From contig JAFSFB010000012.1 in NCBI GenBank assembly GCA_017435385.1, forward strand, positions 1 to 64,000: a DNA stretch of 64,000 bases. Reading direction: 5' to 3'. Both the position numbers and the translations under genes were made by a program. The notes beneath the pieces were generated by a model. That model was not told where the DNA came from. It worked only from the letters and a program-made list of their open reading frames with translations, and did no database searches. Below, in pieces: positions 1-64,000 of this stretch. Positions within the stretch are counted from its first letter, which is position 1, and the number at the start of each line of letters is the position of its first letter. The DNA comes from Clostridia bacterium (GTDB taxonomy: Bacteria > Bacillota > Clostridia > Oscillospirales > Acutalibacteraceae).

Positions 1-1
1 C

Positions 2-307
2 GCAGAATTCAATCCAACAATGAGACCGTTGGATTACGAAAACCAGCAGACATACGAAATCTACAACGCAGATATAATCTATACTTTTGATGATGAGATA
101 ATCAACGAATATTATCTGACTCCCGATTATCCGTATTGCGCCGATTTTGAATATGAAGCGGCGCTTGCAAACGGCACATATCAGACTCAGACAACCGACT
201 GGATTGACATCGAGCAAATGGAAGCCGAGATAATCGCAAAATACGGCGAGGCGGAAATTGTTCCCGAAACCGCAACCCTACCCGAAGAAACCGAAGCAAC
301 CGCATAA
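2..307 (+). CDS. C-terminal part of an unidentified acidic protein (partial)
   Basis: The frame is open from the first full codon at base 2, and the in-frame ATG at 20 has no ribosome binding site. This is most likely the last ~101 residues of a longer protein that starts before the window. The visible part is strongly acidic, rich in Tyr, Asp and Glu, and ends in a Glu/Thr/Ala tail. I recognise no domain and assign no function. An intrinsic terminator follows directly, so it ends its transcription unit. If ATG 20 were the start, the product would be 95 residues. Confidence 0.5.
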   Translation, partial: AEFNPTMRPLDYENQQTYEIYNADIIYTFDDEIINEYYLTPDYPYCADFEYEAALANGTYQTQTTDWIDIEQMEAEIIAKYGEAEIVPETATLPEETEATA

Positions 308-311
308 AACC

Positions 312-345
312 AAAAGAACGGCTGAGCTTTCAGCCGTTCTTTTTT
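312..345 (+). terminator. Intrinsic terminator
   Basis: An inverted repeat, AAGAACGGCTGA paired with TCAGCCGTTCTT around a 4-base loop, runs into a T tract just after the stop of the first gene. Confidence 0.9.
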
Positions 346-367
346 GCGCTTTTTCATATTTTCCCTG

Positions 368-396
368 TTGACTTTTTCGCTTAGGAGTAGTATTAT
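368..396 (+). promoter_or_regulatory. Sigma-A promoter of the small SOS-type gene
   Basis: TTGACT (368-373) and TATTAT (391-396) are separated by 17 bases. Transcription should start near 403, directly before the LexA-type box at 409. Confidence 0.8.
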
Positions 397-408
397 ATCA
401 TTGTTAAT

Positions 409-422
409 CGAACATTTGTTCT
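409..422 (+). promoter_or_regulatory. LexA (DinR) operator
   Basis: CGAACATTTGTTCT matches the Gram-positive LexA box (CGAAC-N4-GTTCG) at all but the last base. It lies ~13 bases past the -10 element, where bound LexA would block initiation. This predicts SOS control of the gene starting at 446. Confidence 0.8.
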
Positions 423-445
423 AATAAAATTCCGAGGTGAAATCA

Positions 446-688
446 ATGTACCGTAAGGTATATGTAGACGTTATTCTCAGGCAGGATAAGTCGGGCGCAA
501 CCCGTCCGCTGCGAATCATCTGGGAAAACGGAAGAGTTTATGAGGTCGAACGCCTGCTCTATAAATGCCGTGCGGCTTCGATGAAGGTCGGCGGCTGCGG
601 CATGCGCTATACCGTTCAGATATGCGGCAGAGAAACCTATGTCTTCGAGGAAGACGGACGGTGGTTCGTTGAGGCTAAAGAATCATAA
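446..688 (+). CDS. Small conserved SOS-associated protein, function unknown
   Basis: An 80-residue protein. ATG 446 is chosen because GAGGTG lies 6 bases upstream; the in-frame GTG at 437 is part of that ribosome binding site. Its pattern (start MYRKVYVDV, then RPLRIIWENGR, an A-S-x-K-x-G-G-x-G-x-R-Y segment, and a C-terminal ETYVFEEDGRWFVEAK) resembles short Firmicutes proteins I recall beside SOS genes such as Y-family DNA polymerases. That memory is not proof. The LexA box upstream supports a role in the DNA-damage response. There is no membrane segment. It ends tail to tail with bofA with a 6-base overlap, so the two genes are convergent. Confidence 0.75.
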   Translation: MYRKVYVDVILRQDKSGATRPLRIIWENGRVYEVERLLYKCRAASMKVGGCGMRYTVQICGRETYVFEEDGRWFVEAKES

Positions 689-934
689 AAACGTGTTGAG
701 CATAAGTATGCCCACAACTCCCGGCACGCCGAGAAGCGCCCCCGTTCCGAGCGTATACCAATTAACGGCGATCTCAACGCCGCTGACCATTCCGATAACA
801 TTGACCGCAAAAATTGCGGCTATTCCCTGAAGTGCGGAAAGCATGACGCATTTTCCGCCCTTTTCGCATTTTATCATCCAGCCGACAACGCAGACGGCGC
901 ATATGACCGCCGCTCCGATGAAAAATGCATTCAC
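683..934 (-). CDS. bofA: BofA family pro-sigma-K processing inhibitor
   Basis: An 83-residue membrane protein with an N-terminal hydrophobic segment and the BofA C-terminal signature: a LQGIAAIFAVNVIG helix, then VNWYTLGTGALLGVPGV and a final hydrophobic stretch. In Bacillus, BofA holds the protease SpoIVFB inactive in the forespore outer membrane until sigma-K is needed. The start is GTG at 934, with GGGAGG about 9 bases upstream. It lies 1 base after the YaaL gene on the same strand, repeating the yaaL-bofA order of Bacillus subtilis, although recR is not next to them here. It marks the host as a spore former. Confidence 0.88.
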   Translation of the reverse strand: MNAFFIGAAVICAVCVVGWMIKCEKGGKCVMLSALQGIAAIFAVNVIGMVSGVEIAVNWYTLGTGALLGVPGVVGILMLNTFL

Positions 935-935
935 G

Positions 936-1220
936 CTAAATTACCTCCCTGCCGAAAACAGAAATCTCCGCACATTGAAGCCCCTCCTCCTTCGCCATTT
1001 TCAGCAGATAGCGGTAAAGGGCTTTGAGCGAATGTATCTCATAGATTATCGAATCGAGCAGATCCTCGTCGCATTCGTTCTCGAATCGGTTGTGCGCCGC
1101 CGTCAGCTTCGCCGTTGTTTCCCTTATCTGGCTGAGAAGCAGGCTCTTTTTTGTCATCGGTACGGGCTTTCTGATCTTTTCATAATAAAATATTCTTGCC
1201 TTGTTTGAATTTTTCTCCAT
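936..1220 (-). CDS. yaaL: YaaL family protein (DUF2508)
   Basis: A 94-residue soluble, helical protein with the DUF2508 pattern: a leucine-rich start, A-x-N-R-F-E-N-E-C-D-x-D-L-L-D-S-x-I-Y-E-I near the middle, then L-x-A-L-Y-R-Y-L-L. Its function is unknown. In Bacillus subtilis the homologue lies between recR and bofA, and here it directly precedes bofA and is probably co-transcribed. GGGAGGA lies about 8 bases before the ATG. The manA gene diverges from this point; the 96 bases between them must hold both promoters. Confidence 0.82.
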   Translation of the reverse strand: MEKNSNKARIFYYEKIRKPVPMTKKSLLLSQIRETTAKLTAAHNRFENECDEDLLDSIIYEIHSLKALYRYLLKMAKEEGLQCAEISVFGREVI

Positions 1221-1316
1221 ATTTTTTCATCCTCCCGTAAATATTCTATAGCAATTATTGGACAAATATGATAGAATAATACAAATATGCAAAATTCATC
1301 CTGCGGAGGTATAAAT

Positions 1317-2273
1317 ATGAAGCTTTATCCCATGATACTCAAGCCCTTTGTTTCCGAAACAATCTGGGGCGGAAGAAAACTCATTGACGAATATCACGTT
1401 GAAACCGAAAAGGCAAATGCCGCTGAGGGCTGGATGCTTTCGTGCCATCCCTCGGGCTTCGGAAGCATCGTCAACGGCGAGCTTGCAGGCGTTTCTCTGC
1501 CCGATGCCGTTGAGAAGTTCCCCGAAATCTGCGGCAGGAATGCGGAAAACTTTTCCGATTTCCCGATTCTCATCAAATTCATCGACGCAAGAGATGACCT
1601 CTCCGTTCAGGTTCATCCCACAAAGGAATATTGCGAACTCACAGGCAGAGGTCAGAGCAAGACAGAATGCTGGTATATCATCGACTGCGACGAGGATGCT
1701 CACCTGATTCTCGGCTTCAAGGATAAGATTTCTCCCGAGCAGTTCAAAGAGGCCATTGAAAACAACACCCTGACCGAATATGTCGACAAGGTCAAGGTCA
1801 AGAAGGGAGATTTCTTCTTCATCGAATCGGGAACTCTCCATGCGATCTGCAAGGGCATTCTTCTCGCAGAGGTTCAGGAAAGCTCCAACACGACCTACAG
1901 AATCTATGACTATAACCGGGTCGGAAACGACGGCAAGCCCCGTGAGCTTCATGTTGCAGACGGCGTTGCTGTCACAAAGCTCGAAAAATACTCGCAGCCC
2001 GATTTCTCGAATCCCGAGCTTGACAAGGAAGGCAAAAAGCTCCTTGCCGACTGCCCCCTCTTCAAGACATGGAAGCTCGGTATCGACGGCGAGCTTTCCG
2101 ATTCCGCAGACGAAAGCTCCTTTGTTTCCCTTCTCGTTCTTGACGGCGAAGGCACTCTTGAATGCTGCGGAGAAACACTTGACCTTATCAAGGGCAGCAG
2201 CATCTTCATTCCCGCAAATGCAGGAGAATATAAGCTCTGCGGTAAGCTTGAAATTATCGAAACACGAATCTGA
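1317..2273 (+). CDS. manA: Mannose-6-phosphate isomerase, class I
   Basis: A 318-residue cupin enzyme that interconverts mannose 6-phosphate and fructose 6-phosphate in the cytoplasm. It starts MKLYPMILKPF and has W-G-G-R-K-L, then the zinc-site motifs VQVHPTKEY and KTECWYI, a second metal region ESGTLHAI, and E-V-Q-E-S-S-N-T-T-Y-R-I-Y-D-Y, all typical of the short Firmicutes type. ATG 1317 has GCGGAGG about 8 bases upstream and fits family length; the in-frame ATG at 1287 has no such site. It opens a forward run of five closely spaced genes, so it may feed hexoses released by glycosidases into glycolysis. Confidence 0.92.
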   Translation: MKLYPMILKPFVSETIWGGRKLIDEYHVETEKANAAEGWMLSCHPSGFGSIVNGELAGVSLPDAVEKFPEICGRNAENFSDFPILIKFIDARDDLSVQVHPTKEYCELTGRGQSKTECWYIIDCDEDAHLILGFKDKISPEQFKEAIENNTLTEYVDKVKVKKGDFFFIESGTLHAICKGILLAEVQESSNTTYRIYDYNRVGNDGKPRELHVADGVAVTKLEKYSQPDFSNPELDKEGKKLLADCPLFKTWKLGIDGELSDSADESSFVSLLVLDGEGTLECCGETLDLIKGSSIFIPANAGEYKLCGKLEIIETRI

Positions 2274-2293
2274 TTATTTTTTAAGGATTGGCT

Positions 2294-4210
2294 ATGGCAG
2301 TTGTCAGTATACAGAATTTAAAAGTTGATTTCGGCGGCAAGGTGCTGTTTGAAAATGTTTCGTTTGATGTCAATCAGGGCGATTTTGTCGGTCTTATCGG
2401 CGCAAACGGAACGGGCAAAACCACGCTTTTCAAGGTCATTACGGGCGAGATCGAACCGACCGAGGGCGGCGCTTTTATCTCAAAATTCGTCAAGGTCGGT
2501 TACCTCGAGCAGCATGCGTGTCAGGGTTCTCTGCGTACCGTTTATGACGAAGCGCTGAGCGTTTTTGAGCCGCTTATGCAGATGGAGCGTGAGATGGAGG
2601 AGGTTGCGGCGGCAATCGACTCGCACCTCGGCAGCCGCAACGAGCTGATAGAAAGGCAGAACAAGCTCCACGAGGAGTTCCGTGAGAAAGACGGTCTGAC
2701 CTTCAGAAGCCGCACGAGATCGGCACTCGTCGGTCTCGGCTTCAGCGAAAACGATTTTTCGCTCACCTGCGACAAGCTCAGCGGCGGTCAGCGTTCAAAG
2801 CTGAGCATGTGCAAGCTTCTTCTGAGCGGTTCGGATCTGCTTCTGCTCGACGAACCGACAAACCATCTTGACATCGCAGGAACGGAATGGCTCGAAGGCT
2901 TTCTTTCGGGCTACAAAGGAACGGTTATCGTCATTTCCCATGACCGTTATTTCCTTGACAGAATAACAAACAAAACCGTTGAGATCGCAAACAAACGCTC
3001 TCATTGCACAAAGGGTAACTATTCAACCTATCTCAAGCTCAAAGAGGAACGCCTCGAAAGCGAAAGACGCCGATATGAAAATCTCATGGCGGAGATAAAG
3101 CACATTGAAGGCATCATCGAGCAGCAGCGTTCCTTTGCGAGAGAAAGAAACTTCATAACCGCCGAGAGCAAGCGCAAAATGCTCGAAAAGAAAAAGGCTG
3201 AGCTTGTTGAGCCCGAGCCTTCGCTCGCAAAAATGAGAATGAAGTTCAGCCCCGAATGCGAAACGGGCAACGATGTTCTCGAGGTCAGCTCGCTCGCAAA
3301 AGCATTCGGTCAGAAGGTGCTTTTCAGAAATGCGGATATGTCGGTTTACAAAAACGACCGTGTGTTCATTCTCGGCTCAAACGGCTGCGGAAAAACAACG
3401 CTTCTTCGCATTCTTACCCGTCAGCAGTCTGCCGACGAGGGAAGCTACAGCTTCGGGGCAAATGTCAAGGTCGGTTATTTCGACCAGAGCCTCGAAAGTC
3501 TCAGAGGCGGCAAAACGGTTATCGACGAAATCTGGGACGAGCACCGCCTGTTCACCGAAACAAAGGTTCGCAGCTACCTCGCTCTCTTTCTTTTCAGAGG
3601 CGACGATGTTTTCAAGAATGTCGACAATCTCAGCGGCGGGGAAAAAGCAAAGCTCTGCCTGCTCAAGCTCATGCTTTCGGGCGCAAACGTGCTTCTTCTC
3701 GACGAACCGACAAACCACCTCGACATTCCTTCGAGAGAGGTTCTCGAAGCGGCACTCGAGGATTTTGACGGAACGATCATTGCCGTTTCGCATGACAGAT
3801 ATTTTATCAACAAGCTGTCAACCAAGATCTACAGAATGAAGACCGACGGATTTGAAAAATTCGACGGCGACTATAACGACTATGCCACGATTGCACTCAA
3901 TCAGGCAAAGGAAAAACCTAAGAAAACGGAAGCAAAGCCCAACAACTACAAGCTCCGCAAGGAAAGGACAAGCGAGATCAACCGTCTGAGCGGAAAAATC
4001 AAAAGGGGCGAAGCGGAGATCGACCGCCTTGATGCCGAAATTGCAAGGCTGACCGCCGAGCTTTCGACTCCCGAGGTTTCCGCCGATTACGAAAAGGTTA
4101 TCGGATACACAGAAAAAATAGAGGCTCTCACCGCCGAACAGCTTGCCCTCATGGAAGAATGGGAAGCATGGAACGCAAGGCTGACGGAGCTGAGCGATAT
4201 GGAGGACTGA
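2294..4210 (+). CDS. ABC-F family ATPase (ribosome-associated)
   Basis: A 638-residue soluble protein with two ABC ATPase domains and no membrane segment. Domain 1 has Walker A GANGTGKTT (about residues 36-44), signature LSGGQ and Walker B LLLLDEPTNHLD. Domain 2 has GSNGCGKTT, LSGGE and a second LLLDEPTNHLD. A charged linker joins them and a C-terminal coiled coil follows (about 530-635). This is the ABC-F layout; members bind the ribosomal E site and relieve stalling or protect from antibiotics. The length fits the YheS/YdiF-like housekeeping branch better than known resistance types, but I cannot decide this without a tree. ATG 2294 is preferred over the in-frame TTG 2288, with AAGGAT just upstream. 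Confidence 0.9.
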   Translation: MAVVSIQNLKVDFGGKVLFENVSFDVNQGDFVGLIGANGTGKTTLFKVITGEIEPTEGGAFISKFVKVGYLEQHACQGSLRTVYDEALSVFEPLMQMEREMEEVAAAIDSHLGSRNELIERQNKLHEEFREKDGLTFRSRTRSALVGLGFSENDFSLTCDKLSGGQRSKLSMCKLLLSGSDLLLLDEPTNHLDIAGTEWLEGFLSGYKGTVIVISHDRYFLDRITNKTVEIANKRSHCTKGNYSTYLKLKEERLESERRRYENLMAEIKHIEGIIEQQRSFARERNFITAESKRKMLEKKKAELVEPEPSLAKMRMKFSPECETGNDVLEVSSLAKAFGQKVLFRNADMSVYKNDRVFILGSNGCGKTTLLRILTRQQSADEGSYSFGANVKVGYFDQSLESLRGGKTVIDEIWDEHRLFTETKVRSYLALFLFRGDDVFKNVDNLSGGEKAKLCLLKLMLSGANVLLLDEPTNHLDIPSREVLEAALEDFDGTIIAVSHDRYFINKLSTKIYRMKTDGFEKFDGDYNDYATIALNQAKEKPKKTEAKPNNYKLRKERTSEINRLSGKIKRGEAEIDRLDAEIARLTAELSTPEVSADYEKVIGYTEKIEALTAEQLALMEEWEAWNARLTELSDMED

Positions 4211-4212
4211 CC

Positions 4213-6387
4213 GTGACACACGCTGAAATGTTCAAAAACTCAAAATGGATCGAATGCACCGGAAGCGATGCTCCGCTTTTCAGAAAAGCTTTTTCAGCCG
4301 TAAAAGGCGAAAAAGCGGAAATCATAATCTGCGGTCTGGGATTTTTTAAATTCTACATCAACGGCAAAAAAGTCAGCGACGATCTGCTCGTACCCAACGC
4401 AACCTGCTACGAATGGCGAGATCTGCAGAAGCTTGTCTTCAAGCTGGATGATGAGATGTCGTTCAGAATTTACTGCATGAAATATGACATTTCCGATTAT
4501 CTCGTTGACGGCGAAAACATTATGACCGTCATCGTCGGCAACGGTTACTACAATCAGGTAAGCCGCCACGCAGAGGGCGTTGTCAAATTCGGCGACCCGA
4601 AGCTCTGTTATCTCATCGAAAAAGAAAGCGGAGACATTATCTGCGACGAAACAACCCTTGCTCACAAGGGCTTCATCACCTATAACAACCTCTACAACGG
4701 CGAAAAGCACGATTACACCCTCTATCCCCACGGCTGTGAAAGCACGGATTTCAGCGGCGAAGGTTTCTCGGAAAGCACGGTTGTCGATGCTCCCGAAAGC
4801 GATTTCCACATTCAGTTTTCACCCGCCGACAAGGTTACCCGTTCAATCAGGCCCGTTCTTCTGAAAGACGAGGGAGAAAGAAAGCTCTACGATGTCGGAG
4901 AGAATATCGCCGGATATGCTGTTTTCAAGTGCAGGGAAACGGGAAGAAAATTCGTTGCAAACTATGCCGAAGAGCTTTACGAGAAGAGAAAGTGGTACGG
5001 CATTCAGTTTGAAGATGGATATCAGAGCGAGGAATTCGTTGCCGACGGAACAGACCGCGAATATATCCCCCATTTCACATGGCACGGCTTCCGCTATTTC
5101 AGAGTCGATGCGGATATCGAGGTCGTCAGAGTCGATGTTGTCCACTCGGACTGTCCCGTTACCTGCTCATTTGAAAGCGACAATAAAAATCTCAACTGGC
5201 TTTTTGAAGCATATATCAGAACTCAGCTCGGAAACATGCACAGCGGCGTTCCCTCCGACTGTCCTCACAGAGAGCGTCTGGGCTATACGGGCGACGGTCA
5301 GCTTTGCGCCGAAACCGTTATGCTCATGCTCGACAGCCGTGAATTCTTCCGCAAATGGCTCTATGATATTGCTGACTGTCAGTGCAAAAACAGCGGTCAT
5401 GTTCAGCATACCGCACCGCTCATGGGCGGAGGCGGCGGTCCTTCGGGCTGGGGCGGCGCAATCGTTGAAGTCCCGATGCAGTTCTATAAGTATTACGGCG
5501 ACAAAGACCTGCTCGAAGAATTCTTCCCGAAGATGCTCCACTTCCTCGACTATCTCGAGAGCAGAAGCGAATTCGGCTTCGTCTGCAGGGAAGAGCACGG
5601 CGGCTGGTGTCTCGGCGACTGGTGTACGCCCGACATGATTAAAATTCCCGAATCATATGTCAACACCTGCCTTTATGTCAGATTCATGCAGCAGCTTATC
5701 GAAGCGGGCAAAATTCTCGGCAGAGAAAACGAAACGGCTCATCTTCCCGAGCGCATTGAAAGAGTCAAGCGTGCGATTATTGCCGCATATTACAGCCCCG
5801 CTCAGGACACCTTCTGCGGAGATATTCAGGGTGCATCGAGCTATGCCCTCGAAATCGGCATCGGAGACTCCCGTGTCGAGAAAAAGGTCTGCGACAAATA
5901 TTCCGAACTCGGAATGTATGACACGGGCATCATCGCAACGGAAATTCTCACCCGTTGGCTTTTTGAAAACGGTCACGGTCAGCTTGCTTTCAACCTCATG
6001 GCAAGCGACGGCGACGTTTCCTTTGCAAACATGGCAAGAAACGGCGCAACAACCCTCTGGGAAAACTGGAACGGCAGAGACTCGAGAAACCACCCGATGT
6101 TCGGTGCGGTTACAAAGAACATCTTCAAGCACCTTCTCGGCATCCGTCAGCCCGATGACAGCGTTGCGTTCAGAAAAGCGGTCATCAACCCCGTTTTCGT
6201 TGACGGCATGAACAGAGCAAAGGGACACATCACAACCGAAAACGGCATCATCTCGGTTGAATATACAAAGGCTTGCGGCAAGGCACATATCAAGGTCTTT
6301 GCCGACGAAAAAATCGACGCTTCCTTCGTTTACGGCGACATCAATGTTCCGTTCAGGGGCGAAGCCGAGTTTACGGTTGAAATATAA
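4213..6387 (+). CDS. GH78 alpha-L-rhamnosidase, cytoplasmic
   Basis: A 724-residue enzyme that removes terminal alpha-L-rhamnose from glycosides. It has N-terminal beta-sandwich segments, then the (alpha/alpha)6 barrel with the GH78 catalytic stretch D-C-P-H-R-E-R-L-G-Y-T-G-D-G (about residues 349-362, holding the conserved Asp, Glu and Asp) and a later GATTLWENWNG. No signal peptide is present, so it should act on imported oligosaccharides. The start is GTG 4213: GGAGG sits 7 bases upstream, inside the last codons of the ABC-F gene, which suggests translational coupling. An in-frame ATG at 4228 is a weaker alternative. It may supply rhamnose together with the downstream oxidoreductase. Confidence 0.9.
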   Translation: MTHAEMFKNSKWIECTGSDAPLFRKAFSAVKGEKAEIIICGLGFFKFYINGKKVSDDLLVPNATCYEWRDLQKLVFKLDDEMSFRIYCMKYDISDYLVDGENIMTVIVGNGYYNQVSRHAEGVVKFGDPKLCYLIEKESGDIICDETTLAHKGFITYNNLYNGEKHDYTLYPHGCESTDFSGEGFSESTVVDAPESDFHIQFSPADKVTRSIRPVLLKDEGERKLYDVGENIAGYAVFKCRETGRKFVANYAEELYEKRKWYGIQFEDGYQSEEFVADGTDREYIPHFTWHGFRYFRVDADIEVVRVDVVHSDCPVTCSFESDNKNLNWLFEAYIRTQLGNMHSGVPSDCPHRERLGYTGDGQLCAETVMLMLDSREFFRKWLYDIADCQCKNSGHVQHTAPLMGGGGGPSGWGGAIVEVPMQFYKYYGDKDLLEEFFPKMLHFLDYLESRSEFGFVCREEHGGWCLGDWCTPDMIKIPESYVNTCLYVRFMQQLIEAGKILGRENETAHLPERIERVKRAIIAAYYSPAQDTFCGDIQGASSYALEIGIGDSRVEKKVCDKYSELGMYDTGIIATEILTRWLFENGHGQLAFNLMASDGDVSFANMARNGATTLWENWNGRDSRNHPMFGAVTKNIFKHLLGIRQPDDSVAFRKAVINPVFVDGMNRAKGHITTENGIISVEYTKACGKAHIKVFADEKIDASFVYGDINVPFRGEAEFTVEI

Positions 6388-6389
6388 TT

Positions 6390-6947
6390 ATGCTTGAAAT
6401 AAAACCTTTTGAAGAAAGATATTTTGAAGATGTCCGTCAGGTCTGCGTTAATACCGGACCGAGATCGGCAAGAACGGACAACGACGAAAGAGAAAAGCTG
6501 CTTGCGGTTTACTGCGACTATTACTGCGAAAAGGAACCGCAGAATGCATTTGTTCTTGTCGATGAAACCGACACGGTTCAGGGATATATTCTCTGTTCGG
6601 AGAACGCAAAAAAATACCGCAGAAATTTTGTGCCCTATATGCAAAAGCTTCGCAGATACGGCATAAAATGCTGCGTTGAACCTTGGGGCGAGCAGCTCGT
6701 CTACGGATTTTTCGGCAGAAAATATCCCGCTCATCTTCACATTGATATCAACAAGGAATTCACGGGTGACGGAAACGGCACCCGGATGATGCAGACCCTG
6801 CTCGGACATCTGAAAAGCAAGAATGTCCGTGGGGTAATGCTGATTGTCGGCTCGGGAAACGAAGAAGCAATCAGGTTCTATAAAAGAAACGGCTTTAAAA
6901 TTCTCTGTTCACTCTTCGGAGGAACGGTCATGGCAAAGGAGCTTTAA
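6390..6947 (+). CDS. GNAT family N-acetyltransferase
   Basis: A 185-residue single-domain protein. The GNAT fold is visible in the order: N-terminal beta-alpha unit (LEIKPFEERYFEDV), central strands with LHIDINKEF, the acetyl-CoA loop region F-T-G-D-G-N-G-T-R-M-M (a Q/R-x-x-G-x-G/A-like loop) and the C-terminal E-A-I-R-F-Y-K-R-N-G-F-K. The substrate is unknown. The gene starts 2 bases after the rhamnosidase stop, so it is part of the same transcript. It resembles the GNAT proteins that accompany sugar catabolic genes in Clostridia, but no more precise role can be read. Confidence 0.82.
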   Translation: MLEIKPFEERYFEDVRQVCVNTGPRSARTDNDEREKLLAVYCDYYCEKEPQNAFVLVDETDTVQGYILCSENAKKYRRNFVPYMQKLRRYGIKCCVEPWGEQLVYGFFGRKYPAHLHIDINKEFTGDGNGTRMMQTLLGHLKSKNVRGVMLIVGSGNEEAIRFYKRNGFKILCSLFGGTVMAKEL

Positions 6948-6948
6948 A

Positions 6949-7920
6949 ATGCGTTACGGAGTTATCGGCACGGGCTGGATAGCAAAATCGTTCATCGACG
7001 GCGCAAGAGAGGTCTGCGGCTCGGAATTTTCTGCGGTTTATTCCAGAACAGCCGAAAGCGGAAACAAATTCGCCGCCGAAAATAAAATTGAAAAAGTATA
7101 TACCGACATCAATGAATTTGCAAACGGAGATTTTGATGCGGTCTATATTGCAAGCCCCAACCGCCTGCATTATGAGCAGTCGAAGCTCATGCTCGAAAGC
7201 GGCAAGCATGTTATCTGCGAAAAGCCGATAACGGTTGAACCCGAAGAGCTTGAAGAATTGCAGGCTCTTGCCGAAAAGAACGGGCTTGTCTATGTTGAAG
7301 CAATCATGTATATGTTTAACCCTGCAAGAGAGCTGCTCAAGAATGCAATCGGAAAAATCGGAAAAGTCACAAGCGCACACTTCGATTTTTCTCAGCTTTC
7401 TTCAAAATACCCCGCATATCTCAGAGGAGAGCTTCCCAACATTTTCAATCCCGCTCTTGCAACGGGCTGTCTGATGGATCTGGGCATTTACTGTGTCTAT
7501 CCCGCTCTTGACCTTTTCGGCATGCCCGAAAAAATAACCGCCTGCGCCCACTTCATGGAAAGCGGTGCAGACGGCAGCGGAACGGCAGGCTTGCTCTATT
7601 CCGACAAGCTCATTACCTTTACATATTCAAAGCTCGGTCAGGACAGACTCGGCTCACAGATCTTCGGCGATGAGGGAACAATAAAAATCGAGTCGATATC
7701 CAAGCTCATCAACATGTCTTTAGTCAGCAACAACGGCGAAACGCAGGAGATCATCGGCGATGTCGCAAAAGAAAAGCTCATGGGCTATGAAGCTCTCGGC
7801 TTCGAGAAATTCATCGCAGATCCCGATGATGAATATTATTATGTGACAAAGCAAAGAGCTTTACAGGTGTCGCAAATCATGAAACAGATCAGAGATATCT
7901 GCGGAATAAAGTTCGGTTAA
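6949..7920 (+). CDS. Gfo/Idh/MocA family NAD(P)-dependent oxidoreductase
   Basis: A 323-residue protein with an N-terminal Rossmann fold (GVIGTGWIAKSF, residues 4-15) and the family hallmark CEKPITVEP (about 90-98), followed by the C-terminal alpha/beta substrate domain. The real start is ATG 6949, 1 base after the acetyltransferase stop, with AAGGAG upstream. Members oxidise or reduce sugars, inositols or related diols. The neighbourhood (mannose 6-phosphate isomerase, rhamnosidase) suggests a sugar or glycoside substrate, but which one is not visible. It is the last gene of this forward run and ends before a shared bidirectional terminator. Confidence 0.88.
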   Translation: MRYGVIGTGWIAKSFIDGAREVCGSEFSAVYSRTAESGNKFAAENKIEKVYTDINEFANGDFDAVYIASPNRLHYEQSKLMLESGKHVICEKPITVEPEELEELQALAEKNGLVYVEAIMYMFNPARELLKNAIGKIGKVTSAHFDFSQLSSKYPAYLRGELPNIFNPALATGCLMDLGIYCVYPALDLFGMPEKITACAHFMESGADGSGTAGLLYSDKLITFTYSKLGQDRLGSQIFGDEGTIKIESISKLINMSLVSNNGETQEIIGDVAKEKLMGYEALGFEKFIADPDDEYYYVTKQRALQVSQIMKQIRDICGIKFG

Positions 7921-7925
7921 GATTT

Positions 7926-7952
7926 TCGGGCGATTCGTGAATCGCACCTACG
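7926..7952. repeat. Short palindromic repeat, CCTAC-tailed
   Basis: GGGCGATTCGTGAATCGCAC is a hairpin-forming palindrome followed by CTACG. It resembles the palindromes at 9663 and 10568 in ending with CCTAC (see findings). The rest of 7953-8067 holds only a second small hairpin (GTGGGC/GCCCAC, about 8021-8038) and AT-rich ATTCACT repeats. Confidence 0.55.
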
Positions 7953-8067
7953 AAATATATATCGAAGAGCAGCGGCAGAAGCAACCCCCGCCCTGCACAT
8001 TCACTTTTCACTAAAAATCGGGTGTGGGCAACGCCCACCTTTAACTATTCACTATTCATTATTCACT

Positions 8068-8103
8068 AAAAAAGCACACTCCGATGCGGAGTGTGCTTTT
8101 TTA
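8068..8103. terminator. Bidirectional terminator between oxidoreductase and gpmI
   Basis: AAAGCACACTCC and GGAGTGTGCTTT form a 12-bp stem with A tracts on the left and T tracts on the right, serving the two convergent transcripts. Confidence 0.9.
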
Positions 8104-8116
8104 TATACAATGTTAA

Positions 8117-9637
8117 TTATTTAATAAGAGCTTCGCCGCTCATCTGAGCAGGCTGCTCAAGTCCCATGATCTTGAGCATTGTGGGAGCGATATCGCAAAG
8201 CTTGCCGCCCTCTTTAAGCTCGCAGGGATAGCCCATAACAATGAAGGGAACGGGATTGGTCGTGTGAGCGGTGAAGGGTGAGCCGTCGGGCTCAAACATC
8301 TTATCTGCGTTGCCGTGGTCAGCGGTGATGAGCATTACGCCGCCCTTTGCCATAACGGCATCCGCAACCTTGCCGACACATGTGTCAACAGCTTCAACAG
8401 CCTTGACAGCAGCCTCAAAAACGCCTGTGTGACCAACCATATCGCAGTTTGCGAAGTTGAGGACAATGGCATCATACATATCTGCGTTGATTTTTTCAAG
8501 GAGGGTATCTGTTACGATATAAGCACTCATTTCAGGCTGAAGGTCATAGGTCGCAACATTGGGAGAATCAATAAGAATTCTGTCCTCGCCCTCATAAACG
8601 GTTTCTTCTCCGCCATTGAGGAAGAAAGTTACATGGGCATACTTTGTGAACTCTGCAATTCTGAGCTGCTTAAGACCTGCCTTGCTGAAAACCTCACCGA
8701 TAGGCATATCGATTCTCTGAGGTTTATAAGCAACCTCAACATTGGGCATATCTGCCTCATACTGAGTCATGCAGACATAGTAAAGGTCGAGCTTCTTATC
8801 TCTTACAAAACCGTCAAAAGCAGGATCAACAAAAGCTCTTGTGATTTCTCTTGCTCTGTCGGGACGGAAGTTGAAGAAGATTACACTGTCACCGTCTTTA
8901 ACAGCTTCTGCCTTTTCGCTCACGCAAGGAACGATAAACTCATCAGTTACCTCGTTCTTATATGATTCTTCAATCATTTCGCAGGCGCATGCAAATTTAG
9001 GACCTTCGAGAGCAGTCATTGCACGGTAGGTCTTTTCTACACGGTCAAACTTTCTTTCTCTGTCCATCGCATAGTATCTGCCTTCAACAGTTGCAATCTC
9101 ACCAACTCCGATTTCAGCACATTTCTTATAAAGCTCTGCAAGGAAATCCTTACCGGAAGTGGGTGAAACATCTCTGCCATCCATAAGGCAATGAATAAAC
9201 ACTTTTTCAAGACCGTTGCGCTTTGCCAATTCAAGCAAACCGTAAAGATGAGTGTTATGGCTGTGAACGCCGCCGTCGGAAAGGAGTCCCATAAGGTGGA
9301 GCGCCGAGCCGTTCTTCTTGCAGTTTTCAACCGCACCGAGAAGAGCCTCGTTCTCAAAGAAATCGCCGTCATTGATCGACTTTGTGATTCTTGTAAGCTC
9401 CTGATAAACAACTCTGCCTGCGCCGATATTGGTATGGCCGACTTCGCTGTTACCCATCTGTCCGTCGGGCAGACCGACATCCATGCCCGAAGCGCCGATA
9501 TATGTCATCGGATTTTCTTTCATGATTTTGTCGAGGTTGGGTGTCTTTGCATAAGAAATGGCGTTGCCGTAATCGCTGTCATTTCTGCCGAAGCCGTCCA
9601 TGATACAAAGGAGAACAGGTTTTTTACTCATTTTCAT
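8117..9637 (-). CDS. gpmI: 2,3-bisphosphoglycerate-independent phosphoglycerate mutase
   Basis: A 506-residue, two-domain alkaline-phosphatase-superfamily enzyme that converts 3-phosphoglycerate to 2-phosphoglycerate in glycolysis, usually Mn-dependent. It shows the metal site DGFG near the start, the phospho-serine motif QMGNSEVGHTNIGAG, HCLMDGRD, RPDRAREI and the second metal cluster TADHGNADKM. Length is normal for the family. The ATG at 9637 is only 4 bases from AAAGGA; an ATG two codons later at 9631 is spaced 10 bases and may be the true start. It is the last gene of the pgk-tpiA-gpmI cluster. Confidence 0.95.
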   Translation of the reverse strand: MKMSKKPVLLCIMDGFGRNDSDYGNAISYAKTPNLDKIMKENPMTYIGASGMDVGLPDGQMGNSEVGHTNIGAGRVVYQELTRITKSINDGDFFENEALLGAVENCKKNGSALHLMGLLSDGGVHSHNTHLYGLLELAKRNGLEKVFIHCLMDGRDVSPTSGKDFLAELYKKCAEIGVGEIATVEGRYYAMDRERKFDRVEKTYRAMTALEGPKFACACEMIEESYKNEVTDEFIVPCVSEKAEAVKDGDSVIFFNFRPDRAREITRAFVDPAFDGFVRDKKLDLYYVCMTQYEADMPNVEVAYKPQRIDMPIGEVFSKAGLKQLRIAEFTKYAHVTFFLNGGEETVYEGEDRILIDSPNVATYDLQPEMSAYIVTDTLLEKINADMYDAIVLNFANCDMVGHTGVFEAAVKAVEAVDTCVGKVADAVMAKGGVMLITADHGNADKMFEPDGSPFTAHTTNPVPFIVMGYPCELKEGGKLCDIAPTMLKIMGLEQPAQMSGEALIK

Positions 9638-9662
9638 ACATTCCTTTCAGTTAGTCATTTTC

Positions 9663-9752
9663 GTAGGGAACACTCCCCAACATTCCTTTGCAGAACATTC
9701 GGGACCATTCCCTACATTTTTTGACGGGAACGGATTTGCCCGTTCCCGTCAA
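9663..9752. repeat. Palindromic repeat unit plus GC-rich hairpin between tpiA and gpmI
   Basis: GTAGGGAA at 9663 pairs with TTCCCTAC ending at 9715, with a partly complementary centre. A second hairpin follows at 9721-9752: TTGACGGGAACG pairs with CGTTCCCGTCAA. Neither is followed by a T tract on the transcribed strand, so they look like intercistronic repeat and RNA structure rather than terminators. Confidence 0.6.
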
Positions 9753-9769
9753 ATCAAATTGTAAGTTAA

Positions 9770-10537
9770 TTATTTTGAAGCTGCTTCGACAATCTTTGCG
9801 AACTTCTCTGCAACGAGTGAAGCGCCGCCGATAAGACCGCCGTCAACATCATACTGAGCAAGAAGATCGGCTGCATTTGCATCGTTCATTGAGCCGCCGT
9901 ACTGGATAACAAAACGGTCAGCATCTTCCTTGCTGTAAAGCTCTGCAATAAGAGCACGGATAACAGCGCAGACTTCGTTTGCCTGCTCGGGAGTTGCAGT
10001 CAGACCTGTACCGATAGCCCAGACGGGTTCGTAAGCGATGATGATGTTTGCAAGCTCATCCTTTGAAACGCCCGAAAGAGCAACCTTTGTCTGCTTTCTG
10101 ACAACCTCTGCAGTGATGCCGAGCTGTCTTTCTTCAAGAACCTCACCAACGCAAAGGATAACCTTGAGGCCTGCATTGAGAGCAGCTCTTGTGCGGTCAC
10201 GGACTGTTTCGTCGGTTTCGCCGAAATACTGTCTTCTTTCGGAGTGACCGATGATAACATAGGGAACGCCTGCAGCCTTGAGCATTTCAGCGGAAATTTC
10301 ACCCGTGAATGCGCCGCTTACAGCCCAATGACAGTTTTCTGCACCGATCTTGATGTTTGAGCCTTCAGCAGCTTCCATAGCGGCATAAAGGTCGATATAG
10401 GGAGCGCAGATAACAACATCGCAGTCAGCGTTTGCAACGAGGGGCTTCATCTCTTCGATGATAGCCTTTGTTTCTGCGGGAGTTTTGTTCATTTTCCAGT
10501 TACCTGCGATAACAGGTCTGCGGAGTGATTTATCCAT
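9770..10537 (-). CDS. tpiA: Triosephosphate isomerase
   Basis: A 255-residue TIM barrel enzyme that interconverts dihydroxyacetone phosphate and glyceraldehyde 3-phosphate. The family markers are present in order: GNWKMNKT (catalytic Lys), GHSERRQYFGE (catalytic His), AYEPVWAIGTG (catalytic Glu) and the phosphate loop IQYGGS followed by GGLIGGASL. AAAGGA lies 9-10 bases before the ATG. It is the middle gene of the reverse-strand glycolytic cluster. Confidence 0.97.
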   Translation of the reverse strand: MDKSLRRPVIAGNWKMNKTPAETKAIIEEMKPLVANADCDVVICAPYIDLYAAMEAAEGSNIKIGAENCHWAVSGAFTGEISAEMLKAAGVPYVIIGHSERRQYFGETDETVRDRTRAALNAGLKVILCVGEVLEERQLGITAEVVRKQTKVALSGVSKDELANIIIAYEPVWAIGTGLTATPEQANEVCAVIRALIAELYSKEDADRFVIQYGGSMNDANAADLLAQYDVDGGLIGGASLVAEKFAKIVEAASK

Positions 10538-10567
10538 GATTTTTATGTCCTTTCACAGAATTGCACA

Positions 10568-10592
10568 GCGGGCGGATAATATCCGCCCCTAC
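10568..10592. repeat. Short palindromic repeat, CCTAC-tailed
   Basis: GCGGGCGGAT and ATCCGCCC form a palindrome followed by CCTAC in the pgk-tpiA spacer. It has no T tract and resembles the units at 7926, 45232 and 45283. The rest of the 187-bp spacer shows no clear signal. Confidence 0.55.
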
Positions 10593-10724
10593 ACAAATAA
10601 TTTTAAAATTTCTTACATTTGGGTTTCATTAATGATAACGGATTTTTGGATGAAATTTGGTTTTCGCACCGAACGCCGCATATATCTATACGCAAGCGAG
10701 CGAAAAAGTCAAAGATCGCAAAAA

Positions 10725-11936
10725 TTATTTGTCATTAACAGCTTCGATGCCGGGAAGAGCCTTACCCTCAAGGAATTCGAGAGATGCGCCGCCGCCGGTT
10801 GAGATGTGAGTCATCTTGTCGCCGAAGCCGAGAGTGTTGACTGCTGCTGCGGAGTCGCCGCCGCCGATGATTGTAACTGCATCTGTTTCAGCGAGTGCCT
10901 TTGCAACTGCGATCGTGCCCTTAGCAAGAGTGGGATTCTCGAAAACGCCCATGGGGCCGTTCCATACAACTGTCTTTGCGCTCTTGACTGCTTCTGCATA
11001 GAGTTCAGCGGTCTTGGGACCGATGTCAAGGCCTTCCTTGTCAGCAGGAATAGCGTCAGCTGCATAAACTTCTGTTTCGATCTCTGCATCGATGGGGTTG
11101 GGGAAGCCTGCTGCGGTTACAACGTCAACGGGAAGAAGGATCTTAACGCCCTTTTCTTCTGCCTGAGCGAGCATGTTCTTGCAATAGTCAATCTTGCTCT
11201 CGTCAAGGAGAGAGTTGCCTACGCCGTAGCCCTGAGCTGCAAGGAAGGTATAAGCCATGCCACCGCCGATGATAAGAGTGTCAGCCTTGTTGAGAAGGTT
11301 TTCGATAACATTGAGCTTATCAGCAACCTTAGCACCGCCGAGGATAGTTACGAAGGGTCTTTCGGGAGCTTCAACAGCGTTGCCGAGATACTGAAGCTCT
11401 TTGCCCATGAGGTAACCTACTGCTGCTTCTTCAACAAAAGCAGTTACGCCGACTGTTGAGCAGTGAGCTCTGTGAGCTGCACCGAAAGCATCGTTGACAT
11501 AGAGCTCGCAAAGGCTTGCAAGATCCTTTGAGAAAGCTTCGCCGTTCTTTGTTTCCTCTGCACGGAAACGGGTGTTTTCAAGAAGAACAACATCGCCGTC
11601 GTTCATAGCGGCAACTGCTGCCTTTGCGTTTTCGCCGACAACTGTGTCATCAGCTGCGAAAACAACTTCCTTGCCGAGCTTCTCGCTGAGTCTTGCAGCA
11701 ACGGGAGCAAGGGAGAACTTTGCTTCGGGGCCGTTCTTGGGCTTGCCGAGGTGGGAGCAGAGGATAACCTTTGCACCGTCATTTATAAGCTTCTGAATTG
11801 TGGGAAGAGCAGCGTTGATTCTGTTTTCGTCTGTGATAACGCCTTCCTTGAGGGGAACGTTAAAGTCGCAGCGAACAAGAACCTTCTTGCCCTTTGCATT
11901 AATGTCGTCTACTGTTTTCTTGTTAAGTAAGCTCAT
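10725..11936 (-). CDS. pgk: Phosphoglycerate kinase
   Basis: A 403-residue two-domain enzyme making ATP from 1,3-bisphosphoglycerate. Visible markers are [12 protein letters not shown] (N domain), [25 protein letters not shown], the AILGG-type stretch [12 protein letters not shown], and the nucleotide site GGGDSAAAV near the C-terminus. The real start is ATG 11936, with AAAGGA upstream; an in-frame ATG at 11975 lacks a site. The likely order of transcription is pgk, tpiA, gpmI; the usual gap gene is not next to it here. Confidence 0.96.
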
Positions 11937-12112
11937 TTCAAATCGTCCTTTCAGATTTAATAGTATTTGTTGCATACTTTACCAATTACCTATTTTATTA
12001 TATTATGGCAATTTTTTCAAGCATTATTTATCGTTATTTTGCCGAATATAAAAGCGTTTTCGGGCTTTTAATTGTAAGGTAAGAACTTAAATGCCGATTC
12101 TCAACAAAATAA

Positions 12113-12141
12113 TTGACTCACTTTTCCTCTTTTGGTATAAT
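12113..12141 (+). promoter_or_regulatory. Sigma-A promoter
   Basis: TTGACT (12113-12118), a 17-base spacer and TATAAT (12136-12141), upstream of the pair of membrane-anchored proteins starting at 12173. Confidence 0.85.
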
Positions 12142-12172
12142 ATACGGAACAATACATCGGGGAGAGATGATC

Positions 12173-13018
12173 ATGAGCATATTTCAGATCGTTATCACAA
12201 AGCTTATCTCGACCGTTCTTGCGGTGATATTCATTCCGTTTTCCGTACTTACTCACGGAATTGATTTTTTGTCATCGGGCGGTCATACGGACACGGCGAA
12301 AACGAATGTTGTCGGACTCGGTGCGATTTTCCGTTCTCAGGGAATGACGACCGACGGCGAAACATTTTATTTTTCGTCAAAGACAACTCTTATCCGCACG
12401 AAGCTCGATTCAAAGACGGTTATCGACGCCGATTATTCCGCAATTCCCGATGAACTGAAGGAGAATTACGGAATCGCTCACATCGGCGGACTCAGCTATT
12501 ATGACGGCTTCATATATGCAGGCATGGAGGACAGCAAGGTCTGGGACTATCCGATCGTCGGCGTTTATGATGCCGAAACCCTTGATTTCGTTGAATATTT
12601 CATTCTTGACAGCGAAACCGTTACGAGAGGTCTGCCCTGGGTCTGCGTTGACGGCGAAACGGGTTATCTCTACTGCACGGACCACTCCAAGCAGCCGACG
12701 AAGCTTCTCGTTTACGACACGGCAAACGAAATGAAATTCATGAAGGAGATTCCTCTTTCCTTCAGCGTTCCGTCGATTCAGGGAGCCGAATTCCATAACG
12801 GCATTCTTTATGCCGCAACGAACGATGAAACAAAGGCAATTTACAAAATCAACCCCGAAAGCGGAGAGGTTGAAAAGCATCTTGACAGAAATCTTCTCGG
12901 CGGCGAGGGTGAGGGAATGACCTTCATCACAAAGGAAAACGGAAAAACCGTTCTCGTTGCGATGGATATGGGAACGATCTTCATCAACGCATTTATCAGA
13001 GAATATCCCGCAGACTAA
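12173..13018 (+). CDS. Membrane-anchored protein with a beta-propeller-like region, unknown function
   Basis: A 281-residue protein. The first ~30 residues are hydrophobic and would act as an uncleaved signal anchor. The rest contains repeated units that each read like a propeller blade (for example GLSYYDGFIYAG, VDGETGYLYCTD, EFHNGILYAATND, followed by a short variable-value strand), similar in style to YncE or strictosidine-synthase-like propellers. No catalytic motif is clear. ATG 12173 has GGGGAG 8 bases upstream; ATG 12167 two codons earlier is too close. It is followed after 13 bases by another anchored protein, so both are probably made together and act outside the membrane. Confidence 0.65.
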   Translation: MSIFQIVITKLISTVLAVIFIPFSVLTHGIDFLSSGGHTDTAKTNVVGLGAIFRSQGMTTDGETFYFSSKTTLIRTKLDSKTVIDADYSAIPDELKENYGIAHIGGLSYYDGFIYAGMEDSKVWDYPIVGVYDAETLDFVEYFILDSETVTRGLPWVCVDGETGYLYCTDHSKQPTKLLVYDTANEMKFMKEIPLSFSVPSIQGAEFHNGILYAATNDETKAIYKINPESGEVEKHLDRNLLGGEGEGMTFITKENGKTVLVAMDMGTIFINAFIREYPAD

Positions 13019-13031
13019 GGAGCATCAGATC

Positions 13032-14027
13032 ATGAAAAGCAATAAAATCGTCGCAGCCGTTGCCGCCTTTGCCGTTATATTCACGGCGGTTGCATGCGTG
13101 CTTGTTTACAAATATGTAAAAGAAAATCAGAGTCCCGTTCCCGAAGTTCAATCAACAACAGCTTATCAGGAGGAAACCGCAGATGTTTTCCTGCCCGTAA
13201 CGGAGCTTCCGTCTGTTTCTCAGACTCTGCCCGTTCCGAGCGAGAGTGAAACGCTTCTTTCCTCTGAGCCTTCAACCGCTCAGACATCGGAAAATGTTTC
13301 CGTCAGCGAAAAGGTAACCCAGATAGTTCAGACAACGAACAAGGCGTTCAGAGAAGTTTTCAAAATGCCTTCCGCACCGAAGTATGTTCCGCCCGATGCC
13401 GACATTGACTTTGAAACGGCAAAGGTCCTTTCTTATAAATATGACCCTGACGGCGGATATTTCTATACCGACGACAAAAACTGCTGGCAGCAGAATTTCG
13501 GCTTCAACGAGGGCTATGACAGCATGGCTCCTCTCGGCATGATGAACTATGACACAGTCAGAGTCAAGTTTGAATATGACAACAAGGAATGGCTCATCCA
13601 GATGTGGAAGGGACAGTACGGCTATGCGTTTGTCGGCGGTGAGGTCGGCGTTTATACGAGAAAGATCGGAGCAAGCGGAACTCATTACAACTGCGCCAAA
13701 GAAGAGGACTGGCTCAACATGGAAATGGCGTTTATCTGGGACAGAAGCCATAACGGCAATTATCAGACGATATTCACGAGGGATTACACTCAGTATTGGT
13801 GGTGCACGGGCTTTGTTCCCGGTCTTGAAACGGGTTCGCCGAGAGATCAGTTCAGACTCATTACACACATCACCTTTGAGTCACCCGAAATGGCGGAGCT
13901 TTTCTGCTCAGAGTTTGAAAAGCACGGCTTCCGCAGAGTTGCAAAGCTCAACAACAGCGAGATCGACACCTTCGTTCAGGTCGGAGCGGATGTTGCTTTC
14001 GTATGGCAGAATATAGTGCATAATTAA
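13032..14027 (+). CDS. Membrane-anchored DUF4474 domain protein
   Basis: A 331-residue protein with an N-terminal membrane segment (about residues 5-25), a ~95-residue Ser/Thr/Glu/Pro-rich linker and a C-terminal DUF4474 domain. The domain is recognised from K-Y-D-P-D-G-G-Y-F-Y-T-D-D, the C-W-Q-x-N-F-G-F-N-E-x-Y-D stretch, then WLIQMWKGQYG and QYWWCTGFVPG. DUF4474 has no known function; it occurs in Clostridia as a secreted domain. AGGAG precedes ATG 13032. Its neighbour at 12173 is also anchored, which suggests a joint extracellular role. Confidence 0.8.
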   Translation: MKSNKIVAAVAAFAVIFTAVACVLVYKYVKENQSPVPEVQSTTAYQEETADVFLPVTELPSVSQTLPVPSESETLLSSEPSTAQTSENVSVSEKVTQIVQTTNKAFREVFKMPSAPKYVPPDADIDFETAKVLSYKYDPDGGYFYTDDKNCWQQNFGFNEGYDSMAPLGMMNYDTVRVKFEYDNKEWLIQMWKGQYGYAFVGGEVGVYTRKIGASGTHYNCAKEEDWLNMEMAFIWDRSHNGNYQTIFTRDYTQYWWCTGFVPGLETGSPRDQFRLITHITFESPEMAELFCSEFEKHGFRRVAKLNNSEIDTFVQVGADVAFVWQNIVHN

Positions 14028-14036
14028 ATTAAATTT

Positions 14037-14070
14037 GAGGGCGATTCCGAAAAATCGCCCTTTTTCTTTT
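14037..14070 (+). terminator. Intrinsic terminator
   Basis: GAGGGCGATT and AATCGCCC form a stem followed by a T-rich run, after the DUF4474 gene. Confidence 0.88.
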
Positions 14071-14083
14071 TGAAAAGCGGGAG

Positions 14084-14106
14084 TGTAACCTCTTTTTCTT
14101 CGTCTA
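14084..14106 (+). promoter_or_regulatory. Candidate ECF-type promoter (autoregulated sigma gene)
   Basis: TGTAAC at 14084 and CGTCTA at 14101 resemble ECF -35 and -10 elements upstream of the sigma gene. The spacer is 11 bases, shorter than the usual ~16, so the assignment is tentative. Confidence 0.35.
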
Positions 14107-14145
14107 ACAAATGAAAGGGCATCCTTTCGGAAAGGAGAAGAGCCT

Positions 14146-14703
14146 ATGGATAACGGTGCAAGTAGCTACCGCCGTTTTCTTGACGGTGACGACAACGGTC
14201 TTGTTGAACTGATAAAAGATTATAAAGACGGACTCACTCTTTATCTCTGCGGCTTTACGGACAACATTCTGACCGCAGAAGAAGCCATGGAGGAGGTCTT
14301 CGTTAAGCTCGCAGTCAAAAAACCGAAATTCTCGGGAAGATCCTCGTTCAAAAGCTGGCTTTACGCCATAGGTCGGAACACGGCAATCGACTTCATGCGC
14401 CGCAGCAGCAGGCATAAGCATGAAAATATTGACGATTATGTCGCACTTGCCGCAGAGGAATCGGAGCTCGAAAAAGCATTTCTGATTGAAGAAAGAAAAA
14501 TCCGTCTTCACTCGGCGATGAAAGAGCTCAAGGCGGAGCACAGACAGATTCTCTGGCTTATCTATTTCGGGGATTTCAGCGTTTCCGAGGCCTCGGTGAT
14601 AATGAAAAAGAGCAAACACGCAACCGAAAATCTTTTATACAGAGCAAGGCTCTCTCTCAGAACAAAGCTTGAAAAGGAGGGCTTCGTTTATGAAGAATTA
14701 TAA
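14146..14703 (+). CDS. ECF-type RNA polymerase sigma factor
   Basis: A 185-residue protein with sigma-70 region 2 (about 10-90; A-E-E-A-M-E-E-V-F-V-K-L, then F-K-S-W-L-Y-A-I-G-R-N-T-A-I-D) and region 4 (about 120-175; L-K-x-E-H-R-Q-I-L-W-L-I-Y-F-G-D-F-S-V-S-E, then T-E-N-L-L-Y-R-A-R). It lacks regions 1 and 3, as ECF sigma factors do. AAGGAG lies 7-8 bases before ATG 14146. The next gene overlaps its end by 14 bases and encodes a membrane protein, the usual arrangement of an ECF sigma factor with its anti-sigma partner. The inducing signal is unknown. Confidence 0.9.
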   Translation: MDNGASSYRRFLDGDDNGLVELIKDYKDGLTLYLCGFTDNILTAEEAMEEVFVKLAVKKPKFSGRSSFKSWLYAIGRNTAIDFMRRSSRHKHENIDDYVALAAEESELEKAFLIEERKIRLHSAMKELKAEHRQILWLIYFGDFSVSEASVIMKKSKHATENLLYRARLSLRTKLEKEGFVYEEL

Positions 14704-15847
14704 CGAAATTGCCGAAAGCGTTTTCATCCGCAGGGACAAGGCTCTTGCCGAAAAAACAAGACGCCGCAAAACAGCAAAAAATATAGTTCTGCCCGTCATC
14801 TGCCTTTGTGCGGTCGTGGGCGCAGTCATCGGCTTCGGTCACGAATGGGAACCGACTCATGCCGCCCCGACATCGGAACAGAATAAAACTCAGAACAAAA
14901 TCGTTATCAACACAGAGCTGCCCGAAAATGTCGGAACCAACGGCATTGCCGATTTTTGCCTTGATGCAAATGATTTCGTGCCGATGACAAAAGACGAGCT
15001 CCGTGCCTTTTACGGAACGGAAATCTTTCCGTGGACTCCTCCCGATATGGCGGAATATGTCGGTCATCTCAGTACCGATGAATCGGGACAGTACGGGATT
15101 TTCCGTGCAAACGGCGGCACGGGCAATATAACGCACGATAATCTGCTGATACTTTTCACTAACCGTGAAGCTGAGGAAAGAAGAGGCCTTGAAATCGAGG
15201 TATCCAAAAAATACAGATATCTCAGCGTAAACAACTGGGGCAGTATACAATCTCATGATACTCTGTCAAAGGAATTCCCCTGCTCAATTATAAACGGAAC
15301 AGAGGTTTATATTTACCAAAACCTCAGGACAGGCGGAGGATATTCGGCTGTTTTCATCTATAACGATACGGGCTTCAGCATCTCTGCCGACGGCTTCAGC
15401 GAGGATGAGCTTGTCAGGGTTATCGAATCGCTCACGGAATGCGGAGATAAGTTCAAGGGAAATGAATATAATCCCAATCCCGTTCTCCCAATAATTCAGG
15501 ATTTCGAAAGCGATATGCGGACGATGAATATGCATCCCGAAAACGGTGAAATCGTTATGAGCCCTGCTTTGCTCAACGCCATGGAGCGTCACGGTGACAA
15601 GGCGAAATATATCGTTGCCGTCACCGTCTGCAGATCGGGAAAAGCTCTCGGCACAAACTCCGACGAGGTTATGGCGGAAAGGCAAAGATTCATCGACCTC
15701 GGATATATCGTATATTATACGGAGCATACCACCCCGACACCGAACGTTTACCGCTATGTTTTCGGTTTTCACGCATCGTATGAAGAACTCAAAAATCTTC
15801 CTGCAAACAGCGAATACGGGTATATAATCAAACTCTGTGATGAATAA
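14690..15847 (+). CDS. Membrane-anchored protein paired with the ECF sigma factor (putative anti-sigma)
   Basis: A 385-residue protein. Residues 1-25 are cytoplasmic and rich in Arg/Lys, a single membrane helix lies at about 26-47, and the rest would face outside. The short cytoplasmic part carries no zinc-binding HxxxCxxC motif, so it is not a classic ZAS anti-sigma domain. GGAGGG lies 8-9 bases before ATG 14690, inside the sigma gene, so translation is probably coupled. The role as a regulator of the sigma factor is inferred from position only. A terminator follows. Confidence 0.7.
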   Translation: MKNYNEIAESVFIRRDKALAEKTRRRKTAKNIVLPVICLCAVVGAVIGFGHEWEPTHAAPTSEQNKTQNKIVINTELPENVGTNGIADFCLDANDFVPMTKDELRAFYGTEIFPWTPPDMAEYVGHLSTDESGQYGIFRANGGTGNITHDNLLILFTNREAEERRGLEIEVSKKYRYLSVNNWGSIQSHDTLSKEFPCSIINGTEVYIYQNLRTGGGYSAVFIYNDTGFSISADGFSEDELVRVIESLTECGDKFKGNEYNPNPVLPIIQDFESDMRTMNMHPENGEIVMSPALLNAMERHGDKAKYIVAVTVCRSGKALGTNSDEVMAERQRFIDLGYIVYYTEHTTPTPNVYRYVFGFHASYEELKNLPANSEYGYIIKLCDE

Positions 15848-15853
15848 AAAAGC

Positions 15854-15889
15854 AACGGCTTGTACGGATTTTTCCATACAAGCCGTTTT
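15854..15889. terminator. Bidirectional terminator
   Basis: AACGGCTTGTA pairs with TACAAGCCGTT between the convergent ECF-partner and CARF-nuclease genes, with A-rich sequence before and T-rich sequence after. Confidence 0.85.
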
Positions 15890-15894
15890 CATGT

Positions 15895-17109
15895 TCATTT
15901 AAGCTCCGTAACCTTTTCGAGCTGTTTCATTACGGTTCCGTTTTCAAAATATCTTTCGTCGATGATCGAGATCTGCATTTCTTCCGCACGCTCCCATATG
16001 GGAGATTTTCTGTCAACAGATTTCGTTGTTGCAAGAACTGCGGCGGCAAGCTCTCCCCCGAACTTCTTTCTCAAAGCATAAAGCTCGTTGAGATCATCGT
16101 TTGTCGGCATTCTCGTTTTGCACGAAACAAAAACGGGAAGAACTCCTCTCGTCAGAACAACATCGACCTCGTTTCTCGGAACGGGTCGGTCAACGATCTC
16201 TTCGAGGGATTCGGATCTCGAGGGGATATCCCAGACGAATTTGACGCTTGACTGAACATCGAAGAATTTTTCGCTTTCTATGCCTGCAAGATAGATCGCA
16301 AGCTCCAGCCACACTCCCTCATTGACGAGAAGCATCGCCATTTCTCTGTTGATGAAGCTGAATCTGACCCGCTTTTTATCGGGAGAAAATCTGAGATATT
16401 CTATAATACCTGCGGCGGCAAGCTCCCTCATGATCTCTTCGTGGCACCGAAAGGTTTTTCCGTCGCCGTCATCAAACGAAAAAACCGCATCAACATTCAG
16501 ATCGTCCGCAACTCTCTCGTTCTCGCCCTTTGCAACCTTCTGCAAATACTTTATGAAGCGGTTCCATACATCACGGTTTTTAAAACAAACGCCGATAACT
16601 TTGCGGATAATCTCCCATTCTTCATCGGTGAATTTCTTGTTTCTCGAATCGGAATATACCGTTCCGCCCGCAATAGTTATGAACGCATCGCAGGAAAGTC
16701 CGATATCGACCCCGGTCAGTCTTTCCTCGCCGAGATGGCGGAAGGCATTTATGCTTCTGTCGTAATAAACTATCTTTGCATCGTAAGGAATCAGACTGCC
16801 TGCCGCAACAAGCGCAAGGTCCCTGCCGCCCGTGACATCGATAAAGCATTCGTTGCCTGCTTCGGTTTCACGGCGGATAAGCTCTTTCAGCTTTCTGCGC
16901 ATTTCATCATAGTTATCCGAATCGGCGGCGGAAAAGCTGAAGGAGCAATCAAGCCCCACAAGCTGAGCATATTCATGCGCTGCAGACGAAACATCGATAT
17001 CCAGCGATTCATAATCGCCGAGAAAGCATACCCTGTCGGGTTCAAAAACGGTTGCGGCAAGATAATTATAAATGGGTTCCTGATCAAAAAGCTCAATCAA
17101 AGTTTTCAT
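15895..17109 (-). CDS. CARF-DUF1887 nuclease of the Card1/Can2 type, without CRISPR genes
   Basis: A 404-residue soluble protein. The N-terminal ~150 residues look like a CARF domain: VCFLGDYES near residue 28 and the ligand-loop motif IDVTGGRDLALVAAG (about 90-104). A helical middle follows. The C-terminal ~110 residues match a PD-(D/E)xK-type nuclease of DUF1887, with NEVDVVLTRG (313-322) and VFVSCK (326-331). Known Card1/Can2 proteins bind cyclic tetra-adenylate made by type III CRISPR Cas10 and then cut DNA or RNA. No cas gene or CRISPR array lies in this window. GAGGATG precedes the ATG. It is transcribed away from the HD hydrolase gene. Family is well supported; activator and target are inferred. 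Confidence 0.82.
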   Translation of the reverse strand: MKTLIELFDQEPIYNYLAATVFEPDRVCFLGDYESLDIDVSSAAHEYAQLVGLDCSFSFSAADSDNYDEMRRKLKELIRRETEAGNECFIDVTGGRDLALVAAGSLIPYDAKIVYYDRSINAFRHLGEERLTGVDIGLSCDAFITIAGGTVYSDSRNKKFTDEEWEIIRKVIGVCFKNRDVWNRFIKYLQKVAKGENERVADDLNVDAVFSFDDGDGKTFRCHEEIMRELAAAGIIEYLRFSPDKKRVRFSFINREMAMLLVNEGVWLELAIYLAGIESEKFFDVQSSVKFVWDIPSRSESLEEIVDRPVPRNEVDVVLTRGVLPVFVSCKTRMPTNDDLNELYALRKKFGGELAAAVLATTKSVDRKSPIWERAEEMQISIIDERYFENGTVMKQLEKVTELK

Positions 17110-17188
17110 TCTTCATCCTCGGTTTCGGATCATGTATATTGTTTTTACAGTTTATCACATTTATTCATATTTTTCAACCTTACTGCTA

Positions 17189-17217
17189 TTGCGGAGAAAA
17201 AGAAAAAGTGATATATT
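17189..17217 (+). promoter_or_regulatory. Sigma-A promoter of the HD hydrolase gene
   Basis: TTGCGG (17189-17194), 17 bases, TATATT (17212-17217), just upstream of ATG 17238. Confidence 0.65.
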
Positions 17218-17237
17218 GTTTTTCAGAGGTGAAAAAT

Positions 17238-17846
17238 ATGGTCAATTTTGATTTCATTGAAAATAAAAGATTAAAGAAGCAGATCGAGTTCACGGTTGAG
17301 ATCGACAAGATGAAGCAGATCCTCCGCCGCAACCTCATTGCCGACGGCTCAAAGCGTGAGGACGATGCCGCTCATTCATGGCATCTTGCGGTCATGGCGA
17401 TGATTCTTGAGGAATACAGCGCAGAGAAGATCGACGTCGGCAGAGTCATTAAAATCGCTCTCGTTCACGACCTCGTCGAGGTCTATGCAGGTGACACCTT
17501 TGCGTATGACTCAAAGGGCTATGAGGATAAGGAGCAGAGAGAAAGGGATGCCGCCGCAAAGCTTTTCGGGATGCTTGAGCCTGAGCAGGGAGCGCAGATA
17601 CGCTCTCTCTGGGATGAGTTCGAGGCGGGAGAAACCGCAGAGGCGAAATATGCCAATGCGATCGACCGCATCCAGCCGCTTCTTCTCAACTATCTGACAA
17701 ACGGGCACACATGGAAAACGGGCGGCGTGACCTCAGCGCAGGTCTATAAACGCATGGATATCATCCGCACCGCAACGCCCGAGCTGTGGAGCATCGTCGA
17801 AGGAGTTATATCCGACTCAATAAAAAAAGGAATTCTCAAGCCGTAA
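17238..17846 (+). CDS. HD-domain hydrolase, YfbR-like 5'-nucleotidase family
   Basis: A 202-residue HD-domain protein. The metal ligands are visible as D-A-A-H-S-W-H-L-A (first His) and L-V-H-D-L-V-E-V-Y-A-G-D (the HD pair), with a later N-A-I-D-R-I-Q-P (Asp). This fits the YfbR-like group that removes phosphate from deoxynucleoside 5'-monophosphates. ATG 17238 is chosen by AGAGGTG upstream. It diverges from the CARF nuclease gene. A housekeeping role in nucleotide salvage is the simplest reading; a link to nucleotide signalling with the neighbours is speculative. Confidence 0.85.
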   Translation: MVNFDFIENKRLKKQIEFTVEIDKMKQILRRNLIADGSKREDDAAHSWHLAVMAMILEEYSAEKIDVGRVIKIALVHDLVEVYAGDTFAYDSKGYEDKEQRERDAAAKLFGMLEPEQGAQIRSLWDEFEAGETAEAKYANAIDRIQPLLLNYLTNGHTWKTGGVTSAQVYKRMDIIRTATPELWSIVEGVISDSIKKGILKP

Positions 17847-17853
17847 AAAGAAA

Positions 17854-17892
17854 AAACGCTGAACCGTTGCTCCGTGCATCGGCTCAGCGTTT
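17854..17892. terminator. Bidirectional terminator
   Basis: AAACGCTGA and TCAGCGTTT enclose a longer, partly paired loop, between convergent HD-hydrolase and RyR genes. Confidence 0.8.
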
Positions 17893-17895
17893 ATT

Positions 17896-18192
17896 TTATT
17901 CCTTTGTGATTTTGTATCCGAGCTTTACGATGAGCTTGAGAGTTTCCATTGTAGTCACTCTGTCATACTCTTTTTCCTCTTCGGGCAGCTCGTCATACGC
18001 AACAAGGCAGGGAGTTATCTTCTTCTCGCTGTCCTTGACCTCGCCGTAGGTCCAGCCCTCTTTTATTCTTCCGACAGCCCACAGATCGTGGCAGTTTTCG
18101 GCTATCGTTTCCGTCAGCGCAAGAAGCGATTCATCGAGCACAACATCGCTTGTATCAACGGGTGAGGGTATATATTTTTCGTTCAATTTCAT
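17896..18192 (-). CDS. RyR domain protein
   Basis: A 98-residue protein consisting only of a ryanodine-receptor RyR domain: Y-I-P-S-P-V-D-T-S-D near the start, L-T-E-T-I-A-E-N-C-H-D-L-W-A, G-R-I-K-E-G-W-T-Y-G, C-L-V-A-Y-D-E-L-P-E-E-E-K-E-Y-D-R, and a final L-K-L-I-V-K-L-G-Y-K-I. In animals the repeat is part of calcium channels. In bacteria it occurs as small proteins, and some authors have linked it to nucleotide-sensing conflict systems; its ligand is not established. AAGGAG lies 3 bases before the ATG, which is close. The gene ends in the terminator shared with the HD hydrolase. Confidence 0.88.
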   Translation of the reverse strand: MKLNEKYIPSPVDTSDVVLDESLLALTETIAENCHDLWAVGRIKEGWTYGEVKDSEKKITPCLVAYDELPEEEKEYDRVTTMETLKLIVKLGYKITKE

Positions 18193-18261
18193 AATCTCCT
18201 TCGTATGGTATGGTTGTATTATATTATATTTTTCTCAGAAAATCAATATTCTTTGCGGATA

Positions 18262-18290
18262 TTGCATTTCTGTAAATATTAGGTTATAAT
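18262..18290 (+). promoter_or_regulatory. Sigma-A promoter of the femX-thuA-dut run
   Basis: TTGCAT (18262-18267), 17 bases, TATAAT (18285-18290), 40 bases before the GTG start at 18330. Confidence 0.8.
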
Positions 18291-18329
18291 ATCATTAATT
18301 ATAACCACAGATGATTGTGAGGATAAAAA

Positions 18330-19361
18330 GTGAAAACACAGATTGTTGACATAAACTCCGCCGCAGAGCTTGACGCATTCAGCGAGGCTCATAAAAACGG
18401 TCATTTTCTCCAGACCTCTCTCTGGGGAAAGGTCAAGAACGACTGGAAATGGTTCGGCGTTATCTGCCGCAGCGATTCAGGCGAAATCACGGGCACTCTT
18501 GCAGTCCTGCTCCGCAAAATATCCGGACTGCCCTTCCATATGATGTATGCTCCCCGAGGTCCCGTCTGCGATTTTGACGACAGAGAAACCTTCAATGCGC
18601 TTATCAATGCCGCAAAAGAGGAGGGCAAAAAATATAACGCCTATGAGCTGAAGATCGACAAGGATGTTCCCTACGAAAATGAAGAATACAGAGCCATCGC
18701 AAGCGATGCAGGCTTCAAATTCAAGGGAAGAACCGTGAATTTTGAGGATTATCAGTGCCGCTGCGTTATCAGGATCAACCTTGACGGCAGAACCGAGGAC
18801 GAGGTTTTTGCCGCCTTCCATTCCGATCACAGACGAAAGATCCGCAACGCAATCAAAAACAATGTTGAGATCAGAATCCACGGAAGCGAAATGGCGGAAA
18901 CCTTCTACGAGATCATGAAGGAAACCTGCGAAAGAGACGGCTTTGAGCTTCGCCCCGCCAAGTATTTTGCAAGAATTCTCGACTGCTTCGGTGACAAGGC
19001 AAGGCTCTATATGGCATACTATGAAGGCAAGCCCATAGCAGGCGCAATTTCCGTTCTTTGGGGCGATAAGCTCTGGTACTTCTACGGCGCATCCTCCAAC
19101 GAAAACAGAAATGTCATGCCGAACTACCTGCTGCAATGGGAAATGATAAAATGGTCGATCGAGGCAGGCTGCCGCATCTACGATTTCAGAGGCGTTGCAG
19201 GCGTTATCGACGAGAGCAATCCGCTTTTCGGGCTTTACCGCTTCAAGCACCGTTTCGACGGTGAATATGTTGAGTTCATGGGAGAAATGGATCTCATTCT
19301 CAAGCCTGCCGCCGCAAAAATCGTTTCCGCATCTCAGGAAATAATCAAAAAGTTAAGATAA
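18330..19361 (+). CDS. FemAB/MurM family peptidoglycan bridge aminoacyltransferase
   Basis: A 343-residue soluble protein of the FemX/MurM/FemAB group, which adds amino acids from aminoacyl-tRNA to the peptidoglycan stem peptide. Features: FLQTSLWGKVK near residue 30, MMYAPRGPVCDF, a second GNAT-like half with HSDHRRKIRNA, and the C-terminal NYLLQWEMIKWSIEAGCRIYDFRGVAG followed by GLYRFKHRFDGEYVEFMGE. The start is GTG 18330, with GAGGAT upstream. It leads a forward run of five genes. Amino acid and acceptor are unknown. Confidence 0.9.
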   Translation: MKTQIVDINSAAELDAFSEAHKNGHFLQTSLWGKVKNDWKWFGVICRSDSGEITGTLAVLLRKISGLPFHMMYAPRGPVCDFDDRETFNALINAAKEEGKKYNAYELKIDKDVPYENEEYRAIASDAGFKFKGRTVNFEDYQCRCVIRINLDGRTEDEVFAAFHSDHRRKIRNAIKNNVEIRIHGSEMAETFYEIMKETCERDGFELRPAKYFARILDCFGDKARLYMAYYEGKPIAGAISVLWGDKLWYFYGASSNENRNVMPNYLLQWEMIKWSIEAGCRIYDFRGVAGVIDESNPLFGLYRFKHRFDGEYVEFMGEMDLILKPAAAKIVSASQEIIKKLR

Positions 19362-19374
19362 AGGAGAGAATACA

Positions 19375-20118
19375 ATGATCAGAGTTACCGTCTGGAACGA
19401 AGGCGTTCACGAAAAAACAAGCAACGAGGTTGCCGGCGTTTATCCCGCAGGCATCCACGGCTGCATCAAAAACTTCCTCTCATCGCAGAGCGACATGGAG
19501 ATACGCACAGCGACTCTCGCACAGCGACGCTGCGGTCTTTCCGATGAGGTTCTTGAAAACACGGATGTTCTCATCTGGTGGGGACATATGGCTCATGACA
19601 AGGTACCCGACAAGCTTGTTGAAAAAATACATAAGCGTGTTCTGGGCGGTATGGGACTCGTTGTTCTTCATTCGGGTCACCATTCCAAGATCTTCAGATC
19701 GCTTATGGGAACAACCTGCAACCTCAGATGGCGTGACGGCGACAGAGAAAGAATCTGGAACATCAATCCCAATCACCCCATCGCAAAGGGCATTCCCGAC
19801 CATTTCAGCCTCAATGTTGAAGAAATGTACGGCGAGCAGTTTGACATCCCCGCTCCCGACGAGATCGTTTTTCTCGGTTGGTTCTCGGGCGGCGAGGTAT
19901 TCCGCTCGGGCTGCTGCTGGACCAGAGGTCTGGGCAGAATCTTCTATTTCCAGCCCGGTCACGAAAGCAACCCCACCTTCCACAATGAATATGTTCAGCG
20001 CATAATCATCAACGCTGTCCGCTGGGCAAATCCCGTCAATCCCGTCAGAGAGCCCATTCCCTGCCCCCACAAAAAAGTTCCCCCCGAGGAAAAATACAGG
20101 GAGGCTCTTGCAAAATAA
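19375..20118 (+). CDS. ThuA-like protein (trehalose utilisation family)
   Basis: A 247-residue protein with the class-I glutamine-amidotransferase-like fold of ThuA: start I-R-V-T-V-W-N-E, then V-Y-P-A-G-I-H-G, V-L-I-W-W-G-H-M-A-H-D, GLVVLHSGHHSKIF, G-I-P-D-H-F, Y-G-E-Q-F-D-I and a late FYFQPGHESNPTFHN. ThuA proteins take part in disaccharide (keto-trehalose type) degradation in rhizobia; in Clostridia the substrate is unknown. AAGGAGAG precedes the ATG. Its last base overlaps the first base of dut. Confidence 0.88.
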   Translation: MIRVTVWNEGVHEKTSNEVAGVYPAGIHGCIKNFLSSQSDMEIRTATLAQRRCGLSDEVLENTDVLIWWGHMAHDKVPDKLVEKIHKRVLGGMGLVVLHSGHHSKIFRSLMGTTCNLRWRDGDRERIWNINPNHPIAKGIPDHFSLNVEEMYGEQFDIPAPDEIVFLGWFSGGEVFRSGCCWTRGLGRIFYFQPGHESNPTFHNEYVQRIIINAVRWANPVNPVREPIPCPHKKVPPEEKYREALAK

Positions 20119-20561
20119 TGGAAACCTTCAAAATAAAAAAGCTGCGTGAAAACGCAAAAATCCCCTTCAGAGCAACCGCAGGCAGCGCAGGAATGGACCT
20201 TTACGCCTGCATTGACGAGCCGATAACCCTCGGCGGCGGTGAAAAAGCGGTTATACCGACGGGAATCGCAATCGAGCTTCCGAGCGCTGAGCTTGCCGCT
20301 TTTGTTTTTGCAAGAAGCGGTCTTGCCATCAAGCACGGCATCGGTCTGCTCAATTCCGTCGGCGTTATCGACAGCGACTACAGAGGCGAGATCTGCGTCG
20401 GCGTTATCAATCAGCTCAAGGAAGAATATACGATTCAGCCCGATGAGCGTATAGCCCAGCTCGTCATCATGCCCGTTTCTCTCATCACCCCCGTCGAAGC
20501 TGAAACGCTTGACGAAACGGAAAGAGGCGCAGGAGGCTTCGGATCAACGGGAAAGGCATAA
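20118..20561 (+). CDS. dut: dUTP diphosphatase
   Basis: A 147-residue trimeric-type dUTPase that hydrolyses dUTP to dUMP and pyrophosphate, keeping uracil out of DNA. All five motifs are visible: AGSAGMDLYA, FARSGLAIKHG, GVIDSDYRGEI, DERIAQLVI and the C-terminal RGAGGFGSTG. ATG 20118 overlaps the thuA-like stop by one base (TAATG), which implies translational coupling. Confidence 0.97.
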   Translation: METFKIKKLRENAKIPFRATAGSAGMDLYACIDEPITLGGGEKAVIPTGIAIELPSAELAAFVFARSGLAIKHGIGLLNSVGVIDSDYRGEICVGVINQLKEEYTIQPDERIAQLVIMPVSLITPVEAETLDETERGAGGFGSTGKA

Positions 20562-20573
20562 TCAGGTGATTCA

Positions 20574-21377
20574 ATGAAAATATCAACTCTTATCTCATGC
20601 CTTAAATTAAGAAAGCTTTCAAATTATCTGTCCCATGTCAGAAACATGGACTGCGAAAAAGTTCTCGGGAATGAGCCTCTTATCATTTCAGATAAACAGA
20701 GCGACGGGAAAGAGCTGAAAAAAGCAAGACTTTCCGATGTTGTTTCCCAAGCTGACATTCACCGTCAGTTATTTGAAAAATATTCGCTCGGAGAGGTTGC
20801 CGGAGACGGCACCGACTTTGAAAAGACCGTTGCAATTCTGAAATGGCTGACGGAAAACACCCGGTATTCGGGCGTAAGCATGAAATACCGCCCCGATAAC
20901 GGCTTGGGAATCCTTGACAGCTCATTCCGAAAGCCATTCAAGTATTCGATCAACTGCAGAGATAAAGCGATCGCCTTTGCAGACTGTCTTATCGCAGTCG
21001 GAATCAAGGCTTATCCCGTCTGCATGCTCGGCTCAAAGTTTGTCAACTGCCATTTCAACTGTCATGTTTATCTGCGTGAGCTTGATAAATGGTGCAACTT
21101 CGATCCGTCCTTCGGATGCTGGTTTACAGACGAAAACGGCGATCTCCTCGATGCTTTTGAGATCCGCAGGCTTTTCACGGAAAATTCCGAGCCGGTTATT
21201 CACGGATATGATTTCAACGGCACAACCGAAAGCATCGATGTTTACAAGATCTGTTTTCTGAAATCCTGCATGTCCAATCTCAGCACATGGGAAAACAACT
21301 TCATCGAAACAAGACAAAAACGAAAAACATACTCGGGCAGAAATTTCAAAGTCTTTGACTGCGAATTGCCCCATTAA
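20574..21377 (+). CDS. Transglutaminase-like domain protein
   Basis: A 267-residue protein with no signal peptide. Its core carries a papain/transglutaminase-type triad in the order Cys (S-I-N-C-R-D-K-A, about residue 128), His (F-N-C-H-V-Y-L, about 164) and Asp (W-C-N-F-D-P-S-F). Such domains in bacteria are usually thiol peptidases or structural. Its function here is unknown. It lies 12 bases after dut and before a secreted hydrolase in the same run. Confidence 0.72.
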   Translation: MKISTLISCLKLRKLSNYLSHVRNMDCEKVLGNEPLIISDKQSDGKELKKARLSDVVSQADIHRQLFEKYSLGEVAGDGTDFEKTVAILKWLTENTRYSGVSMKYRPDNGLGILDSSFRKPFKYSINCRDKAIAFADCLIAVGIKAYPVCMLGSKFVNCHFNCHVYLRELDKWCNFDPSFGCWFTDENGDLLDAFEIRRLFTENSEPVIHGYDFNGTTESIDVYKICFLKSCMSNLSTWENNFIETRQKRKTYSGRNFKVFDCELPH

Positions 21378-21389
21378 AGGAACATAATC

Positions 21390-22313
21390 ATGAAAAAAAC
21401 AATCAGCATTCTTTGCATTTTTGCAATTATCTTCTCGGCATGCTCCGTTTTCGCATTTGCATCGGATTCGGAGAAGCCTTACGAAAACAGCGAATACTAT
21501 GAAATCGGCGACTACAGCATTCATTACAGAGTCTTTCCCGCTGAGGGTGAAAGAAAAGGCAGAATAATGATGCTTCACGGCTTCCTCTGCTCAACCTATG
21601 CATGGCGCAACATGGTGCCTATCCTCAACGGTGCGGGCTATGAATGCGTGCTTGCAGACCTGCCGAATTTCGGCTTCAGCACCCGTGAAAACGGCGGCAT
21701 GGAAATCATCGACCGTGAGGATATCGTCATCAGCCTCATGGAAAGCATCGCCCCCGCAAACGAATGGATAATCGCAGGTCACTCGATGGGCGGCGGTGTT
21801 GCGGTCAATATCGCAATCGAGGAGGATGTTGAAGCTCTTCTTCTCTACTGCCCTGCTCCTCAGAGCGAATTTCCGAAACAGATGGAGGGCATCATGACCT
21901 CTAAACTCATGAAGAGCTTTATGAATCTGTTTTTCAACTATGGCACACGCATTCCGATTCTTGTCAAAATGATAATCTATGCGGCAACCATGGATTGGCA
22001 GTTTGCCATGGACTATGATATTACGGGTGTCACCGATGCAACTCAGCATGACGGCTTCGGCGGCGGCTTATGCGAAATGATGTTCAATGTCAAAGCAACC
22101 GCTCTCGACAGAGCCGACGAGGTCGACTGCCCCGTTTTCATCTGTCAGGCGAGCAAGGATATCATCATCAATCAAACGATGAAGGATCAGATGAACGGCG
22201 CATTCCCCGACGCAACCTCATATCTCGTTGAAGGCGGCGGACATCAGTGCATCGAAAACAGAGCCGACGAGATCTGTGCCGAAACTCTTGCATTCCTCGG
22301 TGAAAATGTATAG
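21390..22313 (+). CDS. Secreted or membrane-anchored alpha/beta hydrolase
   Basis: A 307-residue protein. Residues 1-25 form a signal sequence (KKTISIL start, hydrophobic core with a Cys at the end of FSAC, possibly a lipobox variant, then FAFASDS). The alpha/beta-hydrolase core shows MLHGFLCSTYAWRNM (oxyanion loop), the nucleophile elbow IAGHSMGGGVA (Ser about 131), an Asp region ICQASKDIIIN and the final His in GGGHQCIENRADE. Substrate unknown; esterase or lipase is plausible. The next gene encodes a membrane lipase fusion, which may be more than coincidence. Confidence 0.85.
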   Translation: MKKTISILCIFAIIFSACSVFAFASDSEKPYENSEYYEIGDYSIHYRVFPAEGERKGRIMMLHGFLCSTYAWRNMVPILNGAGYECVLADLPNFGFSTRENGGMEIIDREDIVISLMESIAPANEWIIAGHSMGGGVAVNIAIEEDVEALLLYCPAPQSEFPKQMEGIMTSKLMKSFMNLFFNYGTRIPILVKMIIYAATMDWQFAMDYDITGVTDATQHDGFGGGLCEMMFNVKATALDRADEVDCPVFICQASKDIIINQTMKDQMNGAFPDATSYLVEGGGHQCIENRADEICAETLAFLGENV

Positions 22314-22328
22314 TGTAAAGCGAAATTA

Positions 22329-22362
22329 ACGGGTGTAAATCAAAGTTTACACCCGTATTTTT
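22329..22362 (+). terminator. Intrinsic terminator containing TGTAAA/TTTACA arms
   Basis: ACGGGTGTAAA pairs with TTTACACCCGT around a 6-base loop and a T tract follows. The arms contain the TGTAAA hexamer repeated throughout this spacer. Confidence 0.85.
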
Positions 22363-22364
22363 TA

Positions 22365-22382
22365 TGTAAACAGATATTTACA
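22365..22382. promoter_or_regulatory. Inverted repeat, candidate operator of the HTH-lipase protein
   Basis: TGTAAAcagataTTTACA is a 6-6-6 inverted repeat ~45 bases before the -35 of the next gene. Further TGTAAA hexamers lie at 22314, 22334 and 22411. Autoregulation by the HTH domain is inferred from position only. Confidence 0.45.
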
Positions 22383-22426
22383 CTAATGTTAATTTTAAAT
22401 TTTTTTAAAATGTAAACTCCGAATGA

Positions 22427-22455
22427 TTGAATTTGCGGTCTGATTGGGCTATAAT
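22427..22455 (+). promoter_or_regulatory. Sigma-A promoter of the HTH-lipase gene
   Basis: TTGAAT (22427-22432), 17 bases, TATAAT (22450-22455), with the start codon at 22514. Confidence 0.85.
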
Positions 22456-22513
22456 GCCAATAGAACAGCAAAGGAACTATCCTTTTTATGTTCCGAAAAC
22501 AGGAGGTCAGTTG

Positions 22514-24316
22514 ATGGCTATTTCAGACAAGATATTGAATTTAAGAAAAGAAAACGGATTGTCGCAGGAAGCATTTGCGGAAAAGCTCGGCGTTTCCCGC
22601 CAGTCGGTCTCCAAATGGGAATCCGGCACCGCAACACCTGATATAGATAAAATTGTATCGATGAGCGAGCTTTTCGGAGTTTCCACGGATTATCTTCTCA
22701 AGGAGGATCTGAGCGAAATGCCCGTTACCTCCGAGGCTCCCTTTGCATCGGATATGGACGACACGGCAGAGATCGTTCTGCCTCCCGATATACCCGAATA
22801 TGTCCCCGATTACGGTGAAGGCGACGGCGGCACCGCCTCTGACTCAGCCGTACCCCCTGCCGCTTCTGCCGTTCAGAATACGGCAAAGCCCGAAAAGAAA
22901 AAAACCTCCGCAAAGGCGGTCGTTGCCTGGGTCCTCGTTATATGCATCATGCTCGCAACGCTGTGCATTCCTCTTTTCTGGGGACAGATAAAGAATGCAT
23001 GGTGGTCGGTAAACGGCGGCAAGGTGCAGTATCCCTATGTCCTCGTTCACGGTCTCGGCGGATGGGGCGAAAGCACGGGAATCAACGATGTTGTTCCCTA
23101 TTGGGGCTCGACCTCAGGCAGCCTTTCCGCTCAGCTTCGTACAGAGGGCTATGAGGTCGTCACTCCGAGCGTAGGCCCCGTTTCGAGCGCATGGGACAGA
23201 GCCTGCGAGCTCTACGCACAGCTCACGGGAACACGGGTCGACTACGGCGAGGCTCACTCAAAGACACATAATCACGAACGCTTCGGAAGAACATATACGC
23301 AGCCCCTTGTTCCCGATTGGGGCGAGAAGCTCAACGGCGGTCAGCTCAAAAGAGTAAACCTTGTCGGTCACAGCTTCGGCGGCGCAACGGTAAGGCTCCT
23401 CACTTCTCTGCTCGAATACGGAAGCGAAGCCGAAAAAGCGGCATCGGGAAGCGATGTTTCTCCTCTCTTTGAGGGCGGAAAAGGCGATTGGGTGTTCAGC
23501 GTAACGACTCTCTGCGCTCCGCACAACGGCTCTTCGCTGACAGAAATCCTCAACGATTCGGACTCTCTTCTTTCGAGCCTTGACATTCTCGGAATCAACG
23601 ATTCCCCCGTTCTGAAAACCCTCATGTCAACTCTCGGGCTGAGCAACATTTTTTCAAGCCCCGACATTGTCAGCACAACCGATCTGCTCATTTCCTTCTG
23701 TATGCTTGCAGGCAATATCACGCAGCCCGTCAAGGGCGTTTATGACCTGATGCTCGACCATTTCGGAATCGGCTCCGCAAACGAGAGCTCGCTTGAAAGC
23801 TCGATCGAGAAGGTCATCGCTTCGGGCAACGACCATGCGGCATATGATCTCTCGCCCGACGGTGCGGCGGCACTCAACAGCACGATAAAAACCGTTGACA
23901 GCGTTTACTATTTCTCCTATGCCTACAGCGCAACGAGAAACGCAAACCTGCTCGGCGGTCAGGCTCCGACTCTTGATATGCTCATTGTTCTTCAGGCATC
24001 CGCCCTCGGAATGGGAACATATACGGGAACAACGGCAGGCGGAATCGTCATCGATGAAAGATGGCAGGAAAATGACGGCCTTGTCAGCGTTGTTTCCGCT
24101 CAGAAGCCCGACACGGAGGAAGGAATCTTCCTTGAATCCGATGCGAGGGAGCTCGAGCCTAAGGAAGTGGAAAAGGGTATCTGGAATATTTCCCCGACGC
24201 TCAACGGACATCACGGCACGGTCATCGGTCTTGCTCCGTTTGACTCAAACGCTTCTCAGAAGACCCCGAAATTCTATACGGAGCTTTTCAGTCTTATCGA
24301 CAATCTTAAAAGATAA
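22514..24316 (+). CDS. XRE DNA-binding domain fused through a membrane helix to a staphylococcal-type lipase
   Basis: A 600-residue fusion. Residues 1-66 are an XRE helix-turn-helix domain (LRKENGLSQEAFAEKLGVSR, then QSVSKWESGTATPDIDKI). An acidic, Pro-rich linker follows (67-130), then KKKT and one membrane helix (about 134-157). Residues 172-600 match family I.5 lipases of Staphylococcus and Geobacillus: YPYVLVHGLGGWGE, VTPSVGPVSSAWDRACELYA, VDYGEAHSKTHNHERFGRTY, nucleophile elbow LVGHSFGGATVR (Ser 287), PLFEGG, CAPHNGSSL and a late NGHHGTVIG (catalytic His). The positively charged side of the helix faces the HTH, so the DNA-binding part is inside and the lipase outside. ATG 22514 has GGAGG 7 bases upstream. 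I know no described one-piece regulator of this kind. Confidence 0.88.
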   Translation: MAISDKILNLRKENGLSQEAFAEKLGVSRQSVSKWESGTATPDIDKIVSMSELFGVSTDYLLKEDLSEMPVTSEAPFASDMDDTAEIVLPPDIPEYVPDYGEGDGGTASDSAVPPAASAVQNTAKPEKKKTSAKAVVAWVLVICIMLATLCIPLFWGQIKNAWWSVNGGKVQYPYVLVHGLGGWGESTGINDVVPYWGSTSGSLSAQLRTEGYEVVTPSVGPVSSAWDRACELYAQLTGTRVDYGEAHSKTHNHERFGRTYTQPLVPDWGEKLNGGQLKRVNLVGHSFGGATVRLLTSLLEYGSEAEKAASGSDVSPLFEGGKGDWVFSVTTLCAPHNGSSLTEILNDSDSLLSSLDILGINDSPVLKTLMSTLGLSNIFSSPDIVSTTDLLISFCMLAGNITQPVKGVYDLMLDHFGIGSANESSLESSIEKVIASGNDHAAYDLSPDGAAALNSTIKTVDSVYYFSYAYSATRNANLLGGQAPTLDMLIVLQASALGMGTYTGTTAGGIVIDERWQENDGLVSVVSAQKPDTEEGIFLESDARELEPKEVEKGIWNISPTLNGHHGTVIGLAPFDSNASQKTPKFYTELFSLIDNLKR

Positions 24317-24324
24317 ATAACAAG

Positions 24325-24360
24325 TCCCTCTGCGGTTAAACTAACTGCGGAGGGATTTTT
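24325..24360 (+). terminator. Terminator/attenuator hairpin that contains the degV ribosome binding site
   Basis: A 14-bp stem (two G-U pairs) spans 24325-24338 and 24342-24355 with a 3-base loop and a T run up to 24360. Its descending arm holds GGAGGG (24349-24354), the ribosome binding site of the TTG start at 24361. Confidence 0.8.
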
Positions 24361-25200
24361 TTGAAAAAAGTTATTATAAGCGTTGACAGCGCAGCGGATA
24401 TTCCCCGTGAACTCGCAGCGGAAAAAGGAATCGAAATTATGCCGATGTATGTCGTTGCCGACAGAAACACTCTGCGTGACGGCATCAATGTTGACGGCAG
24501 ATGGATCTTCGATTATGTCGAAAGAACGGGTATCATCCCTAAGACCTCGGCGGTTTCTCCTGCCGAATATATGGATTTCTTTGCGCCGTTTGTGAAGGGC
24601 GGAGCGGCGGTCGTTCATCTTTCATTCTGCGGTGCACTCTCTTCGACCCACAGAAACGCCGTTCTTGCTTCTGCAAGGTCAGGAGATGTTTTCGTTCTCG
24701 ATACGAAGAATCTCGGCGGCGGAATAGGTCTGCTTGCTCTGAAAGCGTGCGAAATGCGTGATAACGGCGTGCCCGCCGAAGAAATTTATTCGGAGCTGAA
24801 GGCTCTCGTTCCGAAAGCACGGGTATCGTATCTTCTTGACAGCGTCGAATATCTGCGTCTGGGCGGCAGATGCTCCGCCGCAAGCGCATTGGGAGCAAGC
24901 CTGTTTTCGATAAAGCCCTGTGCGGGAATGGTTGACGGCAGAATCGAAATTCTCGAAAAATTCAAGGGAAGATCCAAAGCTGCACGCTCTCTTTATACCG
25001 ACAGACTTATTGAAAAATATCCGTATGCGGATAAATCGGCAGTTTTCATTTATCATTCGGGCATTAGCGGAGATGAGCTTGAATCAGCCGCAGGGAAGCT
25101 GAGAAACGCAGGCTTCAGAAAAATCATAACCGCCGAGAACGGAAGCATCATCAGCCTGCACAGCGCACCCAAGGCTTTCGGAATTCATTTTATGGCATAA
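24361..25200 (+). CDS. degV: DegV family fatty-acid-binding protein
   Basis: A 279-residue DegV protein: start KKVIISVDSAADIPRELA, GIEIMPMYV, KTSAVSPAEYM, HLSFCGALSSTHRNA (fatty-acid carboxylate loop), DTKNLGGGIGLLAL, and SVEYLRLGGRCSAASALGASLFSIKP. DegV/FakB proteins bind a fatty acid and present it to the kinase FakA for use in phospholipid synthesis; no FakA gene is visible here. The start is TTG 24361, set by GGAGGG six bases upstream. Both signals are embedded in a terminator hairpin after the membrane lipase gene, which suggests that expression is linked to that gene. Confidence 0.9.
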   Translation: MKKVIISVDSAADIPRELAAEKGIEIMPMYVVADRNTLRDGINVDGRWIFDYVERTGIIPKTSAVSPAEYMDFFAPFVKGGAAVVHLSFCGALSSTHRNAVLASARSGDVFVLDTKNLGGGIGLLALKACEMRDNGVPAEEIYSELKALVPKARVSYLLDSVEYLRLGGRCSAASALGASLFSIKPCAGMVDGRIEILEKFKGRSKAARSLYTDRLIEKYPYADKSAVFIYHSGISGDELESAAGKLRNAGFRKIITAENGSIISLHSAPKAFGIHFMA

Positions 25201-25205
25201 AAAAC

Positions 25206-25240
25206 GGGCTGTCTGCACAAACAGACAGCCCTGAATTTTT
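25206..25240. terminator. Bidirectional terminator
   Basis: GGGCTGTCTG and CAGACAGCCC form a 10-bp stem between convergent degV and symporter genes, with A and T runs on the flanks. Confidence 0.88.
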
Positions 25241-25241
25241 G

Positions 25242-26597
25242 TTAGATCTTCATGACTCCGAGAACATCGAGAACCGATGAAATGAGAATCAGAACGATGC
25301 ACACGGGAGCAACATATTTGATAACAACCGTGAAAAGTGTTTTTGCCTTGAAGGGTGCGCCGATTTCGATCTCCTCAATAAGTGCCTTCGGCTTGATGAC
25401 ATAGCCGACAAAAATGCAGGTGAGGAAAGCAACGATGGGCATGAGCACGCTGTTGCTGACGAAATCGAACATATCGAGAATCGAAAGACCCGCAACGGTT
25501 ACGAAATCCCAGATTCCGAAGCCGAGAGATGAGGGAATGCCGAGAACGATGCAGAAGAGGAAAACCGCAAGGCAGGATACCTTTCTGCCCCAGCCAAACT
25601 TATCTCTTACGATCGAAACAACGGTTTCCATGAGAGAAATCGAGGATGTGAGGGCGGCAAAAAGAACGAGCAGGAAGAAAGCGGCGCCGATAACCGCTCC
25701 CGCAGGCATGCTGTTGAAAACCTTGGGAAGAGTGATGAACATGAGGCTCGGACCTTTTCCGAGAGCCGCTTCGTCACCGCCCGAGAAAGCAAAGACCGCA
25801 GGAATAATCATAAGACCTGCAAGGAAGGCGATTCCCGTGTCAAAAATTTCGATCTGATGAACGGACTTTTCAACCGAAACATCCTTCTTCATGTATGAGC
25901 CGTAGGTTATCATGATACCCATGGCAAGGGACATCGAATAGAAAAGCTGTCCCATCGCCGCAAGAACGGTCGTTGCGGAGAATCTGCTGAAATCGGGAAG
26001 AAGATAATATTTAACGCCTTCCATCGCTCCGTCGATCGTTATGGAGTATACAGCGATAACGATCGTCAGAACAACAAGCACGGGCATCATGATCTTGCTG
26101 ACCTTTTCAACGCCCTTTTCAACGCCGAGAAGAACAACGAGCGCAGTCAGTCCCATGAAGATAAGGAACCAGCCGATCGGTTCAAACGGTTTTGAAATGA
26201 AGCTTGTGAAATAACTGTCCGATGCGGATGCCGTCGCATCTCCGCTGACAAAAGCAAAGAGATATTTTGATACCCATCCGCCGATTACCGAATAATAAGG
26301 CAGGATGATCGCAGGAATGACCGATGCGATTATGCCGACAAAGCCGAATCTCTTGTCAAGCGATCTGAACGCATTGATTGCACTCTGACCTGTTTTTCTG
26401 CCGATTGCGATCTCAGCGCACATCAGCGCAAAACCGAAGGTTACGGCAAGAATGATATAAACGAGAAGGAAAACTCCTCCGCCGTATTTCGCCGCAAGAT
26501 AAGGGAAACGCCAGATGTTACCAAGACCTACGGCAGAGCCTGCAGCGGCAAGGACAAAACCTATCTTGCCCGTGAAGCTGCTTCTTTTTTCTGTCAT
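25242..26597 (-). CDS. Sodium:neurotransmitter symporter (NSS) family transporter
   Basis: A 451-residue integral membrane protein with about 11-12 helices. The first helix holds the sodium and amino-acid site motif AAGSAVGLGNIWRFPYLA followed by K-Y-G-G-G. Bacterial members such as LeuT and MhsT import amino acids with sodium. Substrate specificity cannot be read. GGAGAGG lies 6 bases before the ATG. The gene stands alone on the reverse strand. Confidence 0.92.
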   Translation of the reverse strand: MTEKRSSFTGKIGFVLAAAGSAVGLGNIWRFPYLAAKYGGGVFLLVYIILAVTFGFALMCAEIAIGRKTGQSAINAFRSLDKRFGFVGIIASVIPAIILPYYSVIGGWVSKYLFAFVSGDATASASDSYFTSFISKPFEPIGWFLIFMGLTALVVLLGVEKGVEKVSKIMMPVLVVLTIVIAVYSITIDGAMEGVKYYLLPDFSRFSATTVLAAMGQLFYSMSLAMGIMITYGSYMKKDVSVEKSVHQIEIFDTGIAFLAGLMIIPAVFAFSGGDEAALGKGPSLMFITLPKVFNSMPAGAVIGAAFFLLVLFAALTSSISLMETVVSIVRDKFGWGRKVSCLAVFLFCIVLGIPSSLGFGIWDFVTVAGLSILDMFDFVSNSVLMPIVAFLTCIFVGYVIKPKALIEEIEIGAPFKAKTLFTVVIKYVAPVCIVLILISSVLDVLGVMKI

Positions 26598-26723
26598 AGA
26601 AACCTCTCCTTAATTTTTTTGATGTAAACAGAATAGAATTTATTATCTCACATCTGACGGAATTTTACAAGAACTATTTTTATTTTTCCGATATTTTTAT
26701 CCAAAGATAATTTCTGACTGCCG

Positions 26724-26752
26724 TTGCATAAATCAAAAAAATATGTTATTAT
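26724..26752 (+). promoter_or_regulatory. Sigma-A promoter of the 26.8-30 kb operon
   Basis: TTGCAT (26724-26729), 17 bases, TATTAT (26747-26752), 31 bases before ATG 26784. Confidence 0.75.
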
Positions 26753-26783
26753 ATATTGATTAATATTTTGGTGGTCATGTTTT

Positions 26784-27314
26784 ATGAAAATTATCAGATC
26801 CGTATTGTTTTATTTCTGGCAGTTCACCTACGGGCTTGCTCAGAATCTCATCGGTCTGGGTATGCTTACCGTTTACAAGGCAAGAGGCGCAAAAAGCGAA
26901 TGGTTCCACAATGCGCTGATAACCTATATCGACAGAAAAAATTTCGGCGGCGTTTCGCTCGGCATGTTTATTTTTGTCAACGCAAAAAGAAAGGGCGACG
27001 ACCTCCACGACCTGAAGATCCACGAATACGGTCACACGGTTCAGACGATGATTCTCGGTCCTCTCTGGCTTCTTGTTATTGCCGTGCCGTCATTCATCTG
27101 GTGCGGAGTTCCTGCCTTCGTCAGAATGCGTAAAGAAAAAAATATTTCGTATTATTGGCTTTACTGCGAGGGCTGGTCAAACCTTTGCGGGCTTTGGGCA
27201 ACAAAGGACCGATTCCTCACCGAAGAATACATAAACCGAGGCAGATACGGAAAGCCGATCAATCCCAACAGAAATAAACGAAAAGATATCAAAGGAAGAA
27301 GGAGAAACAAATAA
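26784..27314 (+). CDS. Small membrane protein with an HEYGH motif, unknown function
   Basis: A 176-residue protein with an N-terminal hydrophobic segment, then I-H-E-Y-G-H-T-V-Q (about residues 79-87) followed by a hydrophobic stretch and Y-W-L-Y-C-E-G-W-S-N-L-C-G near the end. His-Glu-x-x-His is the metal-site pattern of many zinc proteases, and the position at a membrane helix recalls intramembrane or membrane-bound peptidases, but a third ligand is not certain. The C-terminus is basic (K/R rich). Its stop overlaps the next start by one base, so it is co-expressed with a sugar transporter. No activity is claimed. Confidence 0.7.
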   Translation: MKIIRSVLFYFWQFTYGLAQNLIGLGMLTVYKARGAKSEWFHNALITYIDRKNFGGVSLGMFIFVNAKRKGDDLHDLKIHEYGHTVQTMILGPLWLLVIAVPSFIWCGVPAFVRMRKEKNISYYWLYCEGWSNLCGLWATKDRFLTEEYINRGRYGKPINPNRNKRKDIKGRRRNK

Positions 27315-28690
27315 TGAACGAAAAGAAATATCTCAAAACAAGCGAAACTCTCTCGTTTTCATTTTCGGCGTTCGGCAGAAGCATGATCTATACTCTGATG
27401 TCAACCTTCCTGCTGATATTCTATACGGATGCGATGAATCTGCGTCCCGTTCACGCAGGTGCGATCATCGTTGCGGCAAGAATCTTCGATGCAGCCAACG
27501 ACCCCGTCATGGGCATTATCGCCGACAAGACCAAAACCAAGTTCGGCAAGCTCCGCCCCTATCTTCTCTTCTCGCCCTTCCTTATCATGATTTCAACCGC
27601 CGCTCTTTTTTATGTTCCCGATTTCGGCTACGGCGGCAGACTTGCATATTCGGCAGTTACATATATTATCTGGGGCATCTGCTTCACGATTCAGGATGTT
27701 CCGTTCTGGGGACTGAGCGCAGTTGTTTCTCCCCTTGAAAACGAAAGAAACCGCTTCATTTCAACCGCCAGAATCTTCAGCACGATCGGCGGAATCGTTC
27801 CCACTCTCCTCGTTCCCGTTCTGCGCAACGGACTCGGAAACACCAAGGGATATTTTGTCAGCGGTCTTATCTTTGCCGTTTTCGGTTCGATGATTTCTCT
27901 TCTTGCCTTCTTCGGCACAAAAGAAAGAGTTGTTGAAGAAAAAGAAAAGGTTTCCGCAGGCGAGATCGTTTCGGCTTATATCAAGAACAAGCCCCTGCTT
28001 CTCCTTATCGCCGCAAGCATTCTCGGCTCGGCGATGCTCATGGCTCAGACCTCGGGCAGCTATCTCGCAACTTATCTCATCAAGGATTCGGGCATTATTC
28101 CCAAGGGAACCGTTCAGACTGCCATGACGGTTGCGATCGGCGCAGGCATGATGATCGCCATGGTGCTCATGCCCGTTCTTCGCAAAAAGATGTCGCTCAA
28201 GGCAATTTACATTTCATCGGCTCTTTTCGGAGCTTTCGTTCACATCGTCATGTATTTTGTCGGCTATACAAACTTCTATCTTTTCCTTGCAGTTCTTGCG
28301 GTTGCAGGTCTTCCTCTCGGCATTTTCAATGTTATCACCTATGCAATGGTTGCCGACAGCGTTGACTATCTCGAATGGAAAACAGGCAGACGCTCAGAGG
28401 GCGTATGCTTCGCTTCCCAGACCTTCATCAGCAAGCTCACCGCAGGAATTTCAACTCTTATCACAAGCTTCGTTCTTGAAGCAGTCCATTTCGTTCAGCC
28501 CGTAAACGATGTTCCCGTTCTCGACCAGCCCGAGCCCGTTTTCAGGGGCATGTTCTTCATGGTCACGATTCTTCCCGCAGTCAGCCTTGCGCTCTGCGCA
28601 GTTCCGATGTTCTTCAACGATTTCACGGGCAAGAAAAAGGATGCGATCGTCAAGGAGCTCAATGAACGCAGGGAGGTAAAAAATGGATAA
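27314..28690 (+). CDS. GPH family sugar:cation symporter
   Basis: A 458-residue membrane protein with about 12 helices in the glycoside-pentoside-hexuronide branch of the major facilitator superfamily. It has FSFSAFGRSMIYTLMSTFLL and TDAMNL in helix 1, and the diagnostic loop ARIFDAANDPVMGIIADKTK followed by F-G-K-L-R-P-Y. These transporters import glycosides or pentoses with Na+ or H+. AraD two genes downstream suggests an arabinose- or ribulose-type substrate. The ATG overlaps the stop of the previous gene (TAATG). Confidence 0.9.
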   Translation: MNEKKYLKTSETLSFSFSAFGRSMIYTLMSTFLLIFYTDAMNLRPVHAGAIIVAARIFDAANDPVMGIIADKTKTKFGKLRPYLLFSPFLIMISTAALFYVPDFGYGGRLAYSAVTYIIWGICFTIQDVPFWGLSAVVSPLENERNRFISTARIFSTIGGIVPTLLVPVLRNGLGNTKGYFVSGLIFAVFGSMISLLAFFGTKERVVEEKEKVSAGEIVSAYIKNKPLLLLIAASILGSAMLMAQTSGSYLATYLIKDSGIIPKGTVQTAMTVAIGAGMMIAMVLMPVLRKKMSLKAIYISSALFGAFVHIVMYFVGYTNFYLFLAVLAVAGLPLGIFNVITYAMVADSVDYLEWKTGRRSEGVCFASQTFISKLTAGISTLITSFVLEAVHFVQPVNDVPVLDQPEPVFRGMFFMVTILPAVSLALCAVPMFFNDFTGKKKDAIVKELNERREVKNG

Positions 28691-29255
28691 CAACATCAAC
28701 GCTTTCAGCGAGAACGGCGAATTTGACGCCTTTTCCGCAGGAGTTGAGCCCGGCGGACTCAGAAACACGACCCAGATAAAGGTTCTCATAACCTTCATCG
28801 TGAACCGCATGAAAGAGGCGGTTAGCGGCGAAATGATGCTTGAAGCTCTTCAGGTTCACGGGCTTGCAAACTATTTTGAAGCAACGCAGGCTCTTGACGA
28901 GCTTCTCGCAAACGGCAGTCTTTCCGAATCGGAGGGCAAGCTCTACATCACGCCCAAGGGAAGGCTTGCGGTTGCCGAGCTTTCAGACGATGTTCCCCGC
29001 ACGGTCAAGGAAACAGCTCTTGCCGACACGATCAATCTCCAGCTCATGGAAAAGCGTGAGGGAGAAAACACCGTTGAGATCGAGCCGTCAGGCAACGGCT
29101 TCAACGTAACGTTCAAGGTTATGCATAAAGGGAATGTGCTCATGGCGCTGACCGTTTATGCCGCCGACCTCGAACAGGCTCAGCTTATAAAGCACAATTT
29201 CATCAAGGACCCCTCGAGAGTCTATTCGACCGTAATCACATCACTTTTCGTATAA
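28683..29255 (+). CDS. DUF4364 family protein (winged-helix-like)
   Basis: A 190-residue DUF4364 protein. The N-terminal half (about 25-110) looks like a winged helix: Q-I-K-V-L-I-T-F-I-V, a recognition-type helix region Y-F-E-A-T-Q-A-L-D-E-L, then L-Y-I-T-P-K-G-R-L-A. The C-terminal half is a mixed alpha/beta domain. The family is common in Clostridia and its function is not established; a regulatory role for the sugar genes is an inference from fold and position. GGAGG precedes ATG 28683, and the gene overlaps the transporter gene by 8 bases. Confidence 0.82.
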   Translation: MDNNINAFSENGEFDAFSAGVEPGGLRNTTQIKVLITFIVNRMKEAVSGEMMLEALQVHGLANYFEATQALDELLANGSLSESEGKLYITPKGRLAVAELSDDVPRTVKETALADTINLQLMEKREGENTVEIEPSGNGFNVTFKVMHKGNVLMALTVYAADLEQAQLIKHNFIKDPSRVYSTVITSLFV

Positions 29256-29267
29256 GGAGCAGAAATC

Positions 29268-29957
29268 ATGCTTGAACAACTCAAACAGCAGGTTTACGAA
29301 GCAAACCTCAAGCTCGTTGAATATAACCTCGTTCTTTTCACATGGGGCAATGTTTCCGCAATCGACAGAGAAAGCGGTCTTGTTGTCATCAAGCCCTCGG
29401 GCGTTGACTATGCGAAGCTCACCGCAGACGACATGGTCGTCATGAATCTCAACGGAGAAAAGGTCGAGGGCAGACTTAATCCCTCGTCGGACACTCCCAC
29501 GCATCTTGAGCTTTACCGCCGTTTCCCCGAGATCGGAGGCGTTGCTCACACCCACTCCACCTTTGCGGTTTCATTCGCTCAGGCGGCGGCAGATATTCCC
29601 GCATACGGAACAACGCATGCCGACTTCGCATACGGCAGCATTCCCTGCACGAGAGATCTTACCAAAGAAGAGATCGAGGGCGAATATGAGCTGAATACGG
29701 GCAAGGTTATTGCGGAATGCTTTGAAACGAGAAGCATCGATTACAACGCAGTGCCTGCCGTGCTTGTCCGCTCTCACGGCCCGTTTACATGGGGCAAAAA
29801 CGGCTTTGATGCTGCCAAGAACTCCGCAATCCTTGAGGAGGTTGCAAAAATGGCATATCTGAGCAGAACGATGGATGCCGAGCCTGCAAACGAATTCATT
29901 CAGCATAAGCACTATTTCAGAAAGCACGGTGCAGGTGCATATTACGGTCAGAAATAA
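29268..29957 (+). CDS. araD: L-ribulose-5-phosphate 4-epimerase
   Basis: A 229-residue class-II aldolase-fold enzyme, converting L-ribulose 5-phosphate to D-xylulose 5-phosphate. It shows [28 protein letters not shown], the zinc ligands in [28 protein letters not shown], and the catalytic region [15 protein letters not shown] precedes the ATG. It ends the operon with the HEYGH protein, GPH transporter and DUF4364 protein. The rest of an arabinose pathway (araA, araB) is not in the window. Confidence 0.94.
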
Positions 29958-29962
29958 ATCGC

Positions 29963-29991
29963 TTGACACAGTTGTTTTTTCAGTATAGAAT
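29963..29991 (+). promoter_or_regulatory. Sigma-A promoter
   Basis: TTGACA (29963-29968), 17 bases, TAGAAT (29986-29991), 49 bases before the zinc-ribbon membrane protein gene. Confidence 0.85.
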
Positions 29992-30040
29992 TAAAATGAC
30001 CCGATAAAAATAACCGTTCATCGGATGAAAAGGTGATAAT

Positions 30041-30802
30041 ATGGCTAAATGTCCCAAATGCGGAGTCAAGCTCCATATATGGAATATCAAAGCGGAGTGC
30101 CCGAAATGCGGCGTAAATATTGCAAACTATGACTGGGAAAACCGTCTTGAGCAGGATGCGATCGAAGCGGAAATAGCCTTTGCAAAGCTCCGTGAAACTC
30201 TCAGCCGCTTCAAATATTCATTCATCGGAACAAAGCTGAGAATAGCAAGAATTCCCGTGAGCGTTCTTCCGCTCTTCTCTTTCCTTCTTCCGCTCGGCAC
30301 TCTTGCGGTTTCCTTCCCGTTCTTCAGCGAAAAATTCACTCTCAACGCAATCACGATCGTTATGGAAATAATCGGCGGCGTTGATATCATGGGAATATTC
30401 AAGGGAATGAGCTCGGAGCTCATCGGCGACTCCTTCAAGATGCTCGCCGCAACGCTGATCCTCGTTGTTCTCAGCGTGCTTTCTCTGCTTGTCAGCCTTG
30501 TTTTTCTGCTTCTCAATTTCAAGAAATTCAACAGCAAGGGTCTGTTCGTAACAAACCTTGTTGCAAGCGGCATGATGCTCGCAAGCTCGTTCACTTTCGC
30601 AAAATTCTCCGAGCTTGTTGCCGGCGGCTCTCTCGCCGCTGCATGGCAGAGCGGTCCTTCGTGGGGCGTTTATGTTTCCGCCGCTCTTTTCCTCGCCTCG
30701 GCAATAATCAACCTCTGCGTTTCGCTTCAGAAGGTTGAGCTTCCCGCAGCAGAAGAAAAAAACGAAGCCGCAGAGGAAGCCAAAGAAGAGGCTAATGTCT
30801 AA
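30041..30802 (+). CDS. Zinc-ribbon membrane protein, unknown function
   Basis: A 253-residue protein with an N-terminal zinc ribbon (KCPKCG, then ECPKCG; residues 3-25), a ~50-residue linker and four hydrophobic segments in about residues 75-230, ending in a Glu/Ala-rich tail. Such proteins are common in Clostridia and unassigned. It has its own promoter and is followed by a terminator, so it forms a single-gene unit. Confidence 0.78.
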   Translation: MAKCPKCGVKLHIWNIKAECPKCGVNIANYDWENRLEQDAIEAEIAFAKLRETLSRFKYSFIGTKLRIARIPVSVLPLFSFLLPLGTLAVSFPFFSEKFTLNAITIVMEIIGGVDIMGIFKGMSSELIGDSFKMLAATLILVVLSVLSLLVSLVFLLLNFKKFNSKGLFVTNLVASGMMLASSFTFAKFSELVAGGSLAAAWQSGPSWGVYVSAALFLASAIINLCVSLQKVELPAAEEKNEAAEEAKEEANV

Positions 30803-30812
30803 ACAGCAATTA

Positions 30813-30850
30813 ACCGATGCAATCTGTACGGACTGCATCGGTCTTTTTTT
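30813..30850 (+). terminator. Intrinsic terminator
   Basis: ACCGATGCA and TGCATCGGT form a 9-bp stem with a 12-base loop and a run of seven T. It may also end the convergent spoIID gene, whose stop is next to it. Confidence 0.88.
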
Positions 30851-31796
30851 ATTCGGGCAAGGTGATCTGCGCATCGGGATAGTAGTGAGCAAGTATTCCG
30901 TCCCACGAGCTCCCCTGCCGTGCCATATAATCCGCACCGTACTGACTCATACCCACCCCATGACCGTGTCCTTTGCAGGATACGGTTATTTTTTTGTCGG
31001 AGCAGGCAATTTCAAAGCTGTTGCTTCTCAGCTCAAGAGCAGCTCTGATATCAGCACCGCTGAACTCTTTTCCGCAGATAACCGCTTTGACGACATATCC
31101 GTTTTCGGTTTCACAGCTTTCAACCCATTCAGCCGCATCTCCGTCAGCTTTTATTCCGAGCTTTTTTGCAAATTCATCGGCAGAAAAATTTTTTTCTTCG
31201 GCAAAATCGGGTGACAGCCTGTCGCCGTCGCTCGTGACACTCTGAAGATACGGAATCTCTTCTCCCCATAAGCTCTGTGCGGACTGCGTGTTTCCCGAGC
31301 TGATAGAATGATAGACCGCAAGAGCTGTTTCACCGTCATATGTCAGTCTGCAGCCGTAGACCGCATCGACCGCCGCCGAAATTTTTGCCTCATTCTCTTC
31401 AAAAGCGTCACCCCATTTTTCGATCCTTGCCTGCCTGCTGACATATCCCTGATGCGTGAGCGGACTGTCGCTGATAAGCTCGGAGGAGTTTTCGCTTATC
31501 CTCTTTGCATAGCTGTAGCTCGCAACCGCCTGAGCTTTAAGCGCTTCCGGATGATAGTTTGCCGGCATTTCCGCCGCAACGCAGCCGACAAGATATTCTC
31601 TCATCCCTATTTTGCTGACCTCTCCCGTTTCAGAGGACATAACGGCTATATATTCCGCCTTCTCCTCTTCGCTGTAAGAAATGACCGGCACTCCGTCTTT
31701 GACGGGCTTTTCTGTTTTTTCCGTACCCATGGCAGCCATCGGACAAAGGCACATTATCAGAAGCAGCACCGCCGCCGTTACGGCATATTTTTTCAA
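30849..31796 (-). CDS. spoIID: Stage II sporulation protein D (SpoIID)
   Basis: A secreted/anchored protein of ~315 residues. An N-terminal hydrophobic signal is followed by the SpoIID core: M-R-E-Y-L-V-G-C-V-A-A-E-M-P (the lytic transglycosylase Glu region), LKAQAVASYSYA, A-V-Y-H-S-I-S-S-G-N-T-Q-S, and the C-terminal GHGHGVGMSQYGA. SpoIID cuts denuded glycan strands for engulfment with SpoIIP and SpoIIM. I place the start at TTG 31796, with AGGGGTG five bases upstream; the ATG at 31802 and GTG at 31805 lie inside or against that site. It diverges from the citrate synthase gene. Confidence 0.85.
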   Translation of the reverse strand: MKKYAVTAAVLLLIMCLCPMAAMGTEKTEKPVKDGVPVISYSEEEKAEYIAVMSSETGEVSKIGMREYLVGCVAAEMPANYHPEALKAQAVASYSYAKRISENSSELISDSPLTHQGYVSRQARIEKWGDAFEENEAKISAAVDAVYGCRLTYDGETALAVYHSISSGNTQSAQSLWGEEIPYLQSVTSDGDRLSPDFAEEKNFSADEFAKKLGIKADGDAAEWVESCETENGYVVKAVICGKEFSGADIRAALELRSNSFEIACSDKKITVSCKGHGHGVGMSQYGADYMARQGSSWDGILAHYYPDAQITLPE

Positions 31797-31847
31797 ACAC
31801 ATCACCCCTGAATATTCTGTCGGATTTTACTATATAATTTTGTTTAC

Positions 31848-31877
31848 TTGACTTTTATTAATGTGCGGGTGTATAAT
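31848..31877 (+). promoter_or_regulatory. Sigma-A promoter of the gltA-ricT run
   Basis: TTGACT (31848-31853), an 18-base spacer and TATAAT (31872-31877). Translation starts at 31940. Confidence 0.8.
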
Positions 31878-31939
31878 ACTGGTAATTATACAGTAAAATG
31901 GAGATAGTAGCATTACCCGTAAAGAAAGGATTACCCGAT

Positions 31940-33304
31940 ATGTCCAAGAACGAAGCAAAAGTATCAGATTCAAACATTAGAAATTTATGCGATCAGATTC
32001 GCAAATATAACCATATAGAGCCCTCGGACTTTGACCGCTTCAATGTCAAAAGAGGTCTGAGAAACTCTGACGGAACCGGCGTTATGGCAGGCATCTCGAG
32101 AGTCTGCTCGGTCGGCGGTTATCTTATTGATGACGGTGAAAGAGTTCCCTGCGAGGGTCATCTTCACTTCAGAGGCTATGATATGAGCGAAATCGTCAGC
32201 AACGTTATCGCCGAAGACCGTTTCGGCTTCGAGGAGGTTGTCTGGCTCCTGCTTTTCGGCTCACTTCCCACAAAGAGTCAGCTTGACAATTTCTGCGATA
32301 TTCTCGCAAGATGCCGTGAGCTTCCCGAGGACTTCATTGAAGATATGATAATGAAGGCACCCTCCCCCAACATCATGAACAAGATCTCCCGTTCGGTTCT
32401 TGCTCTCTACTCTTATGACAACAATCCCGACGACACCTCCGTCGAAAATGTTCTGCGTCAGTGCATCAACATAATCGCTCAGATCCCTGCAATCATGGTT
32501 TATTCCTATCAGGTAAAGCGCAGACATTATTACCACAAGAGCATGTATATCCATCAGATGAATCCTGCTCACAGAACCGCCGAAACGATCCTCAATTCAA
32601 TCCGTTCAAACAAGAGCTTTACGGACAGAGAAGCCAAGCTGCTCGACACCTGCCTCATGGTTCACGCAGAGCACGGCGGCGGTAACAACTCAACCTTTGC
32701 CACAAGAGTTCTGACCTCGAGCGGCACGGATACATACGCCTCGATCGCTGCCGCAGTCGGTGCTCTCAAGGGTCCCAAGCACGGCGGTGCAAACATCAAG
32801 GTTACCGAAATGGTTGACCAGTTCCGTGAAGGCGTTTCCGACATCACGAACGAAGGTCAGGTTGCCGATTTCCTCAGAAAGATCATCCGCAAGGAAGAGG
32901 GCGACGGCTCGGGACTGGTTTACGGCATGGGTCACGCAGTTTACACCCTTTCCGATCCCAGAGCAAAAATCCTCAAGGCGAAAGCGGAGGAGTTTGCCAT
33001 GAATACCGAGTTCGAGAAGGAATTCATTCTTCTCAACACAATTGAAAAGCTCACTCCCCAAATCTTTGCCGAGATCAAAGGCGTAAACAAAGCGATGTGT
33101 GCAAATGTTGACCTTTATTCGGGTCTTGTCTATAAGATGCTCGACATTCCGCCCGATCTTTTCACTCCCATTTTCACCGCCGCAAGAGTTGCGGGCTGGT
33201 CGGCTCACAGAATCGAAGAGCTTCTCACGGGCGGAAAGATCATCCGTCCCGCTTACAAGAATACGAATGTATTCCACGAATATGTTCCGCTTGAAAACCG
33301 CTGA
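31940..33304 (+). CDS. gltA: Citrate synthase
   Basis: A 454-residue enzyme of the citrate/2-methylcitrate synthase family, condensing oxaloacetate and acetyl-CoA. It has an N-terminal extension, FRGYDMSEIV, the catalytic region V-H-A-E-H-G-G-G-N-N-S-T-F-A, K-G-P-K-H-G-G-A-N, and GMGHAVYTLSDPRA with the second His and Asp region. AAAGGA precedes ATG 31940; the in-frame ATG 31898 has no site. In an anaerobe it probably feeds 2-oxoglutarate and glutamate synthesis. Five more genes follow with short gaps. Confidence 0.93.
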   Translation: MSKNEAKVSDSNIRNLCDQIRKYNHIEPSDFDRFNVKRGLRNSDGTGVMAGISRVCSVGGYLIDDGERVPCEGHLHFRGYDMSEIVSNVIAEDRFGFEEVVWLLLFGSLPTKSQLDNFCDILARCRELPEDFIEDMIMKAPSPNIMNKISRSVLALYSYDNNPDDTSVENVLRQCINIIAQIPAIMVYSYQVKRRHYYHKSMYIHQMNPAHRTAETILNSIRSNKSFTDREAKLLDTCLMVHAEHGGGNNSTFATRVLTSSGTDTYASIAAAVGALKGPKHGGANIKVTEMVDQFREGVSDITNEGQVADFLRKIIRKEEGDGSGLVYGMGHAVYTLSDPRAKILKAKAEEFAMNTEFEKEFILLNTIEKLTPQIFAEIKGVNKAMCANVDLYSGLVYKMLDIPPDLFTPIFTAARVAGWSAHRIEELLTGGKIIRPAYKNTNVFHEYVPLENR

Positions 33305-33335
33305 TAACACCATAACAAAAGAGGTAATTCATTAA

Positions 33336-34256
33336 ATGAAAGAGAAAATCATGAATTCGGGCTTCGGAATCGGCAGTCTTATATTCGTTGCCGCCGTTAT
33401 TCTTGCTCTTCCGCTGAGAATATATCAGTATGTCGGAAAGGTGCTCGAGCCCGTAACAGGCTTTTTTGCAGAAAACCATTGGAGCATTTACGCTCTCTAT
33501 GCGGTTCTTGTTCTTGCGATCGTATCAATATGGGTTCTTGCCGCCTTAAAGCGCAAGGAGCTCGACTATTCTTACGAAACGGTCAAAAGACCTGCCTTCG
33601 GAGCTCTCTCGGGACTCGTTGCCGCAGGACTTATCATCGACCTTTTCTCCTGCATGAACACAATTTCATCCGCCCCTCTCAACAGCGCAGGCTACACTCC
33701 CTCGCCTGAAGTCACCTCAGCCTATGTTACTATGGCTCAGATGGCGGTTTCGCTCCTTTGTGCAGTATATTTCGTTGTTCTGTGCATAACCTCCCTCATC
33801 GGCAAGACCTCGGGAGCGAATTTCAGGCTCCTTTCCCTTACGCCCGTTTTATGGAGCATGCTCAGAATGGTTTCCCGTTTCATGAGAACCATCAGCTATG
33901 TCAGAGTTTCCGAGCTTCTCTTTGAAATGATAATGCTCGTTTTCATGATAATGTTCTTCATGGCGTTTGCTCAGTGCAATTCAAAGGTCAACGAAGACGA
34001 CTGCAAATGGAAGCTCGCCGCCTACGGTCTTCCCGCCGCACTCATGGCTCTCGTCACATCCGTACCCCGACTTATTCTCGGTCTTGTCGGAAGCGCAGAC
34101 ATAATCTATTCTCAGTCGGTTCTTGAATTTTCGGATCTTGCTATAGCTCTCTTCATCATCGCAACGGTTTTCACGAGAGTGACCGTCAAAACCGAATCGG
34201 TAGCAGAGTCCGATAACACAGCCGCAGAAGAAACACCTTCCGAAACCGAGGAATAA
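33336..34256 (+). CDS. Integral membrane protein, unknown function
   Basis: A 306-residue protein with about seven hydrophobic segments and a short acidic C-terminal tail. I do not recognise a family. There is a 31-base gap from citrate synthase and a 3-base gap to the AEC transporter, so it is co-transcribed with them. Confidence 0.75.
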   Translation: MKEKIMNSGFGIGSLIFVAAVILALPLRIYQYVGKVLEPVTGFFAENHWSIYALYAVLVLAIVSIWVLAALKRKELDYSYETVKRPAFGALSGLVAAGLIIDLFSCMNTISSAPLNSAGYTPSPEVTSAYVTMAQMAVSLLCAVYFVVLCITSLIGKTSGANFRLLSLTPVLWSMLRMVSRFMRTISYVRVSELLFEMIMLVFMIMFFMAFAQCNSKVNEDDCKWKLAAYGLPAALMALVTSVPRLILGLVGSADIIYSQSVLEFSDLAIALFIIATVFTRVTVKTESVAESDNTAAEETPSETEE

Positions 34257-34259
34257 ACG

Positions 34260-35198
34260 ATGTTTGTTAAAAATATGCTTCTTGCAGGCGAACAGGTAAT
34301 CATTCTTTATCTGATCGCCGCAGTCGGCTTCATAACCGACAAAGCAGGTCTGTTTACCGAAAAAACCGCTAAAAAATGCACCGACCTGCTGTTTTATATC
34401 GTAACCCCTGCCGTCATAATCGAAAGCTTTCTCAATCTTGAATACAGCCGTGAAACGATAAAGGGTCTTTTTCTTGCTCTCGGCTGCGGCTTTCTTCTTC
34501 ATGGCCTTGCGGTTATCATCGCACCGCTCATCTTCAACCGCTGTCCCAAGGACAAGGCGGCAATTTTCAAATACGCAAGCTGTTACGGCAACTGCGGATA
34601 TATGGGACTTCCCCTTGCAAATGCACTTTTCGGCGACGAGGGTGTTTTCTACTGCTCCGCAATCGTAATTTCATTCCAGATATTCAGCTTCACCCACGGC
34701 ATCTATGTCATGACAAAGGACAGCGGAGAAAAGCAGAAGTTCAATCTGAAGAAGCTGATCCTCAATCCCGGAATAATATCCGTCATTATAGGCATGCCTC
34801 TTTTCCTTCTTGAGATCGAAATGCCTGATATGATCTCCGCTCCGATCGGCTATGTTGCAAGCCTCAACAGTCCGCTTGCCATGCTGATTTTCGGAACCTA
34901 TATCGCAAATACAAGCTTCAAATCCATTTTAAAGGAATGGCGCATATGGTGCGTTGCGGCAATCAAGCTGCTCATCACGCCTGCCATTCTCCTTGTTCTT
35001 TTCAGACTTCTCGGAATCGGCGGAGTGCTTCTCGGCTCCGTCATGGTTCCCGCAAGCGCTCCGAGCGCAAGCAACACGGCTCTTTTTGCCGCTAAATACA
35101 ACAGAGATACGGGACTTGCATCCCAGACGGTTGCGGTTGTCAGCTTCCTGTCGATTCTGACAATGCCCGTTATGATAGCAATTTCTCAGATGGCATAA
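34260..35198 (+). CDS. AEC (auxin efflux carrier) family transporter
   Basis: A 312-residue membrane protein with two five-helix halves. The first helix F-I-T-D-K-A-G-L-F, the cross-over YGNCGYMGLPLANALFG and the second-half S-A-P-S-A-S-N-T-A-L-F-A-A-K-Y are typical of AEC permeases, which in bacteria export or import organic acids such as malate. Next to citrate synthase, an organic acid is a plausible substrate, but this is inferred. Confidence 0.9.
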   Translation: MFVKNMLLAGEQVIILYLIAAVGFITDKAGLFTEKTAKKCTDLLFYIVTPAVIIESFLNLEYSRETIKGLFLALGCGFLLHGLAVIIAPLIFNRCPKDKAAIFKYASCYGNCGYMGLPLANALFGDEGVFYCSAIVISFQIFSFTHGIYVMTKDSGEKQKFNLKKLILNPGIISVIIGMPLFLLEIEMPDMISAPIGYVASLNSPLAMLIFGTYIANTSFKSILKEWRIWCVAAIKLLITPAILLVLFRLLGIGGVLLGSVMVPASAPSASNTALFAAKYNRDTGLASQTVAVVSFLSILTMPVMIAISQMA

Positions 35199-35202
35199 GA
35201 AG

Positions 35203-36003
35203 GTGGTCAAAACGGAAATCAAGAAAATAATGGACTCCGTTTCGCCTTTATGGGGCATCTGCCGCTTTGCCGATATCGAGGCTTCGCTCATCGAATGCAG
35301 AGCCAAAAGCAGACTGCCCGAAAATGCGGCAAGCATTATTGTAGCCTGCTTTCCCTATCTCCTGCCCGAAGAGGAATACAAAGATTCAAACATTTCAAAA
35401 TATGCCGTCGTGACGGATTACCACGATGTTGCACTCGGCAGGCTCCGCAGAGCATGCAAGGCGCTTTCTGAGGTTTTCCCCGAAAACACCTTCGCTCCGT
35501 TTGCGGACAACTCCCCCGTTCCCGAGGTCAGAGCAGCTCTTTATGCAGGACTCGGAGTGAGGGGAAAAAACTCTCTTCTCATAACGGAAAAATACGGCTC
35601 ATATGTCTTTATCGGCGAGATCGTGACAGACCTTGTTATCGATACCGAAAAAGCACGGTTGAATTTCTGCACGGACTGCGGAAGATGCGCCGAAAAATGC
35701 CCTGCTCACGCAATAACCGAAAACGGCGTAATGACGGAAAACTGTCTTTCCGCCATAACCCAGAAAAAAGGTGAGCTGAGCGAAGAAGAAAAGAAGCTTA
35801 TGAAAAGCTGCGGCTGTGTCTGGGGCTGCGATATCTGCCAGGATGTCTGCCCGATGAACAGAAACGCCGCATTCACCGATATCGAAGAATTCCTGCGCTC
35901 TCCCGTACCCGTTCTTTCACGGGAAACAGATCTCACCGAGAGAGCTTATGCGTGGAGAGGCAGAAAGGTCATTGACCGAAATCTTTTAATTTCAGGAGAA
36001 TAA
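35203..36003 (+). CDS. QueG-like epoxyqueuosine reductase homologue with two [4Fe-4S] clusters
   Basis: A 266-residue protein resembling the core of QueG, the cobalamin- and iron-sulfur-dependent enzyme that makes queuosine in tRNA. It has G-L-G-V-R-G-K-N-S-L-L-I-T, then F-C-T-D-C-G-R-C-A-E-K-C-P (first cluster) and a second set, C-G-C-V-W-G-C-D-I-C-Q-D-V-C-P. It lacks the C-terminal HEAT repeats of full QueG (~380 residues), so its activity may differ. GTG 35203 is the first start available; its ribosome binding site is unclear and ATG 35230 is an alternative. It has short gaps to AEC and holB. Confidence 0.8.
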   Translation: MVKTEIKKIMDSVSPLWGICRFADIEASLIECRAKSRLPENAASIIVACFPYLLPEEEYKDSNISKYAVVTDYHDVALGRLRRACKALSEVFPENTFAPFADNSPVPEVRAALYAGLGVRGKNSLLITEKYGSYVFIGEIVTDLVIDTEKARLNFCTDCGRCAEKCPAHAITENGVMTENCLSAITQKKGELSEEEKKLMKSCGCVWGCDICQDVCPMNRNAAFTDIEEFLRSPVPVLSRETDLTERAYAWRGRKVIDRNLLISGE

Positions 36004-36004
36004 C

Positions 36005-36892
36005 ATGAGCATAACGGCTTTTGATCTGAATAATCCCGTTGAAAAGAATCTTGCGGCAATGCTTGCCTCGGGACGCTTTCCTCACGCTGTTATTCTCGAG
36101 GGCGGCACAGCTTCCGAAAGACTTGCTCTCGCAAAAAAGCTTGCGGCGGCACTTGTCTGCTCGGCAGGCAGAGCCAACGCCCCCTGCGGCATATGCTCCC
36201 ACTGCAAAAAAGCCGCTGCTGATTCTCATGCGGACATTCCTTTTTATACCGCCGAGGACAAGCCGAGAGCGTTCAAAGTCGACCTTGTCAGAGATATCCG
36301 CTCCGATGCATATATTATTCCGAACGAAGCCGACAAAAAGGTTTTTATTCTCGAAAATGCTCACACGATGGGCAACGAGGGACAGAATGCAATTCTGAAA
36401 ATTCTTGAAGAACCACCGTCATATGTCAATTTCATTATGCTCTGCTCATCGAAGTCAGGCTTTCTTCCGACCGTTCTTTCAAGAGCAACCGTTTTCACAA
36501 TCGGAGAGGCAAAGAACGATGACGATGCCGAAAACAGAGCCGCCGCCGTTGAAGCGGCAATGGGAATTGCAAGAGCTGTCACGGCAATAGATGACATTGA
36601 ACTCGTCAGAGCTGCCGCTGTTTTTGAAAAGGACGCAAAGCTTCTCAAGACAACGCTTCCCGTTGTTCAGGAAATATTTGCGGCGGCGATGAGAGAAAAG
36701 TTCGGAGTTTCCGAAAACAGCTCCGAATTCGGAGCGCTCCCCGAAGAGCTTGCAAGAAAGCTCAGCAGAAGAGCTTTACCCGACCTTATCGAAGCCTGCG
36801 ACAAGCTCATGGCTTCTCTCAGAATGAACGCAAACCACAATCTGATGCTTACTGCGCTTTGCACAACGCTTCGCAAAGCCGTTTCAAAATAA
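36005..36892 (+). CDS. holB: DNA polymerase III delta-prime subunit
   Basis: A 295-residue clamp-loader protein. It has the AAA+ N-terminus with F-P-H-A-V-I-L-E-G-G (the Walker A region is degenerate and lacks the usual GKT, as expected for delta-prime), a zinc module (C-G-I-C-S-H-C-K), FILENAHTMGNEGQNAILKI in the sensor region, L-E-E-P-P, and LPTVLSRAT with the SRC-type arginine region. It lies directly before ricT, as in Bacillus subtilis. Confidence 0.92.
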   Translation: MSITAFDLNNPVEKNLAAMLASGRFPHAVILEGGTASERLALAKKLAAALVCSAGRANAPCGICSHCKKAAADSHADIPFYTAEDKPRAFKVDLVRDIRSDAYIIPNEADKKVFILENAHTMGNEGQNAILKILEEPPSYVNFIMLCSSKSGFLPTVLSRATVFTIGEAKNDDDAENRAAAVEAAMGIARAVTAIDDIELVRAAAVFEKDAKLLKTTLPVVQEIFAAAMREKFGVSENSSEFGALPEELARKLSRRALPDLIEACDKLMASLRMNANHNLMLTALCTTLRKAVSK

Positions 36893-36909
36893 ATTTTACG
36901 GAGGTTTTT

Positions 36910-37776
36910 ATGGCAGAAGTTATTGGTGTCCGCTTTAAGGAAGTGGGCAAGGTATATTATTTCGATCCCGACGGTCACACACTCAAAAAAGGCGAGAAGG
37001 TCATCGTCGAAACAGTGCGTGGAATTGAATGCGGCGAGGTTGCAATGGACAACCGTGAAATCAGCGACGAGGAGATCGTAAAGCCGCTCAAGAAGCTTAT
37101 CCGCACAGCTACCCCCGAGGATATCGCAACCGTCACCGAAAACAAGAAAAAAGAGCGTGAAGCTTTTGAAATATGTCAGAAGAAAATCGCAAGCCACAAT
37201 CTTGAAATGAAGCTTGTCGATGTCGAATACACCTTTGACGGCGGAAAGATCCTCTTCTATTTCACCGCCGACGGAAGAGTCGATTTCAGAGAGCTTGTCA
37301 AGGATCTCGCAGGCGTTTTCAGAACCCGTATCGAGCTCCGCCAGATCGGCGTCAGGGATGAATCAAAAATGCTCGGCGGTCTGGGCATCTGCGGCAGACC
37401 TTTCTGCTGCGGCAGCTTTCTCGGAGAATTCCAGCCCGTTTCAATCAAAATGGCAAAGGAACAGGGGCTTTCCCTTAATCCCGCAAAAATCAGCGGTGCA
37501 TGCGGAAGACTCATGTGCTGCCTCAAATATGAGCAGAATGCTTATGAGCATCTGCTTAAAATAACGCCCAAGCCCGGTGCAATCGTTGAAACAAAAGAAG
37601 GCGCAGGAACGGTTACCGAAATGAGCCTTCTCACGGGCATGCTCAAGGTTCAGCTTCATAACAACCCTGATGCTCCCCCCAAGCCCTTCAACCGCAAGGA
37701 AGTCAAAACCGTCAGAGACGGCAGGATCAAGGTTGATAAATCCGAAATTGAGGCATTAAAAGATATTGAAGGATGA
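36910..37776 (+). CDS. ricT: RicT (YaaT), PSP1-domain protein of the RNase Y complex
   Basis: A 288-residue PSP1-domain protein. Start VIGVRFKEVGKVYYFDP, then VETVRGIECGEV, F-T-A-D-G-R-V-D-F-R-E-L-V, and the cysteine clusters GICGRPFCCGSFL and GACGRLMCCLKYE that carry an iron-sulfur site in Bacillus RicT. With RicA and RicF it steers RNase Y and phosphorelay steps leading to sporulation; RicA and RicF are not in this window. GGAGG precedes ATG 36910. The gene order holB-ricT is conserved. Confidence 0.93.
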   Translation: MAEVIGVRFKEVGKVYYFDPDGHTLKKGEKVIVETVRGIECGEVAMDNREISDEEIVKPLKKLIRTATPEDIATVTENKKKEREAFEICQKKIASHNLEMKLVDVEYTFDGGKILFYFTADGRVDFRELVKDLAGVFRTRIELRQIGVRDESKMLGGLGICGRPFCCGSFLGEFQPVSIKMAKEQGLSLNPAKISGACGRLMCCLKYEQNAYEHLLKITPKPGAIVETKEGAGTVTEMSLLTGMLKVQLHNNPDAPPKPFNRKEVKTVRDGRIKVDKSEIEALKDIEG

Positions 37777-37794
37777 TTTTCCTGAAAAAAGCTC

Positions 37795-37822
37795 TTGCAT
37801 TTTTAAAATAATGTGATACAAT
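37795..37822 (+). promoter_or_regulatory. Sigma-A promoter of the ferredoxin gene
   Basis: TTGCAT (37795-37800), 16 bases, TACAAT (37817-37822), then AAGGAGG before ATG 37858. Confidence 0.75.
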
Positions 37823-37857
37823 GAACTTGAACTTATAAACAAGGAGGAAGATCACCA

Positions 37858-38028
37858 ATGGCATACATTATTGACGACGCTTGCATTTCATGCGGCGCTT
37901 GCGCAGCAGAATGCCCCGTTGAGGCTATTTCTGAAGGCGACGGCAAGTACGTTATCGACGCTGATGCTTGCATCGAGTGCGGTGCTTGTGCAGACGCTTG
38001 CCCCGTTGAGGCTCCCAAGGCTGAATAA
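37858..38028 (+). CDS. 2[4Fe-4S] ferredoxin, clostridial type
   Basis: A 56-residue protein with two C-x-x-C-x-x-C-x-x-x-C-P motifs: residues 9-20 and 38-49. This is the short low-potential electron carrier of Clostridia, used by pyruvate:ferredoxin oxidoreductase and hydrogenases. AAGGAGG lies about 9 bases before ATG 37858. The gene stands alone between its own promoter and a terminator. Confidence 0.97.
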   Translation: MAYIIDDACISCGACAAECPVEAISEGDGKYVIDADACIECGACADACPVEAPKAE

Positions 38029-38050
38029 TCAATTCGCCGAAGTGCAATCA

Positions 38051-38080
38051 AAGCCCATCCGGTTTCGGGTGGGCTTTTTA
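38051..38080 (+). terminator. Intrinsic terminator
   Basis: AAGCCCATCCG pairs with CGGGTGGGCTT (one G-U pair) and a T tract follows the ferredoxin gene. Confidence 0.88.
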
Positions 38081-38241
38081 TTTTTATCAAACATGTTATT
38101 ATACATTATATAATTATCCGATCATCTCTATGCCGCACGATATCTTTTATGAAAGTTTTTGAATTTTTCCTTCAATTAGAACGGTTTATTATGGCATTTT
38201 GCCAAAATTGCTTTTAAAAATGAAATTTTTCAACTTTGGGG

Positions 38242-38270
38242 TTGCATTTTTTACTTTAATAGTTTAAAAT
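38242..38270 (+). promoter_or_regulatory. Sigma-A promoter of gdhA
   Basis: TTGCAT (38242-38247), 17 bases, TAAAAT (38265-38270). The bases 38086-38241 are AT-rich and hold only a weak TGGCA/TGCCA hairpin near 38193; I see no gene there. Confidence 0.65.
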
Positions 38271-38276
38271 AGTGTA

Positions 38277-38416
38277 CAATTCGGGCGATATATCGGTTTT
38301 GATATATCTGAGCGGTATATTCTCCCCTGCCCGAGCATAACTTAATTTGTAAATTTTTCCGCTTTGCCTGAGCGCAAAAGCGTTCCCGTTATAGCGGCAT
38401 AGAAGGAGTATTTTTT
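38277..38416 (+). other. Structured 140-base leader of gdhA
   Basis: TCGGGC (38281-38286) pairs with GCCCGA (38329-38334), enclosing GATATATC twice (38287 and 38301), which can pair. A second weak hairpin, GCGCAAAAGCG, lies near 38372. AAGGAG follows at 38403. No known riboswitch class was recognised. Confidence 0.4.
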
Positions 38417-39760
38417 ATGAGCTATGTAAAAAGAGTAATTGACGAGGTTGCAAAGAAAAACGCTAACGAACCCGAGTTTGTGCAGACTGTTACAGAGGTT
38501 CTTGAGTCCCTTGAACCCGTCATCAACCAGCATCCCGAATACGAAAAGTTTTCTCTTCTTGAGAGAATCGTTGAACCCGAAAGACAGATTTCTTTCAGAG
38601 TCACATGGGTTGACGATGAGGGCAAGGTCAATGTTAACAGAGGCTACAGAGTCCAGTTCAACGGCGCAATCGGTCCCTTCAAGGGCGGTCTGCGTTTCCA
38701 TCCCTCAGTATATATCGGCATCATGAAGTTCCTCGGCTTTGAACAGACCTTCAAGAACAGCCTCACAGGTCTTCCCATCGGCGGCGCAAAGGGCGGCTCC
38801 GACTTTGACCCCAGAGGCAAGAGCGATGCTGAGATCATGCGCTTCTGCCAGGCTTTCATGACCGAGCTTTACAGACACATCGGTCCTGATGTTGACGTTC
38901 CCGCAGGTGACATCGGCGTTGGCGGCAGAGAGATCGGTTATCTTTACGGTCAGTACAAGCGCATCAAGGGCACATTTGAAAACGGCGTTCTCACCGGCAA
39001 GGGAATCCCCTACGGCGGTTCACTCATCAGACCTGAAGCAACAGGCTACGGCGCAACATACTATGCAGTTGAGATGCTCAAGCATTTCGGCGAAGAAATC
39101 AAGGGCAAGACAGTTGCTCTCTCAGGCTTCGGCAACGTTGCATGGGGCGCTGCAAAGAAGATCGCTGAGCTTGGCGGCAAGGTTGTCACGATCTCAGGAC
39201 CCGACGGATATGTTTACGATCCCGACGGCATCAGCACTCCCGAAAAGATTGAATACATGCTTGAAATGAGAGCATCCGGCAGAGATAAGGTTCAGGATTA
39301 CGCTGATAAATTCGGCGTTGAATTCCACGCAGGCGAAAAGCCCTGGGGTGTTAAGGTTGACATCGCTATGCCCTGCGCAACTCAGAACGAGATCAATATG
39401 GCTGAAGCTGAAAAGCTCGTTGCAAACGGTCTTCCCTACTATATTGAAGTTGCAAACATGCCCACAACCAACGAAGCTCTTGCTTACCTCAAGGCTAACT
39501 GCAAGGCTGTTGCTCCCTCAAAGGCTGTCAACGCCGGCGGCGTTGCAGTTTCAGCTCTCGAAATGAGCCAGAACTCAATGAGATACAGCTGGACCGCTGA
39601 AGAGGTTGACTCCAAGCTCAAGCAGATCATGAAGGACATTCACGATAACTCCGCTAAGGCTTCGGAAGCCTACGGCCTCGGCTACGACCTTGTTGCAGGC
39701 GCAAACATCGCAGGCTTCATCAAGGTTGCAGACGCTATGATGGCTCAGGGTCTTATCTGA
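38417..39760 (+). CDS. gdhA: Glutamate dehydrogenase, NADP-type
   Basis: A 447-residue hexameric-type enzyme making glutamate from 2-oxoglutarate and ammonia. Visible are Q-F-N-G-A-I-G-P-F-K-G-G-L-R-F-H-P, F-K-N-S-L-T-G-L-P-I-G-G-A-K-G-G-S (catalytic Lys), PAGDIGVGGREIGYLYG, the Rossmann loop V-A-L-S-G-F-G-N-V-A-W-G-A, and A-V-N-A-G-G-V-A-V-S-A-L-E. Length and motifs fit the NADP biosynthetic form. Codon use is strongly biased, as for a highly expressed gene. It is alone between a long leader and a terminator. Confidence 0.96.
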   Translation: MSYVKRVIDEVAKKNANEPEFVQTVTEVLESLEPVINQHPEYEKFSLLERIVEPERQISFRVTWVDDEGKVNVNRGYRVQFNGAIGPFKGGLRFHPSVYIGIMKFLGFEQTFKNSLTGLPIGGAKGGSDFDPRGKSDAEIMRFCQAFMTELYRHIGPDVDVPAGDIGVGGREIGYLYGQYKRIKGTFENGVLTGKGIPYGGSLIRPEATGYGATYYAVEMLKHFGEEIKGKTVALSGFGNVAWGAAKKIAELGGKVVTISGPDGYVYDPDGISTPEKIEYMLEMRASGRDKVQDYADKFGVEFHAGEKPWGVKVDIAMPCATQNEINMAEAEKLVANGLPYYIEVANMPTTNEALAYLKANCKAVAPSKAVNAGGVAVSALEMSQNSMRYSWTAEEVDSKLKQIMKDIHDNSAKASEAYGLGYDLVAGANIAGFIKVADAMMAQGLI

Positions 39761-39778
39761 TAGTAAATATGTATGATA

Positions 39779-39815
39779 AAGCGCATCGGCGGTTCGTCGG
39801 TGCGCTTGTTTTTTG
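39779..39815 (+). terminator. Intrinsic terminator
   Basis: AAGCGCATCGGCG and CGTCGGTGCGCTT form a stem with two G-U pairs and a TTGTTTTTT tail after gdhA. Confidence 0.85.
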
Positions 39816-39833
39816 AAAAATTTTCCGTGTAAT

Positions 39834-39848
39834 CGATAATAATTATCA
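39834..39848. promoter_or_regulatory. Fur/PerR-type operator
   Basis: CGATAATAATTATCA is a 7-1-7 inverted repeat matching the Bacillus Fur box TGATAATNATTATCA at 14 of 15 positions. It lies 8 bases upstream of the -35 of the rubredoxin-rubrerythrin gene. Confidence 0.7.
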
Positions 39849-39856
39849 TTATTGTG

Positions 39857-39885
39857 TTGACAAGTTGTGAATTTTGGATTATAAT
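39857..39885 (+). promoter_or_regulatory. Sigma-A promoter of the rubredoxin-rubrerythrin gene
   Basis: TTGACA (39857-39862), 17 bases, TATAAT (39880-39885): consensus at both elements, so strong unless repressed. Confidence 0.9.
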
Positions 39886-39927
39886 AATGGCATAATATAG
39901 ATATGTGCTATGAAAGGAGAGAGAAAA

Positions 39928-41247
39928 ATGCCCGATATGACCGCTCTTTTCAAGATCGGTTACGGTCTTTATGTTGTTACCTCAAACGACGGCAAAAAGG
40001 ATAACGGCTTCATCTGCAACACCGTTATGCAGCTTACAAGCACTCCCGTAAGAGTTGCTGTCACGGTTAACAAGGCTAACTATTCTCACGATACAATCCT
40101 GAACAGCGGCATTATGAATGTCAACTGTCTGACGGAGGGAACACCCTTTGCAGTATTTCAGAATTACGGCTTCAGAAGCGGCAGGGATACCGACAAGTTT
40201 GAAGGAATCGATGTCAGACGCTCTGCAAACGGTCTGGCCGTTCTCGACGAAAACACAAACGCATATATTTCCCTTAAAGTCGAACAGTATCTTGACCTCG
40301 ACTCCCACGGAATGTTCATCTGCTCCGTTACTGATGCCGAGGTGCTCGGAAACGGTGAGAGCGTGACATATGCCTATTATCACGCAAACATCAAGCCGAA
40401 ACCCGAAAAGCCCAAAAAGAAGGGCTTCGTATGCAAGATATGCGGATATTTCTATGAAGGCGATGAACTTCCCGAGGATTTCATCTGCCCTATCTGCAAG
40501 CACCCCGCCTCAGACTTCGAGCCGGTCGAAGTTGACACAGTACTCGAAAAAAATAATAATATAAATCAGATCATCAAGGAGGAAACAAACATGATAAAGT
40601 ACAAGTGCAAGGTATGCGGTGAAATTTTCGAGGCTCCCAAGGGCTCGGTTGCCATCTGCCCCAAATGCGGCGTAAGCGGCGACAAGCTTGAAATCATCGC
40701 TGAAACAAAGGCTTCAAAGTACGCAGGAACTCAGACAGAAAAGAATCTTGAGGCTGCTTTCGCAGGCGAATCTCAGGCAAGAAACAAATATACCTATTTT
40801 GCTTCAAAGGCAAAGAAGGAAGGCTTCGAGCAGATCGCTGCTCTCTTCCTCAAGACCGCCGATAACGAAAAGGAACACGCAAAAATGTGGTTCAAGGAGC
40901 TCAACGGCATCGGCAACACCGCCGAAAATCTCGTTGAAGCCGCAAACGGCGAAAACTATGAGTGGACAGACATGTATGCCGGCTTTGCCGAAACAGCAGA
41001 CGAAGAAGGCTTCCATGAGCTTGCCGAAAAGTTCCGCATGGTTGCAGCTATCGAAAAGACTCATGAGGAGCGTTACCGTGCTCTGCTTCACAATGTTGAA
41101 ACCGCTCAGGTATTTGAAAAGAGCGAGGTCAAGGTCTGGGAATGCCGCAACTGCGGTCACATCATCGTCGGCACAAAGGCTCCCGAGGTCTGCCCCGTAT
41201 GCGATCATCCCAAGGCATACTTTGAGCTTCATGCAGAAAATTATTAA
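39928..41247 (+). CDS. High-molecular-weight rubredoxin fused in frame to rubrerythrin
   Basis: A 439-residue protein joining two usually separate oxygen-defence proteins. Residues 1-160 are an FMN-binding flavin-reductase domain (start [30 protein letters not shown]). Residues ~170-205 are a rubredoxin (C-K-I-C-G-Y, then C-P-I-C-K-H). This is the layout of Hrb. A linker follows, then at residue 222 the start of a rubrerythrin: a C-K-V-C-G / C-P-K-C-G ribbon, the diiron domain ([17 protein letters not shown]-x-x-H-A motifs) and a C-terminal rubredoxin (C-R-N-C-G-H, C-P-V-C-D-H). AAGGAGG (40576-40582) stands 8 bases before the internal ATG 40591, so a separate 218-residue rubrerythrin is probably also made. 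These proteins reduce O2, NO or peroxide. Confidence 0.9.
40576..40593 (+). promoter_or_regulatory. Internal ribosome binding site and start for rubrerythrin
   Basis: AAGGAGG (40576-40582), 8 bases, ATG 40591, all inside the longer reading frame and in phase with it. It would give a complete, free rubrerythrin ending at the same stop, 41247. Confidence 0.75.
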
Positions 41248-41267
41248 TTTCTCTTCTGAAATTTCTG

Positions 41268-41296
41268 TTGCAAAGCGAAAAGCAGTGTGATATAAT
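41268..41296 (+). promoter_or_regulatory. Sigma-A promoter of the glycine riboswitch
   Basis: TTGCAA (41268-41273), 17 bases, TATAAT (41291-41296). Transcription should start near 41303, just before the first aptamer. Confidence 0.82.
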
Positions 41297-41314
41297 AATA
41301 AAAAATGAATAACC

Positions 41315-41478
41315 TAAATGATGCTTGCAGGAAATGCATAACAAGCAACCGAAGGAGTAACGCTCTCAGGTAAACGGGACTGCAAGCTGATAGGACTTTG
41401 GAGAAGCTCATTGAATTGAGTGCCGAAGGTGCAAGCGCAAAAGCGTTAATCTCTCAGGCAAAAGGACAAAGGTTTTAT
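41315..41478 (+). ncRNA. Tandem glycine riboswitch (gcvT element) with no gene behind it
   Basis: Two glycine aptamers lie in tandem. The first has ACCGAAGGAGTAACG and CTCTCAGGTAAACGGGAC; the second has GCCGAAGGTGCAAGCGC and CTCTCAGGCAAAAGGAC, with the outer stem CTTTG/CAAAG. These are the conserved cores of the cooperative gcvT-type riboswitch. In other bacteria it controls glycine cleavage or glycine transport genes. Here a terminator follows, then a repeat element and a gene on the opposite strand; no forward gene follows within 2.9 kb. Confidence 0.9.
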
Positions 41479-41508
41479 CCCCGATTTTCGGGAAGAGGAT
41501 GTTTTTTG

Positions 41509-41548
41509 GCGGATTGCGTTTTTCGGCGCAATCCGCTTTTTGCTGTTT
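41509..41548 (+). terminator. Terminator of the glycine riboswitch
   Basis: GCGGATTGCG and CGCAATCCGC form a 10-bp stem with an 8-base loop and a T-rich tail, ~30 bases after the second aptamer, as expected for the expression platform. Confidence 0.85.
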
Positions 41549-41572
41549 TACAGCATCGGATTATAGAAGGAT

Positions 41573-41610
41573 GAAGCAAAAGCCGCAGGTAAAAACCTGC
41601 GGCTTTTGCT
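41573..41610. terminator. Left terminator-like hairpin of repeat copy A
   Basis: GCCGCAGGT and ACCTGCGGC form a stem between AAAA and TTTT. This 38-base sequence recurs at 41859-41896 with two base differences. Confidence 0.75.
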
Positions 41611-41858
41611 CAGCTTGTCGAAAAACTTGTTTTTCGGCAAGGTGGCGACTGTTGAGAAAGGAAGCTGAATGATGTTTTCTTCGACCGAAGGCGTACAAAG
41701 GTACGTCGATGGGAGAAAAAACATCAAATAAACGAAAAGATATGCGGCGGTATGAGAGCATCCCGCCCTGCTCTTATAACGCTGCTGATACGGGGCGTCG
41801 GGTTGCTGACCCATGCATTTTATTTCGTTTATGTTTCAGCGACTTTATCGACTGTCAA
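41611..41858. repeat. Dispersed ~248-bp element, copy A
   Basis: A 248-base segment closely similar to 45097-45343, with three conserved hairpins in order: CTTGTCGAAAAA/TTTTTCGGCAAG (41614-41641), GATGTTTT paired with AAAACATC (about 41670-41726), and GGCGGTATG/CATCCCGCC (41746-41767). It lies between the riboswitch and GH35 genes, flanked by duplicated terminators. Small reading frames inside it change phase between copies, so I do not call a protein. Function unknown. Confidence 0.85.
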
Positions 41859-41896
41859 GAAGCAAAGGCCGCAGGTGAAAACCTGCGGCTTTTGCT
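41859..41896. terminator. Right terminator-like hairpin of repeat copy A
   Basis: A near-identical copy of 41573-41610 (36 of 38 bases). It lies just past the 3' end of the reverse-strand GH35 gene and may end that transcript. Confidence 0.75.
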
Positions 41897-41902
41897 GTTA
41901 TG

Positions 41903-43651
41903 TTATCCTATATCGGGTTCACTGTCGAGAAGAACAACGGGTGTTTCATAGCCCTCCGTTTCAAAGATAACGATTTCGTTTCTGCCTTTTTTCAGGAACG
42001 GAGCGGGAAGATATGCCGATCTCTGGGGACCGACCTCCCAATGTCTTGAAAGAACTCTTCCGTTGACGATAATGATACCCTTTCTGAATGTCGGGAGCTT
42101 GACAAAAGTATCACAGCATTCGTCGATCTCAAACTCACCTCTGAGAAGAACGGGACTGCCGTCAAAGGCATCAACGCCGTCCCTGAATTCGACCTTTGAT
42201 ATATCGTCAAACGGCAGAGTGTAATTCTGCCAATGATAAACGAAGTTATTGCCGAAACCGATGCCCTCGGTTATGCCTTTGCAATCCCTGAGATGAGCGC
42301 CGTAATTGACTCTGCCCATGTTTTCGACAAGCACCGCAAGCTCCGCACCCTCTTTCGGGATGCTGACTATGTGCAGGGGTTTTGTGTCATTTCTGTACTG
42401 AACGCCGACAAACTTTCCGTCAAGATAGATGTATCCTCTGTCGTGAACCTCCTGAAGCCTTACGGGCTGTTCGTCACGGGGACCTCTGACATGGGTCTTA
42501 TAAAGAACATAGCCGTAGCCCTGACCGAGCTTTTCCATCGTTCCGGGAGTCACGCTTTCAACGGGACTGCTCAGAGAATCAAGAATGTCAAAAAGCTTTG
42601 CGGACTGAGTAAGCTTTACCTCGCCGTATTTCATTCTTCTGACGGGATCAGGAAGCTCAATGTCGGGAACGGGAGCATATTTTGAAATAACCTCACGGAT
42701 CTTAAAATATTTTTCCGTGGGATCGCCGTATTCATTAACGGGTGCATCGTCGTCATAGCTTGAAACCGTCGGCTCGTAGCAGTCATAGCAGTTTGCGCCG
42801 TTCATATAGCCGAAGTTTGTTCCGCCGTGGAACATATATGCGGAAACGCTTCCGCCAAGCCCGAGTATTTCGTCAAGTGCTTTTGCGGCATCCACGGGAT
42901 CACGGCTGTGATGCTCCTCCGTCCAATGGTCGAACCAACCGTTCCAGAATTCGGTACACATGAGCGGTCCGTCAGGCTGATACTCTCTCAGACGGGCAAA
43001 CTGCTCCTTCGCTCTTGAGCCGAAGTTTGCGGTTTTATGTATCTCGGGAACCGTGCCGCCCGTGAGCATCTGATATTCCGCACCGTCAGAGGTGAACAGC
43101 GGAACACTGATGCCTCTGTCTTTAAGTCCTTTTGCAAGATAGCGGATATATTCGCTGTCATCGCCGTAGCTGCCGTATTCATTTTCGACCTGAACGAGAA
43201 TAACGTTGCCGCCCTCAGTTATCTGATGCTTTGCGATTCGGGGAATGAAATCATCGAAGAAACGGTCAACTGCCGCAAGATAATTCTCCTCCATACAGCG
43301 AAGCTGAAGCTCATCATTTTTCAGAAGCCACCACGGCAGACCGCCGAAATCCCACTCCGAGCAGATATACGGTCCCGGTCTGACAATTGCATAGAGCCCG
43401 AGCTCTGCCGCAATTTCAAGAAATTTCTCTATATCGAGCATATCCGAATAATCGAAAACGCCCTCTTTCATTTCATGGAGATTCCATGCAACATAGGTTT
43501 CAACCGTATTGAAGCCGCATGCCTTGAGCTTCAGGAGCCTATCCCTCCAGTATTCCGAAGGAACTCTGAAATAATGTATCGCACCGGCTATAACTCTGAA
43601 GGGTTCACCGTTCAGATAAAAGCCGTCTTTTTCAATGGTAAAGCTTTTCAT
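41903..43651 (-). CDS. GH35 beta-galactosidase
   Basis: A 582-residue enzyme of family GH35. The N-terminal TIM barrel shows FRVIAGAIHYFRVPSEYW, GFNTVETYVAWNLHE, V-R-P-G-P-Y-I-C-S-E-W-D-F-G-G-L-P-W-W, the acid/base in V-Q-V-E-N-E-Y-G-S-Y, and the nucleophile in C-T-E-F-W-N-G-W-F-D-H-W. C-terminal jelly-roll domains follow (G-Y-V-L-Y-K-T, Y-I-Y-L-D-G-K-F-V-G). No signal peptide, so it acts on imported beta-galactosides. It lies 11 bases after the phosphatase-like gene on the same strand. Confidence 0.93.
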   Translation of the reverse strand: MKSFTIEKDGFYLNGEPFRVIAGAIHYFRVPSEYWRDRLLKLKACGFNTVETYVAWNLHEMKEGVFDYSDMLDIEKFLEIAAELGLYAIVRPGPYICSEWDFGGLPWWLLKNDELQLRCMEENYLAAVDRFFDDFIPRIAKHQITEGGNVILVQVENEYGSYGDDSEYIRYLAKGLKDRGISVPLFTSDGAEYQMLTGGTVPEIHKTANFGSRAKEQFARLREYQPDGPLMCTEFWNGWFDHWTEEHHSRDPVDAAKALDEILGLGGSVSAYMFHGGTNFGYMNGANCYDCYEPTVSSYDDDAPVNEYGDPTEKYFKIREVISKYAPVPDIELPDPVRRMKYGEVKLTQSAKLFDILDSLSSPVESVTPGTMEKLGQGYGYVLYKTHVRGPRDEQPVRLQEVHDRGYIYLDGKFVGVQYRNDTKPLHIVSIPKEGAELAVLVENMGRVNYGAHLRDCKGITEGIGFGNNFVYHWQNYTLPFDDISKVEFRDGVDAFDGSPVLLRGEFEIDECCDTFVKLPTFRKGIIIVNGRVLSRHWEVGPQRSAYLPAPFLKKGRNEIVIFETEGYETPVVLLDSEPDIG

Positions 43652-43662
43652 GTCTGCACCTC

Positions 43663-44295
43663 TCAGTCGGGTAATTCTTCTCTTTCATAGGGGAATTCGC
43701 TGAAAACCTCAAATTTCTTTGCTCTCATCCAGAGCGAGGGGTTGACCTTGACGGTAAAGCCGCAGCCGTTGGGAGTCAGCCATTCGTGCATGGGGTATTC
43801 GGGAATTCCGTAAGCGGCAAGAATGGCCATGATAACTCCGCCGTGAGTGACGATGGCGGCAGATGTCGTTCCCGTTTTCATCAGACCCTCCGCAACCTTC
43901 TCAAAGGTTTCGCAGACTCGCTTTCCGAACGCCTCGTTGCTTTCTCCGAAGGGAGGCGCTACCCCCTGCTCGCCTGCAAGCCAACGGGGAAAAACGGGAT
44001 TTTTTTCAAGCTCTTCGGCAGTCTTGTTTTCAAATTCTCCGAAGTTATATTCGATAAAGCCGTCAATAAGGATCGGCTTGTTGTCAGGATAAAGGATTTC
44101 TGCTGTTCTGACACAGCGCTTGAGCGGACTTGTAAAAACAGCATCAACGGGCGGAAAGATCAGCTCTTTTTTCATTTCAACGAGCTGTTCACAGCCCTCT
44201 GCGCTGATTTCGACATCGGTATGACCGATATATCTGCCCTCGAGATTTTCATCAGTAAGAGCATTGCGGATAAAATGGATGGTATATGACTTCAT
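43663..44295 (-). CDS. Histidine-phosphatase-fold protein with the catalytic His replaced
   Basis: A 210-residue protein of the phosphoglycerate-mutase/histidine phosphatase fold. The fold markers F-T-S-P-L-K-R-C-V-R-T-A-E-I-L and VTHGGVIMAILAAYG are intact. The N-terminal motif, normally L-x-R-H-G-x-T with the phospho-accepting His, reads F-I-R-N-A-L-T here: residue 11 is Asn and residue 12 Ala. The codon is AAT, one base from a His codon. It may be inactive as a phosphatase or have a different role. The start at 44295 has GGAGG 5 bases upstream; a longer in-frame start at 44346 has none. It is the first gene of a pair with GH35. Confidence 0.85.
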   Translation of the reverse strand: MKSYTIHFIRNALTDENLEGRYIGHTDVEISAEGCEQLVEMKKELIFPPVDAVFTSPLKRCVRTAEILYPDNKPILIDGFIEYNFGEFENKTAEELEKNPVFPRWLAGEQGVAPPFGESNEAFGKRVCETFEKVAEGLMKTGTTSAAIVTHGGVIMAILAAYGIPEYPMHEWLTPNGCGFTVKVNPSLWMRAKKFEVFSEFPYEREELPD

Positions 44296-44323
44296 TTTTC
44301 CTCCAAAAACCAAAAAGAATTTC

Positions 44324-44387
44324 TGTATAATTTTGACAATATACAAATTGTATAAAAAGATGTATACTGAATATAAGCAAATGTATA
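44324..44387. promoter_or_regulatory. TGTATA repeats between the phosphatase-like and XRE genes
   Basis: TGTATA occurs at 44324, 44349, 44361 and 44382, and ATACAAATTGTAT (44341-44353) is an inverted repeat. The cluster lies in the divergent promoter region next to the XRE regulator gene and could be its operators; this is inferred. Confidence 0.4.
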
Positions 44388-44414
44388 ATCATTAAAGAAC
44401 ACGGGGTGACTGAT

Positions 44415-45062
44415 TTGGAAAGAATCTTTCCGGTTATTCTCAGCGAGCTCAGAAAAGAACGGGGACTCAGCCAGAAGGAGGCAGCCGCAAAGCTCGGAAT
44501 TTCTCAGGCTCTGCTTTCTCATTACGAAAAAGGGATCAGAGAATGCGGTCAGAGCTTTCTCGTAAGAGTTGCTGATTTTTACGGCGTGACCTGCGACTTT
44601 CTTCTCGGCAGAACGACCTCAAGGAATTACAGAGGCGGTCTTGACGACCTCGCAGAAAAAGAGATGAATGACGGGATACCGTCAGTAAGCACCTTCGTCA
44701 AGGCGGGGCTGATGCTCAGCGATTACATGAAGAAGAACAGCTCTCTGGGCGGCATGAAGCTCGACACGGTCATCGGCATTGAGATCTACAAGGTCATTCT
44801 CGCTCAGACTGCGGCAGGTAACCTGCCGAAAAACTGGGCAGGCAGAGCCTATTATGACGGAAGCATCTGCAACACGCCGATTTATATGAGCATCATCGAG
44901 GAGGCGGCAGAAGCTGCACGGGCAGCATCAAAAGCAAAAAATCCGCAGCCCGATGCACCCGTTCCCGAAGCTGTTAAAACGCTTGTCAGCACGGTGGAGG
45001 ATCACATCGTCGACTATTGCACGAGAAACACTCCGCCCATTCCCTCAAAGTTCATGAAATAA
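44415..45062 (+). CDS. XRE family transcriptional regulator
   Basis: A 215-residue protein with an N-terminal XRE helix-turn-helix (about 8-65: L-S-E-L-R-K-E-R-G-L-S-Q-K-E-A-A-A-K-L-G-I-S, then H-Y-E-K-G-I-R-E-C-G) and a helical C-terminal part of unknown role. I place the start at TTG 44415, six bases after GGGGTG; GTG 44406 overlaps that site. Divergent from the phosphatase-GH35 pair, so it may control those genes. It is followed by copy B of the dispersed element. Confidence 0.85.
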   Translation: MERIFPVILSELRKERGLSQKEAAAKLGISQALLSHYEKGIRECGQSFLVRVADFYGVTCDFLLGRTTSRNYRGGLDDLAEKEMNDGIPSVSTFVKAGLMLSDYMKKNSSLGGMKLDTVIGIEIYKVILAQTAAGNLPKNWAGRAYYDGSICNTPIYMSIIEEAAEAARAASKAKNPQPDAPVPEAVKTLVSTVEDHIVDYCTRNTPPIPSKFMK

Positions 45063-45072
45063 AGAAACAGTC

Positions 45073-45096
45073 AAAGCCGTCGGTTTCCCGACGGCT
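45073..45096. terminator. Left terminator-like hairpin of repeat copy B
   Basis: AGCCGTCGG and CCGACGGCT form a 9-bp stem just after the XRE gene. The same 24 bases recur exactly at 45344-45367. No strong T tract follows. Confidence 0.65.
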
Positions 45097-45343
45097 CATC
45101 TTGTCTGAAAACTTGTTTTCCGGCAAGATGGGGGCTGTTGAGGAAGGAAGCTGAATGGCGTTTTCTTCGACCGAAGGCGTACAAGGGTACGTCGACGGGA
45201 GAAAAAACGTCAAATAAACGAAAAGATATGCGGCGGGATGAGGGCATCCCGCCCTACTCTTATAACGCTATTAATCGGATCATCGGGGCACCGACCCCTA
45301 CCTTTTATTTCGTTTATGTTTCAGCGACTTCACCGACAGCCAT
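45097..45343. repeat. Dispersed ~248-bp element, copy B
   Basis: A 247-base segment homologous to 41611-41858. Long stretches are identical (for example around 45161-45180 and 45209-45230), while one stem carries compensating changes: GGCGTTTT/AAAACGTC here for GATGTTTT/AAAACATC in copy A. The region 45265-45300 is the most variable and carries GGGGCACCGACCCCTAC, a palindrome of the CCTAC-tailed family, as does GGCGGGATG/CATCCCGCC at 45233-45253. No gene is called in 45063-45375. Confidence 0.85.
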
Positions 45344-45367
45344 AAAGCCGTCGGTTTCCCGACGGCT
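45344..45367. terminator. Right terminator-like hairpin of repeat copy B
   Basis: An exact 24-base copy of 45073-45096, directly before the 3' end of the reverse-strand glgA gene. Confidence 0.65.
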
Positions 45368-45375
45368 ATAGTTAT

Positions 45376-46800
45376 TTATTCAGCCAGAAGTGACTCATAA
45401 AGAGCGATATATTCTTTTGCGGATTTGCTCCAGCTGTTATCGCATTTGAGAGCTCTCTTAACAAGCTTATCACGGAGCTTTTCATCCGAATACGCCGCAA
45501 GAGCCCTTCTGATTGCATCGAGCATGTCATAAGCATCATAGCTCTTGAAGGTGAAGCCGTTGCCCTTGCCGTCGCCGCAGTCGGTAATCGTATCCTTCAG
45601 ACCGCCGGTTTCTCTGACGATGGGAAGAGAGCCGTAGCGCAAAGCAACCATCTGCGAAAGTCCGCAGGGCTCGCTCTTTGAGGGCATAAGGAACAGATCG
45701 CTGCCCGCATATATCTTCCTTGCCATATCGGGAACAAAGCCGAGGCGAAGTCCGACCTTCTCGGGATAGGCGGCTGCAAGCTCCTTGAAGAAGGACTCAT
45801 ATTCCCAGTCACCCGAGCCGAGAACAGCAAGCTGAGCATCCGTTGTTTCGAGAACCTCACGCATTACACGCTTGATGAGATCAAAGCCCTTGTGAGAAAC
45901 AAGCCTTGAAACAATGCCGATAACGGGAGCCTTGGCATCAACGGGAAGACCGAGCAGCTCCTGAAGAGCAGCCTTGTTCTTCGCTTTGTTTTCGGGATCC
46001 TTTGCGGAATAGTTATAGAAAATATCCTTATCCGTTTCGGGATCGTAATTCTTGGTATCGATGCCGTTGAGGATACCGCTGAGCTTATAGCTTCTCTCCT
46101 TGAGAATGGGATCAAGTCCGTGGCTGAACCAGGGATCGAGGATTTCGCCCGCATAGGTATTGCTGACCGTTGTGACCTTGTTTGCGCATTCGATCGCACC
46201 CTTCATGAGGTTAATGCAGTCACCGAACTCAACAAGAGGCATCGTTTCCTCTCCGAGTCCGAAAACATCGCCGAGAATCTCCTTGCCGTATTTGCCCTGA
46301 TACTGGATGTTATGAATGGTTATGACGGTCTTGATGCCCGTATAGCCTTCCTTTGCGCCGTAAATCGTTGTGTAATAAACGGGAACAAGAGAGCTCTGCC
46401 AGTCATTACAGTGAATGATATCGGGCTTGAAATCGATATAGGGCAGAATTTCAAGAACAGCTCTCGAGAAGAACGCATAGCGCTCGCCGTCATCGTAATG
46501 ACCGTAAAGAGTGTTTCTCTTGAAATAATATTCGTTGTCAATAAGATAATAGGTAACTCCGCCTGCTTTTGCCTCGAAAACTCCGCAATACTGTCTGCGC
46601 CATGAAACGGGAACCATAATGCTCGTTATGAATTTCATCGAAGCACGCAGCTCTTCTTTGATCGTGCCGTAAAGAGGCATAACGATTCTGCAATCTACTC
46701 TGCGTCTTTTAAGAGCCTGAGGAAGTGAACCCGCAACATCTGCAAGTCCGCCGCTGGCTGCGAAAGGCAGAGCTTCGCTTGATACATATAAAACTTTCAT
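45376..46800 (-). CDS. glgA: Glycogen synthase (ADP-glucose)
   Basis: A 474-residue GT5 enzyme that extends alpha-1,4-glucan from ADP-glucose. Visible are VLYVSSEALPFAASGGLADVAGSLP at the N-terminus (split here: VLYVSSEALPF, then ASGGLADVAG), I-H-C-N-D-W-Q-S-S-L-V-P, TIHNIQYQG, GILNGIDTKNYDPETD, and the C-terminal SKSEPCGLSQMVALRYGS. It is the last gene of the reverse glycogen operon. Confidence 0.95.
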   Translation of the reverse strand: MKVLYVSSEALPFAASGGLADVAGSLPQALKRRRVDCRIVMPLYGTIKEELRASMKFITSIMVPVSWRRQYCGVFEAKAGGVTYYLIDNEYYFKRNTLYGHYDDGERYAFFSRAVLEILPYIDFKPDIIHCNDWQSSLVPVYYTTIYGAKEGYTGIKTVITIHNIQYQGKYGKEILGDVFGLGEETMPLVEFGDCINLMKGAIECANKVTTVSNTYAGEILDPWFSHGLDPILKERSYKLSGILNGIDTKNYDPETDKDIFYNYSAKDPENKAKNKAALQELLGLPVDAKAPVIGIVSRLVSHKGFDLIKRVMREVLETTDAQLAVLGSGDWEYESFFKELAAAYPEKVGLRLGFVPDMARKIYAGSDLFLMPSKSEPCGLSQMVALRYGSLPIVRETGGLKDTITDCGDGKGNGFTFKSYDAYDMLDAIRRALAAYSDEKLRDKLVKRALKCDNSWSKSAKEYIALYESLLAE

Positions 46801-46818
46801 ATATTCACTACCTTTCTT

Positions 46819-47712
46819 TTATTCAATAATAACCGTTGTGTAATATTTTCCGCCTGACTTGGAAACACCGACTCCGATTTTGGTTGCGGAATCGCTGTGG
46901 ATCCTTCCGCTCATCGCCTTTGCGATGTCGGCATAGAGCTGAGAGCCGCCGTAGGTCGTGATAAAGGTCTGTCCCCTGCCGGAAACTCTGTCCGAATAAC
47001 CGGGCAGAACGCTGAATGCGCTGTCCTGCCTTGCAACGCCGTTAAGCTCAACCGCAAGAGCCGTCTTGCCGCCGACGCTTTCACGGTCGCTGTTTATCTG
47101 AGCGATAATGTTGTTTGCAAGAGCGTCATCTCTGCCGACCTGAATATTGATGTCGGGCAGGAAGCCGTTGTCGGAGCGGGATTCCTCCGCCCATCTGTCA
47201 GTTGTTGTTTCGGGAACGGTTTCGATCTCGACCGCTTCGGTAACGGGCTGTCCGTTTTCGTCGAACACGGGTGCGCCGTTTTCATCCGTCACCTGCTGAT
47301 AATGGGTTTCGGGCGGAACGGGAGCCTCGGTTGTCAGGCCGTTTTTATCAACCGTGACCTTGACGACCTGAGTGACGGGCTTGCCGTCATCGCCGTAAAC
47401 GGGACTTCCGTCCTCGTTGGTCACATAAACATGGCTGTCAACCTCTGCATAAGGCGATTCAGTTCTGGTTTTCGTTGTTCTTTTGTAGGTATGGTCAGAC
47501 GAAACGCCCGGTCGGGCATATTCAGACACCATCGTATAGTATGTGATATCACCGAACTCGTTCGTGGCACTTGCCTCAACGATCGCAGTTTCGATAACCG
47601 TCGGCTGTTCGTCCTCCTTGTCGCCGATGACACCCGTTGCCAGAAGAACCGCAACGACCATCAGCAAAGCAAGCAGAACAACAAGACCTGTAAAAATGTT
47701 TTTAGTAGACAT
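46819..47712 (-). CDS. Membrane-anchored CAP/SCP-domain protein with a tandem repeat
   Basis: A 297-residue protein. One membrane helix (about 6-28) is followed by a Thr/Glu-rich outer region holding two copies of a ~25-residue unit (V-T-N-E-D-G-S-P-V-Y-G-D-D-G-K-P-V-T and V-T-D-E-N-G-A-P-V-F-D-E-N-G-Q-P-V-T). The last ~105 residues resemble a CAP (SCP/PR1) domain: I-N-S-D-R-E-S-V-G-G, L-N-G-V-A-R-Q-D-S-A, S-G-R-I-H-S-D-S, and K-I-G-V-G-V-S. The usual His-rich site is not clear, so the domain may be divergent. ATG 47712 is used; the longer frame from 47835 runs into glgD. It sits between glgD and glgA, an unexpected place for a cell-surface protein. Confidence 0.78.
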   Translation of the reverse strand: MSTKNIFTGLVVLLALLMVVAVLLATGVIGDKEDEQPTVIETAIVEASATNEFGDITYYTMVSEYARPGVSSDHTYKRTTKTRTESPYAEVDSHVYVTNEDGSPVYGDDGKPVTQVVKVTVDKNGLTTEAPVPPETHYQQVTDENGAPVFDENGQPVTEAVEIETVPETTTDRWAEESRSDNGFLPDINIQVGRDDALANNIIAQINSDRESVGGKTALAVELNGVARQDSAFSVLPGYSDRVSGRGQTFITTYGGSQLYADIAKAMSGRIHSDSATKIGVGVSKSGGKYYTTVIIE

Positions 47713-47758
47713 ATAGATTAAACCTTTCCGAACCGAAACGCCCGACAAAAGGAGATCA

Positions 47759-48865
47759 TCAGATAACGATTCCCTTGCCGATGTAAACGGGATAATTTGA
47801 TGCGCCGCAAAGCTTCTTGTTGGGCTTGACAACAACAGCCTTGTCCGCTATAACGCATTCGATCTCAGCGTTGTCGCCGATATAGCTGTCCTGCATAACT
47901 ATGCAGTTTTTGAGCTTTGCGCCCTTTGCGACCGTAACGCCTCTGAAGAGAATGCAGTTTTCAACCTCGCCGTCGATCTTACAGCCGTCGGCGATAAGCG
48001 AATTCTTCACCTTTGAGGTGATGCCGTAAACAGCAGGGAACTGATCTCTGACCTTTGTATAAACAGGGCTTGCAAAAAGAGCCTTTCTGTTTTCAGAGTT
48101 GAGAAGTTCCATGCTGACCTCGTAATAGCTTCTGAGGGATTCAAGAGTTCTGACAAAGCCCTTGACCTCGTAGCCGTAAATGCCGAGGAAGCTGAGGTTT
48201 TTGATAACGATAGTTTCAAAGTCATCGATTCTTGCGCTGTGAGCCTCATGGAGAAGGCGTTCAAGCAGCGTTCTGCCGATAACCATGATCTTGAGCGAAT
48301 AGTTGACATTGCTGCTGTAGCAGTCAACATATCTGTCGTCGGTAATTCTGCCGTTCTCATCCATAACAAGCTCTGTTGCGGAATTGATTGCGGGCGGAAT
48401 GCCGTTTGCATAAGCGATGGTAATATCCGCATTCTTTGCGATATGAGCCTTGATGAGGCTGTCATAATCTATGTTGCAGATAACGTTGCAGTCGGCAAGA
48501 ACAACATAGTCCTTATCTGAGCTGCTGATATAATCGATCGAACCGAAAAGCGAATCCGCCTTGCCTCTGAACATGCCTGTTTCGGGAGTGTTGAACGGAG
48601 GCAGGATAGTCATACCGCCTCTTTTTCTCGAAAGATCCCAGGGCTTGCCGTTGCCGACATGGTCCATGAGAGAGCGGTAATTGCTCTTGGTGATAATTCC
48701 GACCTGAGGAATGCCTGCATTGACCATGTTGGAAAGCTGGAAGTCAATCAGACGGTAACGGCCTGCAAAAGGAACCGAACCCATTGTGCGCAGAGCGGTA
48801 AGCTCGGGAATAACCTCATCATATGCGTTTGAAAAAATAATACCGAGAACATTCTTTGCAGCCAT
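47759..48865 (-). CDS. glgD: Glucose-1-phosphate adenylyltransferase regulatory subunit GlgD
   Basis: A 368-residue protein of the ADP-glucose pyrophosphorylase fold. It begins N-V-L-G-I-I-F-S-N-A-Y-D-E-V-I-P-E-L, without the GGxGxRL nucleotide loop of GlgC, and has R-L-I-D-F-Q-L-S-N-M-V-N-A-G-I and a C-terminal left-handed beta-helix (D-G-C-K-I-D-G-E-V-E, I-L-F-R-G-V-T-V). GlgD is the non-catalytic partner that raises GlgC activity in Firmicutes. It overlaps the GlgC stop by one base (TAATG). Confidence 0.93.
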   Translation of the reverse strand: MAAKNVLGIIFSNAYDEVIPELTALRTMGSVPFAGRYRLIDFQLSNMVNAGIPQVGIITKSNYRSLMDHVGNGKPWDLSRKRGGMTILPPFNTPETGMFRGKADSLFGSIDYISSSDKDYVVLADCNVICNIDYDSLIKAHIAKNADITIAYANGIPPAINSATELVMDENGRITDDRYVDCYSSNVNYSLKIMVIGRTLLERLLHEAHSARIDDFETIVIKNLSFLGIYGYEVKGFVRTLESLRSYYEVSMELLNSENRKALFASPVYTKVRDQFPAVYGITSKVKNSLIADGCKIDGEVENCILFRGVTVAKGAKLKNCIVMQDSYIGDNAEIECVIADKAVVVKPNKKLCGASNYPVYIGKGIVI

Positions 48866-50079
48866 TATTCAGCACCTCCCATATCTTCGTCGACCATGGC
48901 TTTGGGGTCAACCTTTGCACCCTTGCCGATCGTTACGCCGTTTCCGATAACGGCAACGCCCCAGTCATTGACATCAGCCATATTCTCGGGGCTTTCACCG
49001 ACAACCGCATTCTCCTCGATAACTGCGTTTTCGGCAACGATCGAATACTGAACGACCGCACCCTTTTTGATAACGGTGCCGGGCATAACGATTGAATATT
49101 TGACCTTTGCTCCCTCTTCAACTGTTACGTTTGCGAAGAGAACGGAGAAATCGAGAGTTCCCTCGATATCGCAGCCCTCGGTTATCATTGAGGACTCAAT
49201 TTTTGCGTTTTCGCCGATGTAATGAGGCGGCGCAGCGGGAGATCTCGAATAAATCTTCCAGCTGTCATCGTCAAGGTTAAGATCGACCTTGGGATTGAGA
49301 AGGTCGAGGTTGGCATCCCAGAGGCTGTTTATCGTTCCGACATCCTTCCAATAGCCGTCGAACTGATATGCAAACATTCTCTCGCCGTTCTCGTGCATGG
49401 CGGGAATGAGGTCATGACCGAAGTCATTGCTCGAGCCTTCCTTTGCCTCGTCCTCGATGAGATACTGACGGAGCTTTTTCCAGTTGAAAACGTAAACGCC
49501 CATTGAAGCCTTGTTGCTTCTGGGATTCTTCGGCTTTTCTTCAAACTCGCTGATCGATCCGTCGTCATTGACGATCATAAGACCGAAGCGGCTTGCCTCG
49601 TCCCACGGAACCTCGAGCATGGCGATCGTGCAGTCTGCGTTCTTTTCCTTATGGTAATCGATCATTTTTGAATAATCCATCTTGTAGATATGGTCACCCG
49701 AAAGGATGAGAACATATTCGGGATCGTATCTTTCGATGAAGTTGATGTTCTGATAAATGGCATTCGCCGTTCCCTTATACCACTCCGTACCCTTTATCTG
49801 CTGATAGGGAGAGAGAACATGAACTCCGCCGTTTTCTCTGTCAAGGTCCCAGGGCTGTCCGTTACCTATATAATCGTTAAGCTCAAGGGGCTGATACTGA
49901 GTAAGAACGCCGACGGTATAAATACCCGAGTTCACGCAGTTTGAAAGAGGAAAGTCGATTATGCGGTATTTGCCGCCGTAGGGCACGGCAGGCTTTGCAA
50001 TTTGCTTGGTGAGAATGCCGAGACGGCTGCCCTGACCGCCTGCAAGAAGCATGGCTATGCATTCGGGTTTCATTGCCAT
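48865..50079 (-). CDS. glgC: Glucose-1-phosphate adenylyltransferase catalytic subunit GlgC
   Basis: A 404-residue enzyme making ADP-glucose from ATP and glucose 1-phosphate. The nucleotide loop [48 protein letters not shown] and W-K-D-V-G-T-I, plus a C-terminal beta-helix, are all present. AGGAGG precedes the ATG at 50079. First committed step of glycogen synthesis; forms a complex with GlgD. Confidence 0.96.
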
Positions 50080-50094
50080 TGGGGGTTCCTCCTT

Positions 50095-52005
50095 TTATTT
50101 CTTGGACTCTTTTTTCCTTGAAGTGTTTTTTATATACATACAGCTCATGCCTTCGATATCGAGGCTGATGCTGTATTCATATCCGTGCATTGGTTTTTTT
50201 CCGGCTCTGACCGAACCGACGGTGCTCTCGTTTCTGCCGCCGAACTCGAGCTTTGCCGAGCTGAAAACAACTCTGTAGGTGCCTGCCTTGGGAACACCGA
50301 TCCTGTAATTTTTTCTGGTGATGCCCGTAAAGTTGCAGACCGTTATGATCTCATTTCCGCTTTTATCCCGCCTCAGATAAGCCACGACCGAGTTGTCGCC
50401 GTCATCGCTGACTATCCAGCGAAAGCCGTCCCAGCTGTAATCGTCTTCCCAGAGAGGGGCATTTGCAAGATAAAATCTGTTGAGCTGAGCCACATAATTT
50501 TTCAGCTGTCTGTGAGCTTCGTAGTCAAGCAGAAGCCAGTCAAGCGGCTTCTTATAATTCCATTCGATGAACTGACCGAACTCGCTGCCCATAAAGATAA
50601 GCTTTTTCCCCGGATGCGACATCATATAGCCGAGAAACGAACGCATCCCCGCAAACTTTTCTTCATAGCTGCCGGGCATTTTGTTTATGAGCGAGCATTT
50701 GCCGTGAACGACCTCGTCATGCGAAACGGGAAGCACAAAGTTTTCCGAAAAAGCATAGAAGAAGGAGAAGGTCAGCTTATCATGGTTGAATTTTCTGAAA
50801 TATCCGTCAAGCGAGAAATAATGCAGGCAGTCATTCATCCAACCCATATTCCATTTGAAATTGAAGCCGAGACCGCCGCTGTAAACGGGCTTGGAAACCA
50901 TGGGCCACGCCGTGCTTTCCTCAGCGATCATCATAACATCACCGTGCTCTCTGAAAACCGCTTCGTTGAGCTTCCTGAGAAAATCGATCGCCTCGAGGTT
51001 CTCGTGCCCTCCGGATGAATTCGGGATCCATGCGCCGTTATTCCTGCCGTAATCGAGATAGAGCATGGAGGCAACGGCATCGACCCTCAGACCGTCAATA
51101 TGAAATTTATCGATCCAGAACAACGCACTCGAAATGAGGAAGCTCCTGACCTCGGGCCTGCCGTAATCAAAAACTCTCGTTCCCCACTGATAGTGCTCGC
51201 CTTTACGGGGATCGGAATATTCGTAGCATGGACCGCCGTCGAACTCATAAAGTCCGAAGGCATCCTTAGGGAAATGGGCAGGCACCCAGTCAAGGATCAC
51301 GCCGATGCCTGCATTGTGAGCCTTGTCGACAAAATAAGCAAAATCCTCGGGTGTGCCGTATCGGGAGGTCGGAGCAAAATAGCCCGTCACCTGATATCCC
51401 CACGAGCCGTCAAACGGATGCTCGGTTATCGGAAGAAGCTCGATATGGGTATACCCCATATCCTTCACATATGGAATAAGCCTGTCGGCAAGCTCTCCGT
51501 AAGGGAGAGGATTTCCGTCGTCATACATCTGCCACGAGCCTGCATGAACCTCATAGATATTCACGGGAGAAGCATAGATATCAGACCGTCTTCTGTCCGC
51601 CATCCATTTTCTGTCGGTCCATTTGTAGCCGTGAATACCGTAAAGCTTTGAAGCCGTATCGGGTCTTGTTTCGGCATGGAAGGCATAGGGATCGCTTTTA
51701 TAAAAAGCTCTGCCGTCATGCGTTTCAATGAAATATTTATATGAGTCATACCGCTTCAGACCGTCAATGCGGCATTCCCAGACTCCGCCGCTGATTTTGT
51801 GCATCGGGTTGCATTCGGGATGCCAGCCGTTGAACTCTCCGCCGACGCTTACTCGGGCAGCATCGGGAGCCCAGACTCTGAAAACCCAGCCTGTGCCGCA
51901 GGGATGCGCACCCATAAATTCATATGCCTTGGAATTCGTGCCTTCATGGAAAAGATAGAGCGGAATACCGTTATCCGCCTTGGCTGTTATTCTTTTCTTT
52001 GACAC
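50095..52005 (-). CDS. glgB: 1,4-alpha-glucan branching enzyme
   Basis: A 636-residue GH13 enzyme that makes alpha-1,6 branches in glycogen. It has the N-terminal CBM48 region ([19 protein letters not shown]), then [21 protein letters not shown] (nucleophile Asp), [10 protein letters not shown] (acid Glu) and [13 protein letters not shown] 52005 is chosen because GGGGA lies 7 bases upstream and the family's start fits; the longer in-frame ATG at 52065 lies in the promoter's -35. First gene of the glgB-glgC-glgD-CAP-glgA operon. Confidence 0.95.
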
Positions 52006-52036
52006 GGAACAGTCCCCTTCCGTTATACATAGTTTA

Positions 52037-52065
52037 ATTATATCAATTCGCTCTCGCATTTTCAA
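52037..52065 (-). promoter_or_regulatory. Sigma-A promoter of the glycogen operon
   Basis: Read on the reverse strand: TTGAAA (52065-52060), 17 bases, TATAAT (52042-52037). It places the start of transcription before the GTG at 52005. Confidence 0.8.
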
Positions 52066-52150
52066 GAGTGTCTTATATATTATTAGTTACAAAATATCTA
52101 TATAATTATTAAGCAAATTGACAATAAAGATTACAATAATGTTATCTTCA

Positions 52151-52179
52151 TTGACAAAAATGATTAATTTTGCTATTAT
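52151..52179 (+). promoter_or_regulatory. Sigma-A promoter of the pseudokinase gene
   Basis: TTGACA (52151-52156), 17 bases, TATTAT (52174-52179). A second TTGACA at 52118 lacks a good -10. Confidence 0.8.
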
Positions 52180-52211
52180 TACAATGATTTATTGCATTAA
52201 GGAGAACCCAT

Positions 52212-53984
52212 ATGATCAGTTCAGATAATCTCTGCATGAGCTGCATGCGAGAAATCGGGGATGCAAAAAAATGTCCCCACTGCGGATATTATGCCGATTC
52301 AACTCAGATATCGCCGTATCTGCCTGTCAGAACGGTTATCGCAAACCGCTATATGGTCGGCAAAATGCTCGAATATAACGGTGAGGGCGCAACCTATATC
52401 GGCTGGGACCTCGTTGAAAAAAAGGCTATCAAGATCCGTGAATTCATTCCTGATTCGTTCACCATCCGTTCGACCTCCAACCTGACCCTTCAGGTCATGA
52501 GAGGAAGCGAAAACATTTTCAACGACCTTCGCAGAAGCTTTGAGGAGATGTGGACAAAGCTTGCCCGCTTCAAGGGGCATTCCGCTCTCATCAGCGTCAA
52601 CGGAGTTGTTGAGGATTTCGGAACTTCATATGCGATCTACGACCATTTTGAAGGCATAACCCTGCGTGATTTTCTTCTCAGAAGCAAAACGGGCTACATA
52701 ACATGGGAAAGAGCCAGACAGCTTCTCATGCCCGTTCTCTCCGCCCTCGGTGCGCTTCACTCCGCCGCAATTATCCACAGAGGCATATCGCCCTCAACGC
52801 TCATTATCGGCACTGACGGAAAGATAAAGATCACGGGCTTCTGCATCGGTGCGGCAAGAAACGCAAAGAGCGACCTCAACAGCCAGCTTTATGAAGGCTA
52901 TGCGGCGTTTGAGCAGTACGGCTTCGACGGTCAGCAGGGTACATGGACCGATGTTTACGCCTTTGCGGCGGTGCTTTACAGAACCCTTATCGGAAGCGAC
53001 CCCATCTCTGCTCAGGAAAGAATGTCAAACGACAGACTCATGGTTCCCGGCAAATTTGCCGAGGCCCTTCCCGCATATGTTATAAACGGTCTTATCAACG
53101 CTCTCCAGATCCTTCCCGACGACAGAACAAGAACCGTTGAACAGCTCAGAGCCGAGCTTTCGGCTTCTCCCGTTGCAACGGCTGTCAGCGGTCAGTATCA
53201 GCGACCCTCAGCCCCCAAGGTTCCCGTTCTGAACCGTCAGAAAAACGCTTCGGAGAATCCTTCCGTACCTCCCAAAGCCAAGCCTGCAAAGAGCAAAAAA
53301 CAGATCAGCAGCATTCCGCTGATGCTTATGAGCGCCGCAATAACATTCATCATCGGCATTCTTTGCTTGACAATTTTCCTCGTCGTTTCCGACAAGCCCA
53401 ACGGCGGAACGGGCACGGAGCAGACCGAAACTGCGATGATAAGCATTGACAGCTATGTCGGCAGAAACTTCTACGAGGTTGAAAACTTCCCCAACATTAA
53501 GAAGCTCAAGGTTACCAAGGCTTATGCCTACAGCGAGGAATTCAGCAAGGGCATGATCGTATCCCAGAGCCTTGCTCCCGGCGATTACTCCGCAGGAACC
53601 GAGATCGTTTTCACAATCAGCGACGGCGTTGAGATGATAACCCTGCCCGACAATATCATAGGCATGAAATACGAGGATGCCGAAAAGCGTCTGACCGAGA
53701 TCGGTTTCGTCTGCAAGCGTCTTGATGTACGCACGGGCTATGACACCGATTCGACCGAAAAGGTCGTTGCAATCGGACTTCAGGAAAACAAGGAATACGC
53801 CAAAGGAACGGAAGTCACTCTCAGAGTCTTCATTCCCAAGGGTGAGCCCGTGACCGATGACTCGGGCGAGTTCGTGACCGATTCAAGAGGCAATGTTGTT
53901 TACGAAGAAAAGACAGAGCCCGAATCAACCGATTATTATTATGTCCCGGATGTACCCTCTGATTATCCGGGCGAGGAAGAATAA
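52212..53984 (+). CDS. Zinc-ribbon PASTA protein with a degenerate kinase domain (pseudokinase)
   Basis: A 590-residue membrane protein. A zinc ribbon (Cys 8, 11, 21, 24) is followed by a protein-kinase-like domain (about 35-320). The ATP lysine segment K-K-A-I-K-I-R-E-F is present, but the catalytic loop reads H-R-G (189-191) instead of H-R-D, and the DFG motif reads G-F-C (209-211), so both catalytic Asp are lost. A basic, Pro-rich juxtamembrane stretch and a membrane helix (about 373-398) follow, then two PASTA units (about 410-545) and an acidic tail. It probably senses muropeptides or cell-wall precursors through PASTA without phosphorylating anything. AAGGAG precedes the ATG. Confidence 0.87.
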   Translation: MISSDNLCMSCMREIGDAKKCPHCGYYADSTQISPYLPVRTVIANRYMVGKMLEYNGEGATYIGWDLVEKKAIKIREFIPDSFTIRSTSNLTLQVMRGSENIFNDLRRSFEEMWTKLARFKGHSALISVNGVVEDFGTSYAIYDHFEGITLRDFLLRSKTGYITWERARQLLMPVLSALGALHSAAIIHRGISPSTLIIGTDGKIKITGFCIGAARNAKSDLNSQLYEGYAAFEQYGFDGQQGTWTDVYAFAAVLYRTLIGSDPISAQERMSNDRLMVPGKFAEALPAYVINGLINALQILPDDRTRTVEQLRAELSASPVATAVSGQYQRPSAPKVPVLNRQKNASENPSVPPKAKPAKSKKQISSIPLMLMSAAITFIIGILCLTIFLVVSDKPNGGTGTEQTETAMISIDSYVGRNFYEVENFPNIKKLKVTKAYAYSEEFSKGMIVSQSLAPGDYSAGTEIVFTISDGVEMITLPDNIIGMKYEDAEKRLTEIGFVCKRLDVRTGYDTDSTEKVVAIGLQENKEYAKGTEVTLRVFIPKGEPVTDDSGEFVTDSRGNVVYEEKTEPESTDYYYVPDVPSDYPGEEE

Positions 53985-53993
53985 AGCATTTTT

Positions 53994-54020
53994 GAGCCGA
54001 GATTTTCTCGGCTCTTTTTA
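53994..54020 (+). terminator. Intrinsic terminator
   Basis: GAGCCGAG and CTCGGCTC with a 5-base loop and a T tract after the pseudokinase gene. The next promoter starts directly behind it. Confidence 0.88.
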
Positions 54021-54049
54021 TTGACTTTAAGCTCTTTTTGTTTTATAGT
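54021..54049 (+). promoter_or_regulatory. Sigma-A promoter of the FliB-GH92-ChbG run
   Basis: TTGACT (54021-54026), 17 bases, TATAGT (54044-54049). Confidence 0.75.
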
Positions 54050-54079
54050 CATTCTATAGAAGTTCAGAGAGATGATTTG

Positions 54080-55144
54080 ATGAAATGCACATATCCTCAT
54101 TATTATAAAAAATTCAGATGCATCGCAGACAAATGTCCCGACACCTGCTGCGCAGGCTGGGAGATCGTCGTCGATGAGGAGTCCGCAGAAAAATACCGTC
54201 TTGCCGACGGAGAAATCGGCAAAAAACTCCGAAGCTCAATGGCTGTCGACTCCGACAGCGACACGGTTTTTATTTCTCAGAACCGCCGCTGTCCGTTTCT
54301 TCTCGGGAACAATCTTTGCGAAATTTATATTGAGCTGGGCGAAAAAAGTCTTTGCAGGACCTGCACCCTTTTCCCCAGACACATAACCGACCTCGGCTCG
54401 AGAAAAGAAACCGGCATTTCCGTTTCCTGCCCCGAAGCGGCAAGGCTCATCTTTTCTTCGGATGAACCGATAACCTTTGAAACGGTAGACGAGGATATCC
54501 CGATCCAGCCCAATGACATAGATCCGACAACCTATTTTATACTGCAAAAGGCGCAAAAAACAGCGATAAACATACTTCAAAACAGAAAATTTCCGCTCAA
54601 TCTCAGGCTGATCGCTTTTCTCCGTTTCTGCGAGGATGTGCAGAAGAAAATACGCTCTGCCGACATCAGAGAAATTTCTGTCGGCGACGAATATTTTCTC
54701 CCCGTTGCACCATCTGAAGCTCAGGCAAAGCGGACTCTGAACAGATATGCCGCTCTGCTTATTTCGCTCGAAAAGCTCGATCCCGAATGGGCACAGGAGC
54801 TTGAAGCTTCACGGAAGCACTGCAAGCTTCGGTACCCGACCGAAGCGGAGCACCTTGCGGTTTATTTTGCGTTCAGGTATTTCATGACCGCCGCATTCGA
54901 CGGAAATATTCTTTCAAAAGCGAAGTTCGTTGTTTTCTCGGTCATATCCTGCATGATGCTCACGGCGGAATTATCCGACCGTCAGGATAAAGCCGAACGA
55001 ACAGAAGCATACCGCAGATATTCCAAAGAGGTCGAGCATTCGGCAGAAAACATGAGCTCGGTATTCTCGGCAATAAAAAAGAGCCGATGCTTCGGCTCCG
55101 ATAATCTTATAAATATTCTCAGCGGTAACAGTAAGGAGAAATAA
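54080..55144 (+). CDS. fliB: FliB-like lysine-N-methylase
   Basis: A 354-residue protein of the FliB family. The N-terminal cysteine-rich region fits (K-F-R-C-I-A-D-K-C-P-D-T-C-C-A-G-W, then R-C-P-F-L, L-C-E-I-Y, and L-C-R-T-C-T-L-F-P-R), as does C-P-E-A-A-R-L. FliB methylates lysines of flagellin in Salmonella, using an iron-sulfur cluster. No flagellar gene is in the window, so another target is possible. ATG 54080 follows AGAGAG; it is 2 bases ahead of the GH92 gene, so they are co-transcribed. Confidence 0.85.
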   Translation: MKCTYPHYYKKFRCIADKCPDTCCAGWEIVVDEESAEKYRLADGEIGKKLRSSMAVDSDSDTVFISQNRRCPFLLGNNLCEIYIELGEKSLCRTCTLFPRHITDLGSRKETGISVSCPEAARLIFSSDEPITFETVDEDIPIQPNDIDPTTYFILQKAQKTAINILQNRKFPLNLRLIAFLRFCEDVQKKIRSADIREISVGDEYFLPVAPSEAQAKRTLNRYAALLISLEKLDPEWAQELEASRKHCKLRYPTEAEHLAVYFAFRYFMTAAFDGNILSKAKFVVFSVISCMMLTAELSDRQDKAERTEAYRRYSKEVEHSAENMSSVFSAIKKSRCFGSDNLINILSGNSKEK

Positions 55145-55146
55145 AA

Positions 55147-57192
55147 ATGAAATACTGCGATTTAGTCAACACAAAGCAAGGCAGCAAATCGACCCACCGC
55201 TATTCAAACGGCAATACCCTGCCTCTCGTTCAGCGTCCCTTCGGCATGGCGGCTTTTGCTCCGCAGACCGAAGAACACAGCATCCGCTGGTATTATCATC
55301 CCGACAGCAGAAGCCTCGAGGGAATCCGCCTCACCCATCAGCCCTCTCCGTGGATCGCAGACTACGGCGCATTCGTCTTCATTCCCCAGAATGACCGTAT
55401 GGGCGGCATGGGAGAGGAACGCTGGTCGGGCTTCAGACCCGAGGAGGCAATTCTCACCCCCTATTATCTCAAGACCCGTTTTCTCCGTTCAAGGTGTGAC
55501 TTTGAGCTGACTCCCACGGAAAGAGGCGCATCGGTACTCATCAGCTTCTCCGACGAGGGCGAAAACTATCTCTCCGTTCTTCCCGTGACGGGAAACTACT
55601 CCTTCCGATTTGATGCAAAAGAAAATATTCTCTATGCTTCAACCGATATGCACATGAGCGGTGAAGCGGTTAAATTCAAGACTTATCTTGCCGTTAAGTT
55701 CCCCGAAGATTCGGTCGATGCCGACAAAACTCTCGTCAGCAGCCGCAACGATTTCAGAAGCGGCACAAAGGCAAGAGGCAAAAATGCAGGCATTCACATC
55801 TGCCTGAAAAACAAGATAACCGAGCTGAAACTCGCTATCTCATATATCAGCTGTGAGCAGGCACTCCGCAACCTCGAAGCCGAGCTTGCAGGCAAGGATT
55901 TTGCACTTCTGAAAGCAGAAGCCGAGGAAATATGGGAAAGCTATCTTTCGAGAATCAAAATCGAGGCGGCTGACGAAAAGCAGCTCCGCACCTTCTATTC
56001 ATGCATGTACAGAGCTTTTCTCTATCCTCATAAATGCCACGAATATGACAAAAACGGAAAGGCGATCCACTACTGTCCCCACGACGGCAAGGTCTATGAC
56101 GGCGTAAGATACACCGACAACGGCTTCTGGGATACCTACAGAACAGTTTATCCGTTCTTTGCTCTCGTTGCCAATGATGAGCTTCGTGAAATGCTTACGG
56201 CGTTCATTCACGAATATAAAGAAAGCGGCTGGCTCCCGAGATGGCTTTCGATCGGCGAATGCGGCTGCATGCCCAGCACGCTCATTGATGCGGTTATTGC
56301 CGACGGTGCGGTCAAGGGCTTCATCGACGAACCGACTCTGCGCATCGCACTCGAGGGCATGCTCAAGCACTCCGTCACAAATCCTCCCGAAAGACGCTTC
56401 GGCAGAAACGGTGCGGAAAGCTATTGCAAATACGGCTATGTGCCGTATGATATGGAAAAGGAATCAGTCAATCTCACCCTCGATGCCGCCTACGGCGACT
56501 GGTGCATCGCTGAGGTTGCAAAGATACTCGGTGAAAAGAAGATCGAAACGGAATACCGCAAGCGTGCATTGAACTATAAAAATATTTTCGATGCCGAAAC
56601 GGGCTTCATGCGTCCCAAAGACAAAAAAGGCAAATTCCGCCCCGAATTCTCTCCCATCATGTGGGGCAGAGATTACACAGAGGGAAGCGCATGGCAGAAT
56701 TCGTTTGCCGTGCCTCATGACATCGAAGGTCTTGCCGAGCTTTACGGCGGCAAGGATAAGCTTATCGAGAAGATCGACGAGCTTTTCGCAACCGAGCCCG
56801 ATTATCTTATCCGAGGTTATGACTGCGAAATTCACGAAATAACAGAGCTTGCGGCTATCGATTTCGGTCAGTGCGCAATCTCAAACCAGCCCAGCTTCCA
56901 TATTCCCTATATCTATTCCGCTCTCGGCTGCGTCGAAAAGTCGGCATACTGGGTCGAAAGACTCTGCAAGGAAGCCTTCTCATATGAAAATGACGGTTTC
57001 CCCGGCGACGAGGATAACGGCACAACGGCGATATGGTATATCTTCGGCGTTCTCGGCTTCTATCCCTTCTGCCCCGGCAAGCCCGAATATGTCAAGGGCA
57101 AGAAGCAGGTGCTCAAAGCCGTTATCGGCGGCAAGGAAATCGATGCCGACAAATTTGAAGGAAATAAAATCGCATATAAAGATCTTATATAA
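55147..57192 (+). CDS. GH92 alpha-mannosidase, intracellular
   Basis: A 681-residue GH92 enzyme, a calcium-dependent exo-alpha-mannosidase. Visible are N-T-K-Q-G-S at the start, D-N-G-F-W-D-T-Y-R-T-V-Y-P-F-F in the catalytic (alpha/alpha)6 domain, E-S-G-W-L-P-R-W-L-S, and the catalytic F-P-G-D-E-D-N-G-T-T-A-I-W-Y. No signal peptide, whereas many GH92 enzymes are exported, so it should act on imported manno-oligosaccharides. It is followed by a ChbG deacetylase; manA at 1.3 kb could use the released mannose. Confidence 0.92.
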   Translation: MKYCDLVNTKQGSKSTHRYSNGNTLPLVQRPFGMAAFAPQTEEHSIRWYYHPDSRSLEGIRLTHQPSPWIADYGAFVFIPQNDRMGGMGEERWSGFRPEEAILTPYYLKTRFLRSRCDFELTPTERGASVLISFSDEGENYLSVLPVTGNYSFRFDAKENILYASTDMHMSGEAVKFKTYLAVKFPEDSVDADKTLVSSRNDFRSGTKARGKNAGIHICLKNKITELKLAISYISCEQALRNLEAELAGKDFALLKAEAEEIWESYLSRIKIEAADEKQLRTFYSCMYRAFLYPHKCHEYDKNGKAIHYCPHDGKVYDGVRYTDNGFWDTYRTVYPFFALVANDELREMLTAFIHEYKESGWLPRWLSIGECGCMPSTLIDAVIADGAVKGFIDEPTLRIALEGMLKHSVTNPPERRFGRNGAESYCKYGYVPYDMEKESVNLTLDAAYGDWCIAEVAKILGEKKIETEYRKRALNYKNIFDAETGFMRPKDKKGKFRPEFSPIMWGRDYTEGSAWQNSFAVPHDIEGLAELYGGKDKLIEKIDELFATEPDYLIRGYDCEIHEITELAAIDFGQCAISNQPSFHIPYIYSALGCVEKSAYWVERLCKEAFSYENDGFPGDEDNGTTAIWYIFGVLGFYPFCPGKPEYVKGKKQVLKAVIGGKEIDADKFEGNKIAYKDLI

Positions 57193-57216
57193 ATAAACGG
57201 AAAAGAGGAAAAAATC

Positions 57217-58116
57217 ATGGACAGATATCTCATCATCAACGCTGACGACTTCGGTATGTGCAGAGGCGCAAACCTTGCCGTTATGGATCTTTTCAGAGAT
57301 CCTGCAAGCGCTCTCACTTCATCGACGATCATGGCTCCCTGCGCATGGGCTCCCGAGGCATGCCGTTTTGCGGCTGAAAATCCGCAGTATGCAATCGGCG
57401 TTCATCTCACGCTCACAAGCGAATGGTCAAACTACCGTTGGGCACCCGTAAACTCAAATAACACCGACTCTCTTCGTGACGAAGAGGGCTTCATGTGGCA
57501 CGAGAGCGATCAGGTTGAAAAGAATGTTGACCTTGAGGAAACAAGAGGCGAAATCAAGGCTCAGATCGAACGCTGCAAAAAGCTCGGTCTTGTTACCCCC
57601 TCGCATCTCGACAACCATATGGGCTCGCTTTACGGCATCGAAACGGGCAGATTCGAGCTTCTTCAGATGACTCTTCAGACCGCCGCAGAATACGGTCTGC
57701 CCTTCCGTTTCCCCGCATCGTTCTCCGATGCTCAGCTTTCAAACACGATGCTTGACATCAACATTGACAAGGATATGATCCATGCCATGCTCGGTCAGCT
57801 TGTCAGCTTCATCAATCAGCTCGGCGTTGCCGTTCCCGACCACCTCATTCCCAACGAATGGAACGCTCCCCAGACCGAAAGCTACGAGAATTTCCGTGAA
57901 TATGTATATGACCTCTATGCAACCATGCCCGAGGGCATAACCGAAACCTATATGCACCCCTCTCTTGAAACCGATGATCTCAAGGGAACAACGGGCTGCT
58001 GGGAGCGCAGAGTCTGGGAATATAAGTTCCTCAAGGATCCCAAAACAAGACAGCATATCGAGGCTCACGGCATCAAGCTCATCAACTACCGTGACCTTGC
58101 CGAGATGAGAAAATAA
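57217..58116 (+). CDS. ChbG/HpnK family carbohydrate deacetylase
   Basis: A 299-residue protein with the YdjC fold: start LIINADDFGMCRGAN (metal-binding Asp-Asp), IGVHLTLTSEW, and the metal His pair in SHLDNHMGSLYG. The best-known member, ChbG, removes acetyl from N-acetylated beta-glucosides before cleavage; HpnK relatives also exist. A role in trimming acetylated N-glycan-type sugars with GH92 is a plausible inference. It follows GH92 by 24 bases and is 1 base ahead of the next gene. Confidence 0.9.
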   Translation: MDRYLIINADDFGMCRGANLAVMDLFRDPASALTSSTIMAPCAWAPEACRFAAENPQYAIGVHLTLTSEWSNYRWAPVNSNNTDSLRDEEGFMWHESDQVEKNVDLEETRGEIKAQIERCKKLGLVTPSHLDNHMGSLYGIETGRFELLQMTLQTAAEYGLPFRFPASFSDAQLSNTMLDINIDKDMIHAMLGQLVSFINQLGVAVPDHLIPNEWNAPQTESYENFREYVYDLYATMPEGITETYMHPSLETDDLKGTTGCWERRVWEYKFLKDPKTRQHIEAHGIKLINYRDLAEMRK

Positions 58117-58117
58117 T

Positions 58118-58816
58118 ATGACTTTGTTTGAAGCGGCAAAAATCAGAATATCGAGAAGAACCTATATACCCGAGCTTCTTTCCGATGAGAAAAAATCAGC
58201 TCTGCAAAAGATTATCGACGGCATCTGCGAACGCTCGGGGCTGAGAATCATCCTTATGGAAAACGGTGAGGACTGCTTCAGTCTGATGAAAAGCTACGGC
58301 ATGTTCAGCGGCGTGAAAAGTTATTTTGCGCTTGCTGGCAGAGCAGACGACGAAAGGCTTCATGAAAAGGTCGGATATTACGGAGAAGAGCTCGTCCTTG
58401 AAGCAACCCGCCTCGGACTCGGCACATGCTGGGTTGCGGGAAGCTATGATAAGGCATCGACCGATATCGGTCTAGCCGACGGCGAAGCTCTGGTGTGCGT
58501 GATTTCCGTCGGTGAAATAAAAGAAGCTGAAAATCTCAAAGAAAAATTCATCTCGGGCATCATCAAAACCAAAAGAAAAACCGCCTCGCAAATGAGCAAA
58601 AATCTTGACAGCTCTCCCGAATGGTTCAAAAAAGGAATGGACTTCGTTGTGAATGCGCCTTCCGCACGCAACATGCAGCCCGTCGTTTTTGAATACACTC
58701 CCGACGGAGTCGGAACAGAGCTTCTCGGCAGTTATTCCGTCAACAGAATCGACCTCGGAATCGCCGAATATCATTTTGAGCTCGGAAGCGGAAAGAGAAT
58801 AACGGATTTCAATTAA
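58118..58816 (+). CDS. Nitroreductase-fold protein
   Basis: A 232-residue protein resembling FMN nitroreductases of the TM1586 type, with two half-domains in one chain. Features: R-I-S-R-R-T-Y at the start (phosphate contact), L-E-A-T-R-L-G-L-G-T-C-W-V-A-G-S, and N-A-P-S-A-R-N-M-Q-P-V-V-F in the second half. Flavin binding is likely; the substrate is unknown. The preceding gene overlaps closely, so it belongs to the same operon. It ends at the terminator shared with the phage genes. Confidence 0.82.
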   Translation: MTLFEAAKIRISRRTYIPELLSDEKKSALQKIIDGICERSGLRIILMENGEDCFSLMKSYGMFSGVKSYFALAGRADDERLHEKVGYYGEELVLEATRLGLGTCWVAGSYDKASTDIGLADGEALVCVISVGEIKEAENLKEKFISGIIKTKRKTASQMSKNLDSSPEWFKKGMDFVVNAPSARNMQPVVFEYTPDGVGTELLGSYSVNRIDLGIAEYHFELGSGKRITDFN

Positions 58817-58822
58817 AAAATC

Positions 58823-58856
58823 GGAGCAGTACGGAAAACCCGTACTGCTCCTTTTA
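58823..58856. terminator. Bidirectional terminator at the phage-module border
   Basis: GGAGCAGTACGG and CCGTACTGCTCC form a 12-bp stem with A and T tracts, between the nitroreductase gene and the reverse-strand phage genes. Confidence 0.9.
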
Positions 58857-58858
58857 TT

Positions 58859-59701
58859 TTATCTGAAGGCTATGTATCTGTATGATGTGCCGCCCTCGTT
58901 GAGAAGCGGATAACAGCCTTTCGATGACGATGTTGTGCTGTTAATGACCTTAAAGCCCGAATCCGTCACTTCAACTCCGTACGAATGCCCGTTCTCGGCA
59001 GCGATTCCGTAATAGATGTAACATTTCTGTGCCGCAAAATCGATATAATAGACCGGCAGATTCTGCCCTATTACAACAACAAGCCTCGGTCTGAAGCCGA
59101 GATTGACAGAATATGACGAATTGCCTCTCCCCGTATACGAGCCCGATTCCACGGGCTGTTGAAGATATTCGAGCTGCTGCGCCGAAAGGTGAATGCTTTC
59201 ATCCTTTATGTGAGAAGCGCAAAACAGCTCCTTCCCGAGAAACGACGGCATATCGACCGACGAGCCGTCTGCAGGACAGAGAGAAGCGATAACCTTCGCC
59301 CATGCGGTCAGCACGAAAGCGTCCGTATCTCTGTCGGAAACTATGCTGTCACAGCCCGAAGATTCGATGTTCAGCGACGAATCGAAGGTCAGACAGTCAA
59401 TGATATCCGTAAACGCATCGTGGCACGCCGCACCGCCCGAAGAAAACGGAGCGTGAATAGAGAAGCGGAGTGTAATATTGACCTGCCTGCAATTCTCGTT
59501 TTCAACAAGCACCCCCTCGTCATTCTCGACGAAGGAATCAACGATCGTCATGCTGTCGATGCCGACGGCAACGGTCGTATTGCGAAGCGGAACCTCCTTC
59601 TTGATTGCGGGATATTCCGTAAGGAACTTGATATATTCAAGCTCGTCCCTTTCTTTAAGCCATGCCACGATATTGGCAGGCATTGAGCTGATTGCGCTCA
59701 T
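58859..59701 (-). CDS. Phage protein with a receptor-binding-like C-terminal domain
   Basis: A 280-residue protein, the last gene of the reverse-strand phage cluster. The N-terminal ~165 residues resemble phage minor capsid or tail-terminator proteins (I-V-A-W-L-K, then V-A-V-G-I-D, L-R-F-S-I-H-A-P-F-S-S-G-G, D-A-F-T-D-I-I-D-C-L). The C-terminal ~95 residues look like a fibre-tip beta domain (G-S-Y-T-G-R-G, L-G-F-R-P-R-L-V-V-V-I-G, V-T-D-S-G-F-K-V, then L-N-E-G-G-T-S-Y-R-Y-I-A-F-R). Having both in one chain is unusual. GGAGAG precedes the ATG. Family calls here are by pattern only. Confidence 0.6.
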   Translation of the reverse strand: MSAISSMPANIVAWLKERDELEYIKFLTEYPAIKKEVPLRNTTVAVGIDSMTIVDSFVENDEGVLVENENCRQVNITLRFSIHAPFSSGGAACHDAFTDIIDCLTFDSSLNIESSGCDSIVSDRDTDAFVLTAWAKVIASLCPADGSSVDMPSFLGKELFCASHIKDESIHLSAQQLEYLQQPVESGSYTGRGNSSYSVNLGFRPRLVVVIGQNLPVYYIDFAAQKCYIYYGIAAENGHSYGVEVTDSGFKVINSTTSSSKGCYPLLNEGGTSYRYIAFR

Positions 59702-59718
59702 AGCTCACATCTCTCCTT

Positions 59719-60054
59719 TCAGTTGTTCTCAACGATAACTCTGATTACCGCCCAGATATAGAAAGCTTCATTTCCTTTATATACCTTTTCGGCTCTGTCG
59801 ATTCTGTACCTTTCGCCCTGACAGCTAACATATTCGCCGTTTTCAAGCTGGGTGAGATCGGGGTCGGGAGGTCCTATGTAAAGATAGTGTCCCTGAGAGT
59901 TATAACCGATCTCCGTGTTGACGCCGTAAAGATACATTTTGTTTTTATAACGCAGAGGGCTTATAAAAGCGTTCATCTCCGCCAATTTTTCTCCGTCCCT
60001 TGAAATCAGAGCCGTTCTGCGGCCGAACCTTCCGAGAATGGATGAAAAGGTCAT
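59719..60054 (-). CDS. Phage head-tail joining-like protein
   Basis: A 111-residue protein in the position of a head-closure or joining protein, two genes after the major capsid protein. Start F-S-S-I-L-G-R-F-G-R-R, then a beta-rich body with Y-V-S-C-Q-G-E-R-Y-R-I-D-R-A. Its ATG overlaps the previous stop (ATGA), so translation is coupled. No family is certain. Confidence 0.6.
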   Translation of the reverse strand: MTFSSILGRFGRRTALISRDGEKLAEMNAFISPLRYKNKMYLYGVNTEIGYNSQGHYLYIGPPDPDLTQLENGEYVSCQGERYRIDRAEKVYKGNEAFYIWAVIRVIVENN

Positions 60055-60416
60055 ATGCTCACCTGCCTGAACAGAAACTCATCGTCCCTGAGAAGTCCGA
60101 GAGCGGCAATGATCGCCTGCGATTTTTCTTTCTCCGCATTCTCGGCAAGTGCCGACGGAGAAATGCTGACCGTCACGTCGCCCGCCTTGAAAGAGGTTAT
60201 ACCCTCATCCGTATGCAGCCGTTTTATACACAGCCTGTAATTTGCGATTGCGGCGGCGGCATTGATGAGCCTTATGTCGGAACAGTCCGCATTCGGTTTC
60301 ACCCTCGCCGAAAGCTCTCTCGCCGAAGCCTCGCAGATCGGTATAAGCTCGGAATCGGGCTCGTTGTATGAATAATATTCTCTCAATGCCGAGAGAACTC
60401 TCCAGCAGTCAATCAA
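60051..60416 (-). CDS. Phage head-tail connector-like protein
   Basis: A 121-residue, mostly helical protein next to the major capsid gene, the usual place of a gp6-like connector (L-I-D-C-W-R-V-L-S-A-L, A-A-A-A-I-A-N-Y-R). I place the start at TTG 60416, with AAAGGAG 8 bases upstream; the longer frame from 60530 would overlap the capsid gene by ~100 bases. Confidence 0.65.
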   Translation of the reverse strand: MIDCWRVLSALREYYSYNEPDSELIPICEASARELSARVKPNADCSDIRLINAAAAIANYRLCIKRLHTDEGITSFKAGDVTVSISPSALAENAEKEKSQAIIAALGLLRDDEFLFRQVSI

Positions 60417-60429
60417 GAATGTCACTCCT

Positions 60430-61434
60430 TTAAACGGAAAGCACCTTCGATGCGCCGTCAAAAATCTTTGCAAAGCCTGCCGTGCAGCTGATAACGGCTC
60501 TTTCGAGCTGACGGTCAATGAGCTTGTCATATTCGGTCATGATGTCGCCCGTCTTGACCATCTCGAGAGCCGCACTCTTGTCAAGACCGATAAGAGTGCC
60601 CGTGTTGACTGCGGAAGATTTGAGAAGCTTTGCGCCAAGAGGAGTTATCTCCTTGCCGCTGCCGTGGAAGTTAAGACCTGCAGAAGCATCTCTGAACTCT
60701 TCCATTTTGAGAAGCTTTGCCATAATTGCAGGCTCGGCAATAACCGTGTTGAGCTCGTAGGGATCGAAGCTGTTCCAGAAATCGACAAGATCGGAATATG
60801 CAAGCGTTCCTGAAGTCGCACAGCTCATGACTTCGGCAGGATTGCCGTTGCCGTCACCGTTTTCGATAACCTCGATGGCATCCTTGAGAAGAGTTCTTGC
60901 GATATATGCGCCGATCTGGCGGAGAGTCACCGTAAAGAGGTCAAGACGCTGGAATCTGATCGCCTCATAGGAAGCAACGAGAGAGCGGCCTCTCTTGCGA
61001 AGTCTGACAAGGTTTTCCTTTGTTCTGATATTCGTTTCGGGGATAAACGCACCCTCACTCACGATTTTAAGCTCCTTCTCTTCATCCGTGGGAAGAGATG
61101 TGATCGAGCGGTAATCAAGACCGTCGAAAACAGTCGTTGATGCTACGACCGTGGGAAGAATATCCGCCTGCTCAAGTCCCTGTCTTACGGCTCTCGAAAC
61201 ATATTCGGGGAAAAGCACGGCGCTGTCCGAGGTCTTGAAAAACTTGTCAACAACGTCGCTGCCTGCGCCGCCGACCTTGATGCCGAAGCGTTTGAGCTGA
61301 CGCTGATATGCGTCAAGTCCCTCAAGAGAAGTGCCCTTATAGTTTTCGCTGGGATCGATGCTCTCAAGAGCCTTTGTGAAATTACCTGAGGCATAGAGCC
61401 CCTTTTCAAGTTTGATATTGTCAAAATCAGCCAT
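60430..61434 (-). CDS. Phage major capsid protein, HK97-like
   Basis: A 334-residue protein recognised as an HK97-fold capsid protein: a helical N-terminal arm (~1-60), then V-L-F-P-E-Y-V-S-R-A-V-R-Q-G, the P- and A-domain-type strands, T-L-R-Q-I-G-A-Y-I-A-R, D-F-W-N-S-F-D-P-Y-E-L-N-T-V-I-A, and L-I-G-L-D-K-S-A-A-L-E near the end. AAAGGAG precedes the ATG. A separate scaffold is not seen; the adjacent protease protein may include it. Confidence 0.85.
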   Translation of the reverse strand: MADFDNIKLEKGLYASGNFTKALESIDPSENYKGTSLEGLDAYQRQLKRFGIKVGGAGSDVVDKFFKTSDSAVLFPEYVSRAVRQGLEQADILPTVVASTTVFDGLDYRSITSLPTDEEKELKIVSEGAFIPETNIRTKENLVRLRKRGRSLVASYEAIRFQRLDLFTVTLRQIGAYIARTLLKDAIEVIENGDGNGNPAEVMSCATSGTLAYSDLVDFWNSFDPYELNTVIAEPAIMAKLLKMEEFRDASAGLNFHGSGKEITPLGAKLLKSSAVNTGTLIGLDKSAALEMVKTGDIMTEYDKLIDRQLERAVISCTAGFAKIFDGASKVLSV

Positions 61435-61452
61435 TGTTTCTGTTCTCCTTTC

Positions 61453-61788
61453 TTACATCAGAAATGTGACGGTGCTTTCGTTTTCGTCAACGGAAATAAC
61501 GAGATATTCTCTTTCTCCGCCCGCCTTGACACCGTCTGCGGATGCGGCAAGCTTGGTATAGCCGAGCTCAGGTGCCGTGCCGCTGAATTTTGCGGTTACC
61601 TCACCGTAGATCTGAACTGCCGCATACTGTCCGTCGCCGTTTGCAAGGATGCCGCAGAAGGCTTCGCCGTCTGCGCAGGCGGAAACCGTAGCGTTATCCG
61701 AGATCTTCACGGGAGTACCCTTTGCGATTTCTTCTGTTGTTCTGAATGTTGCGGTTTCGTTATGGAAGCCGCCGAATGATACTGACAT
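61453..61788 (-). CDS. Phage capsid decoration-like protein
   Basis: A 111-residue beta-rich protein between protease and capsid genes (A-K-G-T-P-V-K-I-S-D-N-A-T-V, F-C-G-I-L-A-N-G-D, A-A-V-Q-I-Y-G), the place and pattern of small head decoration proteins. AGGAGG precedes the ATG. Confidence 0.7.
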   Translation of the reverse strand: MSVSFGGFHNETATFRTTEEIAKGTPVKISDNATVSACADGEAFCGILANGDGQYAAVQIYGEVTAKFSGTAPELGYTKLAASADGVKAGGEREYLVISVDENESTVTFLM

Positions 61789-61800
61789 ATTTTTTCCTCC

Positions 61801-62661
61801 TTAAATTTTATATTCGGAATTTGATTCCTCATTTGTGTCATGCGTGCAGTCGAGCTGTCTGACAAGGGGAAGATTCTTTTCCGCCTTCTGCCTGAAAGCA
61901 TCACGCATTTCTCTGAGCTTTCCGATACTCAGAGCGCCGCAGATATCTTCGATCAGAGAGCTTTTCAGCTCGGGCATGACCGAGCCTGCATCTCTGAGGA
62001 GAGATGCCTTGAGCTCCTCTCTGTATTCCTCCGCCCAACGCTCCGCTTCCGCCGAAGCTTTTGAGGGAACGAAAGCCTTGATGACACCTGCGTTTTTCTG
62101 GGCGGGAACGGCAACGAACGACCATTCATACGCATCCGTCGGGTCTTCGAGCAGGAAGCTGCAGAGCTTACCGCCGTAAACCTTGCCCTTCTGATGCTCG
62201 CAGCCCTCGCTCTTGATGTTCTTGCCGCAAATCGAACAGCTTATCGTTCTGACACAGCAGCCGACGCTCGTTTCCTTCTTGATTCCCGCTTCGATTTCGG
62301 CGATGAGATCCTTGTTCTTTTCGGTCCTCACCATATAAGCCTTTGCCTTGATATAGCAGTAGGGCTCGCCGTGACTTGTTTTGCGTGATTCGTCGGTCAC
62401 AAACTCGGTTGCATAAATTCTTGCGTTCTGATCCTTGCTGCTCATGTTATGGTCAAAAATACCCGTTTTGCCGACAAAAAGCTCCGCAAGGGTTTTAAGC
62501 GCAGGAACCGTAAACCTTTCGTTATCTCTGTCGATCTCGTTATCGCAAAGGATAACGGAAAAGGTATATATTTCATCCTGCGAAAGTTCTTTTCTTGCGA
62601 ACTTCCCGATGAGTCTGAGTTCCTCCTCGGGAAGAATTGCAGAGTTGTTTTCCGTTTTCAT
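61801..62661 (-). CDS. Phage prohead protease/scaffold-like protein
   Basis: A 286-residue protein between portal and decoration genes. The N-terminal half has protease features of the HK97/herpes type: F-D-H-N-M-S-S, K-K-E-T-S-V-G-C and A-Y-E-W-S-F-V-A-V-P-A-Q, with an inserted four-ligand cysteine cluster (C-S-I-C and C-E-H). The C-terminal ~90 residues are charged and helical, as in scaffold parts. The ATG at 62661 is best spaced from GAGAGG. Its start overlaps the portal stop. Confidence 0.72.
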   Translation of the reverse strand: MKTENNSAILPEEELRLIGKFARKELSQDEIYTFSVILCDNEIDRDNERFTVPALKTLAELFVGKTGIFDHNMSSKDQNARIYATEFVTDESRKTSHGEPYCYIKAKAYMVRTEKNKDLIAEIEAGIKKETSVGCCVRTISCSICGKNIKSEGCEHQKGKVYGGKLCSFLLEDPTDAYEWSFVAVPAQKNAGVIKAFVPSKASAEAERWAEEYREELKASLLRDAGSVMPELKSSLIEDICGALSIGKLREMRDAFRQKAEKNLPLVRQLDCTHDTNEESNSEYKI

Positions 62662-62663
62662 AA

Positions 62664-63809
62664 TCATTCACCTCTCTTTTTATTTTCGCTCTCGAGCTTT
62701 TCAGCCTGAGCGTTATAAAGTCTTGCTCTTGAAAGCTCGACCTCATCCTGAAGGGTTATGTTTTCCCACACAATTTCGGGGCTGCAGCCGAAGCCTCTGC
62801 TTCTGAGAAAAGCCGTGCAGATCTTTCTGATAACGGGCGTCAGAATATGTCTGTATGCCTCCAGCTCGCTCGTGAGAACATCCGCCTGCTGAGAGCTCAT
62901 CCTCTCCGTGCTTGACCACGAAAGACCGAGCATGAAGGGCGGAAGTCCCGTTTTTGCCACGATCTGTTCAAGCATCTGGCGAACGGGTATCTCGCTGTCG
63001 AGGATCTGATTATCTGCCCCGATAACCTTTATCTGAACATCTCCGACTGCAACGAAATCCTTGATTTCCGAGCCGCTCTGCATCGCTTCGCCCCATTCCC
63101 TTGCAACCTGCATGGCTCTGTCCTTGGCGTATGCTCTGTCCATGACATCGTTGCGGGGATTATAGGTTACAGCGAAGCGGAGATTGCCGACTCTGTCCCA
63201 GTTTGCACCGATGCTCTCGAAAATCCTGAGCAGAATGCCGCTGACAAACGGCATCCCTTTGAGCAGGGAATTGCCTGTGAGCGAGCCTGCATCGGGATTG
63301 AGCACGCTCAGAAGACAAAGCTCCTGACGGGGAGCCTTTACAAGCTCTGCACCCTTTCGGACAAAGATCTCAACATCAAAGCCGTTCTGCGCCCTTTTGA
63401 GCTCGATTCCGTCAAGCGGAGCGTTGAAAAGCGCACACGGCTGACCGTCAGCATCCGTCACGATCTCTCCGACCGCAGTGCCGAAGGTCAGAAGCTGTTC
63501 AAAATAAGTCGAAACAAACGCCGGTATTCCCTGTCTGTTGCCGCCGACGGGAACGGTTTCGAGAAACTCTTTCAGAGCCTCACGGGCTCTTTCATCGGAG
63601 CATTCAACCGTAAATCCGCCCGTCAGACGAACGAGCTTGAACACAGCCGCATCGATAACGGGAACGGCTTCTCTGAGTGCTTTATAAAGCCTCATGCTCG
63701 GCGCACCGAGAGGCACATATCCGTCGATGATGCCGAAGGGATGTCTGTTCATGTTCTGAGTCACGGGAGCCGAAACCCTTCCGGGCTTTCTGCTTTTAAA
63801 TAAACCCAT
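62664..63809 (-). CDS. Phage portal protein
   Basis: A 381-residue protein with portal pattern: M-R-L-Y-K-A-L-R-E-A-V-P-V-I-D-A-A-V, D-A-G-S-L-T-G-N-S-L-L-K, D-R-V-G-N-L-R-F-A-V-T-Y, T-G-L-P-P-F-M-L-G-L-S, and R-M-S-S-Q-Q-A-D. It forms the ring through which DNA enters the head. It overlaps the terminase end by 14 bases and the protease start. Confidence 0.88.
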   Translation of the reverse strand: MGLFKSRKPGRVSAPVTQNMNRHPFGIIDGYVPLGAPSMRLYKALREAVPVIDAAVFKLVRLTGGFTVECSDERAREALKEFLETVPVGGNRQGIPAFVSTYFEQLLTFGTAVGEIVTDADGQPCALFNAPLDGIELKRAQNGFDVEIFVRKGAELVKAPRQELCLLSVLNPDAGSLTGNSLLKGMPFVSGILLRIFESIGANWDRVGNLRFAVTYNPRNDVMDRAYAKDRAMQVAREWGEAMQSGSEIKDFVAVGDVQIKVIGADNQILDSEIPVRQMLEQIVAKTGLPPFMLGLSWSSTERMSSQQADVLTSELEAYRHILTPVIRKICTAFLRSRGFGCSPEIVWENITLQDEVELSRARLYNAQAEKLESENKKRGE

Positions 63810-64000
63810 CCGATTCCTCCTTTCTTCTTGTTGCCGCCACAGCGAAAAATCCGTCGTCGCATCCGTCGGTTATAACAGTCGACACGAAATAACGGATATC
63901 GTCCATGGCATGGTCATTTTCTTTTCTGACCGAATCCTTTGCGGAGTTTTCCTCCCATCTGTAAAGTCCGAATTCTCTGATGCTGTCCCTGCATACGGGC
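63796..64000 (-). CDS. Phage terminase large subunit, C-terminal end (partial)
   Basis: Only the last 67 residues are in the window. The sequence F-G-L-Y-R-W-E-E-N, then K-E-N-D-H-A-M-D-D-I-R-Y-F-V, is the terminal nuclease-domain pattern of terminase large subunits. The stop lies inside the portal gene, in another frame. The rest lies beyond base 64000. Confidence 0.85.
   Translation of the reverse strand, partial: PVCRDSIREFGLYRWEENSAKDSVRKENDHAMDDIRYFVSTVITDGCDDGFFAVAATRRKEESDGFI

Follow-up and report, generated by a model that had tools for sequence, protein, structure and literature searches.

Glycine riboswitches of family RF00504 that precede AGCS/SAF symporter genes are the closest described relatives of the element reported here. 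The S. pyogenes representative is an OFF switch, in which high glycine yields a terminated RNA of about 200 nt (PMC5829553), and among transport riboswitches aptamer 2 is the better conserved of the two aptamers (PMC6944388). Riboswitches are also known to control noncoding RNAs. The B12-sensing Rli55 and AspocR of Listeria determine whether a noncoding RNA is terminated early or extended, and the terminated SAM riboswitch SreA of the same genus acts in trans as a small RNA while keeping its cis operon (PMC8079631). In C. difficile, an orphan c-di-GMP-I riboswitch between CD2517 and CD2517.1 is listed with neither a downstream gene nor a known function (PMC11477304).

The riboswitch described here lies in a 64,000-nucleotide stretch of Clostridia DNA, the whole of which is referred to as the window. 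It has the aptamer family, terminator platform and predicted OFF direction of the symporter riboswitches, and it is directly homologous to symporter leaders of its own genus, with aptamer 2 better kept as in transport riboswitches. Unlike them, it is followed by no symporter or other gene in four species, and so lacks the position before a controlled glycine-related gene that goes with RF00504. Like Rli55 and AspocR, it would select between two noncoding transcripts; however, its aptamers are of the glycine and not the B12 type, neither an ANTAR element nor a known antisense target could be found, and its long form would exceed the short one by only about 70 nt. SreA shows that a terminated riboswitch can itself be a small RNA, but here no cis gene is left and the trans action is proposed. 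The C. difficile orphan likewise stands without a gene, although its ligand is different. The kind is therefore known from Listeria (PMC8079631) and from orphan riboswitches (PMC11477304); this example is set apart by its ligand, glycine, by an ancestry that can be traced clearly and by being conserved in several species. No description of an orphan or trans-acting glycine riboswitch was found in the literature searched, most subscription journals being outside its scope.

Organization of the orphan riboswitch locus

The orphan unit (41268-41541, forward strand) consists of an extended −10 promoter, a tandem glycine riboswitch served by it and an intrinsic terminator, and it is flanked by a rubrerythrin gene on one side and a convergent beta-galactosidase gene on the other. 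It is the only glycine riboswitch that an RF00504 search found in the 2.55-Mb window genome; the named genomes closest to this one are of Clostridia assembled from ruminant-hindgut metagenomes. A sequence scan placed the promoter at 41268-41296 (TGTGATATAAT), with TTGCAA, a 17-nt spacer and TATAAT carrying the extended −10 TG (10 of 12 positions matching). Aptamer 1 matched RF00504 at 41318-41392 (43.4 bits) and aptamer 2 at 41388-41479 (61.1 bits, E 3.3e-10), both above the gathering score of 32 bits. The tandem is joined by the leader/linker helix P0 (41313-41394), which encloses aptamer 1 by pairing 41313-41316 with 41391-41394; P0 is paired in 97% of the alignment cells and shows paired changes at three pairs. 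P1 of aptamer 1 pairs 41323-41330 with 41380-41387, while P1 of aptamer 2 (41396-41471) pairs 41396-41400 with 41467-41471. Paired changes also keep the stems of aptamer-1 P1 and of the aptamer-1 accessory hairpin, and the riboswitch fold is more stable than that of shuffled sequences (z −2.76).

Aptamer 1 is a short, divergent version, and it is so in the gene-linked relatives too. In the whole group, the first joining segment of this aptamer (41323-41387) is unusual. The other species and the symporter-linked copies also have an additional hairpin just ahead of the 3' strand of P1, which the window copy has lost. The tandem also matches RF03166 (glycine-GGAnGA), below threshold (73 versus 110 bits).

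Sharing the 3' core of aptamer 2, a predicted antiterminator (41459-41508) that would compete with the terminator pairs CAAAAGGAC (41459-41467) with GUUUUUUG (41501-41508) around a small platform hairpin. The riboswitch terminator (41508-41541) has a stem of 13 pairs at 41508-41537 followed by a T run. It is succeeded by a conserved tail (41542-41577) made up of a small hairpin and then GGATTATAGAAGGATGAAGC (41558-41577), which is nearly invariant in the four species and occurs nowhere else in their genomes. A second hairpin (41575-41610), whose paired arms are kept in the four species, probably terminates transcription on either strand, and a read-through RNA is predicted to end there.

The original prediction had described a strong promoter, two glycine aptamers and a terminator, all intact, with no forward gene in the next 2.9 kb, and this description agrees with the scan and the RF00504 matches. 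The first real forward gene past the riboswitch encodes an HTH regulator (44406-45062); between the terminator and position 44406 there are only reverse genes (41903-43651 and 43663-44346), the second hairpin and a repeat element. This element (41611-41896, including at 41861-41896 a copy of the second hairpin) had been said to follow directly; it is present, but comes after the second hairpin and not after the riboswitch terminator. On the upstream side, 39910-41247 encodes a 445-aa chain that seems to combine flavin reductase-like, rubredoxin and rubrerythrin parts, and the front and rear parts of this protein match at separate places in many relatives.

The same slot in related genomes and the symporter leaders

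Riboswitches 84-85% identical to that of the window along most of its length were found in three others of the 45 genomes of the genus, G006 (JAGBAK010000122), G051 (JAFXJO010000086) and G049 (JAFVVQ010000057). Along each of these three loci, gdhA or its end is followed by rubrerythrin, the riboswitch and its terminator, the second hairpin and a convergent beta-galactosidase gene. No gene separates the riboswitch from beta-galactosidase, and the repeat element is missing from the riboswitch site. Since the locus is common to four separate genomes, misassembly or chance was rejected. In a fifth close relative, G014 (JAGBUT010000277), rubrerythrin and beta-galactosidase are about 80 bp apart and the slot holds a plain hairpin without a riboswitch. 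Trees of the flanking genes pair G014 with G049 (protein-tree support 1.0; the deeper branching is poorly resolved), and because of this grouping the riboswitch was most simply lost from the locus in G014. The riboswitch that G014 carries elsewhere sits at a contig end, so that any gene after it would be outside the contig.

Elsewhere among the relatives examined, a gene does follow the riboswitch. In most of them it encodes an AGCS Na+/alanine-glycine symporter and begins some 20-300 bases further on; in G039, a more distant relative, it encodes a membrane protein that by eye looks like the TRIC/UPF0126 type. The symporter leaders of G022, G023 and G045 can be aligned with the orphan from the two aptamers through the platform to the 5' arm of the terminator. 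The AGCS type linked to these leaders was not found in the four orphan species, where only other subfamilies occurred among the symporters compared, one AGCS contig-end fragment of G051 being left unplaced and three of the orphan-species genomes being only 74-84% complete (95% for the window genome). Judged by this alignment and by the missing subfamily, the riboswitch is an AGCS symporter leader without its symporter. Loss of the controlled gene, one of the two alternatives in the original prediction, is thus borne out as far as the missing gene is concerned. Deletion of the symporter gene in place and a move of the leader would both fit, as the symporters of the relatives stand among other genes than those of the orphan slot.

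Sequence constraint and competing explanations

Conservation of the unit was compared with the four-fold sites of the two flanking genes, which differ by 0.455 on average between pairs of the four species (360 sites). The corresponding values were 0.032 for aptamer 2, 0.034 for the terminator and 0.147 for aptamer 1. Invariant columns numbered 75 of 79 in the aptamer 2 region (41394-41472), 27 of 30 in the terminator stem-loop and 25 of 32 in the tail (41544-41575). In the promoter, the extended −10 (0.045; 10/11 columns invariant) and the −35 (0.083; 5/6) are kept while the spacer between them has drifted (0.461; 4/17), which argues for independent transcription of the riboswitch. Together with the paired changes, this pattern would not be expected of a leader without function.

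These values bear on the view that the riboswitch is an evolutionary relic, left when the symporter gene was deleted and simply not decayed yet. Its homology to symporter leaders and the missing symporter in the four species would fit such a history, as would the minor losses that the window copy shows in aptamer 1 and in its antiterminator. A relic should, however, diverge about as much as unconstrained sites do, whereas the four species have in common 95% of the aptamer-2 columns, the promoter boxes and the terminator despite a 45% difference at four-fold sites. With aptamer 2 and the terminator differing by about 3%, decay is quite unlikely to be what is seen here. A local role in cis is rather unlikely too, though less so: the riboswitch could lie within the 3' UTR of the rubrerythrin mRNA and set where this ends and how stable it is, or its read-through could be antisense to beta-galactosidase; a riboswitch-controlled antisense RNA is known from Listeria in AspocR (PMC8079631). 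The riboswitch occupies this slot between the two genes in all four species, no other terminator was seen between the rubrerythrin stop (41247) and the riboswitch, and G014 has a plain hairpin in the slot instead. Against this role stand the riboswitch's own promoter, the second hairpin (with the inserted element in the window) that separates it from beta-galactosidase, and the lack of an obvious glycine link in either flanking gene.

A gene hidden past the terminator would have ended the orphan status, and the controlled gene might be one for a small peptide that escaped annotation, located past the terminator or overlapping it. Two starts kept in the four species come into question, an ATG at 41571 directly preceded by the purine-rich AGAAGG and an ATG (or GTG) at 41499 preceded by GAAGAGG. 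Their Shine-Dalgarno to start spacing is zero, however, translation from 41571 would have to pass through the second hairpin, and single-base indels shift the frames, so that neither frame nor length is conserved after either start. A four-species frame comparison found no conserved ORF, and a peptide gene is very improbable.

The locus is best read as coding for a noncoding RNA under riboswitch control, similar to Rli55 of Listeria except that the ligand would be glycine, with its own promoter, riboswitch and terminator and no conserved ORF in the transcript. We give a probability of about 0.6 to the proposal that the former AGCS symporter leader now makes only noncoding RNA, in short and long forms controlled by glycine, one of which acts in trans. 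The narrower proposal, that symporter loss left a stand-alone glycine-sensing trans RNA whose low-glycine read-through form carries an active conserved tail, is more tentative and falls a little short of an even chance. That the switch was kept almost unchanged in at least four species of one genus while the transporter was lost suggests that the small RNA itself now has a job. Its loss from the locus in G014 counts against a noncoding RNA, since it implies that the riboswitch is dispensable in at least one relative. The original prediction had offered gene loss and an RNA acting in trans as alternatives. Both are partly right, in sequence: after the gene had been lost, the RNA persisted. A gene-less RNA is conserved in at least four species, as functional noncoding RNAs are, and it may act in trans.

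Candidate targets were sought on this noncoding-RNA reading. Trans pairing with gdhA, rubrerythrin, beta-galactosidase and the remaining AGCS genes gave nothing consistent across species, the test covering the gdhA start from three species and the AGCS start from two only. Inspection by eye revealed no ANTAR-like pair. A gcv operon elsewhere was rejected as a trans target, as no GCV_T was found in six genomes while control genomes gave matches; SHMT is present in the genomes without GCV_T. Glycine reductase (PF07355) gave no match, but the control was equally silent, which deprives this negative of any weight.

If true, the noncoding-RNA reading would provide a natural case of a cis-acting riboswitch turned independent small RNA gene, found in four species beside relatives of the ancestral type, and hence a comparative system for how riboswitches give rise to small RNAs. 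The riboswitch-controlled noncoding RNAs found described sense B12 or SAM, so that a glycine-sensing one would widen the kind. It would also be a warning against dismissing orphan riboswitches in metagenome assemblies as relics.

Predicted switching and the repeat element

Polymerase would start at the riboswitch's own promoter. With glycine in the aptamers, the 3' core of aptamer 2 (GGCAAAAGGACAAAG) would be held in the aptamer, no antiterminator would form and transcription would stop near 41541, giving an RNA of about 240 nt. At low glycine, the core would pair with the U-rich stretch before the terminator, and read-through to the second hairpin near 41610 would give an RNA of about 310 nt that carries the conserved tail in addition. 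Either the short or, more probably, the long form with its tail would act in trans on an RNA or a protein. In nascent-RNA folds of orphan and linked copies, the partner of the U-rich stretch just before the terminator is GGCAAAAGGAC in the aptamer-2 core; 95% of the antiterminator cells are paired, nearly without covariation, as the pairs barely vary. Because occupied aptamers would block this pairing and let the terminator form, the model predicts that glycine terminates transcription, i.e. an OFF switch. We infer glycine binding, the OFF direction, the two transcript lengths and the trans action, and the predicted direction agrees with the S. pyogenes symporter riboswitch (PMC5829553) and with the better-kept aptamer 2 (PMC6944388). 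The window antiterminator is one U shorter (nascent fold −13.8 kcal/mol, versus −17.7 to −19.5 kcal/mol in the other orphans), and with the aptamer 1 accessory hairpin lost as well, the switch may be weakened in the window species.

The element at 41611-41896 is, by its absence from the three other orphan loci, a later insertion and not part of the riboswitch. The original prediction had taken its insertion as a possible mark of the gene loss; this cause was ruled out by the same element-free orphan loci. Related elements occur at several sites in the window genome, with more copies in G006, and the sequences point to what is probably a small non-autonomous mobile element of about 250 bp. Copies are located at 41575-41896 and 45070-45370 of the window and at G000 C6:90168-90457, C9:86350-86590, C13:240320-240560 and C21:109222-109460. 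Every inspected copy of the window genome lies between two copies of one terminator-like hairpin, which differs from site to site. The element appears to insert at terminators, duplicating the whole hairpin, and here to have landed at the second hairpin. The duplicated hairpins are about 20-36 bp long and match on the two sides of the element.

Follow-up and report, generated by a model that had tools for sequence, protein, structure and literature searches.

A tail-free phage head cluster in Acutalibacteraceae as a probable domesticated, GTA-like DNA-packaging particle

We find that a compact cluster of phage head genes at the end of the analysed stretch (the window; 64,000 nucleotides, positions 1–64000 of a 191,010-base contig) is probably a domesticated head that packages DNA, passes vertically with its host and descends from a contractile-tailed phage of PBSX gene order, acting as a gene transfer agent (GTA) reduced to head and neck. 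The domesticated reading is supported by single-copy presence, purifying selection, vertical inheritance and a conserved neighbourhood, together with the finding that neither tail or lysis genes beyond base 64000 nor frameshifts, which the original prediction had named as contrary evidence, were found in the window's genus. The compact and intact head set, with its neck-tip fusion, points to a pared-back particle for gene exchange that belongs to the bacterium itself, and we infer that this particle packages and delivers DNA.

The cluster occupies 6.7 kb of the reverse strand, from window position 58859 to contig position 65573, and comprises nine genes, all of those named here being intact:
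58823–58851, unstranded: hairpin terminator behind the cluster (terminator scan, bidirectional match, and sequence)
58859–59224, reverse: second domain (residues 160–280) of a 280-aa protein, fibre-tip/adhesin-like (homology to a free fibre)
59252–59701, reverse: first domain (residues 1–150) of the same protein, tail terminator (VIA-align, Foldseek)
59719–60054, reverse: stopper (head-closure) protein, 111 aa (fold of AlphaFold model, pLDDT 84.7)
60051–60416, reverse: head-tail adaptor-like protein, 121 aa (position, conservation across loci, weak phrog_541 match)
60430–61434, reverse: major capsid protein, 334 aa (phrog_3922, E 2.7e-97)
61453–61788, reverse: decoration-like protein, 111 aa (phrog_4588, virion structural, E 2e-22)
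61801–62667, reverse: prohead protease/scaffold-like protein, 288 aa (phrog_16951, E 3.1e-102)
62664–63809, reverse: portal protein, 381 aa (phrog_30703, E 2.9e-135)
63796–64000, reverse: 3' end of terL, the large terminase (E 4.9e-8 for the part inside the window)
65091–65573 of the contig, outside the window, reverse: terS-like gene, 160 aa, directly upstream of terL

The capsid gene set of the original prediction is thus present and intact, the adaptor being assigned only by position and conservation across loci, and the terminator described beside it is there as well. Reading past base 64000, as had been proposed in search of integrase, replication or helper-related genes, yields just the rest of terL (to 65094; the full gene spans contig positions 63796–65094, with a TTG start and 432 aa), the terS-like gene and then a divergent MgtE transporter gene (mgtE), followed by other chromosomal genes. 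No integrase, replication or tail genes were found at the locus, nor a tRNA anywhere between the start of the window and 34 kb past its end. Promoter scans gave 6 matches where 5.2 were expected, which is chance level, and an RNA-family search over the operon and leader returned no matches.

The packaging and head genes are well conserved. Key residues of the terminase motifs (Walker A, Walker B, coupling, nuclease) are each kept in 119–120 of 120 aligned loci. The portal also matches Pfam Phage_portal at 1.2e-6, which is under that model's curated cut-off, and the major capsid protein matches Pfam Phage_capsid_4 (PF25209) at 1.1e-14. The family matched by the protease/scaffold-like protein, phrog_16951, carries no function name; the protein contains a Cys-rich (zinc-like) insertion, and the gene at the same position in Tepidibacter is annotated as an XkdF-like protease. 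His73 and Ser134, presumably catalytic, are invariant in 17 of 17 relatives.

In the neck, the adaptor-like protein matches phrog_541 (the PHROG head-tail adaptor) with an E of 0.099. Its listed longer reading frame begins at 60530, within the capsid gene; the most likely start is not that ATG but the TTG at 60416, after an AGGAG site, and relatives carry the 121-aa form. Structural matches to the stopper model include the lambda neck (8xow, Z 8.7), RcGTA (6tba_3A, Z 8.4), SPP1 gp16 (7z4w, Z 8.4) and PBSX XkdH (3f3b, Z 7.7). The 280-aa protein that ends the cluster is a tail terminator of the lambda gpU fold fused to a fibre-tip domain. The terminator fold spans about the first 141–150 residues and superimposes on lambda gpU (3fz2) with Z 12.4 and an rmsd of 3.1 over 122 (VIA-align), and on the RcGTA terminator (6tba_4A) with Z 11.6. 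The second domain is homologous to a free fibre of ~155 aa that closes the full operon in other genera (blastp E 1.8e-9 for the L096 fibre against the fused protein), and since the terminator is thereby joined to an operon-ending tip, the tail has apparently been deleted between them. The fused gene is intact and full-length in all 10 near-complete genomes of the genus, with no second full copy in any of them; one weak second match, of 43 residues, occurs in G016 (E 0.0017). That the last protein is a fusion, and that tailed relatives sit at the same chromosomal place, had gone unseen in the original prediction.

Relatives do carry the same short set, a comparison that the prediction had also called for: the tail-free version occurs in the window's genus, 35 of whose 45 genomes hold one intact copy of the capsid gene. 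It is missing from 10 of the 45, two of which are at least 90% complete (G035 at 91%, G042 at 100%). An intact single copy is likewise present in 144 of the 250 family genomes, spanning 80 of 135 genera, and in 71 of 394 genomes of the order, and head gene order is conserved in nearly all examined loci. In the window's genus mgtE lies beside the cluster, as it also does at L085, L088, L111 and L158, and the mgtE-adjoining clusters of L085, L111 and L158 retain a baseplate. A tree of terL, portal and capsid proteins recovers as monophyletic 18 of the 20 genera with several loci (mean 0.14 and maximum 2 of 19 when labels are shuffled), which supports mostly vertical inheritance; the two that are not (g56 and g98) imply a degree of horizontal transfer or paralogy. 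Of 129 classified loci, 120 enter the tree and class counts, which leave out viral, phage and plasmid records (L165–L170), L102 and L183 (portal/terL not found) and L160 (terL not found); they count one genome twice (L077 and L083), and L062 and L064 are truncated at contig ends. Three g98 genomes have a capsid gene that is split or carries a stop, and this breakage in some g98 species represents decay elsewhere in the family.

Purifying selection on all nine genes is strong, with median dN/dS by gene of 0.039–0.21 compared with 0.044 for the neighbouring mgtE, over 16 chosen pairs and with pairs of dS ≥2 or undefined excluded from the medians. The fibre-tip domain is the fastest-evolving part (median 0.21). 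Synonymous sites are saturated in lineages lacking the tip (pS up to 0.88), so that selection there is read from low pN alone.

Across the order the family takes three forms, with a contractile tail, with a baseplate only or with no tail, the window's genus being tail-free. Parsimony gives 12 tail-state changes on the tree, loci with <8 kb downstream being scored as unknown, L002 excepted. As judged from sequence comparison, the tail and baseplate genes have been lost in place, at a chromosomal site common to some related genera, and the likely type of ancestor is seen in a Tepidibacter phage-plasmid, an autonomous element whose genes follow a PBSX-like order. The named phage collection held only unannotated 'Bacteriophage sp.' faecal contigs (53.9–68.3% identical) and weak distant matches, and two contigs matched in IMG/VR. 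We propose, tentatively and with more doubt than confidence, that tails were lost stepwise throughout the order after domestication of the head, and that in the window's lineage the tip moved to the neck ring to leave a tail-free, kin-binding, DNA-passing capsule. Such a series would have run from a contractile tail through a short form, in which tube domains are fused to neck proteins and a baseplate is kept, to no tail, the receptor-binding tip of the window's lineage joining the neck ring through deletion fusion.

In a particle of this kind the terminase would load small heads with pieces of host chromosome and the stopper would shut the filled head, while a terminator ring, probably of six copies, would end the particle and show the fibre tips on the neck. 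Release would proceed via cell lysis, by genes outside those identified here, and the fibre tips would bind kin cells. DNA entry is the least certain step, with handover to the recipient's competence machinery the likeliest route; ComEC is found in 18 of 18 genomes and, being almost universal, counts little toward it.

The head operon might instead be one piece of a complete short-tailed GTA, with a diverged tail and lysis operon elsewhere, an arrangement we consider unlikely. It has a precedent in FpGTA, which the source reports to be split between two operons some 125 kb from each other; baseplate, fibre, receptor-binding and lysis genes (holin and endolysin) are placed in the second (PMC12946183). 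The f26 loci terminate after the hub gene, so any remaining tail genes there lie elsewhere. The Baseplate J profile matched only 1 of 8 genomes of f26, in a weak match that may lie outside this element, so a diverged tail or lysis operon could be missed by such a search. Same-family relatives, however, hold an easily detected baseplate within the operon, Baseplate J lying within 12 kb of the capsid gene in 78 of 144 capsid-positive genomes, counting only matches of E about 1e-41 or better. With the same profile, an alignment-based search found no Baseplate J elsewhere in any of the 45 genus genomes, and neither the Pfam Baseplate_J model nor an alignment search for the hub gave a match in the 10 near-complete ones, controls giving matches; Phage_holin_4_1 was likewise found in none of 10 genus genomes. 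The fibre tip, furthermore, is located on the neck protein itself. We give still less weight to the idea that the heads do not serve transfer but package DNA inwardly or self-sacrificially (capture, decoy or toxin-like lysis), the adhesin being a leftover of deletion. Tail loss in several lineages would fit this, as would class IIIb, in which the terminator is kept and the tip absent (18 of 120 loci; 6 of them have <8 kb of downstream sequence after the capsid gene, and L125 and L191 retain a gene resembling a tube gene). So would four amply flanked loci that have neither tail genes, terminator nor tip. The window's clade nevertheless keeps an intact tip that evolves fastest yet is constrained, as for a receptor-binding part.

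The original prediction had left three options, of which the domesticated particle is favoured by the single-copy gene, selection, vertical descent and shared neighbourhood, while the other two are rejected. Chance retention of head genes by a decaying prophage would explain why genes for tail, integrase, replication and lysis are missing, and the capsid gene is broken in some g98 species, but selection acts on nine genes, 35 of 45 genomes hold an intact single copy, and catalytic motifs and chromosomal site are conserved, making decay very improbable. At least as improbable is a satellite that forms capsids and relies on a helper phage for its mobilisation: the set is short and head-only, and SaPI-like necks are among the structural matches (9mu3), yet neither an integrase nor a replication gene was found, nor a tRNA that could serve as attachment site, nor the integrase and mobilisation genes of its own that mark a PICI-like satellite, and inheritance is vertical with common flanks.

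If the domesticated-head reading is correct, common gut Clostridia have GTA-like particles as an old trait of the whole family, extending beyond Faecalibacterium, and many species retain such a particle without a recognisable tail. This would make testable the question of the least machinery that lets a DNA-carrying phage head help its owner, the series from tailed through baseplate only and neck-adhesin fusion to neck only being a natural experiment in phage dismantling in which selection maintains head and packaging motor. It would also provide sequence markers for producers of host DNA in gut virus fractions.

Among known systems, the cluster shares with GTAs a phage-derived structural cluster with packaging genes, chromosomal inheritance and selection on particle proteins; the delivery tail or baseplate seen in RcGTA was not found at the locus. 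Known GTAs are usually tailed, and a tail is not known to be part of the formal GTA definition. RcGTA of Rhodobacter capsulatus, which keeps tail and baseplate, is likewise a domesticated head-tail cluster, and the window's stopper and terminator folds match its proteins; no sequence relationship was found, a capsid-alignment profile giving no match among PDB chains. The full operons of related families follow the PBSX xkd order (XkdF-like protease, capsid, neck, sheath, tube, LysM protein, hub, baseplate J, fibre), and the stopper resembles XkdH. PBSX of Bacillus subtilis retains its contractile tail in full as well as lysis genes, neither of which occurs in the window; the sheath, tube, tape measure and baseplate of a PBSX-like prophage are absent here and present in relatives. 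The 38.8-kb Tepidibacter hydrothermalis phage-plasmid NZ_CP120734 has a capsid 46% identical and the same head gene order, but encodes an entire phage with a contractile tail, including a tape measure of 797 residues and a holin, and has plasmid genes of its own.

Also close by description is FpGTA of F. prausnitzii, whose host belongs to the related families Ruminococcaceae/Oscillospiraceae and whose operon is reported from Faecalibacterium only, among the genomes examined there (PMC12946183). FpGTA particles have been seen, with about 9 kb of host DNA and no identifiable tails in the source's account (PMC12946183). As far as that account describes it, FpGTA too has a head operon in the chromosome (with terS, terL, portal, scaffold and capsid among its genes) that lacks replication genes, of some ten genes with terS first and capsid mid-way, compared with nine genes here. 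Unlike FpGTA as so described, the cluster here showed neither baseplate nor hub in the searches, and its fibre tip is fused to the tail terminator.

Nine intact genes lie on the reverse strand, running from position 58859 beyond base 64000, in agreement with the capsid gene set with intact frames of the original prediction. Contig C9, of which the window is positions 1-64000, spans 191,010 bases of a 2.55-Mb genome in 26 contigs.

Genes of the cluster, in order of rising position
from 58859, reverse strand: 280-residue protein
reverse strand: stopper, 111 residues
TTG start at 60416, reverse strand: adaptor, 121 residues
reverse strand: major capsid, 334 residues
reverse strand: decoration, 111 residues
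61801-62667, reverse strand: protease/scaffold-like, 288 residues
reverse strand: portal, 381 residues
reverse strand: large terminase (terL), 432 residues, TTG start
cluster end at 65573, reverse strand: terS-like, 160 residues

A divergent mgtE lies upstream, with glycyl-tRNA synthetase and other housekeeping genes farther out; downstream, a hairpin terminator precedes nitroreductase-like and sugar-metabolism genes (names by reading), as expected of a terminator adjoining ordinary metabolic genes. The predicted absence of tail, lysis and integrase genes holds on both flanks, where replication genes and tRNA were likewise not found, and reading past base 64000 yields only the rest of the head cluster, then mgtE. 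The terS-mgtE intergenic region (C9 65574-66029; 7575-8030 in locus L002) measures 376-464 bases in 13 genus loci and contains a strongly conserved block of ~35 bases around CTACTTCGGGG..ATATCGGAACTGCCC, for which Rfam gave no match. The protease/scaffold-like protein and its relatives (alignment A5) carry an invariant Cys/His cluster (C144, C147, C156, H158, C169) shortly past the putative catalytic Ser134, which looks like a zinc knuckle within a prohead protease.

An AlphaFold model of the 280-residue protein, built from 16 relatives (pLDDT 75, pTM 0.44), shows two domains with a linker of low confidence between them. Of these, the first matches tail terminators, with Z 12.4 to lambda gpU (3fz2; rmsd 3.1 over 122 residues), 12.1 to the pyocin R2 collar and 11.6 to RcGTA, and Foldseek also recovers this match. 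The second resembles by sequence (blastp E 1.8e-9) a free fibre of ~155 residues that other genera encode at the end of their full operon; aligned with it, the fusion retains this fibre from about its 'SH..xxIHLS' stretch onward and is missing the first ~30 residues, which presumably bind the baseplate. The simplest account would be a single deletion that took out the tube, hub and baseplate genes, joining the terminator to the fibre tip. All 10 of the genus genomes searched have the fusion gene at full length, and a second match, weak and short, turned up just once. The stopper, modelled at pLDDT 84.7, matches its counterparts in lambda, SPP1 (gp16), RcGTA and PBSX (XkdH) with Z of 7.7-8.7 and rmsd of 2.6-4.7; Foldseek alone gave no match at E < 0.001.

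We compared stretches around the capsid gene, mostly 20 kb, from many genera, with gene content classed by iterated profiles, and find that head gene order is nearly always identical and that four downstream states occur among 120 loci: a tail sheath (16 loci), a baseplate without sheath (45), a hub only (7), or no baseplate. The last comprises the terminator-fibre fusion (28), a terminator without fibre tip (18) and loci with none of these features (6, two cut by contig ends). The same short set sought in relatives recurs there in the loci without baseplate; others keep sheath, baseplate or hub. Sheath, hub, baseplate wedge and Baseplate J were confirmed with PHROGs and Pfam; the tube label is based on position, a common family without function (phrog_27038) and profiles. 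In several loci with baseplate but no sheath this tube-like domain is fused to a neck protein; across several baseplate-bearing genera the partner is the stopper (L095, L091, L094, L155) or the terminator (L089, L112, L113, L116, L118, L119), which would give a one-ring tail. L101 has sheath, tube and baseplate, and its tail would be contractile and extremely short because a 96-residue gene (13442-13732) occupies the expected tape-measure place. The likely ancestor type is seen in a phage-plasmid of Tepidibacter whose capsid is 46% identical and whose head genes follow the same order; its tail is complete, with a tape measure of 797 residues, and it has a holin.

The cluster's genes are under strong constraint, with median dN/dS over 16 pairs of 0.039 for both capsid and terminator domain, 0.063 for terL, 0.068 for stopper, 0.074 for portal, 0.086 for protease/scaffold, 0.090 for terS, 0.103 for adaptor, 0.179 for decoration and 0.213 for fibre tip (neighbouring mgtE, 0.044), and key large terminase residues are kept in 119-120 of 120 loci. 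In a midpoint-rooted FastTree gene tree of terL, portal and capsid (a single method, without a species tree), 18 of 20 multi-locus genera are monophyletic, the exceptions being g56 and g98, against a mean of 0.14 and a maximum of 2 upon label permutation of 19 of them. Parsimony counts 12 changes in baseplate presence, where shuffling gives 36 on average. The fusion loci group in a single 27-leaf clade with support 0.86, in which two leaves are cut by contig ends before the fusion gene; L088, L105 and L131 are fusion loci outside it. In the window's genus mgtE is the upstream neighbour, as it is at four loci of other genera, and three of those four retain a baseplate. A second group, in a different clade, instead has HflX directly downstream (L090-L096, L123, L124, L142, L146, L155, L159, L162), a second conserved chromosomal site.

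Capsid searches turn up the gene, intact and once per genome, in 35 of 45 genus genomes, the window's own included (67-100% identity), in 144 of 250 family genomes (near-complete genomes, 125 of 193; genera, 80 of 135) and in 71 of 394 genomes across several families of the order, the exception being one family genome with two copies. Named records include gut MAGs of Clostridia, Oscillospiraceae and Ruminococcaceae, and Pseudoflavonifractor sp. 524-17. Contig C72 of G259 bears a second, divergent lone capsid gene (L102, 46% identical) without adjoining head genes. In genus g98, capsid genes of G613, G568 and G649 carry one in-frame stop (two genomes) or lie in short pieces (one), and some species are thus losing the element. 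Three faecal 'Bacteriophage sp.' records (MT835508, MT835952, MT835769; L168-L170) also contain the operon; they may represent fragments of chromosome or host DNA that had been packaged.

A tail might be supplied from elsewhere in the genome. Baseplate J occurs in 104 of 250 family genomes, and in 78 of the 144 capsid-positive ones it is no more than 12 kb from the capsid gene; profile searches found it in 0 of 45 genus genomes, and Pfam Baseplate_J in none of 15 tail-free genomes, with G185, E. coli, B. subtilis and Synechococcus positive as controls. Neither a hub nor Phage_holin_4_1 was found in 10 genus genomes; ComEC is present in 18 of 18 genomes. A strongly diverged second locus may exist, because the same Baseplate J profile matched only 1 of 8 f26 genomes, whose operons look like the Faecalibacterium prausnitzii GTA-like element (FpGTA) as described.

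Searches of the open PMC library brought up no paper whose listing takes up a broader family, stepwise tail loss or a fusion of terminator and fibre. The element is best read as a domesticated GTA-like head, a tail-free variant with a presumed receptor-binding tip on its neck. Its make-up, its conservation and its history have good support, and we infer that it packages DNA, that particles are released and bind, and that transfer follows. It is very probably related to FpGTA. The FpGTA paper (PMC12946183) reports GTA-like packaging in other Ruminococcaceae and Oscillospiraceae, no operon identified in 3 of 4 MAGs searched, and no homologous operon in Gemmiger or Subdoligranulum. FpGTA itself is described there as two operons, one for the head and one carrying baseplate, fibre and lysis genes, forming ~40-nm heads with tails not identifiable, in particles that carry 8.4-8.9 kb of host DNA.
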